Positions 1 through 64,000 of a DNA stretch of 64,000 bases are shown here, piece after piece (position 1 is the first letter of the stretch; each line of letters begins with the position of its first letter). This DNA is from Lysobacter luteus (lineage in GTDB: Bacteria; Pseudomonadota; Gammaproteobacteria; Xanthomonadales; Xanthomonadaceae). Both the position numbers and the translations under genes were made by a program. The notes beneath the pieces were generated by a model, which worked only from the letters and a program-made list of their open reading frames with translations, searched no databases and had not been told where the DNA came from. The DNA lies in contig NZ_OU015430.1 of NCBI RefSeq assembly GCF_907164845.1, positions 1,540,001 through 1,604,000 on the forward strand. Reading direction: 5' to 3'.

Positions 1-1
1 C

Positions 2-919
2 GTGATTCCCTTCACCATCTCCTGCGGGGAATGCTTCTTCTGCCAGCTGCAGCAGTTCGCCTGCTGCGAGACCACCAACGACGGTCGCGGCGCGATCCTC
101 AACCGCAAGGAGCTCACCCCACCGGCGGCGCTGTTCGGGTACAGCCACCTGTATGGCGGCGTCCCCGGCGGCCAGGCCGAGTTCGTGCGGGTACCCAAGG
201 CAAACGTCGGGCCGCTGGTCGTGCCCGGCAGCCTGGGCGACGAGCAGGTGCTGTTCCTGTCCGACATCCTGCCGACCGGCTACCAGGCGGTGATCAATGC
301 AGAGGTCGGCGAAGGTTCGACCGTGGCGATCTTCGGCGCCGGGCCGGTCGGGCTGATGGCGGCGGCGTGTTGCCGGATGCTGGGCGCCGAGCGGATCTTC
401 ATGGTCGACCACCATCCCTACCGGTTGGACTTCGCCGCAAAGGCCTACGGTGTCATACCGATCAACTTCGACGAGTGCGACGACCCGGCGGGGCTGATCG
501 TTGAACAGACGGGCTACCGCGGCGTCGACGCCTGCATCGAGGCGGTCGGGTTCGAGGCCAAGGGCAGCACGACCGAGACCGTCCTGACCGCTGTCAAGCT
601 CGAAGGCAGCAGCGGCAAGGCGCTCCGCCAGTGCATCGCAGCCACCCGGCGCGGCGGCATCGTCAGCGTCGCCGGCGTCTATGCCGGTTTCATCCACGGC
701 TTCCTGTTCGGCGACGCGTTCGACAAGGGGCTGACCTTCCGGATGGGACAGACCCACGTGCAACGGTTCATGCCGGAACTGCTGGGTTTCATCGAGGACG
801 GTCGGCTCGCGCCCGAGATCATCATCTCCCACCGCATGAAGCTCGCCGACGCGGCGCAGGGGTACGAAATGTTCGAGGAGAAGCAGGACGACTGCCGCAA
901 GGTCGTGCTGACTCCCTGA
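2..919 (+). CDS. Zinc-dependent alcohol/formaldehyde dehydrogenase-like protein (5' partial)
   Basis: This is the C-terminal 305 residues of a medium-chain dehydrogenase whose start lies outside the window; the first in-frame codon is a GTG that is probably internal. The structural-zinc cysteines are visible as C8, C11, C14 and C21/C22, and the Rossmann dinucleotide motif GAGPVG follows at about residue 112. The insertion after the zinc loop and the ending resemble the formaldehyde-dehydrogenase-like subgroup, but the substrate cannot be deduced. It is followed after 3 bp by an isochorismatase-family gene and is probably co-transcribed with it. Confidence 0.85.
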
Positions 920-922
920 CCC

Positions 923-1498
923 ATGGCGACGGCATCCAGACGCCGCAAAGCGGAGACCGGCGGCACCGCCCTGCTGATCGTGGACATGATCAACCCCCTC
1001 GACTTCGAGGGGGGCAAGGCAATGCGTCCCCAGGCCGCCGAGGCGGCCCCACGGATCGCCACGCTGAAGCAGCGACTGAAGCGCGAAGGCGTGCCCGTGG
1101 TGTACGTCAACGACAACTTCATGCACTGGCAGGTCGACTTCAGCGCGCTGGTCGCCATCTGCCAGCACGACGGCAGCCTGGGGGCGGAGCTGGCGCGATG
1201 CCTGCCGCCGGAACCGGACGACTACTTCGTGCTCAAGCCCAAGCATTCGGGATTCTTCGACACGCCGCTGGCGATCCTGCTTGCCAAGCTCGGAGCCAAG
1301 CGCCTGGTGATTACCGGCGTCGCCGCCGACGGCTGCGTGCTGACCACGGCCACCGACGCCCACATGAGGGAATTCGCCGTCCATGTCCCCCGAGACTGCG
1401 TCGCCTCGATCAGTCCGCAACGCACCGAGCGCGCGCTGGCCCTGATGAAGGATTCGATGAAGATCGACGTACGCACCGCCCGGTATGCACGCGCCTGA
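923..1498 (+). CDS. Isochorismatase-family cysteine hydrolase
   Basis: This 191-residue protein has the family fold: LLIVDM near the N-terminus with catalytic Asp21, the KPKHSGF segment carrying Lys105, and GVAADGCVL with nucleophile Cys138, giving a plausible D-K-C triad. The family hydrolyses amides or vinyl ethers such as nicotinamide, N-carbamoyl compounds or isochorismate. Nothing in the context (an alcohol dehydrogenase 3 bp upstream, small stress-like genes downstream) fixes the substrate. Length is normal for the family. Confidence 0.88.
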   Translation: MATASRRRKAETGGTALLIVDMINPLDFEGGKAMRPQAAEAAPRIATLKQRLKREGVPVVYVNDNFMHWQVDFSALVAICQHDGSLGAELARCLPPEPDDYFVLKPKHSGFFDTPLAILLAKLGAKRLVITGVAADGCVLTTATDAHMREFAVHVPRDCVASISPQRTERALALMKDSMKIDVRTARYARA

Positions 1499-1595
1499 CC
1501 GCGCCCGATGAAAGATTCAGAGACGTGGTTTGCAGTTCGCCTCGGATTGGGCCGAGAATGGCGAAGGCAGGGGGGCAGTTCAGGGAGGGAATTCC

Positions 1596-1910
1596 ATGTC
1601 GACTGAAACCGCATCACCGTCCACGCCCAGCTACGTCGATTTTGACGGCGAGCTCGACTACTGGCGCGCGCATTACCCCAACGCGCCTTTTTGCCGGCCA
1701 GGACTGTCGTACGAGGACTACGAGCCCGCACTGAAACTGGGCATCAACGCGTTCCTGCATGGGCAGGTGGAGCTGTTTGAGCACCACGGCGAGGACCTGG
1801 CGGAGGCTTACTACCGCACGCGGGGCTGCAGCCCGCTGGACTGGAACGAAGCCCAGCCCGCGGCCGCTGCGGCATGGCGCCGGATGCACGAAAAACGCGT
1901 CGCGGCGTAA
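1596..1910 (+). CDS. Hypothetical 104-residue protein
   Basis: The ATG at 1596 follows an AGGGA ribosome-binding sequence, so I start here rather than at the upstream in-frame codon at 1530. The protein is rich in aromatic residues and Asp/Glu (YVDFDGELDYWRAHYPNAPF at its N-terminal part), has no signal peptide or membrane segment, and is probably a soluble cytoplasmic protein. I do not recognise a named family. Its placement next to a ferritin-like protein and a short acidic protein suggests membership of a stress-related cluster, which is inference only. Confidence 0.72.
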   Translation: MSTETASPSTPSYVDFDGELDYWRAHYPNAPFCRPGLSYEDYEPALKLGINAFLHGQVELFEHHGEDLAEAYYRTRGCSPLDWNEAQPAAAAAWRRMHEKRVAA

Positions 1911-1965
1911 CCACGCCCGGCCGGAAGAAAAGGGCGGGAGCCGCTCGCGCCATGCCTGGAAGAAA

Positions 1966-1988
1966 GGGCGCGAGCCGTGCTCGCGCCC
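1966..1988 (-). terminator. Stem-loop after the ferritin-like gene
   Basis: A 9-bp perfect stem GGGCGCGAG/CTCGCGCCC with a 5-nt loop lies just beyond the ferritin-like gene, read on the minus strand. It is followed on that strand by a weak T-rich run (TTTCTT). It probably acts as a terminator and may also mark the end of the convergent plus-strand cluster. Confidence 0.55.
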
Positions 1989-1995
1989 TCGGCGG

Positions 1996-2616
1996 TCAAT
2001 GGCTGCGCTTGAGCATTTCGCCTCGTGCCTGTTCGGCCCGCGACGCGCCGATCTTGGTCTCGACGTTCTTGACCTCCTCCGGCGGCGGGAGCACGGCCGG
2101 CAACCCAAGGGCACCCATCCACAGCTCCCGCGTCCAGCCGGTGGTGTGGTAGAGGTGGTGGTCCTCCTGCTGTTCGACAGCCTCGAAAGCCTGCTTCAGC
2201 ACCGAGCCTTCCTTGCCCGTGGCCTTCTTGGACACGTGCCCGATGAGCTCCCAGTTGAGGTGATCCTTGGTCTCCGCCAGCACCACGCACTCACCCGCGA
2301 CCAGCTCGGCCGCCACCGGGTCGCCGGCCTTCATCGCCATCTGCATCGCCGCGACGTAGGACTGCCCCAGGTGGGCGACGACCTCGCGGCCCGGGGTGCG
2401 CACTTCCGGATCCAGTCCGAGCTCGCTGAAGACATTGAGCAGCACCTTGCGGTGCGTGCGGGTTTCTTCGAGGTACTCCTGCCATTCCTTGCGGAGGTCG
2501 TCGTTGACCGCGCACTCGATCGCCATCTCGTAGATCTGCGCGCCGCCGATCTCGGTTTCCAACGCCTGGTAAAGCAACTCGTGCAACTGGGCCTGGTCGT
2601 GCTTGCTGGTAGCCAT
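1996..2616 (-). CDS. Ferritin-like four-helix protein
   Basis: The start at 2616 (MATSKHDQAQL) follows AGGAG at 7-nt spacing, so the longer reading frame is not used. The 206-residue translation is almost entirely helical. It carries regularly placed acidic and histidine residues in ferritin-like fashion: a Glu pair near residues 20-30, EETRTH at 50-55, Glu109/Glu115 and EQQEDHH at 148-154. This looks like a di-metal four-helix bundle. The family is otherwise uncharacterised to me; an oxidative or iron-stress role is inference. The C-terminal 35 residues are Pro/Glu rich and probably extended. Confidence 0.7.
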   Translation of the reverse strand: MATSKHDQAQLHELLYQALETEIGGAQIYEMAIECAVNDDLRKEWQEYLEETRTHRKVLLNVFSELGLDPEVRTPGREVVAHLGQSYVAAMQMAMKAGDPVAAELVAGECVVLAETKDHLNWELIGHVSKKATGKEGSVLKQAFEAVEQQEDHHLYHTTGWTRELWMGALGLPAVLPPPEEVKNVETKIGASRAEQARGEMLKRSH

Positions 2617-2744
2617 TGCGTACTCCTGCGGGTTCTGTCCGGCGATGCCGGTGGGGGGAAGGCGCATCGCACCTGGGACCAGCCTATGCGCGACGCCTGG
2701 CGGCACCGTAAAGCCCGGCCCACGCGTTGCTCACGCCTCCTTAG

Positions 2745-2960
<216 letters not shown>

Positions 2961-2979
2961 CTGCGAACGGCCGCGACTG

Positions 2980-3693
2980 CTAGACGCTTTCCAGGGCGGC
3001 GCAGTCGGCCAGCGGCAGATAGAGCCGCACGGCGGCCGAGCCATCGGGCGCATCGACGCCCGCGAGCTCCCCCCCATGCGCTTCCGCGATTGAACGCGCA
3101 ACCAGCAAGCGCATTCCGAGCCCTTCGTCGAAGGGCGCGGCCTGGGGTTGTTGGAACAGGGTGTCGCGCTCGTCCTGGTCCTGCCAGCCGCTACCGGGCG
3201 CTGCAACCAGCAGTCGCACGCGTCCGCGGTCTGCGTTGGCCTCGACCCGCACTTGCGGCGCGCGGGAGCCGAGGAACTCCACGAGTGCCTCGAGCAACTG
3301 CAGGATGCGCTGCACGTCCACCTCGACGCAGGCTTCGTCCAGCTGCGGCACCGCCTCCAGTGCGACTCCCGCGCCGAGGTTGGCCGCCGCCAGGTCCAGC
3401 AGCATCGGCACGGTGACCACCTCGCGGTAGGTGACCAGCCGGGCCTCACGCGCGCGGACCCAGTCGGATACCTCCTGCACCATGCTGCTCAGCCGCCGGG
3501 TCTGACGGTCGATGATGTCCAGCAACTCGACGCGGCGATCCTCGTCCAGGTCATCGCGCTTGAGCAGGTAGGCCGCGGTCTGCAGCGGCGACAGTGGGCC
3601 GCGTAGATCGTGGGCGAGCCGACCGAGGAACTGCGGCGTCGGGTCTGGGGCTTCCTGCACGACGGACTCCGCATGCGGTTTGCGCTCATCCAT
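2980..3693 (-). CDS. Small sensor histidine kinase with degenerate ATPase domain
   Basis: The start at 3693 (MDERKPH) has an AGGGAGCAG upstream and overlaps the preceding gene's stop by 8 nt, implying translational coupling. Of 237 residues, 20-85 form a HisKA-like dimerisation helix with LAHDLRGPLSPLQ, phosphoacceptor His28. The C-terminal half retains a G2-like stretch EGLGMRLLVARSIAEAHGG. It lacks an obvious N-box asparagine, where LLEALVEFLGS appears, and the DxGxG G1 box reads APGSGW. ATP binding may therefore be lost. It could be a phosphotransfer scaffold for the two larger kinases upstream. Confidence 0.78.
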   Translation of the reverse strand: MDERKPHAESVVQEAPDPTPQFLGRLAHDLRGPLSPLQTAAYLLKRDDLDEDRRVELLDIIDRQTRRLSSMVQEVSDWVRAREARLVTYREVVTVPMLLDLAAANLGAGVALEAVPQLDEACVEVDVQRILQLLEALVEFLGSRAPQVRVEANADRGRVRLLVAAPGSGWQDQDERDTLFQQPQAAPFDEGLGMRLLVARSIAEAHGGELAGVDAPDGSAAVRLYLPLADCAALESV

Positions 3694-5431
3694 CGACCTG
3701 CTCCCTGCGCGTCGTGTCGCGCACCGGTTGCGTGCACAACTGCCGGATGGCATCGAGCGAAGGTGGCTTGACCAGGTGTTCGTCGAAGCCGGCCTCCCGG
3801 GTCCGACGGCGATCCTCCGGCTGTCCCCAGCCGGTCACCGCCACGATCTCCAGGTCCTCGAACCCCGGCATCGCCCGCAGGCGCGGCGCAAGCTCATACC
3901 CACTCAGCCCGGGCATACCGACATCAAGGAACACCAGGTCGGGTTGGAACGATTCCATCTCGGCGACTACCGCATGGGGGTCGTAGAGCCGCCGCACCTG
4001 GTGCCCCAGCATCTCGATCATCATCGCCAGCGTGTCGGCGGCATCGCGGTTGTCATCGACCACCAGCACGCGCTTGTGCATTTCTTCCGTGGTCGATGCC
4101 GGTGCCGCCGGGGCTTCGGCTTGGGGCTCGGGTTGGTGCATCGGCAGCGAGACGGTGAAGCAGGCGCCGGCGCCCAGCCCGTCGCTCGCCGCAGACACCT
4201 CGCCCCCGTGCATCTCGACCAGCCGGCGGACCAGGGTCAGGCCAATGCCGAGCCCGCCGTGGGCGCGGTCCACCGCGGTTTCTACCTGGGAGAACATCTC
4301 GAAGATGCGGTCCATCTGCTCGCGCGCGAGCCCGATGCCGCTGTCGCGCACCTGCACCTCGACCCGGCCACCAGGCCGGTCGGCCCGGGCTACCAGTTCG
4401 ATGCGGCCATTGGCGTCGGAATATTTGGCCGCGTTGTTGAGCAGGTTGGCGAACACCTGGGACATGCGCGCCTGGTCGGCGACCAGCGGAACCGGCGTTT
4501 CGGGTACGGTCAGCACCAACTGGTGGCGCCCGTGTTCGATGGACGGACGGGCGATCTCGATTGCCGAATCGATGATCTCCTGCAGCGATGTCGCGTGCTT
4601 GCGCAAGGTCAGTTTGGCCTGGCTGATGCGCGCGATATCGAGCAGGTCGTCGATCAGGCGGACAAGCAGGCCCAGTTGCCGCTCCATCACCTGTTGAAGT
4701 GCGGGATCGCCCGGGGCGTCGGACAGTCGACGGATGCTGAGCGCGTTCTGCAGCGGCGCGAGCGGGTTGCGCAACTCGTGCGCGAGCGTCGCCAGGAACT
4801 CGTCCTTGCGACGGTCGGCCTCGCGCAGCAACTGCTCGACACGGGTGCGCTCGGCGACCTCGCCATGTAGCTCCACGTTCTGCGCACCCAGCGCCGCGTT
4901 GGCGTTGCGCAGCGACTCGTTCAGCACCTCCAGCTCGCGTTCCTGCTCGGCCTGCAACGCGCGGTTGGCCGCCGCGAGCTTGGCGTTGGCCGCCTGCAGC
5001 TCCATCCGCTTCCGATGCAGCTCGGCCAGCACCACCACCTTGCTGCGCAGGATCTCGGGGATCACCGGCACCATGACGTAATCGACCGCGCCCAGCTTGT
5101 AGCCGCGCAGGCGGTCCATGTCGGTGACGTTGACCGCGGTAACGAAGATGATCGGTGTCTTCTCGAACCGCGGGTGCTGGTGGATCAGGCTGGCGGTCTC
5201 GAAACCGTCCATGTCGGGCATGTTGACGTCGAGCAGGATGAGCGCGAACTCGTCCTCCATCAGTCGTTTCAGGGCCTCGACGCCGGAGCTGGCTTCCACC
5301 AGCTCTTCGCCCAGCGGCTCCAGGATCGCGCGGTAGGTCAACAGCCGCCCCGGCTGGTCGTCGACCAGCAGGATCTTCACCGGCTCGTCGGGGCTCTGCT
5401 GGCCCGGCACGGAGGTCAGCGATGCAGCCAC
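3686..5431 (-). CDS. Hybrid histidine kinase: REC-HisKA-HATPase-REC
   Basis: I take the GTG at 5431, preceded by GGAG at 10 nt, as the start. It overlaps the end of the upstream kinase by 16 nt; later GTG codons have no ribosome-binding site. Domains of the 581-residue protein: receiver 1 at about 18-130 (Asp68 in LLDVNMPDMDG); a coiled-coil linker; HisKA with LAHELRNPLAPLQ, His218; HATPase with LLNNAAKYS, DSGIGL and GLGIGLTLVRRLVEMHGG; and receiver 2 at about 455-570 (Asp503 in FLDVGMPG). Receiver 1 has DYVMVP where the conserved Lys-Pro pair is expected. No transmembrane segment is seen, so it is a cytosolic phosphorelay component. Confidence 0.9.
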   Translation of the reverse strand: MAASLTSVPGQQSPDEPVKILLVDDQPGRLLTYRAILEPLGEELVEASSGVEALKRLMEDEFALILLDVNMPDMDGFETASLIHQHPRFEKTPIIFVTAVNVTDMDRLRGYKLGAVDYVMVPVIPEILRSKVVVLAELHRKRMELQAANAKLAAANRALQAEQERELEVLNESLRNANAALGAQNVELHGEVAERTRVEQLLREADRRKDEFLATLAHELRNPLAPLQNALSIRRLSDAPGDPALQQVMERQLGLLVRLIDDLLDIARISQAKLTLRKHATSLQEIIDSAIEIARPSIEHGRHQLVLTVPETPVPLVADQARMSQVFANLLNNAAKYSDANGRIELVARADRPGGRVEVQVRDSGIGLAREQMDRIFEMFSQVETAVDRAHGGLGIGLTLVRRLVEMHGGEVSAASDGLGAGACFTVSLPMHQPEPQAEAPAAPASTTEEMHKRVLVVDDNRDAADTLAMMIEMLGHQVRRLYDPHAVVAEMESFQPDLVFLDVGMPGLSGYELAPRLRAMPGFEDLEIVAVTGWGQPEDRRRTREAGFDEHLVKPPSLDAIRQLCTQPVRDTTRREQVDG

Positions 5432-8400
5432 AGGCGCAGCACTCCGAGCAACTGGTCGGTGACGACGGGCTTGGCGAGGTAGTCGGAGGCACCGGCCTCC
5501 AGGCACTTCTCGCGGTCGCCCTTCATCGCCTTGGCCGTCAGCGCGACGATCGGCAAGGCCCGCGAACGGGGGTCTTCGCGGATCGCACGCATGGTTTCGT
5601 AGCCATCCATGCCCGGCATCATGATGTCCATCAGCACCAGCGCGATCTCATCGTCCTCGGCCACCTTCTGGATGGCCTCCTGGCCAGTGCCGGCGGTGAC
5701 GACGTCCATGCCGTGCCGTTCGAGCACGCTCGACAGCGCGAAGATGTTGCGCACGTCGTCGTCCACCACCAGCACGCGCTTGTCGCGCAGCGCGTCGTCG
5801 GACTCGTGCAGGCTCTGCACCATCCGCTGCTTGGCCGGCGGCAGGTCGGCAATGACCCGGTGCAGGAACAGCGCGGTTTCGTCGAGCAGGCGTTCGGGTG
5901 ACTCCACCCCCTTGATGACGACGCTCTTGGCCGCCTTCTTCAGCCGGCGGTCCTCGTCGATGCTCAGGTCCTTGCCGGTGAACACCACCACCGGCACGTC
6001 GCGCAGCGTCGGCTCCGCCTGCAGCAGGTCCAGCAGCTCGAAACCGGTCATGTCAGGCAGGCGCAAGTCCAGCACGACGCAGTCGTAACCGTCGCGCTTG
6101 AGCGCGTCCAGCGCTTCCTGGCCGCTGCCGACGGTGTCGATGGAGACGTCGTCGTGACGGATCAGCTCCTGGATGCTCATCCGCTCGGCGGCGTCGTCCT
6201 CCACCACCAGCAGGCGCTTGACCCGCGGCAGTGTGTAGTCCTTGATCCGCTGCAACGCGGCGTCGATGGTCTCGGTGGTGGCCGGCTTGGCCAGGTAGGA
6301 GAACGCACCACGCTCGATGCTCTGGTGGCGCTCCTCCTCCACGGTGACGATCTGTACCGGGATGTGACGGGTCTCGGAGTCCTGCTTCAGCCGTGCCAGC
6401 ACCGTCCAGCCGAGCATGTCGGGCAGGAAGATATCGAGCGAGATCGCGCTCGGGCGGTAGTCCCGCACCAGCCGCAGCGCTTCGCTGCCGCGGTGCGCGA
6501 CAAGGACCCGAAAGCCCTTGGAGCGCGCCATGTCGCGCAGCACGGCGGCGTAGCGGACATCGTCCTCGACCAGCAGCAGCGTCGGCTCGCCCTCTACCAG
6601 CACGTCGCGGTCGTCTTCGAGTCGCTGCTGCGGCGCCTGCGTGGTTTCATCGCTGACGGGGGCAACCAGTGCGGCACGCTCGTGCGCGCGCGCTGCACGC
6701 GCCTCGTGGGCACTGTCGGCACCGGCGTAGGACAGCGGAAGATACAGGGTGAAAGTGCTGCCCTCGCCCACCGTGCTGTGCAAGCGCAACTCGCCTCCCA
6801 GCAGGCCGGCGATCTCGCGGCTGATCGCCAGGCCGAGGCCAGTGCCCCCGTACTGGCGCGACGTGCCCGCATCGGCCTGCTGGAAGGCCTCGAACACGAT
6901 CCGCTGCTTGTCCGGCGAAATCCCGATACCGGTGTCGGTAACCTCGAAAGCGATCACCGTCGGTGCCGCATCCAGGACGGCATGGCCCTGCGTCCACCCA
7001 CCCTGCGCCGGTCGTGCGGTGAGGCTGACACGTCCCTGCGCGGTGAACTTGAACGCGTTCGACAGCAGGTTCTTGAGGATCTGTTGCAGGCGCTTGGGGT
7101 CGGTGTCGAGTGCGCGACCCAGCTCGGGCGAGAAGTCGACCGAGAACTCCAGCTGGCGCCGCTCGGCCTCGTGGCGGAACGAGCGCTCCATGTTCTCGCG
7201 CAGGTGGCGGAAACTGATCTCCTCGTTGTCGACCGTGACCGTGCCGGACTCGATCTTGGACAGGTCGAGGATGTCGCTGATCAGGTGCAGCAGGTCGGTG
7301 CCGGCGCCGTGGATCGTGCTGGCGAACTCCACCTGGCGGGGCGTCAGGTTCTGGTCGACGTTCTCCGACAGTTGCTGGCCAAGGATCAGGATCGAGTTGA
7401 GCGGCGTGCGCAACTCGTGCGACATGTTGGCCAGGAACTCGGACTTGTAGCGCGAGGTCAGTGCCAGTTCCGCCGCTTTCTCCTCGAGCGCGCGGCGGGC
7501 CTGTTCGATCTGCTGGTTCTTGCGCTCCACCTCGTTCTTCTGCTCGGCCAGCAAGGCCGCCTTGAGCGCGATGTCCTCGTTGGTCTGCTGCAGTTCGCGT
7601 TGCTGCGTCTGCAGCTCGCCGGCCAGCTGCTGGGACTGCGCGAGCAGACGCTCGGTGCGCATCGTCGACTCGATGGTGTTGAGCACGATGCCGATGCTGC
7701 GCGAGAGCTGGTCCAGGAACGCACGCTGGGAGACGGTGAACTCCGACAGCGAGGCCAGCTCGATGACCGCCTTGATCTGGTCCTCGAACAGCACCGGCAG
7801 CACGATCACATTGCGCGGCACCAGTTCCAACAGGCCCGAGCGGATCTGCACCGAGCTCGGGTCGACGTTCTCGACCATGATCATCCGCGCCTTCGCGGCG
7901 CACTGCCCGATCAGGCCTTCGCCGAACTCCAGGCTCGGCCGACCATCGGCCGACCCCGCACTGGCGTAGGACGCCAGCTGGCGCAGGTACGGGGTGGCGC
8001 CCGGCTCGTCACCGTCGACCACGTACATCAAGCCCTGGTGCGCATCGACGAGCGGCGCGAGTTCGGACAGCAGCATGTCGCCGAGCGTGGCGAGGTCCCG
8101 CTGGCCCTGCATCATGCTGCTGAAGGTCGCCATGTTGGTCTTCAGCCAGTCCTGCTCGCGCCCGCTCTCGGTGGTCGCACGCAGCGTGCCGATCATGACG
8201 TTGATGTTGTCCTTGAGGTCGGCCAGCTCGCCGCGTACGTCCACCTGGATCTCGCGCGTCAGGTCGCCCTGGGTCACCGCGGTGGCGACCTCGGCGATCG
8301 CGCGTACCTGGGTGGTCAGGTTGGCCGCCAGCTGGTTCACGTTGCCGGTGAGGTTCTCCCAGATGCCGGCGGTGCCGGGCACCTTGGCCTGCCCGCCGAG

Positions 8401-10899
8401 GCGGCCTTCCACGCCGACCTCGCGCGCCACCGTGGTCACCTGGTCCGCGAAGATCGCCAGGGTGTCCGTCATCGAGTTGATCGTGTCGGCCAGCTCGGCG
8501 ATCTCGCCCTTGGCCTCCACCGTCAGCTTCTTGCTCAGGTCACCGGTCGCGACCGCGGTCACCACCTGGGCGATGCCGCGCACCTGGGTGGTCAGGTTGG
8601 TCGCCATCGAGTTGACGTTGTCGGTCAGGTCGGCCCAGGTACCGGCCACGCCGGGCACGATCGCCTGTCCACCAAGCTTGCCCTCGGTGCCCACCTCGCG
8701 CGCCACGCGGGTCACCTCGGCCGCGAAGCTGTTGAGCTGGTCCACCATCGTGTTGAGGGTGTCCTTGAGCTGGAGGATCTCGCCCTGCGCGTCGACGCCG
8801 ATCTTCCGCGACAGGTCGCCCTTGGCCACCGCGGTTGCGACCTCGGCGATGTTGCGCACCTGGCTGGTCAGGTTGGACGCCATCGAGTTGACGTTGTCGG
8901 TCAGGTCCTTCCACGTACCGGCCACGCCGGGCACCGCCGCCTGCCCGCCGAGCTTGCCCTCGGTGCCCACCTCGCGCGCCACGCGGGTCACCTCCGCCGC
9001 GAAGCTGTTGAGCTGGTCAACCATCGTGTTGATGGTGTCCTTCAGCTCGAGCATCTCGCCCTTCACGTCGACGCCGATCTTGCGCGACAGGTCGCCCTTC
9101 GCCACCGCGGTGGTGACCTCGGCGATGTTGCGCACCTGGCTGGTCAGGTTGGACGCCATCGCGTTGACGTTGTCGGTCAGGTCGGCCCAGGTACCCGCCA
9201 CGCCGGGCACGGTCGCCTGGCCGCCGAGCTTGCCTTCGGTGCCGACTTCGCGCGCCACGCGCGTCACCTCCGCGGCGAAGCTGTTGAGCTGGTCCACCAT
9301 CGTGTTGATGGTGTCCTTGAGCTGCAGGATCTCGCCCTGCGCGGTCACGCCGATCTTGCGCGAGAGGTCGCCCCTCGCCACCGCCGTGGTCACCTCGGCG
9401 ATGTTGCGTACCTGGCTGGTCAGGTTGGACGCCATCGCGTTCACCGAATCGGTGAGGTCGGCCCAGGTTCCGTCGACGCCGGGCACCGTTGCCTGTCCGC
9501 CCAGCTTGCCCTCGGTGCCCACCTCGCGCGCCACGCGGGTCACCTCGGCCGCGAAGCTGTTGAGCTGGTCGACCATCGTGTTGAGGGTGTTCTTGAGCTC
9601 GAGCAGCTCGCCACGCACGTCCACCGTGATCTTGCGCGACAGGTCGCCCTTGGCCACCGCGGTGGTCACCTCGGCGATGTTGCGCACCTGGCTGGTCAGG
9701 TTGGACGCCATCGAGTTCACGTGGTCGGTCAGGTCCTTCCACGTACCCGCGACGTCGGGCACCTGCGCCTGCCCGCCGAGCTTGCCTTCGGTGCCGACCT
9801 CGCGCGCCACGCGCGTCACCTCGGCGGCGAATCCGTTGAGCTGGTCGACCATCGTGTTGATGGTGTTCTTGAGCGCGAGGATCTCACCCTGGGCATCCAC
9901 CGCGATCTTGCGGGACAGGTCGCCCTTGGCCACCGCGGTGGTCACCTCGGCGATGTTGCGCACCTGGCTGGTCAGGTTGGACGCCATCGCGTTCACCGAG
10001 TCGGTGAGGTCCTTCCAGGTACCCGCCACGCCGGGCACGACCGCCTGGCCGCCGAGCTTGCCCTCGGTGCCCACCTCGCGTGCCACGCGGGTCACCTCGG
10101 AGGCGAAGCTTCGCAGCTGGTCCACCATCGTGTTGATGGCCTCCTTGAGCTGGGCCATCTCGCCGCGTACGTCGGCCGTGATCTTGCGCGAAAGGTCGCC
10201 GTCGGCCACCGCGATGGTCACCTCCGAAATATTGCGCACCTGCGTGGTGAGGTTGGACGCCATCTGGTTGACCGAATCGGTCAGTTCCTTCCAGACGCCC
10301 GACACACCCTTGACCTTGGCCTGGCCACCGAGGCGGCCCGCCGTGCCGACCTCGAGCGCGACGCGGGTCACCTCGGCCGAGAATTCGCCCATCTGCTCGA
10401 TCATGCGGTTGACGATCGTCGCCGACCGCAGGAACTCGCCCTGCAGCGGACGGCCGTCGGTTTCCAACGGCACGGTGCGGGTCAGGTCACCCTTGGCGAC
10501 GCCGGCGGTGGCCTCGGTCATCGTCTCGATCGGGCGCACCAGGTCGTCGATGAGGCCATTGACCGACTGCTGCATGCCGAGCCAGGCACCGCCGTGGTTG
10601 GTGACGCTGAGGCGCTTGCGGGTCTGGCCCTCGCGCCCGACCACCTGCCCCACACGGTTAAGTTCGTTGGCCAGGTGACGGTTGCTGGTGACGATCGCAT
10701 TGAAGCAATCGGCGAGCTTGCCTTCGATGCCGTCCCAGTGGACCGGCAGCTGGACGCTGAAATCGCCATCGCGCATCGCGCACAGGGCTTCCAGCAACTG
10801 CTGGGCTGCGGCATCGCGCGACGGCATTGCCTTGGGTTCGGTGGATATGGTGCCGCTCGGGCTGGCGGATCGCGCGGTGCGCTTGGTGCTTGACGTCAC
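5416..10899 (-). CDS. Giant cytosolic hybrid histidine kinase with HAMP array, GAF and three receivers
   Basis: The start is the GTG at 10899, which has GGGGGAG 7 nt upstream; an alternative TTG sits at 10920. The 1827-residue protein has no transmembrane segment. Order: an N-terminal helical region; about nine HAMP-like units (each with GDLSRKI) joined by eight LGGQAxVPG linkers, roughly residues 120-900; a GAF domain; a coiled coil; HisKA ([15 protein letters not shown], His1161); HATPase ([24 protein letters not shown]); then three receivers with acceptor motifs [18 protein letters not shown] and LMDIMMPGM. The architecture recalls poly-HAMP osmosensing kinases such as fungal Nik1/group III enzymes. 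The ligand is unknown. It heads a three-gene operon. Confidence 0.92.
8215..10500 (-). repeat. Tandem 276-bp coding repeats (HAMP array)
   Basis: Within the giant kinase, a 92-codon (276-bp) unit recurs about eight times. Each copy encodes a HAMP helix pair followed by the [16 protein letters not shown] linker and TWxDLTDxVNxMASNLT. Central copies are nearly identical at the DNA level, so they are prone to recombination and assembly collapse; the outermost copies have diverged. Boundaries are approximate. Confidence 0.9.
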
Positions 10900-11034
10900 T
10901 CTTGAGCTCCCCCTGAGCAATCAAGTGATACAGGTGTGAAATTTGTACAAAACTAGCCTATCGCGCGTGAGCATCCTTTCACGACGTGTATACGGTGACG
11001 CTTCCTAAACGCGCGACCGCCGACACTGCGCGAC

Positions 11035-11511
11035 ATGGAATGGACAACGCAACTCGAGGCCGTGTGGGCAACCGCCATCGGCATGGTGCTTGGTGGGCTG
11101 GTGGGGCTCGAGCGCGAGCTCAAGGATCGCCCCGCCGGCTTTCGTACCCATATGCTCGTGGCGGGCGCCGCGGCGTTGCTGGTGGGCATCGGGCGGCTGG
11201 CGCTGGCCGATGACGGACTGTTCGCCAACACGTCGGGACAGTTGCGGATCGACCCGCTCAGGATGGTCGAAGCGGTGATCGCCGGTGTCGCGTTCATCGG
11301 CGCGGGCACGATCTTCGCTCGTCGCGGCGGCGACACCATCGCGGGCATCACCACGGCCGCGTCGTTGCTGATGGTGGCCGTGGTCGGCCTCGCCGCGGGG
11401 TTCCACTATTACGTCCTTGCCGCCGCAGCCACCCTTCTCACCCTGCTGGTACTGATGTTGCTGAACCTGTGCGATCGTCTGTTGAAGCGATCGGCCAAGG
11501 GCGGTGGTTAA
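11035..11511 (+). CDS. MgtC/SapB-family membrane protein
   Basis: This 158-residue protein is mostly hydrophobic with about four or five predicted transmembrane helices. It carries the family signatures GLERELKDRPAGFRTHMLV at 24-42 and GVAFIGAGTIF at 84-94, plus a conserved TTAASLL segment. MgtC-family proteins modulate membrane ATP synthase/Mg2+ homeostasis or act as small inner-membrane regulators in several pathogens. It lacks the long C-terminal soluble domain of Salmonella MgtC and resembles short SapB/YhiD types. It is divergent from the kinase operon; I see no strong ribosome-binding site. Confidence 0.88.
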   Translation: MEWTTQLEAVWATAIGMVLGGLVGLERELKDRPAGFRTHMLVAGAAALLVGIGRLALADDGLFANTSGQLRIDPLRMVEAVIAGVAFIGAGTIFARRGGDTIAGITTAASLLMVAVVGLAAGFHYYVLAAAATLLTLLVLMLLNLCDRLLKRSAKGGG

Positions 11512-11538
11512 CGCGGATCCACCCGCCCGGTACGGGCC

Positions 11539-11568
11539 AAAAAAAAGACGGGCTCCGTGGAGCCCGTC
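11539..11568 (-). terminator. Rho-independent terminator of the OmpA-lipoprotein gene
   Basis: A 10-bp GACGGGCTCC/GGAGCCCGTC inverted repeat is followed on the minus strand by eight Ts (11546-11539). It lies 24 bp beyond the lipoprotein stop codon and is the best-formed terminator in this part of the window. Confidence 0.9.
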
Positions 11569-11591
11569 CGTCATGTGCAGCCTGCGACCGA

Positions 11592-12293
11592 TCAGGAGCG
11601 GATCGGCACCAGGGTGATCTCGACGCGGCGATTCTGCGCGCGCCCGGCCTCGGTGTCGTTGCTCGCGATCGGGCGGCTCTCGCCGGCGCCGGTGATGATG
11701 AACCGGTCGCGCATCAGGCCCTTGGACATCAGGTAATTGCCCACCGAATCGGCACGACGGACCGACAGTTCCTGGTTGTACGCGTCGGTGCCCTTGCTGT
11801 CGGTGTGGCCGGCGACCTCGACAATAGTCTGGTTGTACTCGCGCAGCGTGGCGGCCACGTCGTCCAGCACCGGGTAGAACTGCGACTGCAGCGCCGAGCT
11901 GTCGAACCCGAACGTGATGTTGTCGGGCATGTTCAGCGTGATGTTGTCACCCTGACGCACCACGTCTACACCCGTACCAGCCATGCGCTCGCGCAGGGCG
12001 CGCTCCTGGCGGTCTTGGTAGTTGCCGATGGCACCACCGGCCAGGCCACCGACGCCGGCACCGACGAGCGCGCGCTGGCGGCGCTCGGTGGCGTCATCGC
12101 CACTGAGCAGGCCGGCAACCGCGCCGACCGCCGCGCCGATGATGGCGCCGCGCTTGGTGCGGTCGTTGGCCGGGTCCGGCCCCTGGCCATAGGGGTCCTG
12201 CTGGCCGTAGTAGCCGCCACCGGAGGTCGCGCAACCGGCAAGCATGGCGGTCATCACCGCGGCGGCGAGCGAATATCGGATCGGAGTCTTCAT
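11592..12293 (-). CDS. OmpA-family glycine-zipper lipoprotein (YiaD-like)
   Basis: The 233-residue precursor has a lipoprotein signal with lipobox LAGC (Cys21). It is followed by a Gly/Tyr-rich segment and a glycine zipper (GAIIGAAVGAVAGLL and GAGVGGLAGGAIGNY, about 49-92), then a C-terminal OmpA peptidoglycan-binding domain. That domain contains VEVAGHTDSKGTDAYNQELS and NRRVEITL. It should sit in the outer membrane and bind peptidoglycan non-covalently. It lies 109 bp downstream of alr on the same strand with its own terminator. Confidence 0.9.
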   Translation of the reverse strand: MKTPIRYSLAAAVMTAMLAGCATSGGGYYGQQDPYGQGPDPANDRTKRGAIIGAAVGAVAGLLSGDDATERRQRALVGAGVGGLAGGAIGNYQDRQERALRERMAGTGVDVVRQGDNITLNMPDNITFGFDSSALQSQFYPVLDDVAATLREYNQTIVEVAGHTDSKGTDAYNQELSVRRADSVGNYLMSKGLMRDRFIITGAGESRPIASNDTEAGRAQNRRVEITLVPIRS

Positions 12294-12402
12294 AAGTGTC
12301 CCTTTTGGCTGTGGCCGTTAACCGGGACAAAGCTAAACACGCCCGCGTATGAGACGGGTGACGGGTGGAGCCGCCTGTTCAGGAAGCAGCCGGATTGCCT
12401 GC

Positions 12403-13494
12403 TCAGCGTTCCACGAACCGCACGCGCCGCGTGATCGAGCACGTCAGCTCGTAGCCGATCGTCCCCGCAGCCAGCGCGATCGTCTCGACCGGCAGCTCGG
12501 GGCCCCACAGGGTCACCGGGTCACCCACGCGCGCCTCGGGCACGCCACGCAGGTCGATGGTGACCAGGTCCATCGAGACGCGGCCGACCAGCGGTGCGCG
12601 CCGCCCGTTGACGAGCATCGGCGTCCCCGACGGTGCCGCGCGGGGATAGCCATCGCCGTAACCGATGGCCGCAACCCCGATCGGCATGTCCTCTGGACAC
12701 TCCCAGGTGGCCGAGTAACCGACCCGCTCACCCTTGCGGATGTGGTTGATCGCGATGAGCCGGGTGGCGAAGGTCATCGCCGGCTGCAGGCCGAAGTCCG
12801 CTCCGGTCCGCCCTTCCACCACCGACATCCCGTACAGTGCGCCGCCGGCACGGACCCAGTCGGCGTGGGCGTCGGGCCAGCCGAGCACCGCCGCCGAGTT
12901 GGCCAGCGAGCGCTCGCCCGGCAGCCCCGCCACGGTGTCGTGGAAGATGCGCATCTGCTCGCGGGTCTGGCGACCATGCGACGGACTGTCGTCGAACTCG
13001 TCGGAACTGGCGAAATGGTTCAGCAGGCGAATCTCGCCGACCACGCCCGGTATCGCAGACAACCGCGCGTGGGCCTCGCGCGCGTGCTCGGGCGCGAAGC
13101 CCAAGCGGTGCATGCCGGTATCGATCTTGAGCCAGCAGCCGATCAGCTCGCCCGGATCGGCCTGCTCGAGCATCTCGATCTGGCTGGCGTGGTGGATCGC
13201 CGAGTCGACGTGCAGGGCACGCATCCGGCCGATGTCGGACGGCTCGTCGAAGCCCGACAGCAGCAGGATCGGCTGCGACACGCCCGCTGCGCGCAACCGC
13301 TCGGCGTCCGACAGCGCGGCCACGCCGAACGCGTCGGCTCCGGCAAGCGAACGGGCGACGCGCTCCAGGCCGTGTCCGTAGCCGTCGGCCTTGACCACCG
13401 CCATCACGCGGCTGCCGGGGGCCCGGCCGCGGACCTGGGCCAGGTTGTGGCGCAACGCGCCGGTATCGATGACGGCGGTGGTGGGTCGGGCCAT
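12403..13494 (-). CDS. alr: Alanine racemase
   Basis: This PLP enzyme interconverts L- and D-alanine for peptidoglycan synthesis. The 363-residue protein shows the PLP motif AVVKADGYGHG with Lys35 and the C-terminal domain segment AIGYGDGYPR. Length and motifs fit a catalytic alanine racemase rather than the YggS family. It follows dnaB after 22 bp, the widespread dnaB-alr arrangement, and is probably co-transcribed with it. Confidence 0.95.
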   Translation of the reverse strand: MARPTTAVIDTGALRHNLAQVRGRAPGSRVMAVVKADGYGHGLERVARSLAGADAFGVAALSDAERLRAAGVSQPILLLSGFDEPSDIGRMRALHVDSAIHHASQIEMLEQADPGELIGCWLKIDTGMHRLGFAPEHAREAHARLSAIPGVVGEIRLLNHFASSDEFDDSPSHGRQTREQMRIFHDTVAGLPGERSLANSAAVLGWPDAHADWVRAGGALYGMSVVEGRTGADFGLQPAMTFATRLIAINHIRKGERVGYSATWECPEDMPIGVAAIGYGDGYPRAAPSGTPMLVNGRRAPLVGRVSMDLVTIDLRGVPEARVGDPVTLWGPELPVETIALAAGTIGYELTCSITRRVRFVER

Positions 13495-13516
13495 GCGGTT
13501 GCCGGGTGCGGTGGGG

Positions 13517-14938
13517 TTACTCGAAACTGCCGACCGAATCGTGCGACAGATTGTCGAAACGCGTGTATTCGCCGAAGAACTTCAGCTTGATCGAGCCGGT
13601 CGGGCCGTTACGTTGCTTGCCGATGATGACTTCGGCCAGGCCCTTGTCGGGCGAGTTTTCCTTGTTGTAGTAGTCGTCGCGGTAGATGAAGACGATCACG
13701 TCGGCGTCCTGCTCGATTGCGCCGGACTCGCGCAGGTCCGCCATCACCGGGCGCTTGTCGGCGCGCGTTTCCAGCGAGCGGTTGAGCTGCGACAGCGCGA
13801 TCACCGGCACGTTGAGTTCCTTGGCCAGGTGCTTGAGCGAGCGCGAGATCTCGGAGATCTCGGTCGCGCGGTTCTCGTTATTGCCTGGCACCGCCATCAG
13901 CTGCAGGTAGTCGATCACCACCAGGCCGAGGTCATGCTCGCGCTTGAGCCGGCGGGCCTTGGCCCGCAGCGCGTCCGGCGACAGGCCGGGGGTGTCGTCG
14001 ATGAAGATCTTGGCTTCCTTGAGCATCCGGATCGCACTGGTCACGCGGCTCCAGTCCTCGTCCTCCAGCTGGCCGCTGCGCAGGCGCTGGGCGTTGACGC
14101 GGCCGTTGGAGGAGATCAGGCGCAGCGCGAGCTGGCTGGCCGACATTTCCATCGAGAACACCGCGACCGCCTTCTTGCTCTTGATCGCGGCGTACTCGGC
14201 GATGTTCAGCGCCAGCGTGGTCTTGCCCATCGCCGGGCGCGCCGCGAGGATCAGCAGGTCGGTGGGCTGCAGGCCGGCCGTCATCTCGTCGAACTCGGTG
14301 TAGCCGGTCGGAAGGCCGGTGACGCTGCCGCCGTTGGCGTAACGCGTCTGCAGTACGTCGAAGGCTTCCGACAACGCGGTGTTGATCGCGGTGAAGTCGG
14401 TGCGCCCCTTGGCGCCGGCCTCGGCGATGGCAAACACCTGCTGCTCGGCGGTCGACAGGATCTCGCTGCTCTCCCGCCCATCGGGCTGGAAGCCGTCATT
14501 GACGATATTGGTGCCGACCTCGATCAGCTGCCGCAGGATCGCCTTGTCGCGGACGATCTCGGCATACGCCTTGATGTTGGCGGCCGACGGCGTGGTGCTG
14601 GCCAACTCGATCAGGTAGGCGCCGCCGGCGACCTGCTCGGCCTCGCCGATCGATTCGAACCACTCGCCGAGGGTGACCGCATCGAAGGGCTTGTTCTTTT
14701 CCGCCAGCTCGCGGATCGCGCGGAAGATCAGCTGGTGGTCGCGGCGGTAGAAGTCGCGCTCGGCCAGGCTGTCGGCGACGGTGTCGTAGGCTTCCGGCGC
14801 GAGCATCAACCCGCCCAGCACCGCCTGCTCGGCCTCGACCGATTGCGGCGGGATGCGGAGCTGGTCGACGCGTTGCTCGGCCCGGGTCTCGAAGCGGGAG
14901 TCGCGGAATTCGCCGCGGAAGCCGGGTCGTGCGCTCAT
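13517..14938 (-). CDS. dnaB: Replicative DNA helicase DnaB
   Basis: This hexameric 5'-3' helicase of the replication fork is 473 residues long. The N-terminal domain starts around PPQSVEAEQAVLGGLML (31-47). The RecA-like core has Walker A RPAMGKTT (234-241), Walker B LVVIDYLQLM and the DADVIVFIYRDDYY region. No intein or insertion is seen. It lies between the ribosomal operon rpsF-rpsR-rplI, which ends in its own terminator, and alr. Confidence 0.97.
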   Translation of the reverse strand: MSARPGFRGEFRDSRFETRAEQRVDQLRIPPQSVEAEQAVLGGLMLAPEAYDTVADSLAERDFYRRDHQLIFRAIRELAEKNKPFDAVTLGEWFESIGEAEQVAGGAYLIELASTTPSAANIKAYAEIVRDKAILRQLIEVGTNIVNDGFQPDGRESSEILSTAEQQVFAIAEAGAKGRTDFTAINTALSEAFDVLQTRYANGGSVTGLPTGYTEFDEMTAGLQPTDLLILAARPAMGKTTLALNIAEYAAIKSKKAVAVFSMEMSASQLALRLISSNGRVNAQRLRSGQLEDEDWSRVTSAIRMLKEAKIFIDDTPGLSPDALRAKARRLKREHDLGLVVIDYLQLMAVPGNNENRATEISEISRSLKHLAKELNVPVIALSQLNRSLETRADKRPVMADLRESGAIEQDADVIVFIYRDDYYNKENSPDKGLAEVIIGKQRNGPTGSIKLKFFGEYTRFDNLSHDSVGSFE

Positions 14939-15111
14939 GTCGATGCTGTCGTTCCTGGAAAGGCCGTCGCAGACCGGAGCGCGGGCCGAGCGCGCATCCT
15001 AGGGCCGAACGCGACGGCCGGGTACGGATAAGTCTGTGGATATCGGGTGGACAGTCGGCCGAGGCACTTGTCCCACGGTGCTGTCGCAGGATATGCGACG
15101 CGCCGCGGCGC

Positions 15112-15141
15112 CCAAAAAACGAAGGGCGCCTTTCGGCGCCC
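15112..15141 (-). terminator. Terminator of the rpsF-rpsR-rplI operon
   Basis: A GGGCGCC/GGCGCCC stem with a 4-nt loop is followed on the minus strand by TTCGTTTTTT. It lies 28 bp after the rplI stop and separates the ribosomal operon from dnaB. The rest of the 230-bp gap probably holds the dnaB promoter, which I could not identify confidently. Confidence 0.85.
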
Positions 15142-15168
15142 CCCGGATGGATCCGTTTGCGGTGGCGA

Positions 15169-15621
15169 TCAGGCCACTTCGCCCTCGACCACCACCTTGA
15201 CGGTGGCTTCGATGTCGGCGTGCAGGTGGATCACGACATCGTACTCGCCGGTGCGGCGGATGGCGCCCTCACCCATGATCACTTCGGACTTCTCGACCGG
15301 GTAGCCGGCCTTGGTCAGCGCCTCGGCGATGTCGCGGGTCGAGACCGAACCGTAGAGCTTGCCTTCCGCGGCGGCATTCGCACGGATCGTCACCGACACG
15401 TCGGCGAGCTTGGCCTGGCGGGCCTCGGCGTCGTCGTGCATGGCCTTGGCCTTGGCTTCGTACTCGGCGCGGCGCGTCTCGAACTCGGCCAGGTTGGCCT
15501 CGGTCGCCGGCGTGGCCTTGCCCTGCGGGACCAGGAAGTTGCGGCCGTAACCCGGCTTGACGTCGACCTTGTCGCCGAGCTTGCCGAGGTTCTGCACGTT
15601 CTGCAGGAGGATCAGTTGCAT
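15169..15621 (-). CDS. rplI: 50S ribosomal protein L9
   Basis: The 150-residue protein begins with the L9 N-terminal domain ([32 protein letters not shown]) and has the long connecting helix and C-terminal rRNA-binding domain of normal length. It is the last gene of rpsF-rpsR-rplI. Confidence 0.97.
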
Positions 15622-15692
15622 GGTGGTGCTCCGTATTCGTTAGCGAGGCGCGTGGCCCCGCAACAGTGCTGTCCGAATGACCGGGAGGTCGA

Positions 15693-15923
15693 TCAGGCGT
15701 TGTGGTTGTCGGTGTACGGGATCAGCGCGAGGAAACGGGCGCGCTTGACGGCCGTTGCCAGCTGGCGCTGGTACTTCGACTTGGTACCGGTCACGCGCGA
15801 CGGCACGATCTTGCCGGTCTCGGTGAGGTACTGGCGCAGGGTGTTGAGATCCTTGTAGTCGATCTCCTTGACACCCTCGGCGGTGAACTTGCAGAACTTG
15901 CGGCGGCGGAAGAACTTGGACAT
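15693..15923 (-). CDS. rpsR: 30S ribosomal protein S18
   Basis: The 76-residue protein matches bacterial S18, with [14 protein letters not shown] near the N-terminus and [28 protein letters not shown] at the C-terminus. It binds S6 on the 30S platform. It lies 23 bp after rpsF. Confidence 0.97.
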
Positions 15924-15946
15924 GTGCGTGCTCCTGGGGGGCGTGA

Positions 15947-16408
15947 TCAGGCGGCTTCGTTGGAATCGTCGGACTTGGCGTCGTCGGACTTCTCTTCCGA
16001 ACCGGCGTCGGACTTGCCGCCCTCGCCTTCGTTGCTGTCGTCGTCACGGCGGCGACGCTCGCCGCGCTCGGGCTTGTCGCCCTTCTCGTCCTTGAACTTC
16101 ATGATCAGCGACTGCTCGGTGTCGGCGGCGTCGCGCTTCATGACCAGGTGGCGCAGCACCGCGTCGTTGAAGCGGAAACCGTCGACCAGCTCGTTCAGCA
16201 CGGCCTGGCTGCACTCGATGTTGAGCAGCACGTAGTGGGCCTTGACCAGGTTCTCGATCGGGTACGCCAGCTGGCGGCGGCCCCAGTCCTCGAGACGGTG
16301 GATCTTGCCCTCGCCGCCCTCGATCAAGCCCTTGTAGCGCTCGATCATGGCCGGCACCTGCTCGCTCTGGTCCGGGTGGACCAGGAACACGACTTCGTAA
16401 TGACGCAT
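15947..16408 (-). CDS. rpsF: 30S ribosomal protein S6 with long acidic tail
   Basis: The first ~100 residues are a standard S6 fold ([41 protein letters not shown]). Residues from about 105 to 153 form a highly charged low-complexity tail (Glu, Asp, Lys, Ser, Arg). In Escherichia coli the S6 C-terminus is glutamylated by RimK; this tail is longer and genetically encoded. The start has AAGGAAA upstream. The ~100-nt leader is GC rich and might carry an S6:S18 autoregulatory structure, not demonstrated here. Confidence 0.95.
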
Positions 16409-16515
16409 GGTGTTTTCCTTGTGGATATCGGCCCCTAGGCCGGACAGCCCCCCTGCCGGCGGGATTCGCGTGCAGGTGGGGCAAGGTCCCCCCGGAAACC
16501 CGGAGGAAGCCGGGC

Positions 16516-16521
16516 ATTATG
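16516..16521 (-). promoter_or_regulatory. Possible -10 element of rpsF operon
   Basis: CATAAT on the minus strand lies about 108 bp upstream of the rpsF start. The -35 hexamer is poor (TGGTTG at 17-bp spacing, or TTGCGC at 14 bp). It would give a leader of about 100 nt for the ribosomal operon. Confidence 0.4.
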
Positions 16522-16582
16522 GCAGCTTATGGGGCGCGCAACCAGTGGCGGGACGCGCGGATCGAGCGCCTCTACAAACCGC

Positions 16583-16921
16583 TCAGGCGACGTCGGCGTC
16601 GGTCGTGAAGCTTTCGCCGCAGCCGCATTCGGCACTGGCGTTGGGGTTGCGGAACAGGAACTGCTCGCCCAGGCGCTGCTTGACCAGATCGATCTGGGTG
16701 CCGTCGACCTGCGCCAGACTGATCGGATCGACGTAGATGCGCACGCCGTTCTGCTCGAACACGGTGTCGCCGGCCCGCTCTTCCCTGGCCAGGTCGGCGG
16801 TGTGCTGCCAACCGGAACAACCGGTCTTGCTCACGCCGAACCTCAGGCCGATCGCGTCGGGGGTTTCGGCGAGGTAGCGCTGCACGCGGGCAAGGGCGGC
16901 GGGCGTCAGGCTGATGGACAT
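16583..16921 (-). CDS. iscA: A-type iron-sulfur cluster carrier (HesB/IscA family)
   Basis: Starting at 16921 (MSISLTPAALARV) gives 112 residues, normal for the family. The three cluster-binding cysteines are present: Cys35 in KTGCSGW and Cys99/Cys101 in ECGCGESF. These proteins receive Fe-S clusters from the IscU/SufB machinery and deliver them to apoproteins. The CGCGESF ending is closer to IscA/SufA than ErpA. No isc or suf genes are adjacent, so the symbol is tentative. Confidence 0.88.
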   Translation of the reverse strand: MSISLTPAALARVQRYLAETPDAIGLRFGVSKTGCSGWQHTADLAREERAGDTVFEQNGVRIYVDPISLAQVDGTQIDLVKQRLGEQFLFRNPNASAECGCGESFTTDADVA

Positions 16922-16960
16922 GAATACTCCGTAGTGCTGCAACTGCGTGTGGCCGGGCCG

Positions 16961-16966
16961 ATTATA
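16961..16966 (-). promoter_or_regulatory. -10 promoter element of the A-type carrier gene
   Basis: A perfect TATAAT on the minus strand lies 39 bp upstream of the iscA-like start codon. No good -35 hexamer is found 16-18 bp further upstream, so activation by a regulator or an extended element is possible. Confidence 0.5.
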
Positions 16967-17090
16967 GCGGTGCGGCGGCGGTAACGGCGGCGTGGGATGA
17001 ACCGCTCCGGTAGACTTCGTCGCTTGATATCGGCCCGCGCCGCGGCGTTTCAAGCCCGGCTGGCGGCGACCCCCTGGAACGAGAAACTGC

Positions 17091-18491
<1,401 letters not shown>

Positions 18492-18503
18492 CAGGCGGCG
18501 ACG

Positions 18504-18809
18504 GTGATCCTGTTCTTCGCCCTGCTCTTCCTCGCCCTGGCCATCGCCGGGGCCACCGCGTTCGTGATCTTCTGGCCGTTGATGCTGGTCCATGTGCGCG
18601 ACCGCCACCCGACGCTGCTGGCCGAGCTGGGCGCCAACGCGTTCGCGCGGCCGTCGGCATGGGCCTGGTTGCTGCGCGGTGGCTATCGATCGGCCGGGGA
18701 CCGCAACCTGGACGGCCTCGCCACGCCGGCGCGGATCGCCCTCTCCACGATCATCATCGGCCTGGTCGGGGCCGGGACCCTCTACCTGCTTTCACTGGTG
18801 GCCGCATGA
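18504..18809 (+). CDS. Small two-helix membrane protein
   Basis: This predicted 101-residue protein starts at GTG 18504, 12 bp after asnS. Hydrophobic helices lie at about 2-26 and 79-99 with a charged loop between them. I do not recognise the family. The stop overlaps the next gene's start as ATGA, so the two are translationally coupled and probably co-transcribed with asnS. Confidence 0.7.
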   Translation: MILFFALLFLALAIAGATAFVIFWPLMLVHVRDRHPTLLAELGANAFARPSAWAWLLRGGYRSAGDRNLDGLATPARIALSTIIIGLVGAGTLYLLSLVAA

Positions 18810-19123
18810 CTGACGAGATGCCGCGGGCGACCCGCGAGGAATGGTGGTTGGCAACGATCGGCCGGACCGTGGTCTGGGCCCGCCTGCGGGTACGCGAGGC
18901 CGGCACCGCCGAGGTGTTCGACAGCGATGGCGCCACCCTGTCCTACGACAGCGAGGACAGCGCGCGCGCCGCGCTGATGGACGCCGAGTTCAGCGCCTTC
19001 GACGGCATGGACGAGGACGACGCGGCCGCCCGTGGATTCACCCTGTCGGAGCTCGAGCCCCCGGCCGGCAGCGACGAGGAATTGCCCGCGCGGATGCTGC
19101 GCAAGCTGCCCGTCCGCCACTGA
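18806..19123 (+). CDS. Hypothetical acidic 105-residue protein
   Basis: The ATG at 18806 overlaps the preceding stop as ATGA. The soluble, acidic protein begins MTDEMPRATREEWWLATIGR and contains a patterned alpha/beta segment (AEVFDSDGATLSYDSEDSARAALMDAEF). It resembles small proteobacterial conserved hypotheticals, but I cannot name a function. It lies 37 bp upstream of the SDR gene. Confidence 0.72.
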   Translation: MTDEMPRATREEWWLATIGRTVVWARLRVREAGTAEVFDSDGATLSYDSEDSARAALMDAEFSAFDGMDEDDAAARGFTLSELEPPAGSDEELPARMLRKLPVRH

Positions 19124-19160
19124 CCCGACCCGGCGCTTCCGGGAACCGAGGAGACCGACG

Positions 19161-19946
19161 ATGGACCTGAACCTCACCGGCCGGCACGCGCTGGTCTGCG
19201 GCGCCAGCCAGGGCATCGGACTGGCCACCGCGAAGGCACTCGCCGGCCTGGGTGCCGATGTCACCGTCCTGGCACGGCGCGAGGAGGTCCTGCGCGACGT
19301 CGTCGCCGCACTCCCCCGCCAGCGCGCCCAGGCACACGGGTGGATTGCGGCCGACGCCAGTCATACCGAGGAATTGCGTGCCCGGGTCGAAGCCCTGGTG
19401 GCCGGCAAGCCCGTCCACATCCTGGTCAACAACAGCGGTGGCCCCGCCCCGGGCACCATCCGCGGCACCGACCCGGCCGCGTTCGAGGCCGCCTACCGCC
19501 AGCACCTGCTGGCCAACCACGTGCTCGCCGAGGCGGTGGTTCCGGGCATGGAGCGCGACGGCTACGGCCGCATCGTCAACGTCATCTCGACCTCGGTGAA
19601 GGAACCGATCCGCGGGCTGGGCGTGTCCAACACCACCCGCTGGGCGGTCGCCAGCTGGGCCAAGACACTGGCCACCGAGCTGGCGCCGCGCGGCATCACC
19701 GTCAACAACGTGCTGCCGGGCTCGACCGAGACGCCGCGAATCGAGCAGATCATCACCACCAGCGCGGAGCGCACCGGACGCAGCCGCGAGGACGTCTTTG
19801 CTTCGATGGTCGCCGACATCCCGCTGGGCCGCTTTGCCCGGCCGGAGGAGACCGCCAACGCGGTCGCCTTCCTGTGCTCCCCGGCCGCGGCCTATATCAC
19901 CGGCGTCAACCTTCCGGTGGACGGCGGCCGCACACGCTCGCTCTAG
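19161..19946 (+). CDS. SDR-fold protein lacking the catalytic Tyr/Lys
   Basis: The start at 19161 follows GAGGAGA. The 261-residue protein has the classical SDR fold: GASQGIG cofactor motif (14-20), NNSGG (90-94), NVIS (140-143), and a C-terminal AYITGVNLPVDGG. In the active-site helix the expected YxxxK reads S156-N-T-T-R160, so the proton-donor Tyr and the Lys are replaced. The NAD(P)-binding site looks intact. It may belong to an SDR subgroup with SNxxR at this place; activity as a standard reductase is doubtful. Confidence 0.85.
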   Translation: MDLNLTGRHALVCGASQGIGLATAKALAGLGADVTVLARREEVLRDVVAALPRQRAQAHGWIAADASHTEELRARVEALVAGKPVHILVNNSGGPAPGTIRGTDPAAFEAAYRQHLLANHVLAEAVVPGMERDGYGRIVNVISTSVKEPIRGLGVSNTTRWAVASWAKTLATELAPRGITVNNVLPGSTETPRIEQIITTSAERTGRSREDVFASMVADIPLGRFARPEETANAVAFLCSPAAAYITGVNLPVDGGRTRSL

Positions 19947-19973
19947 CCCGCGCGCGCCGGCAGGCGCCGGCGG

Positions 19974-20897
19974 TCAGTCCAGCCGCAGGCGGGCGTCGCC
20001 GGAGAAGGTCTCGACCGAGATCTCGCCGTCGCCACTGCCGTAGCGGTGGCGGAAACTGGCACCGGGGCCGTGGCGCGGCCGCTCGATACGCGCGTCCGGG
20101 GCGACCAGGTCGCCGCTGAAACTTTCGCCGCGTACTTCCGCCGACAGGTTGGCCGGCAGGCGCAGGTCGACATCGCCGCTGACGCTTTCCATCGAGATCT
20201 CACCGCCGGCGGCGAGGGCCGCGCGCAACTCGAGGTCGCCCGACACCGAGGTCGCCGACACCGATCGCACCAGCGACTCGTGCACCTCGATCACGGCGTC
20301 GCCGGAGACCGTCTCCAGGTCCACCTTGCCGTCGAGCCGTCCGCCCAGCCGGATGTCGCCGCTGACGCTGGCGATGTCCACATCACGGCTGTTGGACGTC
20401 ACCCGCAGGTCGCCGCTGACGGTTTCGACCGACAACTCGCGCGGCGCGCCGACCAGCACCACGTTGCCGCTGACGCTGTCGATGGACACCTCGGCCGGGG
20501 CGACGCCCACCACGTCGATGTCCGCCGCCACCGAGTCGATCTCCAGGTCGGCGCGCAGCGGCACCATCACGTGCAGCCGGGTCGGGCCGGTGTTGTCGCC
20601 CGACAGGAAACCGAGCCCGCCGCGCCGCGGGTATTTCACCCGCACGCTGAGGCTGCGGTTGTCGCCGTCGATCTCGAGCTTCTCGACGCCCTCGCCGAGC
20701 GAACCGGTAATCCGCACCTCGGCTCGGTCCCAGGCCTCGACGTCGATACGGCCCTTGAGGTTGTCGATCTCGATCCGGCCGTTGGGGTCGAGCGCACGGG
20801 TCTCGTCGATCGGCGTATCAGCCCAGGCAGCGGTTGCTGCCACCAGCAGGGCGAAGGCGATGGACGGGGCGAGGATTCGGCGGCGGACAGTATTCAT
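19974..20897 (-). CDS. Exported DUF4097-type beta-repeat protein
   Basis: Starting at 20897 gives a 307-residue precursor with a Sec signal (cleavage near AWA-DTP, about residue 26). The mature part is built from repeats of roughly 20 residues ending in SVSGD/TVSGD/SFSGD (at least eight), as in DUF4097 putative adhesins that form a right-handed beta-solenoid. It is the third gene of an ECF sigma/anti-sigma/DUF4097 unit and may be a target or sensor of that system; no enzyme motif is seen. Confidence 0.85.
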   Translation of the reverse strand: MNTVRRRILAPSIAFALLVAATAAWADTPIDETRALDPNGRIEIDNLKGRIDVEAWDRAEVRITGSLGEGVEKLEIDGDNRSLSVRVKYPRRGGLGFLSGDNTGPTRLHVMVPLRADLEIDSVAADIDVVGVAPAEVSIDSVSGNVVLVGAPRELSVETVSGDLRVTSNSRDVDIASVSGDIRLGGRLDGKVDLETVSGDAVIEVHESLVRSVSATSVSGDLELRAALAAGGEISMESVSGDVDLRLPANLSAEVRGESFSGDLVAPDARIERPRHGPGASFRHRYGSGDGEISVETFSGDARLRLD

Positions 20898-20910
20898 GGC
20901 GGGGCTCCGG

Positions 20911-21438
20911 TCAACTGAGGGCGGCGCGCTGCGCGAGCGCAAGCCGCTGGGTATAGGTGCGGCGCAGCTGCTGCAGGAGCAGTCGCGAGTCGGGGTCGTG
21001 GGCAAGCGCGTCGAGGATGAGACCGGCGCTGCGGTCCAGCTCGTCCAGGGCGGCGCTGTAGGCGTGGTCGCCGTCTGGCGCGACCCGGGCGGTGCCGAGT
21101 TCCATGAGCGCGGCGTCGTACTGCCGCGTCATGCCGGCAACTTCGCGCTCGACCAGCGTGGCCGGCACCGCGTCGTCCGGACGGGCGACCTGGACGGAGA
21201 CCGGCTCGCCGGCCTGCCACCAGCCGGCAACCCCGACCATCGCGAGCAGGCTTGCCGCCAGTGCCACCGGAAGGACGGAAGGGTTGCGACGGGGCGCGGC
21301 CAGCGGGCGCACCAATGCGGCTTCGATGCCGGGCCACAGATCGCGGTCGGGCGCCTGGTCGCGGCGCAGCGCCCGCAACTGCCAGCGCAGCGGGTCGCCC
21401 GTCGCGTCGTCGCGCAGGTTGTTGTTGTCATCGTTCAT
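20911..21438 (-). CDS. Single-pass membrane protein, putative anti-sigma factor
   Basis: This 175-residue protein has a hydrophilic N-terminus (about 1-52, with RWQLRALRRDQAPDRDLWPGIEAAL). One transmembrane helix follows near 54-74 (SVLPVALAASLLAMVGVAGW), then a helical periplasmic domain of about 100 residues. Its start overlaps the sigma factor stop as ATGA. The layout fits an anti-sigma factor without a zinc-binding HxxxCxxC motif. Assignment is by context, not by a recognised domain. Confidence 0.7.
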   Translation of the reverse strand: MNDDNNNLRDDATGDPLRWQLRALRRDQAPDRDLWPGIEAALVRPLAAPRRNPSVLPVALAASLLAMVGVAGWWQAGEPVSVQVARPDDAVPATLVEREVAGMTRQYDAALMELGTARVAPDGDHAYSAALDELDRSAGLILDALAHDPDSRLLLQQLRRTYTQRLALAQRAALS

Positions 21439-22058
21439 GCATGTGCTCCCAGCCGCTCGCGCAACAGGCTGCGCGCGCGGTGCAACTGTGCCTTGGAACT
21501 GCCGACCGCCATGCCCAGCTCGGTCGCGATCTCTTCGTGTTTCCAGCCTTCCACGTCGTACAGCACCAGCACCGCCCTGGCTCGCGGGGGCAGGCTCGCC
21601 ACGGCGCGCTCCAAGTCCATCGACAGCGCGGTAGTGTGGCCGGCCGAGTCGGTCGCACCCAGCAGCTCGAAGGCGTCATCGTCGCCATCGTCCTGCGGGC
21701 GCGAGCGGCGCCTGCGCAACTCCATCAGCGCGGTGTTGACCGCCAACCGGTGGAGCCACGTCGAGAACGCCGCCTCGTACCGGAACTCCGGCAACGCCTG
21801 CCACGCGCGCACGAACGCTTCCTGGGTCAGGTCGTCGGCGCGTGCGCCACGGCCACCGACCAGTCGCACGATGACGCCATGCACGCGACCGGCATGGCGC
21901 CGGTACAGCGTCTCGAACTCCGCGACCCCGCCTTTCGCAGCAGCCGCGACGAGCAGCCGGTCGTCATCGGCCGCGCCAGCATCATCGGCGCGCTGCCCGG
22001 CAATGGTCCGGGGCTTCGCATCGTTCTGGCTCGGGAGGTCGATCACGGCGGTCAGCAT
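21435..22058 (-). CDS. ECF-type RNA polymerase sigma factor
   Basis: The ATG at 22058 gives a 207-residue protein. Region 2 includes FETLYRRHAGRVHGVIVRLVG and ADDLTQEAFVRAWQALPEF. Region 4 includes LPPRARAVLVLYDVEGWKHEEIATELGMAVGSSKAQLHRARSLLRERL. This is a typical group 4 (ECF) sigma factor with sigma2 and sigma4 only. It is coupled by ATGA overlap to the putative anti-sigma gene. Longer in-frame extensions upstream run antisense through the aldehyde dehydrogenase and are not credible. Confidence 0.93.
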   Translation of the reverse strand: MLTAVIDLPSQNDAKPRTIAGQRADDAGAADDDRLLVAAAAKGGVAEFETLYRRHAGRVHGVIVRLVGGRGARADDLTQEAFVRAWQALPEFRYEAAFSTWLHRLAVNTALMELRRRRSRPQDDGDDDAFELLGATDSAGHTTALSMDLERAVASLPPRARAVLVLYDVEGWKHEEIATELGMAVGSSKAQLHRARSLLRERLGAHA

Positions 22059-22151
22059 AGTCACTCGGATGAGCCGGGGCGGCGGATGGTTTAAGTCCGT
22101 GCGGTAGCGCATGCAAAAGACGGATGCCGGGGTGCGCGCTAAGCTTCCCGG

Positions 22152-23576
22152 ATGCGCCTGACCCACTGGATCGACGGCAAAGCACGCGAGACGGCCAATG
22201 GCCGCTCGCAACCGGTTTTCGATCCGGCCAGCGCCCGGCCGTTCGCCGAGGTCGCCCAGGGCGACGCCACCGATGTCGATGCGGCTGTGGAGGCAGCACG
22301 TGCGGCTTTCCCGACATGGTCCGCCCTGCCAAACAGCGCCCGCGCCCGTTGGCTCGAAAAACTGGCCGATGCGCTGGAGTCGCGGCTGGAGGCGTTCGCC
22401 CAGGCCGAATCGCGGGATGGCGGCAAGCCCATCAAGCTTGCGCGCGAAGTCGAGATCCCGCGTGCCATCAGCAACCTGCGCTTTTTCGCACATGCCGCGA
22501 CCCAGTTCGCCAGCGAGTCCCACCACGGGGAGGCCGGCCTCAACTACACCCTGCGCCCGCCATTGGGCGTGGTGGCGACCATCTCGCCCTGGAACCTGCC
22601 GCTCTACCTGTTGACCTGGAAGATCGCGCCGGCGCTTGCGGCCGGCAACACCGTGGTGGCCAAGCCGTCGGAGATCACCCCGGTGACGGCGACGATGCTG
22701 GCGGAGCTCGCGGCCGGGATTGGCTTCCCGCCGGGCGTGCTCAACATCGTCCACGGCCTCGGGCCCGAGGTCGGCGAACCGCTGGTACTGCATCCTGCGG
22801 TCAAGGCGGTGTCGTTCACCGGCAGTACCGCAGTGGGACGCCGCATCGCCGGTCTGGCGGCGCCGCTGCTGAAGAAGGTCTCGCTCGAGCTGGGCGGCAA
22901 GAACCCGACCCTGGTATTCGCGGACAGCGACTGGCGCGATCATCTGGACACCCTCGTGCGGTCGGCATTCCAGAACTCCGGGCAGATTTGCCTGTGCGGC
23001 TCGCGGATGCTGGTGGAACGCCGCATCCAGGTCGAGTTCCGCGAGGCGCTGGTCGAACGCGCGACCGCCCTGCGCATCGGCGACCCGATCGACGAGGACA
23101 CGCAGCTCGGCCCACTGGTCTCGCAGGCGCATTTCGACAAGGTGGTCTCCGCGATCGCGCGCGCACGCGACGAGGGCGGACGCGTGCTGTGCGGCGGCAC
23201 CGTGGTCGACCGGCCGGGCTGGTTTGTCGCTCCCACCGTCATCGAGGGGCTCGGGCCGGACTGTGCCAGCAACCGCGAGGAGATCTTCGGGCCGGTCGTG
23301 ACGCTGCAGCCGTTCGACGATGACGACGAGGCGCTCGCGCTCGCCAATGCCGGCGACTACGGGCTGGCCGCCTCGGTCTGGACCCGCGACCTCAACCGCG
23401 CCCACCGGCTGGCCCGCGACCTGCGCGCCGGCATGGTCTGGATCAACACCTGGCTGCAGCGCGACCTGCGCACGCCGTTCGGCGGCACCGGCACATCGGG
23501 GCTGGGCCGCGAAGGCGGCGCCGAAGCGATGCGATTCTTCACCGACGCCAAGAACGTCGGCCTACGACTGGACTGA
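22152..23576 (+). CDS. Aldehyde dehydrogenase, probable 2-aminomuconic 6-semialdehyde dehydrogenase
   Basis: The 474-residue NAD(P)-dependent ALDH has TISPWNLPLYLLTWKIAPAL, the general base Glu246 in SLELGGKNP and the nucleophile Cys280 in NSGQICLCGSRM. The family oxidises aldehydes to acids. Because it heads an operon with RidA, HAAO, ACMSD, kynU and kmo genes, oxidation of 2-aminomuconate semialdehyde to 2-aminomuconate is the most likely job; a broader hydroxymuconic semialdehyde role is possible. The ribosome-binding site is weak. Confidence 0.88.
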   Translation: MRLTHWIDGKARETANGRSQPVFDPASARPFAEVAQGDATDVDAAVEAARAAFPTWSALPNSARARWLEKLADALESRLEAFAQAESRDGGKPIKLAREVEIPRAISNLRFFAHAATQFASESHHGEAGLNYTLRPPLGVVATISPWNLPLYLLTWKIAPALAAGNTVVAKPSEITPVTATMLAELAAGIGFPPGVLNIVHGLGPEVGEPLVLHPAVKAVSFTGSTAVGRRIAGLAAPLLKKVSLELGGKNPTLVFADSDWRDHLDTLVRSAFQNSGQICLCGSRMLVERRIQVEFREALVERATALRIGDPIDEDTQLGPLVSQAHFDKVVSAIARARDEGGRVLCGGTVVDRPGWFVAPTVIEGLGPDCASNREEIFGPVVTLQPFDDDDEALALANAGDYGLAASVWTRDLNRAHRLARDLRAGMVWINTWLQRDLRTPFGGTGTSGLGREGGAEAMRFFTDAKNVGLRLD

Positions 23577-23582
23577 GACACG

Positions 23583-24245
23583 ATGCCTTCACTTTCCGAA
23601 CTTCTTCGCCATAACCGCGAATGGGCCGACCGGGTCAGCGCCGAGGATCCCGGCTTCTTCGAACGGCTGTCGCGCCAGCAGGCACCCGAGTACCTCTGGA
23701 TCGGCTGCAGCGATTCACGCGTGCCGGCCAACCAGATCATCGACCGCGCACCCGGTGAGGTGTTCGTCCACCGCAACATCGCCAACGTCGTCGTGCACAC
23801 CGACCTCAACTGCCTGTCGGTGATCCAGTTCGCGGTCGACGTGCTGAAGGTCAAGCACATCCTGGTGGTGGGCCACTACGGCTGTGGTGGCGTGCACGCA
23901 GCGCTGCACGGGCGCCGCCTTGGGCTGTCGGACAACTGGATCCGGCATGTCGCCGACGTTGCCGAGCAGCACAGCGACGCGCTGTGCAACTTCAACGACG
24001 ACGAGCTGCGGCACGACCGCCTGTGCGAGCTCAACGTGCTCGAGCAGGTGGTCAACGTCTGCCACACCACCGTCGTGCGCGATGCCTGGACGCGCGGGCA
24101 GTCGCTGGCCGTGCACGGCTGGGTCTACACCCTGCGCGACGGCCGGGTCCACGACCTGGGCATCGACGTTAACGCGTCCGAGCGGTTGCCCGGGAAGTAC
24201 GCCGACGCCCTCGCCCGGATCCGCGTGGACAAGGAGGACCGCTGA
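23583..24245 (+). CDS. can: Beta-class carbonic anhydrase
   Basis: The 220-residue protein has the beta-CA zinc ligands Cys42 (GCSDSR), His98 and Cys101 (GHYGCGG), and the Asp44-Arg46 dyad. It catalyses CO2 + H2O to bicarbonate. It sits 6 bp after the semialdehyde dehydrogenase and 1 bp before the RidA gene, so it is firmly inside the kynurenine operon. ACMSD in the same operon releases CO2, which gives a possible reason for co-expression (inference). Confidence 0.95.
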   Translation: MPSLSELLRHNREWADRVSAEDPGFFERLSRQQAPEYLWIGCSDSRVPANQIIDRAPGEVFVHRNIANVVVHTDLNCLSVIQFAVDVLKVKHILVVGHYGCGGVHAALHGRRLGLSDNWIRHVADVAEQHSDALCNFNDDELRHDRLCELNVLEQVVNVCHTTVVRDAWTRGQSLAVHGWVYTLRDGRVHDLGIDVNASERLPGKYADALARIRVDKEDR

Positions 24246-24246
24246 C

Positions 24247-24672
24247 ATGTCCGGCGGCATCCGCGCCAGCGCGGCGCCACGGCCGGTCGGCGCGTATCCG
24301 CACGCGCGGCGGGTCGGCAACCTGCTGTTCCTGTCCGGCATCGGCCCGCGTGACCCCGCCACCAACGCCATCGCCGGCAACGTGCATGACGCCGAGGGCC
24401 GGCTGGTCGCCCACGACATAGGTGCCCAGGCCCACGCCGTGTTCGCGAACGTGCGCGCAGTGCTCGAGGCCAGCGGCGCGCGCTGGGAGGACCTGGTGGA
24501 CGTCACCGTCTACCTCACCGACATGGCGGGCGACTTCGCCGGCTACAACGCGGTGTGGGCGCAGTATTTCCCCGACATCGACGCCGCCCCGTGCCGCACC
24601 ACCCTGGGCATCGACGCGCTGCCGACGCCGATCGCCATCGAGCTCAAGTGCGTCGCCGCCCTGCCCGCCTGA
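24247..24672 (+). CDS. RidA/YjgF-family protein, probable 2-aminomuconate deaminase
   Basis: Starting at 24247 gives 141 residues. The family fold is visible in VGAYPHARRVGNLLFLSGIGPRD, the substrate-carboxylate arginine in CRTTLGIDALP, and the terminal IAIELKCVAA. Known 2-aminomuconate deaminases of nitrobenzoate and tryptophan pathways belong to this family. The operon position between an ALDH and HAAO supports that over a generic enamine deaminase. Confidence 0.85.
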   Translation: MSGGIRASAAPRPVGAYPHARRVGNLLFLSGIGPRDPATNAIAGNVHDAEGRLVAHDIGAQAHAVFANVRAVLEASGARWEDLVDVTVYLTDMAGDFAGYNAVWAQYFPDIDAAPCRTTLGIDALPTPIAIELKCVAALPA

Positions 24673-24684
24673 CGGAGAACCGCC

Positions 24685-25236
24685 ATGCCGCTGCCCACCC
24701 CGATTGACCTGCAGGCCTGGATCGAGGAACACCGTGACCTGCTCAAGCCGCCGGTCGGCAACAAGTGCATCGTCGACGACGACTACATCGTGATGATCGT
24801 CGGTGGCCCCAACGCCCGGACCGATTACCACTGGGAGGAAGGCCCGGAGTTCTTCCACCAGCTGGAAGGCGAGATGGTCCTGCGCATCCAGGAGGACGGC
24901 AAACCGCGCGACGTGCGCATCCGCGCCGGCGAGATGTTCTACCTCCCGCCGCGGGTGCCGCACAGCCCGCAGCGGATGCCCGGGTCGGTCGGGCTCGTGA
25001 TCGAGCGCAAACGCCTGGCGCACGAGGACGATGCGCTGATGTGGTTCTGCATCAACTGCAACCACAAGCTCTACGAGGAAACCTTCCACCTGGTCGACAT
25101 CGAGCAGGACTTCTTCCGGGTGTTCGAGAACTTCTACCGCGACGAGGCCCTGCGCACCTGCGCCCACTGCGGCACCCTGAACCCACGGCCGTCGCGCTAC
25201 GAGCTGGACGCCGACTCGCAGGCCGACATCACCTAG
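24685..25236 (+). CDS. nbaC: 3-hydroxyanthranilate 3,4-dioxygenase
   Basis: This cupin extradiol dioxygenase opens 3-hydroxyanthranilate to 2-amino-3-carboxymuconate semialdehyde. Iron ligands are readable as His49, Glu55 (HWEEGPEFF) and His93 (VPHSPQR). The bacterial rubredoxin-like second site is intact with Cys122, Cys125, Cys159 and Cys162. It is 183 residues, normal for bacterial HAAO. It lies 12 bp after the RidA gene. Confidence 0.95.
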
Positions 25237-25280
25237 CGCCCTGCTCGCCCGCCCACCCGACGCTCCGGCATGATGTGACG

Positions 25281-26306
25281 ATGCTCAAGATCGATACCCA
25301 CGCCCATTACCTGCCACGCGACTGGCCCGACCTGGCGCGCAAGTACGGCGAGAACCGCTTCCCGGTGATCCACCACACCGAGGATGGCCGGCACCGCATC
25401 TACAAGGACGGCAAGTTCTTCCGCGAGATCTGGTCCAAGACCTGGGACCCGCAGGAGCGCATCGACGACTACGCCCGCTACGGCGTGCAGGTCCAGGTAC
25501 TGAGTACGGTGCCGGTGATGTTCTGCTACTGGGCTCGGCCGCACCACGCGCTGGAGCTGCACCAGGCGCTCAACGACCACATGGCGCAGACCTGCCGCGA
25601 CCACCCGCGGCATTACGCCGGCATCGGCACCGTGCCGCTGCAGTCACCGCGGCTGGCGACCCAGGAGCTGGAGCGCTGCATGGACCAGCTGGGCCTGCAG
25701 GGCGTGCAGATTGGCAGCCACGTCGGCCTGGCCGACGGTGGCAACTGGAACCTCGACGCGCCGGAGCTGTTCGGGTTTTTCGAGGCCGCCAGCGAACTCG
25801 GCGCGGCCATCCTGGTCCACCCGTGGGACATGATGGGCACCGACACCATGCCCAAGTACTGGCTGCCGTGGCTGGTCGGGATGCCGGCCGAGCAATCGCG
25901 CGCGGCCTGCTCGCTGGTCTTCGGCGGGGTATTGGAGCGGCTGCCGAAGCTCAAGATCTGCCTGGCCCATGGCGGCGGCTCGTTCCCGTACACCATCGGC
26001 CGCATCGAGCACGGCTTCAACATGCGCCCGGACCTGGTCGCCACCGACAATCCGCGCAACCCGCGCGAGTACCTGCAGCGGCTCTACTTCGATTCCTGGG
26101 TGGCCGACCGTGCCGCGCTGCGCTACCTGCTCGACACCTGCGGCGTGGACCGGGTGATGCTGGGCACCGACTACCCGTTCCCGCTGGGCGAGCAGGCGCC
26201 CGGCGCCGGCATCGATGCGCTGGAACTGAATGCCGGCCAGCAAGCGCGGCTGTTCCACGGCACCGCGCTGGAGTGGCTTGGCCTGCCGACGTCCCGCTTC
26301 GCCTGA
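25281..26306 (+). CDS. nbaD: 2-amino-3-carboxymuconate-6-semialdehyde decarboxylase (ACMSD)
   Basis: The ATG at 25281 gives 341 residues of an amidohydrolase-fold decarboxylase. The metal-binding HxH appears at His7/His9 (IDTHAHYLP), with downstream VHPWDMMG, LAHGGGSFPY and the terminal metal-binding GTDYPFPLGEQ. The enzyme diverts the HAAO product from quinolinate towards 2-aminomuconate semialdehyde, so this operon is catabolic rather than solely for NAD synthesis. CO2 is the by-product. Confidence 0.94.
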   Translation: MLKIDTHAHYLPRDWPDLARKYGENRFPVIHHTEDGRHRIYKDGKFFREIWSKTWDPQERIDDYARYGVQVQVLSTVPVMFCYWARPHHALELHQALNDHMAQTCRDHPRHYAGIGTVPLQSPRLATQELERCMDQLGLQGVQIGSHVGLADGGNWNLDAPELFGFFEAASELGAAILVHPWDMMGTDTMPKYWLPWLVGMPAEQSRAACSLVFGGVLERLPKLKICLAHGGGSFPYTIGRIEHGFNMRPDLVATDNPRNPREYLQRLYFDSWVADRAALRYLLDTCGVDRVMLGTDYPFPLGEQAPGAGIDALELNAGQQARLFHGTALEWLGLPTSRFA

Positions 26307-26336
26307 CACCCTGCCCCACAAAGGACCCCATCCGAA

Positions 26337-27614
26337 GTGACCAATCCGTACTCGCTCGACCACGCCCGCTCGCTCGATGCGACCGACCCGTTGCCCACGC
26401 GCCGCGCCGAGTTCCACGTGCCCCGGCACGATGACGCCGACCAGGCCTATTTCGTCGGCAACTCGCTCGGGCTGCAGCCGCGCGGCACCCGCGCCCAGGT
26501 CGAAGACGTGCTGGACAAGTGGTCGATGGAGGCGGTGGAGGGTCATTTCCGCGGGCACTCGCAGTGGCTGAGCTACCACGGGCTGATGCGCGAGCCACTC
26601 GCCCGGCTGGTCGGGGCGAAGCCGCTGGAAGTGGTCGCGATGAATTCGCTGACCGCCAACCTGCACCTGATGATGGTCAGCTTCTACCGCCCGACCGCCG
26701 AGCGGCCGGCGATCCTGATCGAGGCCGGTGCGTTCCCGTCGGACCGGTACGCGGTGGCTTCGCAGATCGCCTTCCACGGTTTCGACCCGGACACCGACCT
26801 GATCGAACTGGAGCCCGACCTGCCCGGTGGCCTGTTCTCGATGGAGGCGATCACAGCCGCCATCGAAACGCACGGCCACCGGCTCGCGCTGGTGCTGTGG
26901 CCGGGCGTCCAGTACCGCACCGGCCAGTCGTTCGACCTGCGCGAGGTCACCCGGCTCGCGCATGCCCAGGGCGCGCGCTGCGGCCTGGACCTCGCCCACG
27001 CGGCCGGCAACATCGAGTTGTCGTTGCATGACGACGGCGCCGACTTCGCGGTCTGGTGCCACTACAAGTACCTCAACAGTGGGCCGGGGGCGGTCGCCGG
27101 CTGTTTCGTCCACGAGCGCCATGCGCACAGTGGCGTGCAGCGGTTCGCCGGCTGGTGGGGCCACGAGCCGGCCAGTCGTTTCCGCATGGGCCCCGACTTC
27201 GTCCCGTCCGAGGGCGCCGATGGCTGGCAGCTGAGCAACCCGCCGATCCTGGGCCTTGCGCCGCTGCGCGCCTCGCTTGACCAGTTCGACGCGGTTGGCA
27301 TGCCTGCCCTGCGCCAGAAATCGCTGCGGCTGACCGGCTATTTGCAGCAGTTGATCGACGAACGCCTGGCCGACACCCTCGAGGTGGTGACCCCGCGCGA
27401 CCCGGCACAGCGCGGCTGCCAGTTGTCGATCCGCGTGCGCGGCGGGCGTGAGCAGGGCCGCGCACTGTTCGGCCACCTCGCCGCGCACGGCGTGCTGGGC
27501 GACTGGCGCGAGCCGGACGTGATCCGCATCTCGCCGGCACCGCTGTACAACACCTTCGAGGACGTGTTCCGCTTCGCCCATGCCGTCGAAGCCTGGCGCG
27601 ATGCCGGGCGCTAG
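26337..27614 (+). CDS. kynU: Kynureninase
   Basis: This PLP-dependent hydrolase cleaves kynurenine or 3-hydroxykynurenine to (3-hydroxy)anthranilate and alanine. The 425-residue protein starts at GTG 26337. PLP Lys244 lies in CHYKYLNSGPG; FVGNSLGLQPRGTRAQVED and LDLAHAAGNIELSLHD are family hallmarks. It lies 30 bp after the ACMSD gene. Confidence 0.96.
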   Translation: MTNPYSLDHARSLDATDPLPTRRAEFHVPRHDDADQAYFVGNSLGLQPRGTRAQVEDVLDKWSMEAVEGHFRGHSQWLSYHGLMREPLARLVGAKPLEVVAMNSLTANLHLMMVSFYRPTAERPAILIEAGAFPSDRYAVASQIAFHGFDPDTDLIELEPDLPGGLFSMEAITAAIETHGHRLALVLWPGVQYRTGQSFDLREVTRLAHAQGARCGLDLAHAAGNIELSLHDDGADFAVWCHYKYLNSGPGAVAGCFVHERHAHSGVQRFAGWWGHEPASRFRMGPDFVPSEGADGWQLSNPPILGLAPLRASLDQFDAVGMPALRQKSLRLTGYLQQLIDERLADTLEVVTPRDPAQRGCQLSIRVRGGREQGRALFGHLAAHGVLGDWREPDVIRISPAPLYNTFEDVFRFAHAVEAWRDAGR

Positions 27615-27650
27615 CCCCATGACCACCGATCCGGGAAGAGGTCCGCTCCG

Positions 27651-29039
27651 TTGAACCCACCGAACGACAGGCACCTCACCATCATCGGCGCCGGCCTGGC
27701 CGGTGCCGTGCTCGCCACCCTGCTCGCCCGCCGCGGCTGGGACGTCGAGGTCTACGAGAAGCGCGACGACCCGCGCAAGCGCGACCTCGAGCGCGGCCGG
27801 TCGATCAATCTCGCGCTCGCCGAGCGCGGCCGCAATGCGCTGCGCCAGGCCGGGGCCGACGAAGCGGTGATGGCGCAGGCGGTGATGATGCGGGGACGCA
27901 TGGTGCACTTCGCCGACGGCCGCACCGACCTGCAGCGCTACGGTCGCGACGACAGCGAAGTGATCTGGTCGGTCCACCGCGGCGAACTCAACCGGATCCT
28001 GCTCGACATCGCCGAGCGCGCCGGCGCCAGGCTCCACTTCGACCTCGGCCTGCAGTCCGTCGACTTCGACAACCGGATCGCCCATTACGGTGGCCGGGAC
28101 GGCCAGTCGCGCGCGATCCCGTTCCGCACCCTGATTGGTGCCGACGGTGCCGGTTCCTCGCTGCGCCAGGCCATGGCGGCGGAGACCGACCTGCGCGAGC
28201 GCAGCGACTTCCTCGACCACTCCTACAAGGAACTCGAGATTCCGCCATCGCCCGGCGGCGACTTCCTGATCGAGCCCAACGCACTGCACATCTGGCCCCG
28301 CGGCCGCTACATGTGCATCGCGCTGCCCAATGACGAGCAGACGTTCACCGTCACCCTGTTCCTGCCCAACGCGGCCGACCCCGAGGCCGGCGTGCCGGGC
28401 TTCGACACCATCCGCACCGGCGCCGACGCGCGTGCGCTGTTCGACCGCGAGTTCCCCGACGCTTCGGCGCTGATCCCGCGGCTGGAGCAGGACTTCGACG
28501 GCAACCCGACGGGCGTGCTCGGCACGCTGTACCTGGATCGTTGGCACCTGGACGGGCGCGCCGTGCTGGTCGGCGACGCCGCGCATGCCATGGTGCCGTT
28601 CCACGGCCAGGGCATGAACTGCGCGTTCGAGGACTGCGTCGCGCTGGCCGAACACCTGGACCGGACCGCTGACCGCGCCACCGCATTCGCCGCATTCCAG
28701 GCCGAGCGCCTGCCCAACGCCCGCGCGATCCAGCACATGGCGCTGGAGAACTACCTGGAGATGCGCGACCGGGTCGACGACGATGATTACCTGATCCAGC
28801 GCGCACTCGAACGTTTGCTGGCCGAGCGCCATCCCGACCGCTTCGTGCCCCGCTACGCGATGGTCACGTTCCGGCACATTCCGTACGCGGTGGCGCTGGA
28901 GCGCGGCAACATCCAGCGCGAGCTGCTGGTGGAGCTGACCCGCGGCCACCAGCGCCTGGATACGCTGGACTGGGATTCGGTGGACGCAGCCGTGCGCGCG
29001 CGCCTGGCGTCGTTGCCCGGGGACGACCGGCCCGCATGA
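27651..29039 (+). CDS. kmo: Kynurenine 3-monooxygenase
   Basis: This FAD/NADPH hydroxylase converts kynurenine to 3-hydroxykynurenine. The 462-residue protein has IIGAGLAGAVLATLLARRGW (FAD), an internal DGAG at IGADGAGSSLRQAM, GDAAHAMVPFHGQGMNCAFEDC, and a hydrophobic C-terminal membrane-association segment. The only sensible start is TTG 27651 with GAAGAGG upstream. That TTGA overlaps the stop of an 11-codon ORF beginning at ATG 27619, which may couple translation. Confidence 0.95.
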   Translation: MNPPNDRHLTIIGAGLAGAVLATLLARRGWDVEVYEKRDDPRKRDLERGRSINLALAERGRNALRQAGADEAVMAQAVMMRGRMVHFADGRTDLQRYGRDDSEVIWSVHRGELNRILLDIAERAGARLHFDLGLQSVDFDNRIAHYGGRDGQSRAIPFRTLIGADGAGSSLRQAMAAETDLRERSDFLDHSYKELEIPPSPGGDFLIEPNALHIWPRGRYMCIALPNDEQTFTVTLFLPNAADPEAGVPGFDTIRTGADARALFDREFPDASALIPRLEQDFDGNPTGVLGTLYLDRWHLDGRAVLVGDAAHAMVPFHGQGMNCAFEDCVALAEHLDRTADRATAFAAFQAERLPNARAIQHMALENYLEMRDRVDDDDYLIQRALERLLAERHPDRFVPRYAMVTFRHIPYAVALERGNIQRELLVELTRGHQRLDTLDWDSVDAAVRARLASLPGDDRPA

Positions 29040-29088
29040 TGCCGGGCACGCCCGCGCACGCCCTGCCGTAGCCCAACCGAACCCGCCC

Positions 29089-30531
29089 ATGCCCGCCAGC
29101 TTCCTGTTCTACGACCTCGAGACCTTCGGCGCCGACCCGCGCGGCAGCCGGGTCGCCCAGTTCGCGGCAATCCGCACCGACACCGACCTCAACCAGGTCG
29201 AAGAGCCGATCAGCATCTTCGTGCGCCCGGCCGACGACCTGCTGCCTTCGCCCACCGCGACCCTGATCACCGGCATCACGCCGCAACACGCCCTGAGCGA
29301 GGGCATGGCCGAGGCCCATGCGTTCGCGCTGATCTGCGAGGAGATGTCGCGGCCGGAGACCTGCAGCCTCGGCTACAACTCGCTGCGGTTCGACGACGAG
29401 TTCGTGCGGCACGGGCTGTTCCGCAACTTCTTCGACGTCTACGAGCGCGAATGGCGCGGCGGCAACTCGCGCTGGGACCTGCTGGATGTGCTCCGCTTCG
29501 CGCACGCCCTGCGCCCCGAAGGTCTGGCCTGGCCCACACGCGAGGACGGCGCGACGTCGTTCCGGCTCGAGCACCTGGCGGAGGCCAACTGCGTCCGCGA
29601 GGGTGATGCCCACGAGGCGCTGTCGGATGTGCGCGCCCTGATCGGCCTGGCGCGCAAGCTCAAGGCTGCCCAGCCGCGGCTATGGGACTACGCGCTGCGC
29701 CTGCGCGACAAGCGGTTCGCCGCGAGCCTGCTCGACACCGTGGCGATGACCCCGGTGCTGCACATCTCGCAGCGGTTCCCGGCCAGTCGTCTGTGCGCGG
29801 CGCCGATGGTGCCGATTGCCCGCCACCCGCACATCGACAATCGGGTGGTCGCGTTCGACCTGGGCCAGGACCCCGGCCCGTTGCTGGCGTTGGATGCCGA
29901 AGCAATCGCCGCACGGCTGTACGTGCGCAGCACAGACCTGCCCGAGGGCGTCGAGCGCATTGGCCTGAAGGAGATCCACCTCAACCGGAGCCCGGCTTTG
30001 TCGGCCTGGAACCACCTGCGCCCGGCTGATTTCGCCAGGCTGGGCATCGACGCGGCGTTGGCCGAAAGCCGCGCCGCAACGATCCGCGACGCCGGCCCGG
30101 ACCTGGCCGAAAAGGTCCGCCAGGTGTTCGCGCGCAATCGCGAACACACCCCCGGCGATCCGGACGGGAGCCTGTACGACGGCTTCATCGACGGCGCCGA
30201 CAAGCGCCTGCTCCCGCAGGTACGCGCGACCGCGCCCGAAGCGCTGGGCGGGGCGAACTTTGGGTTCCGCGACGCCCGCCTGCACGAACTGCTGTTCCGG
30301 TACCGCGCCCGCAACTGGCCGGAGACCCTGTCCCCCACCGAGCGTGCGCGGTGGAACGACTACCGCCGCAGGCGCCTGCGCGATGACGCTGCCGGCGCCG
30401 AGTACGGTTTTGCGCGGTTCGACGCCGAGCTGGCCGAACTCCGGACCCTCCACGCCGGCAATCCCGCAAGCCTGGCCCTGCTGGGCGAGATCGAGGCGTG
30501 GCGCGGCGACATCGAGCGCAGCCTGGCTTGA
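29089..30531 (+). CDS. sbcB: Exodeoxyribonuclease I
   Basis: This 3'-5' single-strand DNA exonuclease takes part in recombination and repair. The 480-residue protein has the DEDD motif at the N-terminus (FYDLETFGADPRG, Asp9/Glu11), GYNSLRFDDEFVRHGLFRNFFDVYEREW, HEALSDVRALIGLA, the SH3-like middle and the C-terminal ExoI helical domain (RYRARNWPETLSPTERARW). It follows kmo by 49 bp, possibly sharing its transcript, with no functional link evident. Confidence 0.95.
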   Translation: MPASFLFYDLETFGADPRGSRVAQFAAIRTDTDLNQVEEPISIFVRPADDLLPSPTATLITGITPQHALSEGMAEAHAFALICEEMSRPETCSLGYNSLRFDDEFVRHGLFRNFFDVYEREWRGGNSRWDLLDVLRFAHALRPEGLAWPTREDGATSFRLEHLAEANCVREGDAHEALSDVRALIGLARKLKAAQPRLWDYALRLRDKRFAASLLDTVAMTPVLHISQRFPASRLCAAPMVPIARHPHIDNRVVAFDLGQDPGPLLALDAEAIAARLYVRSTDLPEGVERIGLKEIHLNRSPALSAWNHLRPADFARLGIDAALAESRAATIRDAGPDLAEKVRQVFARNREHTPGDPDGSLYDGFIDGADKRLLPQVRATAPEALGGANFGFRDARLHELLFRYRARNWPETLSPTERARWNDYRRRRLRDDAAGAEYGFARFDAELAELRTLHAGNPASLALLGEIEAWRGDIERSLA

Positions 30532-30576
30532 TCCACGACAGTTCAACGTCAGGCATGCACGGCTAGGATAGGCGCC

Positions 30577-31263
30577 ATGTCCACGTACTTCAGCGACAGG
30601 TCGTTCCGGTTCCTGCGGGCGCTGGCGCGCAACAACAACCGGACTTGGTTCCACGCGCACAAGACCGACTTCGAGGCCCATGTCCGGGCACCGTTCCAGC
30701 AGTTGCTGACCGACCTGCAACCCATCATTGCCGGCATCAGCCCACACTACCGGTCCGACCCGCGGACAGTGGGCGGGTCGATGTTCCGCATCCAGCGCGA
30801 CACGCGCTTCGCCAACGACAAATCGCCGTACAAAGGCTGGCAGGGCGCGCGGGTTTTCCACGAGCGGCGCCGGCAGGTCGCCGCGCCATCGTTCTACATC
30901 CACCTGCAGCCGGGCGAATGTTTCGTCGGCGCCGGCCTGTGGCACCCGGAGACGCCTACCGTGCGCCGGGTCCGGCATTTCATCGTGGACAATCCGGCCG
31001 GCTGGAAAGCCGCGGCCCACGGCACCCGTCTGCGCCGGCGGTTCCGCCACGACGACAGCGAGATGCTCGTACGCATGCCGGCGGGGTTCCCGTCCGATTT
31101 CGAGTTTGCCGACGACCTGCGGCGCAAGAACTTCGCCGCGTTGCGTCCGCTGGGCGACGACGCGATGACCGGTCCCCGCCTGTTGGCAACGCTGCGGAGC
31201 GACCTCGAAACGCTCGCCCCGTTTGTCGACTACCTGTGTGCGTCGCTGGACCTGGAGTTCTGA
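30577..31263 (+). CDS. DUF2461 (TIGR02453) family protein
   Basis: The 228-residue protein contains the family features FLRALARNNNRTWFHAHKTDFE, FRIQRDTRFANDKSPYKGWQG and SFYIHLQPGECFVGAGLWHPE. The family is widespread and uncharacterised; no catalytic residues are established. Its stop is immediately followed by the ATG of the next gene. Confidence 0.9.
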   Translation: MSTYFSDRSFRFLRALARNNNRTWFHAHKTDFEAHVRAPFQQLLTDLQPIIAGISPHYRSDPRTVGGSMFRIQRDTRFANDKSPYKGWQGARVFHERRRQVAAPSFYIHLQPGECFVGAGLWHPETPTVRRVRHFIVDNPAGWKAAAHGTRLRRRFRHDDSEMLVRMPAGFPSDFEFADDLRRKNFAALRPLGDDAMTGPRLLATLRSDLETLAPFVDYLCASLDLEF

Positions 31264-31812
31264 ATGAAGAAGTGGCTCGCCCTCCCCGTCCTCGCCCTCG
31301 CGTTGCTGCTCGCCTACGTCGTTGCCGGCCCGTTCCTGGCCTACAACGGCATCCGCGACGCCGTGCAGGCCCAGGACACCGGCGCGCTGGCGCGCCACGT
31401 GGACTTCCCGGTGTTGCGTGCCAACCTCAAGGCGCAGGTCGACGACTACGTGGTCCGTCGTGCCGGCCCCGACGCCCAGGCGAGCCTGTTCGGCGTCGTC
31501 GCGGTGCGTATCGCCAGTGGACTGGCGGGTGGCGCGGTCGACACCATGGTCACGCCAGCCGGGATCGGGGCGCTGCTGCAGGGGCGCGCGGTGTGGCACC
31601 GCGCCAGTGGCGGTGGCGTCACCGGCAACACCTATGAGCACGCGTCGCCGGGTGATCCGTTGCGCGAACCCGATTACGGATTCGATTCCCCGTCGCGCTT
31701 TACCGCCACCGTCGAGGACCGTAACGGCGAGCCGGTCACGTTCGTGCTGACGCGCGACGGCCTGCAGTGGAAGCTCACCGACATCCGGCTGCCGATCAGC
31801 GCGGTCGACTGA
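31264..31812 (+). CDS. DUF2939-like membrane-anchored protein
   Basis: The 182-residue protein has an N-terminal hydrophobic segment (KKWLALPVLALALLLAYVVAG) followed by AYNGIRDAVQAQDTGALARHVDFPVLRANLKAQ. That pattern, residues acting as a one-copy helix near the membrane, fits DUF2939. It is probably anchored facing the periplasm. Function is unknown. It abuts the DUF2461 gene with zero spacing and converges on the 5'-nucleotidase gene. Confidence 0.8.
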   Translation: MKKWLALPVLALALLLAYVVAGPFLAYNGIRDAVQAQDTGALARHVDFPVLRANLKAQVDDYVVRRAGPDAQASLFGVVAVRIASGLAGGAVDTMVTPAGIGALLQGRAVWHRASGGGVTGNTYEHASPGDPLREPDYGFDSPSRFTATVEDRNGEPVTFVLTRDGLQWKLTDIRLPISAVD

Positions 31813-31823
31813 TCACCCCGGCG

Positions 31824-32756
31824 TCAGCCGGTCGGCTTGCCCACCGGCAGGACCGGATTGGCGATGCCGTGCGGGACGTGGCCGGCGGTCACCAGCCCAC
31901 GGGCCGACTCGATGTTGTGCTCGGAGTCGTCGAAGAAGATGTCGGCCCCGAACGCGTCCAGGAACGGGCCTTTCGGCCGGCCACCGAGGAACAGCGCCTC
32001 GTCCAGCCGGATGCCCCATTCGCGCAGCGTCCGGATCACCCGCTCGTGTGCAGGCACCGACCGTGCAGTGACCAGCGCGGTACGGATCGGCGACGCCTCG
32101 CCGATCGGGAATGCCGCCTGCAGCCGGTGCAGTGCGTCCAGGAACCCGCGGAACGGCCCACCGGAAAGTGGCTCACCTGCGCGCGTGCGCTCGTGCTCGG
32201 CAAAGGCCTCCAGCCCACCCTCGCGCGATACCCGCTCGCCCTCGTCGTCGAAAATGACGGCGTCACCATCGAACGCGATCCGCAACTGGTCATGCCGATG
32301 CTGCGGCGCCTTGGCCGGCAACAGCGTGGCCGCCGCGACCCCCGCTGCCAGCGCGCTGCGCACGTCCTCTGCATGGGTCGACAGGAACAGGTCGGCACCG
32401 AACGGGCGGATGTAAGGAAAAGGCGGAGCGCCATTACTGAACGCGGCACGCCGGATCGAGAGGCCGTGGTGGGCGATGGAATTGAAGATGCGCAGCCCGG
32501 TGTCGGCCGAGTTGCGCGAGATCAGGATCACCTCGACCCGCGGCGCATCAGGCGGTGACCCGTCGTTGAGGCCCAGCAGTTTGCGCACCAGCGGGAAGGC
32601 CACGCCCGGTTCAAGCAGGTCGTCCTCGTGGCTGCGCTGGAACGCGGCGTAGGCATCGAGGCCCTCACGCTCGAACAGCGTGTGGCTGTCCTCGAGGTCG
32701 AACAGGGTGCGCGAAGAGATCGCGACAATCAGCGGATCGGCTTGTGCGTCGGGCAT
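31824..32756 (-). CDS. cN-I type 5'-nucleotidase
   Basis: The 310-residue HAD-superfamily protein resembles the bacterial 5'-nucleotidase family related to cytosolic nucleotidase I. Visible features are VAISSRTLFDLEDSHTLFEREG, VEVILISRNSADTGLRIFNS, FLSTHAEDVRSAL, RIAFDGDAVIFDDEGE (HAD DxD-like) and IFFDDSEHNIESARG. It dephosphorylates nucleoside monophosphates. Upstream lies the repeat-rich 400-bp gap. Confidence 0.88.
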   Translation of the reverse strand: MPDAQADPLIVAISSRTLFDLEDSHTLFEREGLDAYAAFQRSHEDDLLEPGVAFPLVRKLLGLNDGSPPDAPRVEVILISRNSADTGLRIFNSIAHHGLSIRRAAFSNGAPPFPYIRPFGADLFLSTHAEDVRSALAAGVAAATLLPAKAPQHRHDQLRIAFDGDAVIFDDEGERVSREGGLEAFAEHERTRAGEPLSGGPFRGFLDALHRLQAAFPIGEASPIRTALVTARSVPAHERVIRTLREWGIRLDEALFLGGRPKGPFLDAFGADIFFDDSEHNIESARGLVTAGHVPHGIANPVLPVGKPTG

Positions 32757-32855
32757 GGAGCCATTCTGCAGGATCGCGGTCTCGTGGGATGAGAACGGTG
32801 TGCGTGTGGTGCGTTTTGGGGGTTGGTGGGGATGGGGTGCGCGGGGGCCCGGGCC

Positions 32856-32906
32856 GGGTAGCCCGCAAAGTCGCTCCCCGATACTCGCTTGGTTTGCGGG
32901 CTACCC
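32856..32906. repeat. Hairpin with 14-bp perfect stem (left flank of repeat cluster)
   Basis: A perfect 14-bp inverted repeat (GGGTAGCCCGCAAA at 32856-32869 and its complement at 32893-32906) encloses a 23-nt loop. The loop (with the adjacent stem base, 32869-32892) is the reverse complement of 33057-33080, the loop of the right-hand hairpin. Confidence 0.85.
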
Positions 32907-32935
32907 GCCCCGCGCCTTCAACATTCGGGGTGGTT

Positions 32936-33012
32936 GTAGGAGCGGCTTCAGCCGCGATCGTGGATTGGCGGCAGCATCCAACTATCCAGATCGCGGCTGA
33001 AGCCGCTCCTAC
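32936..33012. repeat. REP-like inverted repeat, 24-bp arms
   Basis: Arms at 32936-32959 and 32989-33012 are perfect reverse complements over 24 bp and start GTAGGAGCGGCTTCAGCCGC. This is the repetitive element commonly seen between genes of Xanthomonadaceae and some pseudomonads. The 29-bp centre is unique. Confidence 0.9.
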
Positions 33013-33041
33013 AAGATCGCGGGGACGTCGGAGGCGGCCTT

Positions 33042-33094
33042 CGGGCAGGCCGATCACCAAGCGAGTATCGGGGAGCGACTGATCGGCCTGCCCG
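33042..33094. repeat. Hairpin with 15-bp perfect stem (right flank of repeat cluster)
   Basis: CGGGCAGGCCGATCA at 33042-33056 pairs perfectly with 33080-33094, and the stem can extend with one mismatch on both sides. Its loop complements the loop of the hairpin at 32856-32906. Together with the central REP this fills most of the 401-bp gap (32757-33157), where I see no gene. Confidence 0.85.
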
Positions 33095-33157
33095 GAGGCC
33101 GCTCGCGCGCATCCACGCGCTCTTCAGTCGCAAACCCGCGAAAGCTCCATCCGACCG

Positions 33158-33931
33158 CTATCCGCTAGTGAACTGCTCCGCCAGGATCCGGTCCTCGAGG
33201 TTGTGCTCGGGGTCGAACAGCAGCGTCACCGTGCGGTCGTGCGACTCGCGGATGGTCACTTCCACCACGTCGCGAACCTCGTGCGAATCGGCGGTTGCGC
33301 TGACCGGCCGCTTGTACGGATCAAGCACGCGGAACCGGACCTCGGTGTCGGCCTTCAGCACGGCGCCGCGCCAGCGCCGGGGCCGGAACGCAGCGATCGG
33401 GGTCAGTGCCATCACGTTGGCCCCCAGGGGCAGGATCGGCCCGTGGGCAGAGAAGTTGTACGCCGTACTGCCGGCGGGCGAAGCGACCAGGACGCCGTCG
33501 CAGATCAGCTCGTCCAACCGGATCTGGCCGTTGAGCGCGATCGACAGGTGCGCCGCCTGGCGCGTCTGCCGCAGCAACGAGACCTCGTTGTAGGCGAGCG
33601 AGCCGACGCTGGCACCGGATTCGGTTTCCGCCAGCATCTCCAAGGGGCGCAGGACCGCGGGCTCGGCGGCATGGATTCGCTCGAGCAGGCCGTCAAGCGC
33701 CAAGTGGTTCATCAGGAACCCGACGGTCCCCAGCTTCATGCCATACACCGGCTTGCCGAGGCCGCCGTGGCGGTGCAGCGTCTGCAGCATGAAGCCGTCG
33801 CCACCCAGGGCAACCAGTACCTCGGCATCCTCGGGCGGCACGTCGCCGTGCCGGTCGACCAGCTTGGCGCAGGCGGCCTGGGCGTCGTCGGCGGTACTTG
33901 CCAGGAAGGCGATGCGGGGCGTCGCGGTCAT
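33158..33931 (-). CDS. nadK: NAD kinase
   Basis: This 257-residue enzyme phosphorylates NAD to NADP. GGDG (43-46, in [10 protein letters not shown]), the NEVSLLR segment and [19 protein letters not shown] are the diagnostic ATP/NAD-kinase motifs. The protein is slightly shorter than Escherichia coli NadK but complete. It lies downstream of, and separated by a terminator from, the glutamate dehydrogenase. Confidence 0.95.
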
Positions 33932-33982
33932 CGGCGGCTCCGGTGTCGGTCGCAGCAGGATAACGCGGCCGCGCGACGGGCG

Positions 33983-34018
33983 AAAAAAAAGCGCGGCGGC
34001 GAATGATCGCCGCCGCGC
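33983..34018 (-). terminator. Terminator of the glutamate dehydrogenase gene
   Basis: A 12-bp perfect stem (33991-34002 with 34007-34018) with a 4-nt loop is followed on the minus strand by eight Ts (33990-33983). It lies 18 bp past the gdh stop codon. Confidence 0.93.
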
Positions 34019-34036
34019 CCGTGGACCGCTTGGACG

Positions 34037-37000
34037 TCAGGCGCCGGCGCTGGCCACCTGCGCCAGCCGGCGCACCACCACCGATACCGTCGGGTAGTCG
34101 AGCGTCTTCTGGTTCTGCAGTTCGGCCAGCATCGCCTGGGTGAACCGCAGCGTGGCGTCGTCGCGCTTCAGCCAGGCGTCGACCCGGTCGTCAGCCGACT
34201 TCTTTCCGCCGCCGGCGAGGATCTGCCCGACCAGCGCCCGCTGCTGGGCACCCAGCTCGTCGCGCAGGGCGCCACGCGCCAGCGCCTGCCAGCGCCCGTC
34301 GACCGGCAGCGACTCGATCTGCTCGTACAGCCACGGCAGCTGCAGTGCGGCACCCAGCCCGAAGTAGGCGCGGGCCACGTCCACCGGCGACAGCTTTCGG
34401 GCGTGGGCGATCTCGACGATGTCGCAGCCGAACTCCAGCAGCGGCAAGGCAGCGAGCTGCTCTGCGAGGGCGCCGGGTACGCCCTTGGACTTCCAGTCCT
34501 CCAGACTTGCGGCAAAGACCTCGCGCCGCACCTCCGACATGGTCTGCGGCAGAGATTCGCGCACCGCCTTCAGGCCATCGCCGTAACGCGCCATCGCGGC
34601 CGTGATCTCCGGCATCGCACCCGGACGCGACAGCAGCCAGCGCGACATCGAGCGCATCAGCTGCCAGATCGTCTGCAGCGCGTCGATCTGCACCGCCTCG
34701 GCCACCTTGCCGTCGAGGGCGTCGATCTGCGCCCACAGGCCGCGTGCGTCGATCGCCTCGCGCGCGATCGTGTACGCCTCGGCCACTTCGCCGGCGCTGC
34801 GGCCGGTGTCTTCCTGCATGCGCAGGGTGAAAGTGGCCCCCATGCGGTTGACCATCGAGTTGGTCACCGCGGTGGCGATGATCTCGCGCTTCAGGCGGTG
34901 GTTCTCCATCGCCTTCGCGTACTTGGCCTGCAGCGGACCGGGGAAGTAACGCACCAGTTCCTTGGACAGGTACGGATCCTCGGGCACGTCGGAGTCGACC
35001 AGCTGCTGGAACAGCACCAACTTGCTGTAGGACAGCAGCACCGCCAGCTCCGGCCGCGTCAAGCCCTGCCCGCGCGCCTTGCGCTCGGCGATCTCGGCGT
35101 CCGACGGCAGGTACTCGATCTGGCGGTCCAGCAGCCCCTGCGACTCCAGCGTGCGGATGAAATGCTGCTTGGAGCCCAGCCGCGGCACCGACATCCGCTC
35201 CATCAGGCTGATCGCCTGGTTCTGGCGGTAGTTGTCGATCAGCACCAGCTGCTCGACTTCGTCGGTCATCGCCGCCAGCAGCTTGTTGCGCTCGGCCAGC
35301 TTCAGCTTGCCCGCCTGCACCTGCGAGTTGAGCAGGATCTTGATGTTCACCTCGTGGTCTGAGGTGTCCACGCCGGCGGAGTTGTCGATGAAGTCGGCAT
35401 TCAGCAACACGCCATTGTGGGCGGCCTCGATGCGGCCCAGCTGGGTGAAGCCCAGGTTGCCGCCCTCACCCACCACCCGACAGCGCAGGTCGCGGCCGTC
35501 TACCCGCAGCGCGTTGTTGGCGCGGTCACCAACCTCGGCGTGGGTTTCGGTGCTGCCCTTGACGTAGGTGCCGATGCCGCCATTCCAGACCAGGTCCACC
35601 GGCGACTTCAGGATCGCGCTCATGAGTTCGGCCGGGCTCATCGCCGAGACCGAGTCGTCGATACCGAGCACCTCGCGCACCTGCGGGCTGATCCGGATCG
35701 ACTTGGCGCTGCGCGGGAAAACGCCGCCACCCTGGCTGATCAGCGAGGCGTCGTAGTCCTCCCAGCTCGAGCGCGGCAGCTTGAACAGCCGCAGGCGCTC
35801 CTTGTACGAGCGTGCGGCTTCGGGGTTGGGGTCGAGGAAGATGTGGCGGTGGTCGAACGCGGCCACCAGGCGGATGTGTTTGCTCAGCAACATGCCGTTG
35901 CCGAACACGTCGCCGGACATGTCGCCGATGCCGACCGCGGTGAAGTCCTGCTTCTGGGTGTCGTGGCCAAGCGCACGGAAGTGGCGCTTGACCGACTCCC
36001 ACGCCCCCTTGGCGGTGATGCCCATGCCCTTGTGGTCATAGCCGACCGAGCCACCCGACGCGAACGCGTCGTCGAGCCAGTAACCATGCTCGCGGGCAAT
36101 CGCGTTGGCGATGTCGGAGAACTTCGCCGTGCCCTTGTCGGCCGCCACCACCAGGTACGGGTCGTCCTGGTCGTGCCGGACCACGTTGGCCGGATGGACG
36201 ACCTTGCCGTCCACCAGGTTGTCGGTGATGTCCAGCAGGCCGTTGATGAACATCTGGTAGCACGCCACGCCCTCGGCCTGGATCGCGTCGCGGTCACCGC
36301 TGGCCGGCGGCTTCTTGCTGATGAAGCCGCCCTTCGAGCCGACCGGCACGATCACGGTGTTCTTCACCATCTGCGCCTTCACCAGGCCCAGCACCTCGGT
36401 ACGGAAGTCTTCGCGGCGGTCCGACCAGCGCAGGCCGCCACGGGCGACCGGGCCGAAACGCAGGTGGATGCCCTCCACGCGCGGGCCGTAGACGTAGATC
36501 TCGCGGTACGGACGCGGCTTGGGCAGGTCCGGCACCTCGGCCGAGTCGAACTTGTAGCTGACGTAGCCCTTGTGCGTACCGTCGTCACCTTGCTGGTAGT
36601 AGCTGGTGCGCAGGGTCGCTTCGATCACGCCGATGAAGCTGCGCAGGATGCGGTCCTCGTCGAGGCTGGACACGCGGTCGAGCAGGCTCATCAGGGTGTT
36701 GCGGGTGGCCGCGATCTGCACGTCACGCTTGCCGGTGCGCGAGGCGATCACCGGCTCCAGTGCGCCCATCAGCACCTCGTCGCCGGCAACCAGCCGCGCA
36801 AACTGGCTGCGCAGGCGCTCCATGCCGGCCTTCACCTCGGCCTTGCCCTCGCGGCCGGTGGTCGGGTCGAAGCGCGCCTCGAACAGCTCGACCATCAGGC
36901 GCGCGAGCACCGGATAGCGGTTGAAGGTTTCCTCGACATAGCTCTGCGAGAACGGCACGCCCACCTGCTGCAGGTATTTGCTGTAGGCCCGCAGCATGGC

Positions 37001-39046
37001 GACCTGGCGCCACGACAGGCCGGCACCGAGGATCAGCCGGTTGAAGCCGTCGTTCTCGGCGTCGCCGTGCCAGATCCGGGCGAAGGCGTTCTCGAAGTCC
37101 TCGTCGACATCGGCGATGTCGGCGTCGGGGTTGCTGGTCTCGACCTCGAAGTCCTGGATGTACATCAGGTTGCTGTGGGCGTAGAGCCGGTACGGATGCT
37201 CGGAGACCACCCGGAGGCCCATGTTCTCCATCATCGGCAACGCATCCGACAGCGCGATGTCCTCGTTCTGCCGGTAGAACTTGAAGCGCAGGCCGCCGGC
37301 GCCGGGGCGCACGCGCGACAGGCTCAGCCGGAGGTCTTCCGGGCCGGTCAGGGCGGCCAGGTGCTCGACGTCGTCGGCCGCAATCGCGACGGTGACGTCC
37401 TCGATGTAACCGGCCGGCAACGCGCGGCCGAAGCCGTTGGCCAGCGCCAGGCCCTGCTGCTCGCCGTGGCGCTCGACCAGCAACTCGCGCAGGTCGTCGC
37501 GCCAGTTGCGCACGATCTCGGCCAGCTCGGCCTCGATCGCGGCGTTGTCGACCTGGATCGCCTCGCCCGACTTCGGCCGCACCAGCAGGTGCAGCTGCGC
37601 GAGCGGCGACTCGCCCAGGACCACGGTGGTGTCGACATGCTCGCCGTGCAACACGCGCTTGAGCATCGCCTCGATGCGCAGGCGCACGTCCGTGTTGAAG
37701 CGGTCGCGCGGGATGTAGACCAGCCCCGAGAAGAACCGGCCGTAGCGGTCACGGCGCAGGAACAGCTTGCTGCGCACACGCTCCTGCAGGCCGAGGATGC
37801 CGGTACTGGTGCGCAGCAGCTCGTCTCCGGTGGACTGGAACAGCTCGTCGCGCGGCAGCGTCTCCAGGATGTGGCGCAGGGCCTTGCCGCTGTGGCTGTC
37901 GGCCGGCAGGCCGGACTTCTCCATCACGTAGTTGTGGCGCTCGCGCACCAGCGGGATGTCCCACGGGCGGCGGCTGTAGGCGCTGGAGGTGTACAGGCCG
38001 AGGAAGCGGTCCTCGCGCACCGGCTTGCCGTCCTTGTCGAACGTGAGCACGCCGATGTAGTCCATGTAGCCCGGGCGGTGCACGGTGGCGCGCGCGTTGG
38101 TCTTGGTCAGGATCAGCGCGTCGACCGCGCCCGATTGCGGCATGTAGTGCGCGGCCAGCGAAGACAACGGCCGCGGCTTGCGCTCGTCGGTGCCGCTGAG
38201 CAGGCCCAGGCCGGACCCTTCGACCGCCGACAGCACCTCCTCGCCTCCCTTCTTGACGACCTCGTACTGGCGGTAGCCCAGGAAAGTGAAGTGGTTATCC
38301 GCGGCCCAGCGCAGGAACTCCTGCGCCTCGCGGCGGCCGGCCTCGGTCACCGGCAGGCGGCGCTCGGCGATGTGCTCGGACACCTCCAGCATGCGCCCCC
38401 GCATCTCCGACCAGTCGCGCACGATCGCCCGCACGTCGGCCAGTACCGCCTCCACCGCCTTCTGCACCTTCGACATGGTCTCCGCGTCGAGGCGGTCGAT
38501 CTCCAGGTGCATCAGCGACTCGGGCTCGCCCTCGCCCACCGACAAAAGCTTGCCGGCCTTGTCGCGCTTGATCGCCACCACCGGGTGGCCCAGCACATGC
38601 ACACCGATGTCCTGCTCGGTCAGCGCCATGGTCACCGAGTCGACCAGGAACGGCATGTCGTCGTTGACGATCTGCAGCACCGTGTGCGGCGACTCCCAAC
38701 CATGGGTGGCGCGGCTCGGGTTGAACAGGCGCGCCCGCGCGGTGCCCGGCTTGCGGGTACGGGCGAAGTCGAGGAAGTCGCTCGCCAGCGCGGCCCATCC
38801 TTCGGGCGTGTGCTTGGGCAGCTCGTCCTCACCCATGCGCTTGTAGAACGCCTGCGAGAACGCCTCGCCCTCCGCGTGCCGCGCCTTGGGCAGCCGCTTG
38901 CGGATCACGTCGATGATGGGCTTGAGCGACACCGCGTCGCTCCGGGTCGTGCTCGCGCCGGACGCTGCCGGTGCCTTCCTGCGGGCGGGGGATTTGCTCG
39001 CAACCGGCTTGGCTGCGCGTGCGGGGGCTTTGGGTTTGGTGCTCAT
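34037..39046 (-). CDS. gdhB: NAD-specific glutamate dehydrogenase, large (180-kDa) class
   Basis: This 1669-residue enzyme oxidatively deaminates glutamate to 2-oxoglutarate with NAD. I start at ATG 39046 ([13 protein letters not shown]), ten codons inside the longest frame. The first ~45 residues are Lys/Ala/Pro-rich and low complexity. Long N-terminal regulatory regions precede the catalytic core ([32 protein letters not shown], NDG-like [28 protein letters not shown]) and a C-terminal helical domain. The 200 bp upstream (39047-39246) hold no gene and must contain the promoter. Confidence 0.96.
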   Translation of the reverse strand: [1669 protein letters not shown]

Positions 39047-39246
39047 GTGAACGGATCGTCCAAAAGAGAGGCCCACGCTTTCACGCAGGCCACGACAGGG
39101 TTCAGTGGATAGGCAGGGTCACGCCTGCCACGCGCGGGCACCCGGAATGGGCCCCCGCGCCGCGGGCGACGATCGGGATATCGCGGCGATCGCAGCCGCG
39201 CTGCACATGGCAGGCGGCGGCAAAGCGGCAACCGGGGATGGGCATC

Positions 39247-40407
<1,161 letters not shown>

Positions 40408-40463
40408 GTCGGCACCTCGGTTATCGCGGAAGTTGGTCTGCAAGTCGTCGCTGCAGCCGGGCA

Positions 40464-40469
40464 ATTGTA
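40464..40469 (-). promoter_or_regulatory. Possible -10 element of acyl-CoA dehydrogenase gene
   Basis: TACAAT on the minus strand lies 57 bp upstream of the GTG start. The -35 is weak (TTCGGT at 17-bp spacing). Confidence 0.4.
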
Positions 40470-40531
40470 TCCCTGCGCACCGGTTTACCGAACCCGCCGC
40501 GCTTGACCGTGGTGGGCCGGACGGACAGACT

Positions 40532-40549
40532 TATCGCTGTATCGCGATA
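40532..40549. promoter_or_regulatory. Candidate operator of the ArsR-methyltransferase regulator
   Basis: The sequence contains TATCGC (40532-40537) followed by the 10-bp palindrome TATCGCGATA (40540-40549), 26 bp before the regulator start codon. ArsR-family repressors bind AT-richer palindromes near their own promoters. This is the only such element in a GC-rich gap, so autoregulation is plausible. Confidence 0.5.
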
Positions 40550-40575
40550 GGTGCATGAACGCACCGGAGGCTTGC

Positions 40576-41523
40576 ATGGATCTCGAAGGCTGGTCGTCAC
40601 GCCTCAAGGTGTTCGCCGACGCGACCCGCGTCCGGCTGCTGGCCCTGCTGGAGCGGGAGGAGCTGACCGTCGCCGAACTCTCGGCCATCACCCGGCTGGC
40701 GCAGCCGCGTGTATCCACCCACCTGGCGCGGCTCAAGGACGCCGGGCTGGTCAGGGACCGCCGCTCAGGGGTGTCGGCGTATTACCGGTTCGACGAAGCC
40801 GCCCTCGACGGCCCCCAGCACTCACTCTGGAAGACCCTGCGCGAGGGTAGCGACGACCCGTTGCTGCGTCAGGACGCCGAGCGCGTGCCCGGCGTCCTGG
40901 CGATGCGCGCGGCCGACCAGAACTGGGCCGATTCGGTCGCCGGCGACATGGAGCGCCACTACTCCCCCGGCCGCACCTGGGAGGCCATGGCGCGCTCGGC
41001 GCTGCCGCTGCTCGAGCCCGGCGACGTGCTCGACATCGCTTCGGGCGACGGCGTGCTGGCCGAACTGCTCGCGCCCCACTCGCACCGCTACGTCTGCCTT
41101 GATTCGAGCACCAAGGTCGTGCTCGCCGCCTCCGAGCGGCTGCGCAAGCTCAAGAACGTCGAGGTGCGCGAGGGCGACATGCACGCGCTGCCGTTCGAGG
41201 ACGGCCACTTCGACCTGGTGGTGCTGATGCACGCACTGACCTATGCCGGCGAGCCCGCCCGCGCGGTGGCCGAAGCCGCGCGGGTGCTGCGCCCGGGTGG
41301 ACGGCTGCTGCTCACCAGCCTGGCCCGCCACGAGCACCGCTCGGTGGTCGAGTCGTACGGGCACGTCAACCTGGGCTTCAGCGAGAAGCAACTGCAGAAG
41401 TTCGCCACCCGCGGCGGGTTCGAGATCCTCAGTTGCGAGACCGTTACCCGCGAGCGGCGTCCGCCGCACTTCGAGGTCATCGCGCTCATCGCCCGCAAGA
41501 CCGCGGCGAGGGCCGCCCAGTGA
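40576..41523 (+). CDS. ArsR-family regulator fused to SAM-dependent methyltransferase domain
   Basis: The ATG at 40576 has GGAGG 5 nt upstream and is preferred over ATG 40555. The 315-residue protein has an ArsR winged helix ([51 protein letters not shown]) and a class I methyltransferase fold ([56 protein letters not shown]). No metal-binding cysteine box is seen. The C-terminal half may serve as a SAM or S-adenosylhomocysteine sensor, as proposed for SahR-type regulators of methionine genes. It is translationally coupled to metH part 1. Confidence 0.9.
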
Positions 41524-42631
41524 GCGCCGGCCCCGTGGACACCCTGCCCTGGCTGGCCCCGCGGCGGGCCGAGGCCCTGCTTCAGGCCCTGGCCGAGCGC
41601 ATCCTCGTAATCGATGGCGCGATGGGCACGATGATCCAGCAGCACGAGCTGGCCGAAGCCGATTACCGCGGCAAGCGTTTCGCAGAAGGATTCGACCCCG
41701 CGCATGCACCCGAGGGCCATGCGCACGGCCCCGGCTGCGGCTGCGCGCACGACCAGCGTGGCAACAACGACCTGCTCAGCCTGACGCGACCGGACATCAT
41801 CCGCGCGATCCACGCCGGCTACCTGGCCGCCGGTGCCGACCTGGTCGAGACCAACACGTTCAACTCGACCACCATCTCGCTGGCCGATTACGGCCTGCAG
41901 CATCTGGCACGCGAACTCAACGAGACCGGCGCGCGGCTGGCACGCGAGGCCTGCGATGCCGCTCAAGCCGAGACGCCCGACAAGCCCCGCTTCGTCATCG
42001 GCGTGCTCGGGCCGACCAGCCGCACCGCCTCGCTCAGCCCCGACGTCAACCGGCCCGGCTTCCGCGCGATCGACTTCGACCAGCTCCGCGAGGCCTACCG
42101 CGAAGCCGCCGATGGCCTGATCGACGGGGGCGCCGACATCCTGATGGTCGAGACCGTGTTCGACACCCTCAACGCCAAGGCCGCGTTGTTCGCCATCGCC
42201 GAGGTCTTCGACGCGCGCGGCGCCCGACTTCCGGTGATGGTGTCGGGGACCATCACCGACGCGTCCGGACGTACGCTCTCGGGCCAGACCGCCGAGGCCT
42301 TCTGGTACTCGCTCCGCCACGCACGGCCGGTCGCGATCGGCCTGAACTGCGCACTCGGCGCGAAGGACCTGCGCGCACACGTCGATGTGCTCTCGCGCGT
42401 CGCCGACACCCATGTCAGTACCCACCCCAATGCCGGCCTGCCGAACGCCTTCGGCGGCTACGACGAGACCCCCGAAGACATGGCCACGGTGCTGCGCGAG
42501 TTTGCCGAAGCCGGGCTGCTCAACCTCGTCGGGGGGTGTTGCGGGACCACGCCGGCTCACATCGCCGCGATAGCCGACGCCGTCGCCGGGTTGCCTCCGC
42601 GGGCACCGCCGCAACTGGAGGAAGCCGTCGC

Positions 42632-42635
<4 letters not shown>
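41520..42635 (+). CDS. metH: Methionine synthase subunit 1: homocysteine-binding domain
   Basis: The GTG at 41520 overlaps the regulator stop as GTGA, giving 371 residues equivalent to the N-terminal module of cobalamin-dependent MetH. The zinc ligands are Cys277 (GLNCALG) and Cys340/Cys341 (GGCCGTTP); DGAMGTMIQ and [12 protein letters not shown] are also present. Residues about 62-77 form a His/Cys-rich insertion ([17 protein letters not shown]). Methyl transfer to homocysteine requires the second gene product. Confidence 0.95.
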
Positions 42636-45322
<2,687 letters not shown>

Positions 45323-45341
45323 GCCCGCGCCGGTCCAGGGA

Positions 45342-45986
45342 CTACCAGACCAGGTCGTCGGGTACCTGGTACTTCGGATCCGCGTAGGGGTCCTCCGCGG
45401 CCGGTGCATCCGGGTCGACCCTGAGCGCGATCGCAGGCGGGAAGACCTCCGCCGCCTGCGCCAGCAGTTCCGCGGTCACCAGCAGGTAGCGGCCGTCCAT
45501 CTGCAGCACGCCCAGTTCGCCCGCGTTGAGTGCCTTGAGCTGGTCTGCCGTCACATGGATGCGCTTGATCTTCCCGCCGTACGGGAAATGCCGGGCGATG
45601 TCGGCTTCGGCGGCATTGAGCGACTTGTCCTTTACCAGTTCCGCCAGGCGTGCACGCGCTTCCCGCCGCAGGCGGGCTTCTTCCTGCCTGGCCTTCTCGG
45701 CGGCGATGCGTTCGTCCTTCTCGCGCTGGGCGCGGATCGCGTAGGCCTTGGCAAGGTCGATCTCCTCGCGCGAGCGGGCCGGACCGGGGCCACGACGCTT
45801 GTGTCCAGCAGGTCCCTTGCCGGCGCCTGTGCGCGGCGGATCGGCGCGCTTGGCCGACGAGCCCGGCTTGCCGCCGTCCCGGCGTTCGTTCGGCTTGCCG
45901 CCGCGCCGGTTCGAATCGTTCTTGCGGGGCTCGGGCGCGGGCTTGAAGCCCAGTCCGAGCAACTGGTTGCGTAGGGAATCGGTCAT
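45342..45986 (-). CDS. DUF2058 family protein (YaiL-like)
   Basis: The 214-residue protein begins MTDSLRNQLLGLGF. It has a basic, disordered first third (GGKPNERRDGGKPG) and a charged coiled coil around 75-120 (EEIDLAKAYAIRAQREKDERIAAEKARQEEARLRREARARLAEL). The C-terminal domain contains KRIHVTADQLKALNAGELGVLQMDGRYLLV. This matches the DUF2058/YaiL nucleoprotein-like family of unknown function. It is downstream of slyX on the same strand. Confidence 0.88.
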   Translation of the reverse strand: MTDSLRNQLLGLGFKPAPEPRKNDSNRRGGKPNERRDGGKPGSSAKRADPPRTGAGKGPAGHKRRGPGPARSREEIDLAKAYAIRAQREKDERIAAEKARQEEARLRREARARLAELVKDKSLNAAEADIARHFPYGGKIKRIHVTADQLKALNAGELGVLQMDGRYLLVTAELLAQAAEVFPPAIALRVDPDAPAAEDPYADPKYQVPDDLVW

Positions 45987-46019
45987 TTGATGCTGTCGCC
46001 GCCGTGGAGCTGCCGGCTC

Positions 46020-46250
46020 TCAATAATGGGGAGGGGGTGGCTCGAGCGCCGGATCGGCCATCTGCGGCCCCGCCGCAAGGGAGGTGCGCAGTTGCCTGAG
46101 CTCCTCCAGCGCGCGCCGCAGCAACAGCGTGTTGCGGGCTTCCTCGTCGCGCGCGGCCGCCAGGGCATCGCTCAGCTCACCGAGCGCGTGTTCCTGGAAG
46201 GCCACCCGCATTTCAAGGTCGACGAGGCGCTGCTCGGTGTCACTGCTCAT
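46020..46250 (-). CDS. slyX: SlyX family protein
   Basis: The ATG at 46250 gives 76 residues. The short coiled coil (RLVDLEMRVAFQEHALGELSDALAAAR) and Pro-rich ending PPPPHY match SlyX. In Escherichia coli slyX is next to fkpA, and here it lies 52 bp after an FkpA-like gene, supporting the call. Function is unknown. Confidence 0.9.
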   Translation of the reverse strand: MSSDTEQRLVDLEMRVAFQEHALGELSDALAAARDEEARNTLLLRRALEELRQLRTSLAAGPQMADPALEPPPPHY

Positions 46251-46302
46251 TGATTGCCCCGTCTGGAGTGCCCGGCAGGTCTGTGCCGGCCGGGCTTGGT
46301 GG

Positions 46303-47088
46303 TTATTCGGTCGGCTGCTTGACGATGTCCTGCAGCTCGACCTCGAACACCAGCACCTGGTTCGGGCCGATCGGGCCACCCGGCGTGCCCTGCTCGCCAT
46401 AACCCAGCTCGCTCGGGATCCAGAACCTGTACTTGCTGCCGACCGGCATCAGCGCGATGCCCTCCTGCCAGCCCGGGACCACCTGCCGCAGTGCAAACAC
46501 AGCCGGCTCGTTGCGTTCGTAGGAGCTGTCGAAGGTCTCGCCGTCCAGCAGCGTGCCCTTGTAGTGCACGCGGACCATGTCGTCGGCGGTCGGCCGCGGG
46601 CCGTCACCCTGGGTGATGACCTGGTACTGCAGGCCGGATTCGGTGGTCTCCACCCCGTCCTTGTCCTTGTTGGCGGCCAAGAACGCGTCGCCGGCTTCCT
46701 TGTTCTTCTTGGCGGCGGCCATCATCTCGGCGATGCGCTCGGCCTGGATCCGCTGCGCGAACGCCTCGCGCACCTGGTTGACCTGCTCCTCGGTCATCAG
46801 CGAGTCCTTGCCGGCCAGGCCCGATTCCAGCGCGTCGAGCAGTACTTTCGTGTCCAGCTCGTCCTTGACCTCTTCCAGCGAACGGGCCACGTCGCGGCCG
46901 ATCATGTAGCTGACCTGCTCCTTCTCGGTGGGCAGGCCGTCGATCTTGACGGCACCGTCGGTCGCCGCGGCTTCTTCACCGGCCGGCTCCGCGGCTTTGT
47001 CGGCATCGCCCTGGTTGCAGGCCGACAGCCCGAGGGACATGACGACGGCGAGGGCCAGCACGGCAGTGGCGCGGGGGAACTGGGTCAT
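46303..47088 (-). CDS. fkpA: FkpA/Mip-like peptidyl-prolyl isomerase, lipoprotein
   Basis: This 261-residue precursor has a lipobox LSAC (Cys24), an acidic linker, an N-terminal FKBP dimerisation domain (VSYMIGRDVARSLEEVKDELD to about residue 145) and a C-terminal FKBP domain (VRVHYKGTLLDGETFDSSYERNEPAVF, VPGWQEGIALMPVGSKYRFWIP, LVFEVEL). It is probably an envelope-anchored chaperone/isomerase. AGGAG lies 9 nt before the start. The upstream neighbour is a paralogue. Confidence 0.93.
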   Translation of the reverse strand: MTQFPRATAVLALAVVMSLGLSACNQGDADKAAEPAGEEAAATDGAVKIDGLPTEKEQVSYMIGRDVARSLEEVKDELDTKVLLDALESGLAGKDSLMTEEQVNQVREAFAQRIQAERIAEMMAAAKKNKEAGDAFLAANKDKDGVETTESGLQYQVITQGDGPRPTADDMVRVHYKGTLLDGETFDSSYERNEPAVFALRQVVPGWQEGIALMPVGSKYRFWIPSELGYGEQGTPGGPIGPNQVLVFEVELQDIVKQPTE

Positions 47089-47112
47089 TCGGGGAACTCC
47101 TTGGAAAGGGGC

Positions 47113-47130
47113 GCGCCGCCTCGGCGGCGC
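47113..47130. repeat. 8-bp stem-loop between the FKBP genes
   Basis: GCGCCGCC/GGCGGCGC with a 2-nt centre lies in the 111-bp gap between the two FKBP genes. It has no good T-tract, so it may be an attenuating or stabilising structure rather than a strong terminator. Confidence 0.45.
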
Positions 47131-47199
47131 AGCCCGTCACTTTGCGGAGACGATCATGAACGGCTCGTCGACGCGTCGCATGATGGTCGGGAACGGGTG

Positions 47200-48150
47200 T
47201 TACTGGACGATGGCCTGCAGTTCGACATCGAACACGAGGGTCGCATTCGGGCCGATCTTGCCGTCGCCGCCGCCCTTGGCCCCGTAGGCCAGGTCGCCGG
47301 GGATCCAGAACCGGTACTTGGCACCGACGGGCATCATGGCCACGCCTTCGGTCCAGCCGGCGATGACCTGGCCCAGCCCGAACTCGGTCGCTTCGCCGCG
47401 CGCGTAGGAACTGTCGAAGACGGTGCCGTCCAGCAGCCGACCCTCGTAGTTCACGCGCACCCGGCTGTTGGCCGTGGGACGCGGGCCGGAGCCCTGCCGC
47501 AGCACCGAGTACTGCAGCCCCGACGGCGTGGTGAAGACACCCTTGTTCTGCTTGTTGGCGGCAAGGAACTCCGCGCCCTTGGCGCGGTTGGTTTCACCCT
47601 CGGCACGCGCACGCTCCAGCATCTGGCCACGCACCCGCTCGCCGAATGCGGCGCGGGTGGCGCTCATCGCGGCCTCGTCCATCAGCAGGCCGGTACCGGC
47701 GAACGTGGCGCGGACACCCTGCAGCAGCACGGGCAACTCAAGCTCATCCTTGATCGGCACCAGCGAGCGGCCGACGTCGGCGCCGACCAGGTGGCCCACC
47801 TTCCTGCGATCCACGTCGGGCACCTTGGCATTAGCCGGTGCGCGACCGGCACGCGAGGCGATGCGCATCATCAGGGCCTCGCCCACGGCCGGCACTTCGC
47901 TCTCGGCGATCAAAGGCTCGCCACCTGCGAAGGCGTTGCGGATCGCGCTCTCGAAGGCGGCAAGGTCGATGTCCGGCCCCGCGGCCTCGATCGAACGGGC
48001 CACGTCGTGACCGACCATGTAGCTGACACGCGCACGCTCGGTGTCGAGCGCGGACGCTGCCTGGGCGCTGGCGACCGTGGGGGCGGCCGCGCCGGCGACC
48101 ACGATGACGGCGGTCAACATCGCGGCCAGGCCGCGCGCGAAAACATTCAT
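47200..48150 (-). CDS. Periplasmic FKBP-type isomerase with duplicated N-terminal domain
   Basis: The 316-residue precursor has a Sec signal (cleavage near ASAQA, about residue 31). Two FKBP N-terminal modules in tandem follow: RARVSYMVGHDVARSIEAAGPDID (about 39-105) and RRKVGHLVGADVGRSLVPIKDELE (about 113-200). A single FKBP catalytic domain ends the protein (VNYEGRLLDGTVFDSSYARGEA, IAGWTEGVAMMPVGAKYRFWIP). The second module and FKBP domain align closely with the next gene, which indicates local duplication. The extra module is unusual for Mip/FkpA proteins. Confidence 0.9.
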   Translation of the reverse strand: MNVFARGLAAMLTAVIVVAGAAAPTVASAQAASALDTERARVSYMVGHDVARSIEAAGPDIDLAAFESAIRNAFAGGEPLIAESEVPAVGEALMMRIASRAGRAPANAKVPDVDRRKVGHLVGADVGRSLVPIKDELELPVLLQGVRATFAGTGLLMDEAAMSATRAAFGERVRGQMLERARAEGETNRAKGAEFLAANKQNKGVFTTPSGLQYSVLRQGSGPRPTANSRVRVNYEGRLLDGTVFDSSYARGEATEFGLGQVIAGWTEGVAMMPVGAKYRFWIPGDLAYGAKGGGDGKIGPNATLVFDVELQAIVQ

Positions 48151-48291
48151 CCGGTACTGCTCCTGTCGGGGGATCGCCCAGGCGGGCGCAAGGGCGCCAT
48201 TGTCGCGAGCAAGGCCGGCGGCGGCAATGCGCGCACATGAACCGCCGTCCCGTCACTGGCGCGTCTATGTCTTCAGTTGGGGTGCGGGTGC

Positions 48292-48319
48292 TTGACCTGC
48301 CGTAATCTGGTGTTATAGT
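48292..48319 (+). promoter_or_regulatory. Sigma-70 promoter of the YtrA-type operon
   Basis: A TTGACC -35 (48292-48297) and TATAGT -10 (48314-48319) at 16-bp spacing lie 41 bp upstream of the first gene of the operon. It is one of the clearest promoters in the window. Confidence 0.8.
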
Positions 48320-48332
48320 CACCTACAACACC
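48309..48332. promoter_or_regulatory. 24-bp palindromic operator overlapping the -10 element
   Basis: GGTGTTATAG (48309-48318) and CTACAACACC (48323-48332) form an inverted repeat with one mismatch and a 4-nt centre. In GGTG-N16-CACC form it matches what I recall for YtrA-type GntR operators in Xanthomonas. Its overlap with the -10 predicts repression by the GntR protein encoded two genes downstream. Confidence 0.75.
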
Positions 48333-48359
48333 GGTCTACCAACGATCAGGAAGGTCGCC

Positions 48360-48647
48360 ATGAACCGCAAGCTCCACAACACCTTGTTTGCCCTGACGGC
48401 CAGCGGTGCCTTGCTGGTGATGGGTCTCGTCGCCGCCGTCCCGACCGGGCCGGCCTCGGCCGCCGGCAGCCTGGCGGCCAATCCGATCTCCGCCGAGCTG
48501 AATGCGGCCGGCGCGCTGGCGACGGCCTTCGAAGCCGCCGCGGCTGAAAGCCTTGATTCCGATTCCACCACGCGCTCCACAGGGACGAAGCGCAACCGCC
48601 GGCAGACGCTTGTCATGCCGTACTTCTCATTTGTCCCGCGGGGTTGA
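48360..48647 (+). CDS. Small exported protein, first gene of the YtrA-type operon
   Basis: This 95-residue protein has an N-terminal signal peptide (MNRKLHNTLFALTASGALLV, likely cleaved near ASA-AGS, residue 35). The mature part is Ala-rich, then basic (TGTKRNRRQTLVMP), and ends with YFSFVPRG. AGGAAGG precedes the ATG. I do not recognise a family. Its position directly behind the regulated promoter and in front of a GntR regulator and ABC transporter suggests a regulated envelope or secreted peptide. Confidence 0.72.
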   Translation: MNRKLHNTLFALTASGALLVMGLVAAVPTGPASAAGSLAANPISAELNAAGALATAFEAAAAESLDSDSTTRSTGTKRNRRQTLVMPYFSFVPRG

Positions 48648-48651
48648 TCCC

Positions 48652-49026
48652 ATGACCGCTATCCAGTGGAGCGACGGCGCTCCCATCTACCGCCAGCTGA
48701 AGGAGCGTGTCGTCGCGATGATGCTCGACGGCGTGCTCAAGCCCGGCGACGCCCTGCCCTCTGTGCGGCAGGTCGCTGCTGACTACCAGCTCAATCCAAT
48801 CACCGTCTCGCGCGCCTACCAGGAGTTGGCGGACGAGGCTCTCGTCGAAAAACGCAGGGGTCTGGGCATGTACGTGACCGAAGAGGCCGCAAGGAAACTG
48901 CTCGTCAACGAACGCGAACGCTTCCTCACCGAGGAGTGGCCGCTGGTGCTGGAACGCATCCTGCGCCTGGGACTCAGTACCGAGGAGCTGCTCAAGGCCG
49001 CACCGGCCCAGGGAGGTGCCCGATGA
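48652..49026 (+). CDS. YtrA-subfamily GntR transcriptional regulator
   Basis: The ATG at 48652 gives 124 residues. The GntR winged helix (PIYRQLKERVVAMMLDGVLKPGDALPSVRQVAADYQLNPITVSRAYQELADEALVEKRRGLGMYV) is followed only by a short helical tail, typical of the YtrA subgroup that controls linked ABC transporters. The predicted operator lies upstream of the preceding small gene. Its stop overlaps the ATPase start as ATGA. Confidence 0.92.
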   Translation: MTAIQWSDGAPIYRQLKERVVAMMLDGVLKPGDALPSVRQVAADYQLNPITVSRAYQELADEALVEKRRGLGMYVTEEAARKLLVNERERFLTEEWPLVLERILRLGLSTEELLKAAPAQGGAR

Positions 49027-49907
49027 ACGCCGTGACCACCACCGCAACCGACACCGTGGTGCGCGCCAGCCAGCTGCGCAAGGTCTACAAGAACAAGGTC
49101 GCGCTGGACGGCACCTCGTTCGAGATCCCGGCCGGCCGGATCATCGGTCTGATCGGGCCCAACGGCGCCGGCAAGACCACCGCCCTCAAGGCGATGCTCG
49201 GGTTGATCCCGTTCGAGGGCCAGATGAGCGTGATCGGCCGCGACCCGCGCACCGAACGCGACGAGCTGATGCGCGACGTGTGCTTCATCGCCGACGTCGC
49301 CGTGCTGCCGCGCTGGATCCGTGTCTCCGAGGCGATCGAGTTCGTCGCCGGGGTCCACCCCCGCTTCGACCGCGCCCGCTGCGAGCGCTTCCTCAAAGGC
49401 ACCCAGCTCAAGCCGCAGATGAAGGTCCGCGAGCTGTCCAAGGGCATGATCGTGCAGCTGCACCTGGCCCTGGTGATGGCCATCGACGCGCGCCTGTTGG
49501 TGCTCGACGAACCCACGCTCGGGCTGGACATCCTCTACCGCAAGCAGTTCTACCAGCGCCTGCTGGAGGACTACTTCGACGAGGACAAGACCATCCTCAT
49601 CACCACCCACCAGGTGGAGGAGGTCGAGCACATCCTCACCGACGTGATGTTCATCCGCGACGGCAAGATCGTGCTCGACACCGAGATGGACACCCTCGGC
49701 GAGCGCTTCACCGAGGTGATGGTCAACGCCGACAGTGCCGACGCCGCCCGCGCTCTCAAGCCGGTCGACGAGCGCACCCTGCCCTTCGGCAAGACCGTGA
49801 TGCTGTTCGACAACATCCCGCGCGACCAGCTGTCCGGCCTGGGTGAAACCCGAACGCCCGGCCTGGCCGATCTGTTTGTCGCCACCATGAAGGGGACATA
49901 CGCATGA
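49023..49907 (+). CDS. ABC transporter ATP-binding protein
   Basis: The 294-residue ATPase starts at ATG 49023, overlapping the regulator stop. Walker A is GPNGAGKTT (45-53), the signature reads ELSKGM rather than LSGGQ, and Walker B is LLVLDEPTLGLD. The H-loop is THQVEEVEHI. It pairs with the permease encoded next. By analogy with YtrA-controlled systems it may act in antibiotic or envelope-stress response; the substrate is unknown. Confidence 0.93.
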   Translation: MNAVTTTATDTVVRASQLRKVYKNKVALDGTSFEIPAGRIIGLIGPNGAGKTTALKAMLGLIPFEGQMSVIGRDPRTERDELMRDVCFIADVAVLPRWIRVSEAIEFVAGVHPRFDRARCERFLKGTQLKPQMKVRELSKGMIVQLHLALVMAIDARLLVLDEPTLGLDILYRKQFYQRLLEDYFDEDKTILITTHQVEEVEHILTDVMFIRDGKIVLDTEMDTLGERFTEVMVNADSADAARALKPVDERTLPFGKTVMLFDNIPRDQLSGLGETRTPGLADLFVATMKGTYA

Positions 49908-50959
49908 ACGCCCTCGACAACACCCTGCCCGCCGCACCGCGCGCGGCCGCGACGACCCACCCGACCCACAAGTTCAAGCTGCTGCTCAAGCGCGAGTTCT
50001 GGGAGCACAAGGGCGGCTTCTTCTGGGCCCCGGTGATTGCCGGCGGCATCTCGCTCGTGCTGACCCTGATGGCGATCATCGTCGGCCTGGTCGCAGCGCG
50101 GCGCGCCGCCGACGCCGGCCATCTCGAACTGGACGGCATCAACGTCAGCGGGCTCGACCTGGGCCAGCTCACGCAGCAGATGAGCCCGCAGAACATGGCG
50201 GAGTTCGCCAACGGCATCAACCTCAGCCTGGTGCTGGGATCGTCCTGGCCCTTCATCGTCCTGGCCTTCGTGGTCTTCTTCTACAGCCTTGGCGCGCTGT
50301 ATGACGAGCGCAAGGACCGCAGCGTGCTGTTCTGGAAGTCGCTACCGCTGTCGGACACCGAGACGGTGCTGTCGAAGGTCGCAAGCGCCGTGCTGGTCGC
50401 CCCGGCCATCGCCGTGGGCGTGGCCATCCTCACCATGTTCGCCTTCATGGTGATGATCAGCGCGGTGGTCGTGATGCACGGCGGCAACGCGTGGACGCTG
50501 ATCTGGGGCCCCGCCAGCCCGATGGGCATCATCGCCGGGCACCTGGCCTGGATCCCGGTGTACGCCCTGTGGGCACTGCCGACCGTCGGCTGGCTGCTGC
50601 TTTGCTCGGTGTGGGCCCGCAGCGCGCCGTTCCTCTGGGCGGTGATGGTGCCGGTGGTCGCCGGGGTGCTGGTCAGCTGGTTCAAGCTGATGGACCTGTT
50701 CAACCTGGACGCCTCGTGGTTCTGGACCAACATCGTGGGCCGCGCGCTGCTCGGCACCGTGCCGGCCATCGACCAGGTCTACCGCGACGACTTCTCCGAG
50801 TCGGTGACCAACAGCGGGCTGGAGAACCTGGTGGGCGACATGTCGTTCACCCACCAGATCGCAAGCCTGTCGATGCCCGACCTGTGGATCGGCGCCATCG
50901 CCGGCGCGGCAATGATCTTCGCGGCGATCCGGTTGCGCCGCTGGCGCGACGAAGGCTGA
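49904..50959 (+). CDS. ABC transporter permease
   Basis: The 351-residue membrane protein begins with a cytoplasmic FKLLLKREFWEHKGGFFWAPV segment and contains about six hydrophobic helices. A hydrophilic region follows TM1 (about 65-105). The layout is typical of single-subunit ABC-2 type permeases. The start overlaps the ATPase stop as ATGA, so the two are expressed together and probably form the transporter as dimers. Confidence 0.9.
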   Translation: MNALDNTLPAAPRAAATTHPTHKFKLLLKREFWEHKGGFFWAPVIAGGISLVLTLMAIIVGLVAARRAADAGHLELDGINVSGLDLGQLTQQMSPQNMAEFANGINLSLVLGSSWPFIVLAFVVFFYSLGALYDERKDRSVLFWKSLPLSDTETVLSKVASAVLVAPAIAVGVAILTMFAFMVMISAVVVMHGGNAWTLIWGPASPMGIIAGHLAWIPVYALWALPTVGWLLLCSVWARSAPFLWAVMVPVVAGVLVSWFKLMDLFNLDASWFWTNIVGRALLGTVPAIDQVYRDDFSESVTNSGLENLVGDMSFTHQIASLSMPDLWIGAIAGAAMIFAAIRLRRWRDEG

Positions 50960-50997
50960 GCCCGGCCCACCACCTCCTCATGCACCAAGGGAATGCC

Positions 50998-51822
50998 ATG
51001 AACACCACTCCACGCATCGCGCTCTTCACCTGCCTGGCCATTGCACCGTTCATGGCCGCCTGCAGCGCCGACGAACCAACCGCATCGCAGGCCGCGCAGG
51101 CCCAGCAGCAGGGCACGGACGCCCCCCGCACCGCCCTCGGCCGGACCGTCGAGAACGCCCTGCGGGAGGCCCGCGAGGAAATGGCCACCGGCAACATCGG
51201 CGTCGGCGGCGACATGGACATCCATGTCGGCGGCACCAACGTCACCCGCAAGTCGCCGCGCGACGCCGACGGCAATCCGCTGCCCAAGGCCGAGATCAGC
51301 CCCGCCGGCGACCTGCTGATCGATGGCCGTACGGTAGCCGTGACCGACGAACAGCGGGCGCTCCTGCTGGACTACCGCGGCCACGTGGTGGACATGATCG
51401 AGGCCGGCATGACGATCGGCGTCAAGGGTGCCGACCTGGGCATGCAGGCGGCAGGCGAGGCGCTGAAGAACGTCTTCACCGGCGGCGGCAAGGACTTCGA
51501 GCAGCGGATCGACGCCGAGGCGGCGCTGATCGAGGCCGAGGCGATGAAGTTGTGTGACTCGCTGCCGGCGATGCTGCGCACGCAGGACCAATTGGCCGCC
51601 TCGCTGCCGGAGTTCCGCCCCTACGCGACGATGGAGGCGAGCGACGTCGAGGACTGCCGCAACGGAAGCAACGACAAGCTGCAACACGCCGGTGTCCGTG
51701 AGGACATCCGGGGCAGCATCCGCGAGGCCGTCCAGTCGGCGGTCGCCGGGCGAGCTCCCGTTGCGGACGACGAAGAGGCCGAGCTCGACGCGGCTGCAGC
51801 CGCCGAAGCCGCTTCGCAGTAA
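50998..51822 (+). CDS. DUF2884 (YggN-like) lipoprotein
   Basis: The ATG at 50998, preceded by AAGGGA, gives 274 residues with a signal peptide and lipobox-like MAAC (Cys22). The mature part carries MDIHVGGTNVTRKSPRDADG, AEISPAGDLLIDGRTVAVTD, YRGHVVDMIEAGMTIGVKG and a four-helix region, as in YggN/DUF2884 proteins. It is the last gene of the YtrA-type operon, 38 bp after the permease, and may be an envelope component of that response. Confidence 0.87.
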   Translation: MNTTPRIALFTCLAIAPFMAACSADEPTASQAAQAQQQGTDAPRTALGRTVENALREAREEMATGNIGVGGDMDIHVGGTNVTRKSPRDADGNPLPKAEISPAGDLLIDGRTVAVTDEQRALLLDYRGHVVDMIEAGMTIGVKGADLGMQAAGEALKNVFTGGGKDFEQRIDAEAALIEAEAMKLCDSLPAMLRTQDQLAASLPEFRPYATMEASDVEDCRNGSNDKLQHAGVREDIRGSIREAVQSAVAGRAPVADDEEAELDAAAAAEAASQ

Positions 51823-51829
51823 CCCGGGG

Positions 51830-53221
51830 TCAGCCCTGGATCCCGCCGCGGGTCAGCGCGGCGGGGTCAAGCAGGCGGCGCAGTTCCTTCGCCGACATTC
51901 CCGTCGCCTCCACCGCCACCTCAAGCACGGGCCTGCCCTCGCGGTAGGCCTGTTTTGCGATTGCGGCCGCCTTCTCGTAGCCGATCACCGGGTTCAGCGC
52001 GGTCACCAGGATCGGGTTGCGGTCCAGCGCCTCGGCGACCTTGTCGCGGCGCACCACCAGCCCGTCGATGGTGGTGTCAGCCAGCAGCCGCATGACGTTT
52101 GCCAACAGGCGGATCGAGTCGAGCAGGTTGGCCGCGATCAGCGGCAGCATCACGTTGAGCTGGAAATTGCCGCTCTGCCCCGCCACGGTGATCGCGGCGT
52201 GGTGGCCGATCACCTGCGCGCAGACCATGCACGCGGCTTCCGGTACCACCGGGTTGACCTTGCCCGGCATGATCGAGCTGCCCGGCTGCAGCGCCGGCAG
52301 TTCGACCTCCCCCAGCCCTGCAAGCGGCCCCGAGTTCATCCAGCGCAGATCGTTGGCGATCTTCATCAGCGCCACCGCCAGCGCGTTGAGCTGGCCCGAC
52401 AGCTCGACCGCGTCGTCCTGGGAGGCAAGGCCCTCGAACTTGTTGTCGGCCGACTCGAAGCGCGTACCGGCCAGCCGGGACAAGGCCCGGGCCATCGCGG
52501 TGCCGAATCGCGGGTCGGCGTTGATGCCGGTTCCGATTGCGGTCCCGCCGATCGGCAGGCGCCGCAGCCTCTTCAACGCGTCTTCGATGCGCGCCTGTCC
52601 GGAAGCCAGCTGCGCCGACCAGGTGCCCAGCTCCTGGCCGAAGGTCAACGGCATGGCATCCATCAGGTGGGTGCGCCCGGTCTTGGCGACCTTGCCGAGC
52701 GCGCGACCGCGGCGGTCGATGGTCCGGCGCAGGTGGCGGACCGCCGGCAGGAGGTCTTCGGTAACGGCCAGCTGGGCGGCGACGCGCAGCGCGGTGGGGA
52801 TCACGTCGTTGGAGCTCTGGCCCAGGTTGACGTCGTCATTGGGGTGCACGGCCCTGCCCCGCACGCCGCGCGAGGCGAGCGTCGCGATGACCTCGTTGGC
52901 ATTCATGTTGCTGGAGGTGCCCGACCCGGTCTGGAAAACGTCGACCGGGAACTGGCTGTCATGGTCGCCGGCCGCCACCGCGCGCGCGGCCTTGCCGATG
53001 GCCTTCGCGCGGTTCGCGGGGAGCAGCCCTAGCCCACCGTTGACCTCGGCGGCCGCGGCCTTGACCAGTCCCAGCGCACGGATGAAGCCACGCGGCATCG
53101 GCTGGCCGGAGATCGGGAAGTTTTCCACCGCGCGCTGCGTCTGCGCTCCCCACAACGCTTCGGCGGGCACCTGCAACTCGCCCATGCTGTCGTGCTCGAT
53201 GCGGTAATCCTGGCTTGCCAT
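51830..53221 (-). CDS. fumC: Class II fumarate hydratase
   Basis: This 463-residue TCA-cycle enzyme interconverts fumarate and malate. The start at 53221 (MASQDYRIEHDSMGELQVP) is standard. Diagnostic segments are QTGSGTSSNMNANEVIATLA, HPNDDVNLGQSSND, TGRTHLMDAMPLTFGQE and the catalytic-loop signature GSSIMPGKVNPV. It converges with the DUF2884 gene 7 bp away and is divergent from purB, a member of the same superfamily. Confidence 0.96.
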   Translation of the reverse strand: MASQDYRIEHDSMGELQVPAEALWGAQTQRAVENFPISGQPMPRGFIRALGLVKAAAAEVNGGLGLLPANRAKAIGKAARAVAAGDHDSQFPVDVFQTGSGTSSNMNANEVIATLASRGVRGRAVHPNDDVNLGQSSNDVIPTALRVAAQLAVTEDLLPAVRHLRRTIDRRGRALGKVAKTGRTHLMDAMPLTFGQELGTWSAQLASGQARIEDALKRLRRLPIGGTAIGTGINADPRFGTAMARALSRLAGTRFESADNKFEGLASQDDAVELSGQLNALAVALMKIANDLRWMNSGPLAGLGEVELPALQPGSSIMPGKVNPVVPEAACMVCAQVIGHHAAITVAGQSGNFQLNVMLPLIAANLLDSIRLLANVMRLLADTTIDGLVVRRDKVAEALDRNPILVTALNPVIGYEKAAAIAKQAYREGRPVLEVAVEATGMSAKELRRLLDPAALTRGGIQG

Positions 53222-53294
53222 CGTCGTCCTCCTCGGGTCGTCCCGAGCATACGCGCGGGATGTAAAGGCGCAGCAGCCGCGGGGCTGCTGTCGC

Positions 53295-53300
53295 CGCCCC
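53295..53300 (+). promoter_or_regulatory. -10 element of purB
   Basis: TAGAAT lies 40 bp upstream of purB in the 119-bp fumC-purB divergent gap. The -35 region is GC rich and not convincing. Confidence 0.5.
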
Positions 53301-53307
53301 GCGCTAG

Positions 53308-54732
<1,425 letters not shown>

Positions 54733-54733
54733 G

Positions 54734-55981
54734 ATGGCCGCGCGCGCGCGACGGGCGCCGTCGAAGGCGCGTCCCACGGCCGGCCCGGCGTTCGAGGTCG
54801 ACGGCTCCGCCCTTCCCCCGCTGGGCATGCCGCCGGAGGAGTTCCTGCGTGACTACTGGCAGAAGCGGCCGCTGCTGATCCGCAATGCGTTCCCCGGGTT
54901 CGAGTCGCCGATCCAGCCCGAGGACCTGGCCGGCCTCGCCTGCGAGGAGGTCGCGTTGTCGCGGATCGTCGCGCACGATGCCGCGGATGACCGCTGGATG
55001 CTGCGCCACGGTCCGTTCCCCGAAGAGATGTTCCCGGACATGCCCGACCACGACTGGACCCTGCTGGTCCAGGACGTGGACAAATGGGATGCCGACATCG
55101 CCGCGCTGGTCGAGCACTTCGGGTTCCTGCCGCGCTGGCGCATCGACGACGTGATGGTGTCCTTCGCCGCGCCGGGCGGCTCGGTCGGCGCCCATGTGGA
55201 CCAGTACGACGTATTCCTGCTGCAGGCGCAGGGCCAGCGCCGCTGGCAGATCGACGCCAGCGTGGCGCTGGGCAAGCCGGCCCCGCCGCTGGACTTCCGC
55301 CCCGACGTCGACCTGCGCCTGCTGCAGCGCTTCTCGCCCACGCACGAGTGGGTGCTCGGTCCCGGCGACATGTTGTACCTGCCCCCGGGCGTGCCCCACC
55401 ACGGCGTAGCAGTCGACGCCTGCCTGACGTTCTCGCTGGGCATGCGCGCCCCCTCCGCCGCCGAGCTGCTCGGTGACTTCGTCGACACGCTGGCGGCGGA
55501 GGCCGACGACGCGCTGCGTTACAGGGATGCCGACCTTGCGCCGGCGAAGAGCCCGGGCGAGATCGACGCTGCCGCAATGGAGCGCGTGGTCGAGGCACTC
55601 AACCTGCTGCGGATGAATGACCCGGACCGCCTTGGCGACTGGTTCGGACGCTTCATCACCGTCTACCGCAGCGGCGGACAGGTCGCGCCCGGCGACGACC
55701 CGCGGTCGCGGATCGAGGTCGAATGGGACCTACAGCACGGCGCAAGCCTGCGCAGGCATCCGTTCTCGCGCATGGCTTGGCGCAAGGCACGGCGAGGCGC
55801 GCGACTCTACGTCAACGGTGTAGAGCACCCGCTGCCGGCACGCGACGCCGCCCGCATAGCCGACAACGCGGTGTTGGACGGGCGGCTCTATGCGAGCCTG
55901 TCCGAAGCAGGCCGCGACCGGGTGATCGAGTTGATGCAGGAAGGCCACTACCAGCTCGACCTGGGCGACGACGCGCAATGA
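54734..55981 (+). CDS. roxA: JmjC/cupin ribosomal oxygenase (YcfD/RoxA-like)
   Basis: The 415-residue Fe(II)/2-oxoglutarate-dependent protein contains the facial triad His154/Asp156 (GAHVDQYDVF) and a His at 222-223 (PPGVPHHGVAV), with QRRWQI in the core and a C-terminal winged-helix extension. YcfD hydroxylates an arginine of ribosomal protein L16. The purB-adjacent position and N-terminal LPPLGMPPEEFLRDYWQKRPLLIRNAFP support this. The first ~20 residues are Ala/Arg/Pro rich. Confidence 0.9.
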   Translation: MAARARRAPSKARPTAGPAFEVDGSALPPLGMPPEEFLRDYWQKRPLLIRNAFPGFESPIQPEDLAGLACEEVALSRIVAHDAADDRWMLRHGPFPEEMFPDMPDHDWTLLVQDVDKWDADIAALVEHFGFLPRWRIDDVMVSFAAPGGSVGAHVDQYDVFLLQAQGQRRWQIDASVALGKPAPPLDFRPDVDLRLLQRFSPTHEWVLGPGDMLYLPPGVPHHGVAVDACLTFSLGMRAPSAAELLGDFVDTLAAEADDALRYRDADLAPAKSPGEIDAAAMERVVEALNLLRMNDPDRLGDWFGRFITVYRSGGQVAPGDDPRSRIEVEWDLQHGASLRRHPFSRMAWRKARRGARLYVNGVEHPLPARDAARIADNAVLDGRLYASLSEAGRDRVIELMQEGHYQLDLGDDAQ

Positions 55982-56880
55982 CCGCCCCTGCCTTCACCGT
56001 CCGGGCGGTTGACTACGAAGCGGGTCTGCCGGCGCTGCGCCACGTGCGCGAGACCGTGTTCGTGCAGGAACAGGGCGTGCCGCTGGCGCTGGAGTGGGAC
56101 GAGCTGGACCCGCTCTGCCACCACGTCGTCGCGGTGGACGCCGACGGAAACCCGGTCGGCACCGGCCGGCTGACTCCGAACCACACCATCGGCCGGATGG
56201 CCGTGCTGTCGGACTGGCGCGGCCGCGGCGTCGGCGACGCACTGCTGTCGGCCCTGGTCGACCAGGCCCGACAGCGGGGCTGGCGCGAGCTGTCGCTGCA
56301 CGCCCAGGTAACCGCGCTGGGGTTTTACGCCCGGCACGGCTTCCTGCCGGTGGACGAGCGGTTCGTCGAAGCCGGGATCGAGCACCAGTCGATGCGGACC
56401 CTTGTCGACGCCGACAACCCGGTCGGGTCACGCGAGGCGGCGGTCGCGGCAGCGCTTGGCGTGATCGCCGGTGCTCGGCGCCAGTTGGACCTCTACAGTC
56501 GCGACCTCGACCCCGGCCTGTTCGACGTTCCCGAGGTGGTGGCCGCGATGAGGCGTCTGGCCACGAGCGGAGCCGAGATCCGCATCCTGTTGCAGGACCC
56601 CGGCGAGCCGCGACGCAAGCTCGCGCCGCTGGTAAACCTCGGCCAGCGCCTGCCCACCGCCTTCGCGTTCCGCGCGATCGAGGAACCCACCGACCGGGTC
56701 TACCCGTCCGCCTACGTGGTCAATGACCGCGGCGGGTTCTATTTCCGCCCGCTGGGCCATCGCTTCGAAGGCGAGACCCGCCTCGATGCCGGGGGCCGCG
56801 CCCGCCAGCTGCGCAATGCGTTCGACCCGGTCTGGGAGCGGGCACGACCCTGCACCGAACTGCGCGCCTTGCAGATCTGA
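55978..56880 (+). CDS. GNAT acetyltransferase with extra C-terminal domain
   Basis: The ATG at 55978 overlaps the roxA stop (ATGA) and gives 300 residues. Residues 1-~145 are a GNAT fold (RETVFVQEQGVPLALEWDELD; acetyl-CoA loop LSDWRGRGVGDALLSALV; FYARHGFLPVDERFVEAGIEH). Residues ~155-300 form a separate domain (RQLDLYSRDLDPGLFDVPEVVAAMRRLATSGAEIRILLQDP, VNDRGGFYFRPLGHRFEG). It is reminiscent of a phospholipase-D-like fold without HKD motifs, which I believe corresponds to DUF7931. The substrate is unknown. Confidence 0.85.
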   Translation: MTAPAFTVRAVDYEAGLPALRHVRETVFVQEQGVPLALEWDELDPLCHHVVAVDADGNPVGTGRLTPNHTIGRMAVLSDWRGRGVGDALLSALVDQARQRGWRELSLHAQVTALGFYARHGFLPVDERFVEAGIEHQSMRTLVDADNPVGSREAAVAAALGVIAGARRQLDLYSRDLDPGLFDVPEVVAAMRRLATSGAEIRILLQDPGEPRRKLAPLVNLGQRLPTAFAFRAIEEPTDRVYPSAYVVNDRGGFYFRPLGHRFEGETRLDAGGRARQLRNAFDPVWERARPCTELRALQI

Positions 56881-56938
56881 GTATTTCAACGTGCCCCTTA
56901 CGGCGCGTCGATGAACCCGACCGAACCGCGGAGCGCAC

Positions 56939-56983
56939 GTTTCCGGAAACACTCCGTTCCGGCCGGTTTTACCACCCGGAAAC
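56939..56983. promoter_or_regulatory. Paired CCGGAAAC elements upstream of sucA
   Basis: A 12-bp palindrome GTTTCCGGAAAC (56939-56950) and a second CCGGAAAC (56976-56983) have repeat starts 33 bp apart, about three helical turns. The downstream copy occupies the -35 region of the sucA promoter. They may bind a regulator; the identity is unknown. Confidence 0.45.
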
Positions 56984-56997
56984 GCTGGCCCGCGGGC

Positions 56998-57003
56998 TAT
57001 AAT
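56998..57003 (+). promoter_or_regulatory. -10 element of the sucA-sucB-lpdA operon
   Basis: A perfect TATAAT lies 84 bp before the sucA GTG. At 17-bp spacing the -35 hexamer reads CCCGGA, a poor match, so activator dependence is possible. Confidence 0.65.
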
Positions 57004-57086
57004 TCCGGATCTTGAGCGCCTGAACAGCGGTCCAGCGACGCAATCAGGCGATTCCGCCTTCCCCACTCGAGTATTCCGTTGCCATT

Positions 57087-59909
57087 GTGGACAGTCTCCT
57101 GAAGCAGTTCTCCCAGTCTTCGCAGCTCGGCGCGAACGCGGCCTACATCGAAGACCTGTATGAGCAGTATCTGGTCGCGCCCGAGAGCGTGGGTCCGAAA
57201 TGGCAGGCATATTTCGACACCTTCAAGGGTCGCGAGTCCGGTGACGTCCCCCATTCGGCGGTGATCCATTCCATCGCCGGCGCCGCAAGGCGCGGACAGG
57301 CGACGGCGGGAACCGGCGGTGGCGACGCCCGCGAACGCGCGGTCGGCAAGCTGATCACCGCCTACCGTTCGCGCGGTCACCTGGGTGCCAACCTGGATCC
57401 GCTCGGCCTGCTCGAGGCGCCCGATGCGCCCGACCTGGACCTCGGCTTCCACGGCCTGTCCGGCGGCGACCTGGGTGCGGAGTTCAGCACTGGCGGCGTT
57501 GCCGGCCATGAGCGCATGAAGCTGGGCGACCTGCTGGCGCGGCTGAAGGCGACCTACACCGGCTCGATCGGCGCGGAGTTCATGCACATCACCGACGCCG
57601 GCCAGCGTCGCTGGATCTACGAGCGCCTGGAAAAGGCCGGCGGCAACTACGGCCGCAGCGCGGATCAGAAGAAGCGCATCCTCGAGCGCCTGACCGCGGC
57701 GGAAGGCCTGGAGCGCTACCTCGGCACCAAGTACGTTGGCCAGAAGCGTTTCTCGCTGGAAGGCGGCGACGCACTGATCCCGCTGATGGATACCACCATC
57801 CAGCGCGCCGGCCGGCAGGGCATCCAGGACGTGGTCATCGGCATGGCCCACCGCGGCCGCCTCAACGTGCTGGTCAACACCCTCGGCAAGCCGCCGCGGC
57901 AGCTGTTCGACGAGTTCGAGGGCAAGTTCGAGCACGTCCACCACGACGTCGCCCACACCGGCGACGTGAAGTACCACATGGGCTTCTCGGCCGACATCGC
58001 CACCGACGGCGGCCCGGTCCACCTGGCCCTCGCCTTCAATCCCTCCCACCTCGAGATCGTCGACCCGGTGGTCGCCGGTTCGGTGCGTTCGCGCCAGACA
58101 CGGCGCGGCGAGAAGGGGCGCGGCCAGGTGCTGCCGATCCTGATGCACGGCGACGCCGCGTTCGCCGGACAGGGCGTGGTGATGGAGCTGCTGCAGATGT
58201 CGCAGGCACGCGGCTTCTCGGTGGGCGGCACCGTACACATCGTCATCAACAACCAGGTCGGCTTCACCACCAGCGAGCGCCAGGACGCCCGTTCCACGCT
58301 GTACTGCACCGATGTCGCCAAGATGGTCGGCGCGCCCGTGCTGCACGTGAACGGTGACGATCCGGAGGCCGTGGTCTTCTGCGCCGAGCTGGCGCTGGAC
58401 TTCCGCAACGAGTTCGGCAAGGACGTGGTCATCGACCTGGTCTGCTATCGCCGCCACGGCCACAACGAGGCCGACGAGCCGGCCGCGACCCAACCGCTGA
58501 TGTACCAGGTCATCCGCAAGCACAAGACGCCGCGCGACCTCTACGCGCAGCGCCTGGTCGCCGAGGGCACGCTGGGCGACGACGATGTCAAGGCACTGGC
58601 CGACGCATACCGCGACAAGCTCGACGAGGGCGTCGTCACCACCGAGCTGGCTGACAGCCGCGATGACGAGTTCACCATCGACTGGTCGAAGTACCTGACC
58701 GGCAAGCTGTCGGACCCCGTCGACACCACCTTCGACCGAGCGGCGCTGGACGGCCTGGCGACTGCGATCAATGCGATCCCCGACGAGGTCAAGCTGCACG
58801 CCCGCGTCGCCAAGATCTACGAGGACCGCCGCCGCATGGCCACCGGCGAGCAGGCCGGTGACTGGGGCTTCGCCGAGAACCTGGCGTACGCCACGCTGCT
58901 CAGCGAAGGCTACAAGTTGCGCCTGGTGGGCCAGGACAGCGGCCGCGGCACCTTCTTCCACCGCCACGCGATCCTGCACGACCAGGCAACCGACGATTAC
59001 CACCTGCCGCTGCGCCAGCTGGTCAAGAACCCGACCGACCTGACGATCATCGACTCGCTGCTCAGCGAGGAGGCGGTGATGGCGTTCGAGTACGGCTATT
59101 CGACCGCCGATCCGATGACGCTCGACATCTGGGAAGCCCAGTTCGGCGACTTCGCCAACGGCGCACAGGTGGTGATCGACCAGTTCCTGTCCTCCGGCGA
59201 AGCCAAGTGGGGCCGCCTGTGCGGGCTGGCGCTGTTCCTCCCGCACGGTTACGAGGGCCAGGGTCCGGAACACAGTTCGGCGCGCCTCGAGCGCTTCCTG
59301 CAGCTGTGTGCGCTCGACAACATGATGGTCTGCGTGCCCACCACCCCGGCGCAGGCGTACCACATGATCCGCCGGCAGATGCGCATGCCCACCCGCAAGC
59401 CGCTGGTGGTGATGACGCCCAAGTCGCTGCTGCGCCACAAGCTGGCGGTGTCCAGCATGGACGAGCTCGCCACCGGCAGCTTCCAGAAGCTGATTCCCGA
59501 TGCCCGCGCCGACGCCAAGAAGGTCAAGCGCGTGGTGCTGTGTTCGGGCAAGGTCTATTACGACCTGCTCGAGGACATGGAAAAGCGCGGTGCCGATGAC
59601 GTCGCCGTCCTGCGCGTGGAGCAGCTCTACCCGTTCCCGCGCGAGGAACTGGCGGCCGAGCTCGGCGGCTTCGGCAAGGCCGCCGACGTGGTCTGGTGCC
59701 AGGAAGAGCCGCAGAACCAGGGGGCGTGGTACCAGATCCGCCACCACCTGACCGCCTGCCTCGGCCCGAAGCAGTCGCTGCACTACGCCGGCCGGCTGCG
59801 TTCGCCGTCCCCGGCCGCCGGCCACTTCGCCGACCACGTCGCCGAACAGACCAAGCTGGTCGCCGACGCGCTGGTCAACCCGGTCCAGGGCGAGAACTGC
59901 CCCGAGTGA
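57087..59909 (+). CDS. sucA: 2-oxoglutarate dehydrogenase E1 component
   Basis: The 940-residue thiamine-diphosphate enzyme decarboxylates 2-oxoglutarate in the TCA cycle. It starts at GTG 57087 with VDSLLKQFSQSSQLGANAAYIEDLYEQYL. Motifs include GMAHRGRLNVLVNTLGKP, the ThDP site around HGDAAFAGQGVVMELLQMS, HNEADEPAATQP, SGRGTFFHRHA and GYEGQGPEHSSARLERFLQL. It is the first gene of sucA-sucB-lpdA. Confidence 0.97.
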   Translation: MDSLLKQFSQSSQLGANAAYIEDLYEQYLVAPESVGPKWQAYFDTFKGRESGDVPHSAVIHSIAGAARRGQATAGTGGGDARERAVGKLITAYRSRGHLGANLDPLGLLEAPDAPDLDLGFHGLSGGDLGAEFSTGGVAGHERMKLGDLLARLKATYTGSIGAEFMHITDAGQRRWIYERLEKAGGNYGRSADQKKRILERLTAAEGLERYLGTKYVGQKRFSLEGGDALIPLMDTTIQRAGRQGIQDVVIGMAHRGRLNVLVNTLGKPPRQLFDEFEGKFEHVHHDVAHTGDVKYHMGFSADIATDGGPVHLALAFNPSHLEIVDPVVAGSVRSRQTRRGEKGRGQVLPILMHGDAAFAGQGVVMELLQMSQARGFSVGGTVHIVINNQVGFTTSERQDARSTLYCTDVAKMVGAPVLHVNGDDPEAVVFCAELALDFRNEFGKDVVIDLVCYRRHGHNEADEPAATQPLMYQVIRKHKTPRDLYAQRLVAEGTLGDDDVKALADAYRDKLDEGVVTTELADSRDDEFTIDWSKYLTGKLSDPVDTTFDRAALDGLATAINAIPDEVKLHARVAKIYEDRRRMATGEQAGDWGFAENLAYATLLSEGYKLRLVGQDSGRGTFFHRHAILHDQATDDYHLPLRQLVKNPTDLTIIDSLLSEEAVMAFEYGYSTADPMTLDIWEAQFGDFANGAQVVIDQFLSSGEAKWGRLCGLALFLPHGYEGQGPEHSSARLERFLQLCALDNMMVCVPTTPAQAYHMIRRQMRMPTRKPLVVMTPKSLLRHKLAVSSMDELATGSFQKLIPDARADAKKVKRVVLCSGKVYYDLLEDMEKRGADDVAVLRVEQLYPFPREELAAELGGFGKAADVVWCQEEPQNQGAWYQIRHHLTACLGPKQSLHYAGRLRSPSPAAGHFADHVAEQTKLVADALVNPVQGENCPE

Positions 59910-59964
59910 CCGGCCACAACGCCCTTCGCCTTCCCCTTAACACGCCATCCAGGATGTCAGCCCC

Positions 59965-61194
59965 ATGAGCACCGAGATCAAAGTTCCGGTCCTGCCCGAA
60001 TCCGTTTCCGACGCCACCATCGCCACGTGGCACAAGAAGCCCGGCGACGCGGTCAGCCGGGACGAGAACCTGGTCGACCTCGAAACCGACAAGGTCGTGC
60101 TCGAGGTGCCCTCGCCGGTCGACGGCGTGCTCAAGGAGATCAAGTTCGACTCCGGCGCCACCGTGACCAGCGACCAGGTGCTGGCCATCGTCGAGGCGGG
60201 CGCCGCCGCCGCGAAGCAGGACGACTCCAAGGCGAAGTCCGACGCCAAGGCCGATCGGAAGAACGACGAGGCCGCCACCGCCGAAGCCAAGCCGGTCCAG
60301 GCCAAGGCCGAAGCCGCCAAGCCGGCGTCGAAGTCGGCCGCCGGCAACGACCTGCCTCCGGGAGCGCGCTTCACCGCCGCGAAGGAAGGCATCGATCCGT
60401 CGCAGGTCGAAGGCACCGGCCGTCGCGGCGCGGTCACCAAGGAGGACCTGCTGAACTACGCCAAGAATGCCGGCGTGGGCAAGGCCAGCGGCAACCGCGC
60501 CGAGGAGCGCGTGCCGATGACCCGGATGCGCGCCCGCATCGCCGAGCGCCTGATGCTGTCCAAGAATTCGACCGCGATGCTGACCTCCTCCAACGAGGTC
60601 AACATGAAGGCCGTCATGGACATGCGCAAGGCGCAGGGCGAGGCGTTCAAGAACGCCTACGGCATCAAGCTCGGCTTCATGAGCTTCTTCGTCAAGGCGG
60701 CCGCAAACGCGCTGCAGCGCTACCCGCTGGTCAATGCCTCGGTCGACGGCAACGACATCGTCTACCACGGCTATTCCGACATCTCCATCGCCGTCTCGAC
60801 CGACAAGGGCCTGGTCACGCCGGTCCTGCGCAACGCCGAGTCGATGGGCTTCGCCGAGGTCGAGCAGGCCATCGACGGCTACGCCAAGGCCGCGCGCGAA
60901 GGTGGCCTGAAGCTGGAGGACCTGCAGGGCGGCACCTTCACGATCACCAACGGTGGCACCTTCGGCTCGCTGTTCTCGACCCCGATCATCAACCCGCCGC
61001 AGTCGGCCATCCTGGGCATGCATGCCATCAAGGAGCGCGCGATCGTCGAGAACGGCCAGGTGATCGCCGCGCCGATGATGTACATCGCGCTCAGCTACGA
61101 CCACCGCATCATCGACGGCAAGGACGCTGTGCTGTTCTTGGTCGACATCAAGAACCAGCTCGAAAACCCGCACCGCATGCTGCTGGGCATGTAA
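59965..61194 (+). CDS. sucB: 2-oxoglutarate dehydrogenase E2 (dihydrolipoyl succinyltransferase)
   Basis: The 409-residue core enzyme has one lipoyl domain with Lys43 ([14 protein letters not shown]), an Ala/Lys/Asp-rich linker, the E3-binding domain ([33 protein letters not shown]) and the catalytic domain ending in [20 protein letters not shown]. It lies 55 bp after sucA. Confidence 0.97.
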
Positions 61195-61205
61195 TTGCCC
61201 GCGCA

Positions 61206-61229
61206 AGCCCCGCCACGCGCGGGGCTTTT
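61206..61229 (+). terminator. Stem-loop between sucB and lpdA
   Basis: AGCCCCGC/GCGGGGCT with a 5-nt loop is followed by TTTT. It could partly terminate the transcript after sucB and reduce lpdA expression, or mark a separate lpdA transcript. Confidence 0.7.
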
Positions 61230-61255
61230 CGCAACGAGCCACAAGGATCATTGAA

Positions 61256-62698
61256 ATGAGCGAACAGCAGAACTTCGACGTCGTCGTGATCGGTGCCGGC
61301 CCGGCCGGCTACCACGCGGCGATCCGCGCCGCGCAGCTGGGCCTGAAAACCGCGTGCATCGATGCCGCACTCGGCAAGGACGGCAAGCCGGCCCTCGGCG
61401 GCACCTGCCTGCGCGTGGGCTGCATCCCGTCCAAGGCGCTGCTCGACTCCTCGCGCCAGTTCTGGAACATGGGCCACCTGTTCGGCGACCACGGCATCAG
61501 CTTCAAGGACGCCAAGATGGACGTCGGCCAGATGGTTGGCCGCAAGGACAAGATCGTCAAGCAGTTCACCGGCGGCATCGCGATGCTGTTCAAGGCGAAC
61601 AAGGTCAGCGCGTTTTACGGCTTCGGCACCCTGCACAAGGGCAACGTGGTCAAGGTCAAGCAGCACGACGGCAGCGAAGTCGAGCTCAAGGGCACCAACG
61701 TCGTCATCGCCGCCGGTTCGGATTCGATCGAGCTGCCGTTCGCGAAGTTCGACGGCGACACCATCGTCGACAACGTCGGCGCGCTGGACTTCACCGAGGT
61801 GCCCAAGCGCCTGGGCGTGATCGGCGCCGGCGTGATCGGCCTGGAGCTGGGCAGCGTGTGGAAGCGGCTGGGCGCCGAGGTGACGATCCTCGAGGCGATG
61901 CCCGACTTCCTCGCCGCGGCCGATGCCGAGGTCGCCAAGACCGCGGCGCGCGAGTTCAAGAAGCAGGGCCTGGAAATCAAGCTCGGCGCCAAGGTCTCCA
62001 AGGCCGAGGTCAAAGGCAAGGGCAAGTCGAAGGAAGTGCACCTGACCTACACCGACGACAAGGGCGAGCAGTCGATCGTGGTCGACAAGCTGCTGGTCGC
62101 GGTAGGCCGCAAGGCCGCCAGCAAGGGCCTGCTGGCCGAGGGCACCGGGGTCAAGCTGGACGACCGCGGCCGCATCGAGGTCGACGAGCATTGCCACACC
62201 GGCGTTGATGGCGTCTGGGCGGTGGGTGACTGCGTGCGCGGCCCGATGCTGGCGCACAAGGGCTTCGAGGAAGGCATCGCGGTCGCCGAACTGATCGCCG
62301 GCCTGCCGGGCCACGTCAACCTCGACACCATCCCGTGGGTCGTCTACACCGAGCCGGAGATCGCCTGGGTCGGCAAGACCGAGCAGCAGCTCAAGGACGA
62401 AGGTACCCCGTACAAGACCGGCAGCTTCCCGTTCGCGGCGATCGGCCGTGCGGTGGCGATGGGCGAGCCGGCCGGCTTCGTCAAGGTGATCGCACACGAG
62501 GAAACCGATCGCGTGCTGGGCATGCACCTGGTGGGCGTCGGCGTGTCCGAGCTGGTCCACGAAGGCGTGCTGACCATGGAGTTCAATGGCTCGTCGGACG
62601 ACCTCGCCCGCATCTGCCACGCCCACCCGACCCTGTCGGAGGCGATCCACGATGCAGCGATGGCCGTCAGCAAGCGCGCCATCCACAAGGCGAACTGA
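61256..62698 (+). CDS. lpdA: Dihydrolipoyl dehydrogenase (E3)
   Basis: The 480-residue flavoprotein reoxidises lipoyl groups of the 2-oxoglutarate complex. It has VVIGAGPAGYHAAIRAAQLG, the redox-active disulfide CLRVGCIPSKAL, the NAD motif GVIGAGVIGLELGSVWKRLG, VWAVGDCVRGPMLAHKG and the His-Glu active-site ending HAHPTLSEAIHDA. No lipoyl domain is fused. It follows the sucB stem-loop. Confidence 0.97.
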   Translation: MSEQQNFDVVVIGAGPAGYHAAIRAAQLGLKTACIDAALGKDGKPALGGTCLRVGCIPSKALLDSSRQFWNMGHLFGDHGISFKDAKMDVGQMVGRKDKIVKQFTGGIAMLFKANKVSAFYGFGTLHKGNVVKVKQHDGSEVELKGTNVVIAAGSDSIELPFAKFDGDTIVDNVGALDFTEVPKRLGVIGAGVIGLELGSVWKRLGAEVTILEAMPDFLAAADAEVAKTAAREFKKQGLEIKLGAKVSKAEVKGKGKSKEVHLTYTDDKGEQSIVVDKLLVAVGRKAASKGLLAEGTGVKLDDRGRIEVDEHCHTGVDGVWAVGDCVRGPMLAHKGFEEGIAVAELIAGLPGHVNLDTIPWVVYTEPEIAWVGKTEQQLKDEGTPYKTGSFPFAAIGRAVAMGEPAGFVKVIAHEETDRVLGMHLVGVGVSELVHEGVLTMEFNGSSDDLARICHAHPTLSEAIHDAAMAVSKRAIHKAN

Positions 62699-62768
62699 TC
62701 GCCTGAAACCAGCGTTGTTTGCGGCCGCTCCGGTGCGTCGTGTCTCGACGCGCGCACCGGAAGCCTGG

Positions 62769-63866
62769 ATGACAACACGCGCAATAGATCACAACCCGGC
62801 CTGGACAGTGGCGATGCCGCTCGCGAGCGTGCTCGTGCTCGTCCTGTCCTGGCTGATGCCAGCGACGCCCGGCCTCGTGCCGCTGCTTGTCATCGGCCTG
62901 GGTGGCAGCGTCATCGCGTCCGTCCACCACGCCGAGGTCATCGCCCACCGGGTAGGCGAACCGTTCGGCACGCTGGTCCTCGCGCTGGCGGTGACGGTCA
63001 TCGAGGTCGCGCTGATCGTCTCGATGATGCTCTCCGGCGGCGAGGCTACCAGCGCCCTCGCCCGCGACACCGTATTCGCCGCGGTCATGATCATCCTCAA
63101 CGGCATCATCGGCCTCAGCCTGCTGGCAGGCGGGCGCCGCCACCACGAACAGGGTTTCGGGGTGAAGGGCGTGACGGCGGGCCTGGCGACGCTGACGGTC
63201 ATCGTGATGTTCACCCTGGTGTTGCCCAACTACACCACCAGCCGGACCGGACCGGCCTTCACCTCCAGCCAGCTGATCTTCATCGCGGTGGTGACGCTCG
63301 TGCTGTTTGGCGGCTACACCTTCATCCAGACGGTTCGCCACCGCGACTACTTCCTTCCGCACGACGAAGAGAGCGAGGACAACCCGCGCGAGCACGCCGA
63401 GCCGCCCACCAGCCGCGAGGCCCTGGCGAGCCTGGGCATGCTGCTGGTGGCGCTGGTGGCCGTGGTACTGAGCGCGAAAGGCATCTCGCCGTCGATTGAA
63501 TACCTGCTGGACGTCGTGGGAGCGCCCGCGGCGACGCTCGGCATCCTCATCGCCGGCATCGTCCTGCTGCCCGAGGGCGTGGCGGCGGTGCGCGCGGCGA
63601 TCCACAACCGCCTGCAGACCAGCCTCAACCTTGCCATCGGATCCGCCATAGCCAGCATCGGGCTCACGGTGCCGACCGTGGCGGTCCTGTCGCTGGTGAT
63701 GGGGTGGCCGCTCGCGCTCGGCCTGGACGACAAGTCCACCCTGCTGCTGGTGGTGACCCTGTTCGTCGCGTCGCTATCGCTGCGCACAGGACGCACCAAC
63801 ATCCTGCTTGGCCTGGTGCACATCGTGATGTTCGCCGCCTACCTCTTCCTCAGCTTCGTTCCCTGA
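62769..63866 (+). CDS. chaA: ChaA-type calcium/sodium:proton antiporter
   Basis: The ATG at 62769 gives a 365-residue protein with about eleven hydrophobic helices. It has the two CaCA-family acidic motifs: VIAHRVGEPFGTLVLALAVTVIEVALI (first half) and LIAGIVLLPEGVAAVRAAIHNRLQTSLNLAIGSAIASIGLTVP (second half). The charged loop between (HDEESEDNPREHAEPP) is cytoplasmic or periplasmic. ChaA exports Ca2+ or Na+/K+ in exchange for protons. Confidence 0.92.
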   Translation: MTTRAIDHNPAWTVAMPLASVLVLVLSWLMPATPGLVPLLVIGLGGSVIASVHHAEVIAHRVGEPFGTLVLALAVTVIEVALIVSMMLSGGEATSALARDTVFAAVMIILNGIIGLSLLAGGRRHHEQGFGVKGVTAGLATLTVIVMFTLVLPNYTTSRTGPAFTSSQLIFIAVVTLVLFGGYTFIQTVRHRDYFLPHDEESEDNPREHAEPPTSREALASLGMLLVALVAVVLSAKGISPSIEYLLDVVGAPAATLGILIAGIVLLPEGVAAVRAAIHNRLQTSLNLAIGSAIASIGLTVPTVAVLSLVMGWPLALGLDDKSTLLLVVTLFVASLSLRTGRTNILLGLVHIVMFAAYLFLSFVP

Positions 63867-63873
63867 GTCGCCC

Positions 63874-64000
63874 ATGCGTTCGATCTGCGTCTACTGCGGT
63901 TCCAACAACGGCGCCCGCCCGGTCTACGCCGAGCACGCCGCGGCACTTGGCACGCGCCTTGCGGCCGATGGCGTGGCCGTCGTCTACGGCGGCGGTAACG
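63874..64000 (+). CDS. LOG-family protein (3' partial)
   Basis: Only the first 42 codons are in the window: MRSICVYCGSNNGARPVYAE followed by the start of the Rossmann segment ending VVYGGGN. This is the beginning of a LOG/TIGR00730-family nucleoside-monophosphate phosphoribohydrolase. The PGGxGTxxE motif lies beyond the end. It starts 7 bp after chaA. Confidence 0.85.
   Translation, partial: MRSICVYCGSNNGARPVYAEHAAALGTRLAADGVAVVYGGGN

Follow-up and report, generated by a model that had tools for sequence, protein, structure and literature searches.

A hairpin family conserved in its loop

A 23-nt apical loop, CCAAGCGAGTATCGGGGAGCGAC, and not the stem beneath it, is the conserved part of what is apparently a patchily distributed, undescribed family of bacterial DNA hairpins. 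Two members lie in the window, the 64,000-nt stretch of the Lysobacter luteus genome (contig NZ_OU015430.1) analysed here. The left hairpin (32846..32916) and the right hairpin (33033..33103) match a covariance model trained on 49 diverse hairpins with 78.3 bits (genome 1572846-1572916) and 84.2 bits (genome 1573033-1573103), and their functional strands are inferred to be - and +, respectively. The left arms (32846-32869 and 32893-32916) are complementary at 22 of 24 positions and the right arms (33034-33056 and 33080-33102) at 22 of 23; the 14-bp and 15-bp stems described in a first-pass annotation of this DNA are the innermost perfect stretches. The left loop (32870..32892) reads CCAAGCGAGTATCGGGGAGCGAC on the - strand, and the right loop (33057..33079, + strand) is likewise conserved across the copies in this genome and in other genomes. 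The 24-bp complementarity between the loops that the annotation claimed is real: the two 23-nt loops are exact reverse complements, or 25 nt counting the closing A-T pair. They are the only matches to the loop in the window when up to 3 mismatches are allowed, where 100 shuffles gave an expectation of 0.

The loop is not unique to the window. The 2.77-Mb genome holds exactly 7 copies, arranged as inverted pairs at 672 kb, 1573 kb (this window) and 1988 kb and a single at 630 kb. Each tips a stem at least about 20 bp long whose sequence varies from locus to locus. Run over the genome, the covariance model recovers the same 7 copies at 74-91 bits, with the next best match at 18.4 bits. The exact 23-mer also occurs in 111 stretches of other genomes, mainly from Luteimonas, Lysobacter and Thermomonas; the betaproteobacterium Zeimonas and a few metagenome-assembled proteobacteria also carry it. 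Among sampled genomes it is carried by 23 of 198 in the family and 4 of 200 in the order, and none of 368 other genomes of the class contains the conserved-loop family. Ten congeners have 7, 9, 4, 6, 7, 35, 5, 0, 0 and 0 hairpins; in one genome, G198, the hairpin forms part of an amplified unit of about 130 nt (a consensus estimate) with clear edges. These copies and matches exclude the possibility that the loops are unique and unconserved, and they support the earlier suspicion of a repeat class less usual than a plain REP, and show it to be conserved as well. In a search of literature text, six 13-nt pieces of the loop turned up in a single paper, an unrelated one.

Two side observations concern variation within the family. 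A lineage-wide loop variant, GAATATCGTGG for GAGTATCGGGG, is present in G109, G152, G169, G185 and most G198 copies, and there are minor forms too. The variant is common to copies at different loci, as if the loop had changed in concert with its recogniser. In several of the loci L070, L073, L077, L109, L110, L145, L151, L162, L165 and L166, some of them from metagenome-assembled Pseudomonadota, the stem below its variable upper part is fixed and has an internal loop (GCCCTTGCGGC / GCCTCCGGGC), possibly a second conserved feature.

The nadK spacer and its central REP dimer

The module sits in the intergenic spacer at 32757..33157 (401 bp, or 404 nt including the nadK stop codon), between genes for a 5'-nucleotidase (31824..32756, - strand; PF06189, E 4e-124) and NAD kinase (33158..33931, - strand; profile matches to PF20143 and PF01513). 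The spacer had been singled out as the only gene-free gap above 300 bp, which we could not confirm, as a crude GC3-based gene caller leaves other gaps, some of which perhaps hold missed genes. Eight of nine congeners lack the whole module and have just 42-139 nt between nadK and the 5'-nucleotidase gene; in the ninth, about 1.3 kb of other DNA separates the two genes. Because the shorter spacers of relatives lack the whole module at this site, we rejected the idea that loops were inserted into ready-made palindromes. A related genus has its own hairpin pair in the same nadK spacer, with different stems.

Between the two outer hairpins lies a REP dimer (32934..33014) made of two inverted copies of GTAGGAGCGGCTTCAGCCGCGATC. 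The first-pass annotation treated all three hairpins as one elaborate REP with 24-bp arms at its centre. The central element is indeed a REP, although its arms are slightly longer (26 bp perfect, 32934-32959/32989-33014), but the composite does not hold, since the middle hairpin is a separate GTAG REP dimer of the ordinary kind, has a RAYT of its own and is unrelated to the outer family. It carries the GTAG tetranucleotide at the hairpin foot, has about 40 similar places in the genome, and occurs as the same dimer on both sides of a RAYT gene (genome 393232-393507). Its sub-threshold matches to Rfam microRNA models (MIR7526) probably stem from the perfect palindrome. A second RAYT gene (genome C1:1192261-1192584, L178) lies between inverted copies of a AACAGGGGTCAGAGTCGACTTTC-like motif, an arrangement that resembles the TIR-flanked RAYTs (TIRYTs) of PMC3733652.

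As RNA, the right hairpin is predicted to fold on the + strand with 24 uninterrupted pairs (-56.6 kcal/mol, z -6.7), and the best predicted fold of the left hairpin is on the - strand (-52.1 kcal/mol, z -4.7). Taken as one strand, the whole module has a long-range fold as its predicted minimum (-207 kcal/mol). The loop-loop pairing proposed earlier could therefore form, but as a by-product of the inverted copies. Kissing or long-range pairing between loops is not a feature of the family, because about half of the sampled hairpins (97 of 180) stand alone, lacking a second copy within 400 bp, and some of the rest form direct repeats. The complementarity seen here would arise wherever two hairpins with the same conserved loop lie in inverted orientation.

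Where hairpins are paired, the loops are mostly about 90-190 bp apart, and dimers without a third neighbour are divergent in 32 cases, convergent in 4 and direct in 6. The family thus has the inverted intergenic dimers of fixed polarity typical of BIMEs and REPINs, though with the many isolated copies just described.

Known repeats and the search for a partner

Like GTAG REPs and their BIME and REPIN dimers, the outer hairpins are short intergenic palindromes that form inverted dimers and tandem arrays, vary patchily in copy number and are presumably non-autonomous. However, a GTAG REP combines a stem of 5-13 bp with a GTAG tag and a RAYT partner (PMC3733652), whereas the outer family has freely changing stems of 20 bp or more, a conserved loop and no RAYT link. 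The conserved stem sequence that marks GTAG REPs is not found here, as all 24 pairs vary and the loop is conserved instead. By inspection, no GTAG stands at the foot of the outer hairpins in the A1 consensus or the aligned flanks. For the E. coli TnpA_REP, SELEX on the REP loop gave no preferred bases (PMC8266576).

CGTC-tagged REPs, which occur mostly as inverted dimers and for which no dedicated transposase has been found (PMC3733652), are alike in these respects and in being palindromic; yet they have stems of 8-9 bp, loops of 4-5 nt and a CGTC tag, against stems of at least 20 bp and a 23-nt loop here. MITEs with terminal inverted repeats are also non-coding, and their inverted ends recall the paired form. 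Their TIRs are conserved at the element ends, however, while here the conserved part is a hairpin loop and singles are common. Finally, template switching reportedly makes the arms of a repeat alike and inverts the spacer (excerpts of PMC8604942), and it reportedly creates and maintains hairpins (excerpts of PMC8794818). The hairpins it produces share homogenised arms and an inverted spacer with ours, but they reflect a mutational process, whereas the spacer here is conserved across genera and two proteobacterial classes.

No trans-acting partner of the outer family was found among RAYTs, reverse transcriptases and neighbouring genes. The REP-type transposase that had been proposed as an associate is not linked to it: RAYTs show neither linkage nor co-occurrence, with no PF01797 match in three congeners that have 5-9 hairpins and a match in one hairpin-free congener. 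At six RAYT loci of the genus there was no conserved-loop hairpin; one covariance model match (L290) proved to be an ordinary GTAG REP with a different loop and only ACCAAGCG in common. A reverse transcriptase (PF00078) was rejected as mobiliser, as it occurs only in a hairpin-free congener. Recognisable ORF clusters at about 110 loci, mostly housekeeping genes and antisense frames, included no recurrent neighbouring transposase, nor could we recognise a recombinase gene where hairpins cluster densely in G198. A phage or plasmid origin was dismissed. The module has no match in phages and the exact loop is absent from viral contigs; of three looser loop matches in those contigs, the two inspected were unrelated sequence without a stem. 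Plasmids gave chance-level matches only.

Probable selection on the loop and candidate explanations

Among the 49 sequences of the alignment, all 24 stem pairs change on both sides, and most show four or more standard pair types. Paired cells make up 97.6% of the stem alignment, compared with 51% after shuffling and 34-44% when the arms are slid. Covariation does not by itself prove selection, as template switching is also able to make the arms alike. Selection is indicated instead by two other patterns: the loop changes far less than the stem, and stem mismatches are strand-asymmetric. In 14 comparisons of hairpins at matching sites, the copies having been found partly through loop matches and partly through the covariance model, 58 of 616 stem sites differ (9%) against 3 of 322 loop sites (1%), and 21 stem pairs of orthologous hairpins are altered on both sides. 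Stem wobbles counted on the strand whose loop contains CCAAGCG are G.T in 52 cases and C.A in 14 (70 non-redundant hairpins), and the bias holds per hairpin (34 G.T against 6 C.A, p = 8e-6) and in the genus set, whose hits were taken from the covariance model (76 against 8). Since the wobbles favour G.T over C.A there, the CCAAGCG-loop single strand is probably the functional form under selection; wobbles of this kind fit single-stranded DNA and RNA alike. Loop positions 9 and 15, and 3 and 23, change together, which suggests that the loop is folded.

Hairpins sit between housekeeping genes in either orientation. Relative to codirectional neighbour genes, 26 have the same and 30 the opposite orientation, that is, no preference, in a count that used stricter codon-position filters but still rested on crude gene calls that included antisense open frames. 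Downstream of adk and trpE, different species carry the loop flipped within homologous stems, and at the purF site one homologous palindrome has the alternative loop variant in inverted orientation. The same intergenic sites are occupied across species, some of different genera: L071, L067, L147 and L293 at glyA; L295, L181 and L238 at pgk; L242, L160, L133 and others at purF. Such sites are either insertion hotspots or old copies whose stems have been replaced.

We hypothesize, with the balance of belief falling just short of even, that the hairpin is a REP/BIME-like non-autonomous element whose single-stranded loop is read by a putative factor, with template switching largely responsible for keeping the stems paired. 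Recognition would rest on the apical 23-nt loop in single-stranded form, and nothing but pairing would be required of the stem. Polymerase template switching between the arms would keep them complementary and flip the loop. A putative trans-acting protein (a nuclease, transposase or hairpin-binding factor) would read the loop on single-stranded DNA, spreading the element as a non-autonomous unit and keeping the loop unchanged. That a factor probably reads the loop follows from its near constancy while stems vary freely yet stay paired. Mobility is supported by the range of 0-35 copies among congeners, the amplified G198 unit and the absence of the module in 8 of 9 congeners. However, the loop is intact in orthologous copies with diverged stems, which purely selfish copies would not need, and we established neither a target-site duplication nor an exact insertion boundary for the outer family; both count against this reading, as does the failure to find a trans-acting partner among the genes searched. 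We put forward as doubtful the stronger proposal of an interspersed element class in which the loop is read in trans as a single strand and inverts in place via template switching, the stem is a sequence-free scaffold, and a putative new recombinase or binding protein serves the element.

We regard it as unlikely that the family is instead an RNA element, in which the CCAAGCG strand is transcribed, an RNA-binding protein or a pairing RNA engages its loop, and the hairpin acts on messages at gene ends and between cistrons by stabilising, processing or attenuating them. The tolerance of G.U on one strand and the linked loop changes fit such a role, as do the many copies in housekeeping operons that lie no more than about 100 nt from a gene end; between hslV and hslU, for example, the Thermomonas loci examined have the sense hairpin on the strand of the operon. 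Against it stand the lack of an overall orientation preference and the sites downstream of adk, trpE and infC, each of which is occupied in opposite orientations. In addition, the window's gap has no promoter-like or terminator-like pattern; a scan of the window copies for an intrinsic terminator (a hairpin, with loops of 3-8 nt, followed by a T run) found none in 32700-33200; and Rfam models gave the module only sub-threshold matches, none of note and none at gathering score.

A host DNA site, where the hairpin, whether extruded or single-stranded, would serve as the target of a chromosome-organising or replication protein and be retained for this function, would explain why the loop is conserved in place among orthologues and why intergenic sites at purF, glyA, pgk, nadK and hslV are occupied in different species; absence from three of ten congeners and from most of the family, with copy numbers from 0 to 35, makes it improbable. 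It is very improbable that the hairpins are mutational relics, neutral palindromes kept perfect by template switching alone with loops identical through recent copying: stems have turned over between sister species, and paired double changes and spacer inversion can arise without selection (excerpts of PMC8604942 and PMC8794818), but in the same orthologous copies the loop accumulates changes at about one tenth of the per-site frequency of the stem, and a wobble asymmetry tied to loop orientation is unexpected without selection.

The stem or the foot is what usually defines interspersed palindromes in bacteria; conservation of the loop alone, above stems that covary throughout, points to a factor that reads a folded single strand. 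The compensated stem changes and loop flips between sister species also make the family a natural archive of apparent template switching. Its uneven representation, from 0 to 35 copies among congeners, allows a comparative search for a partner gene.
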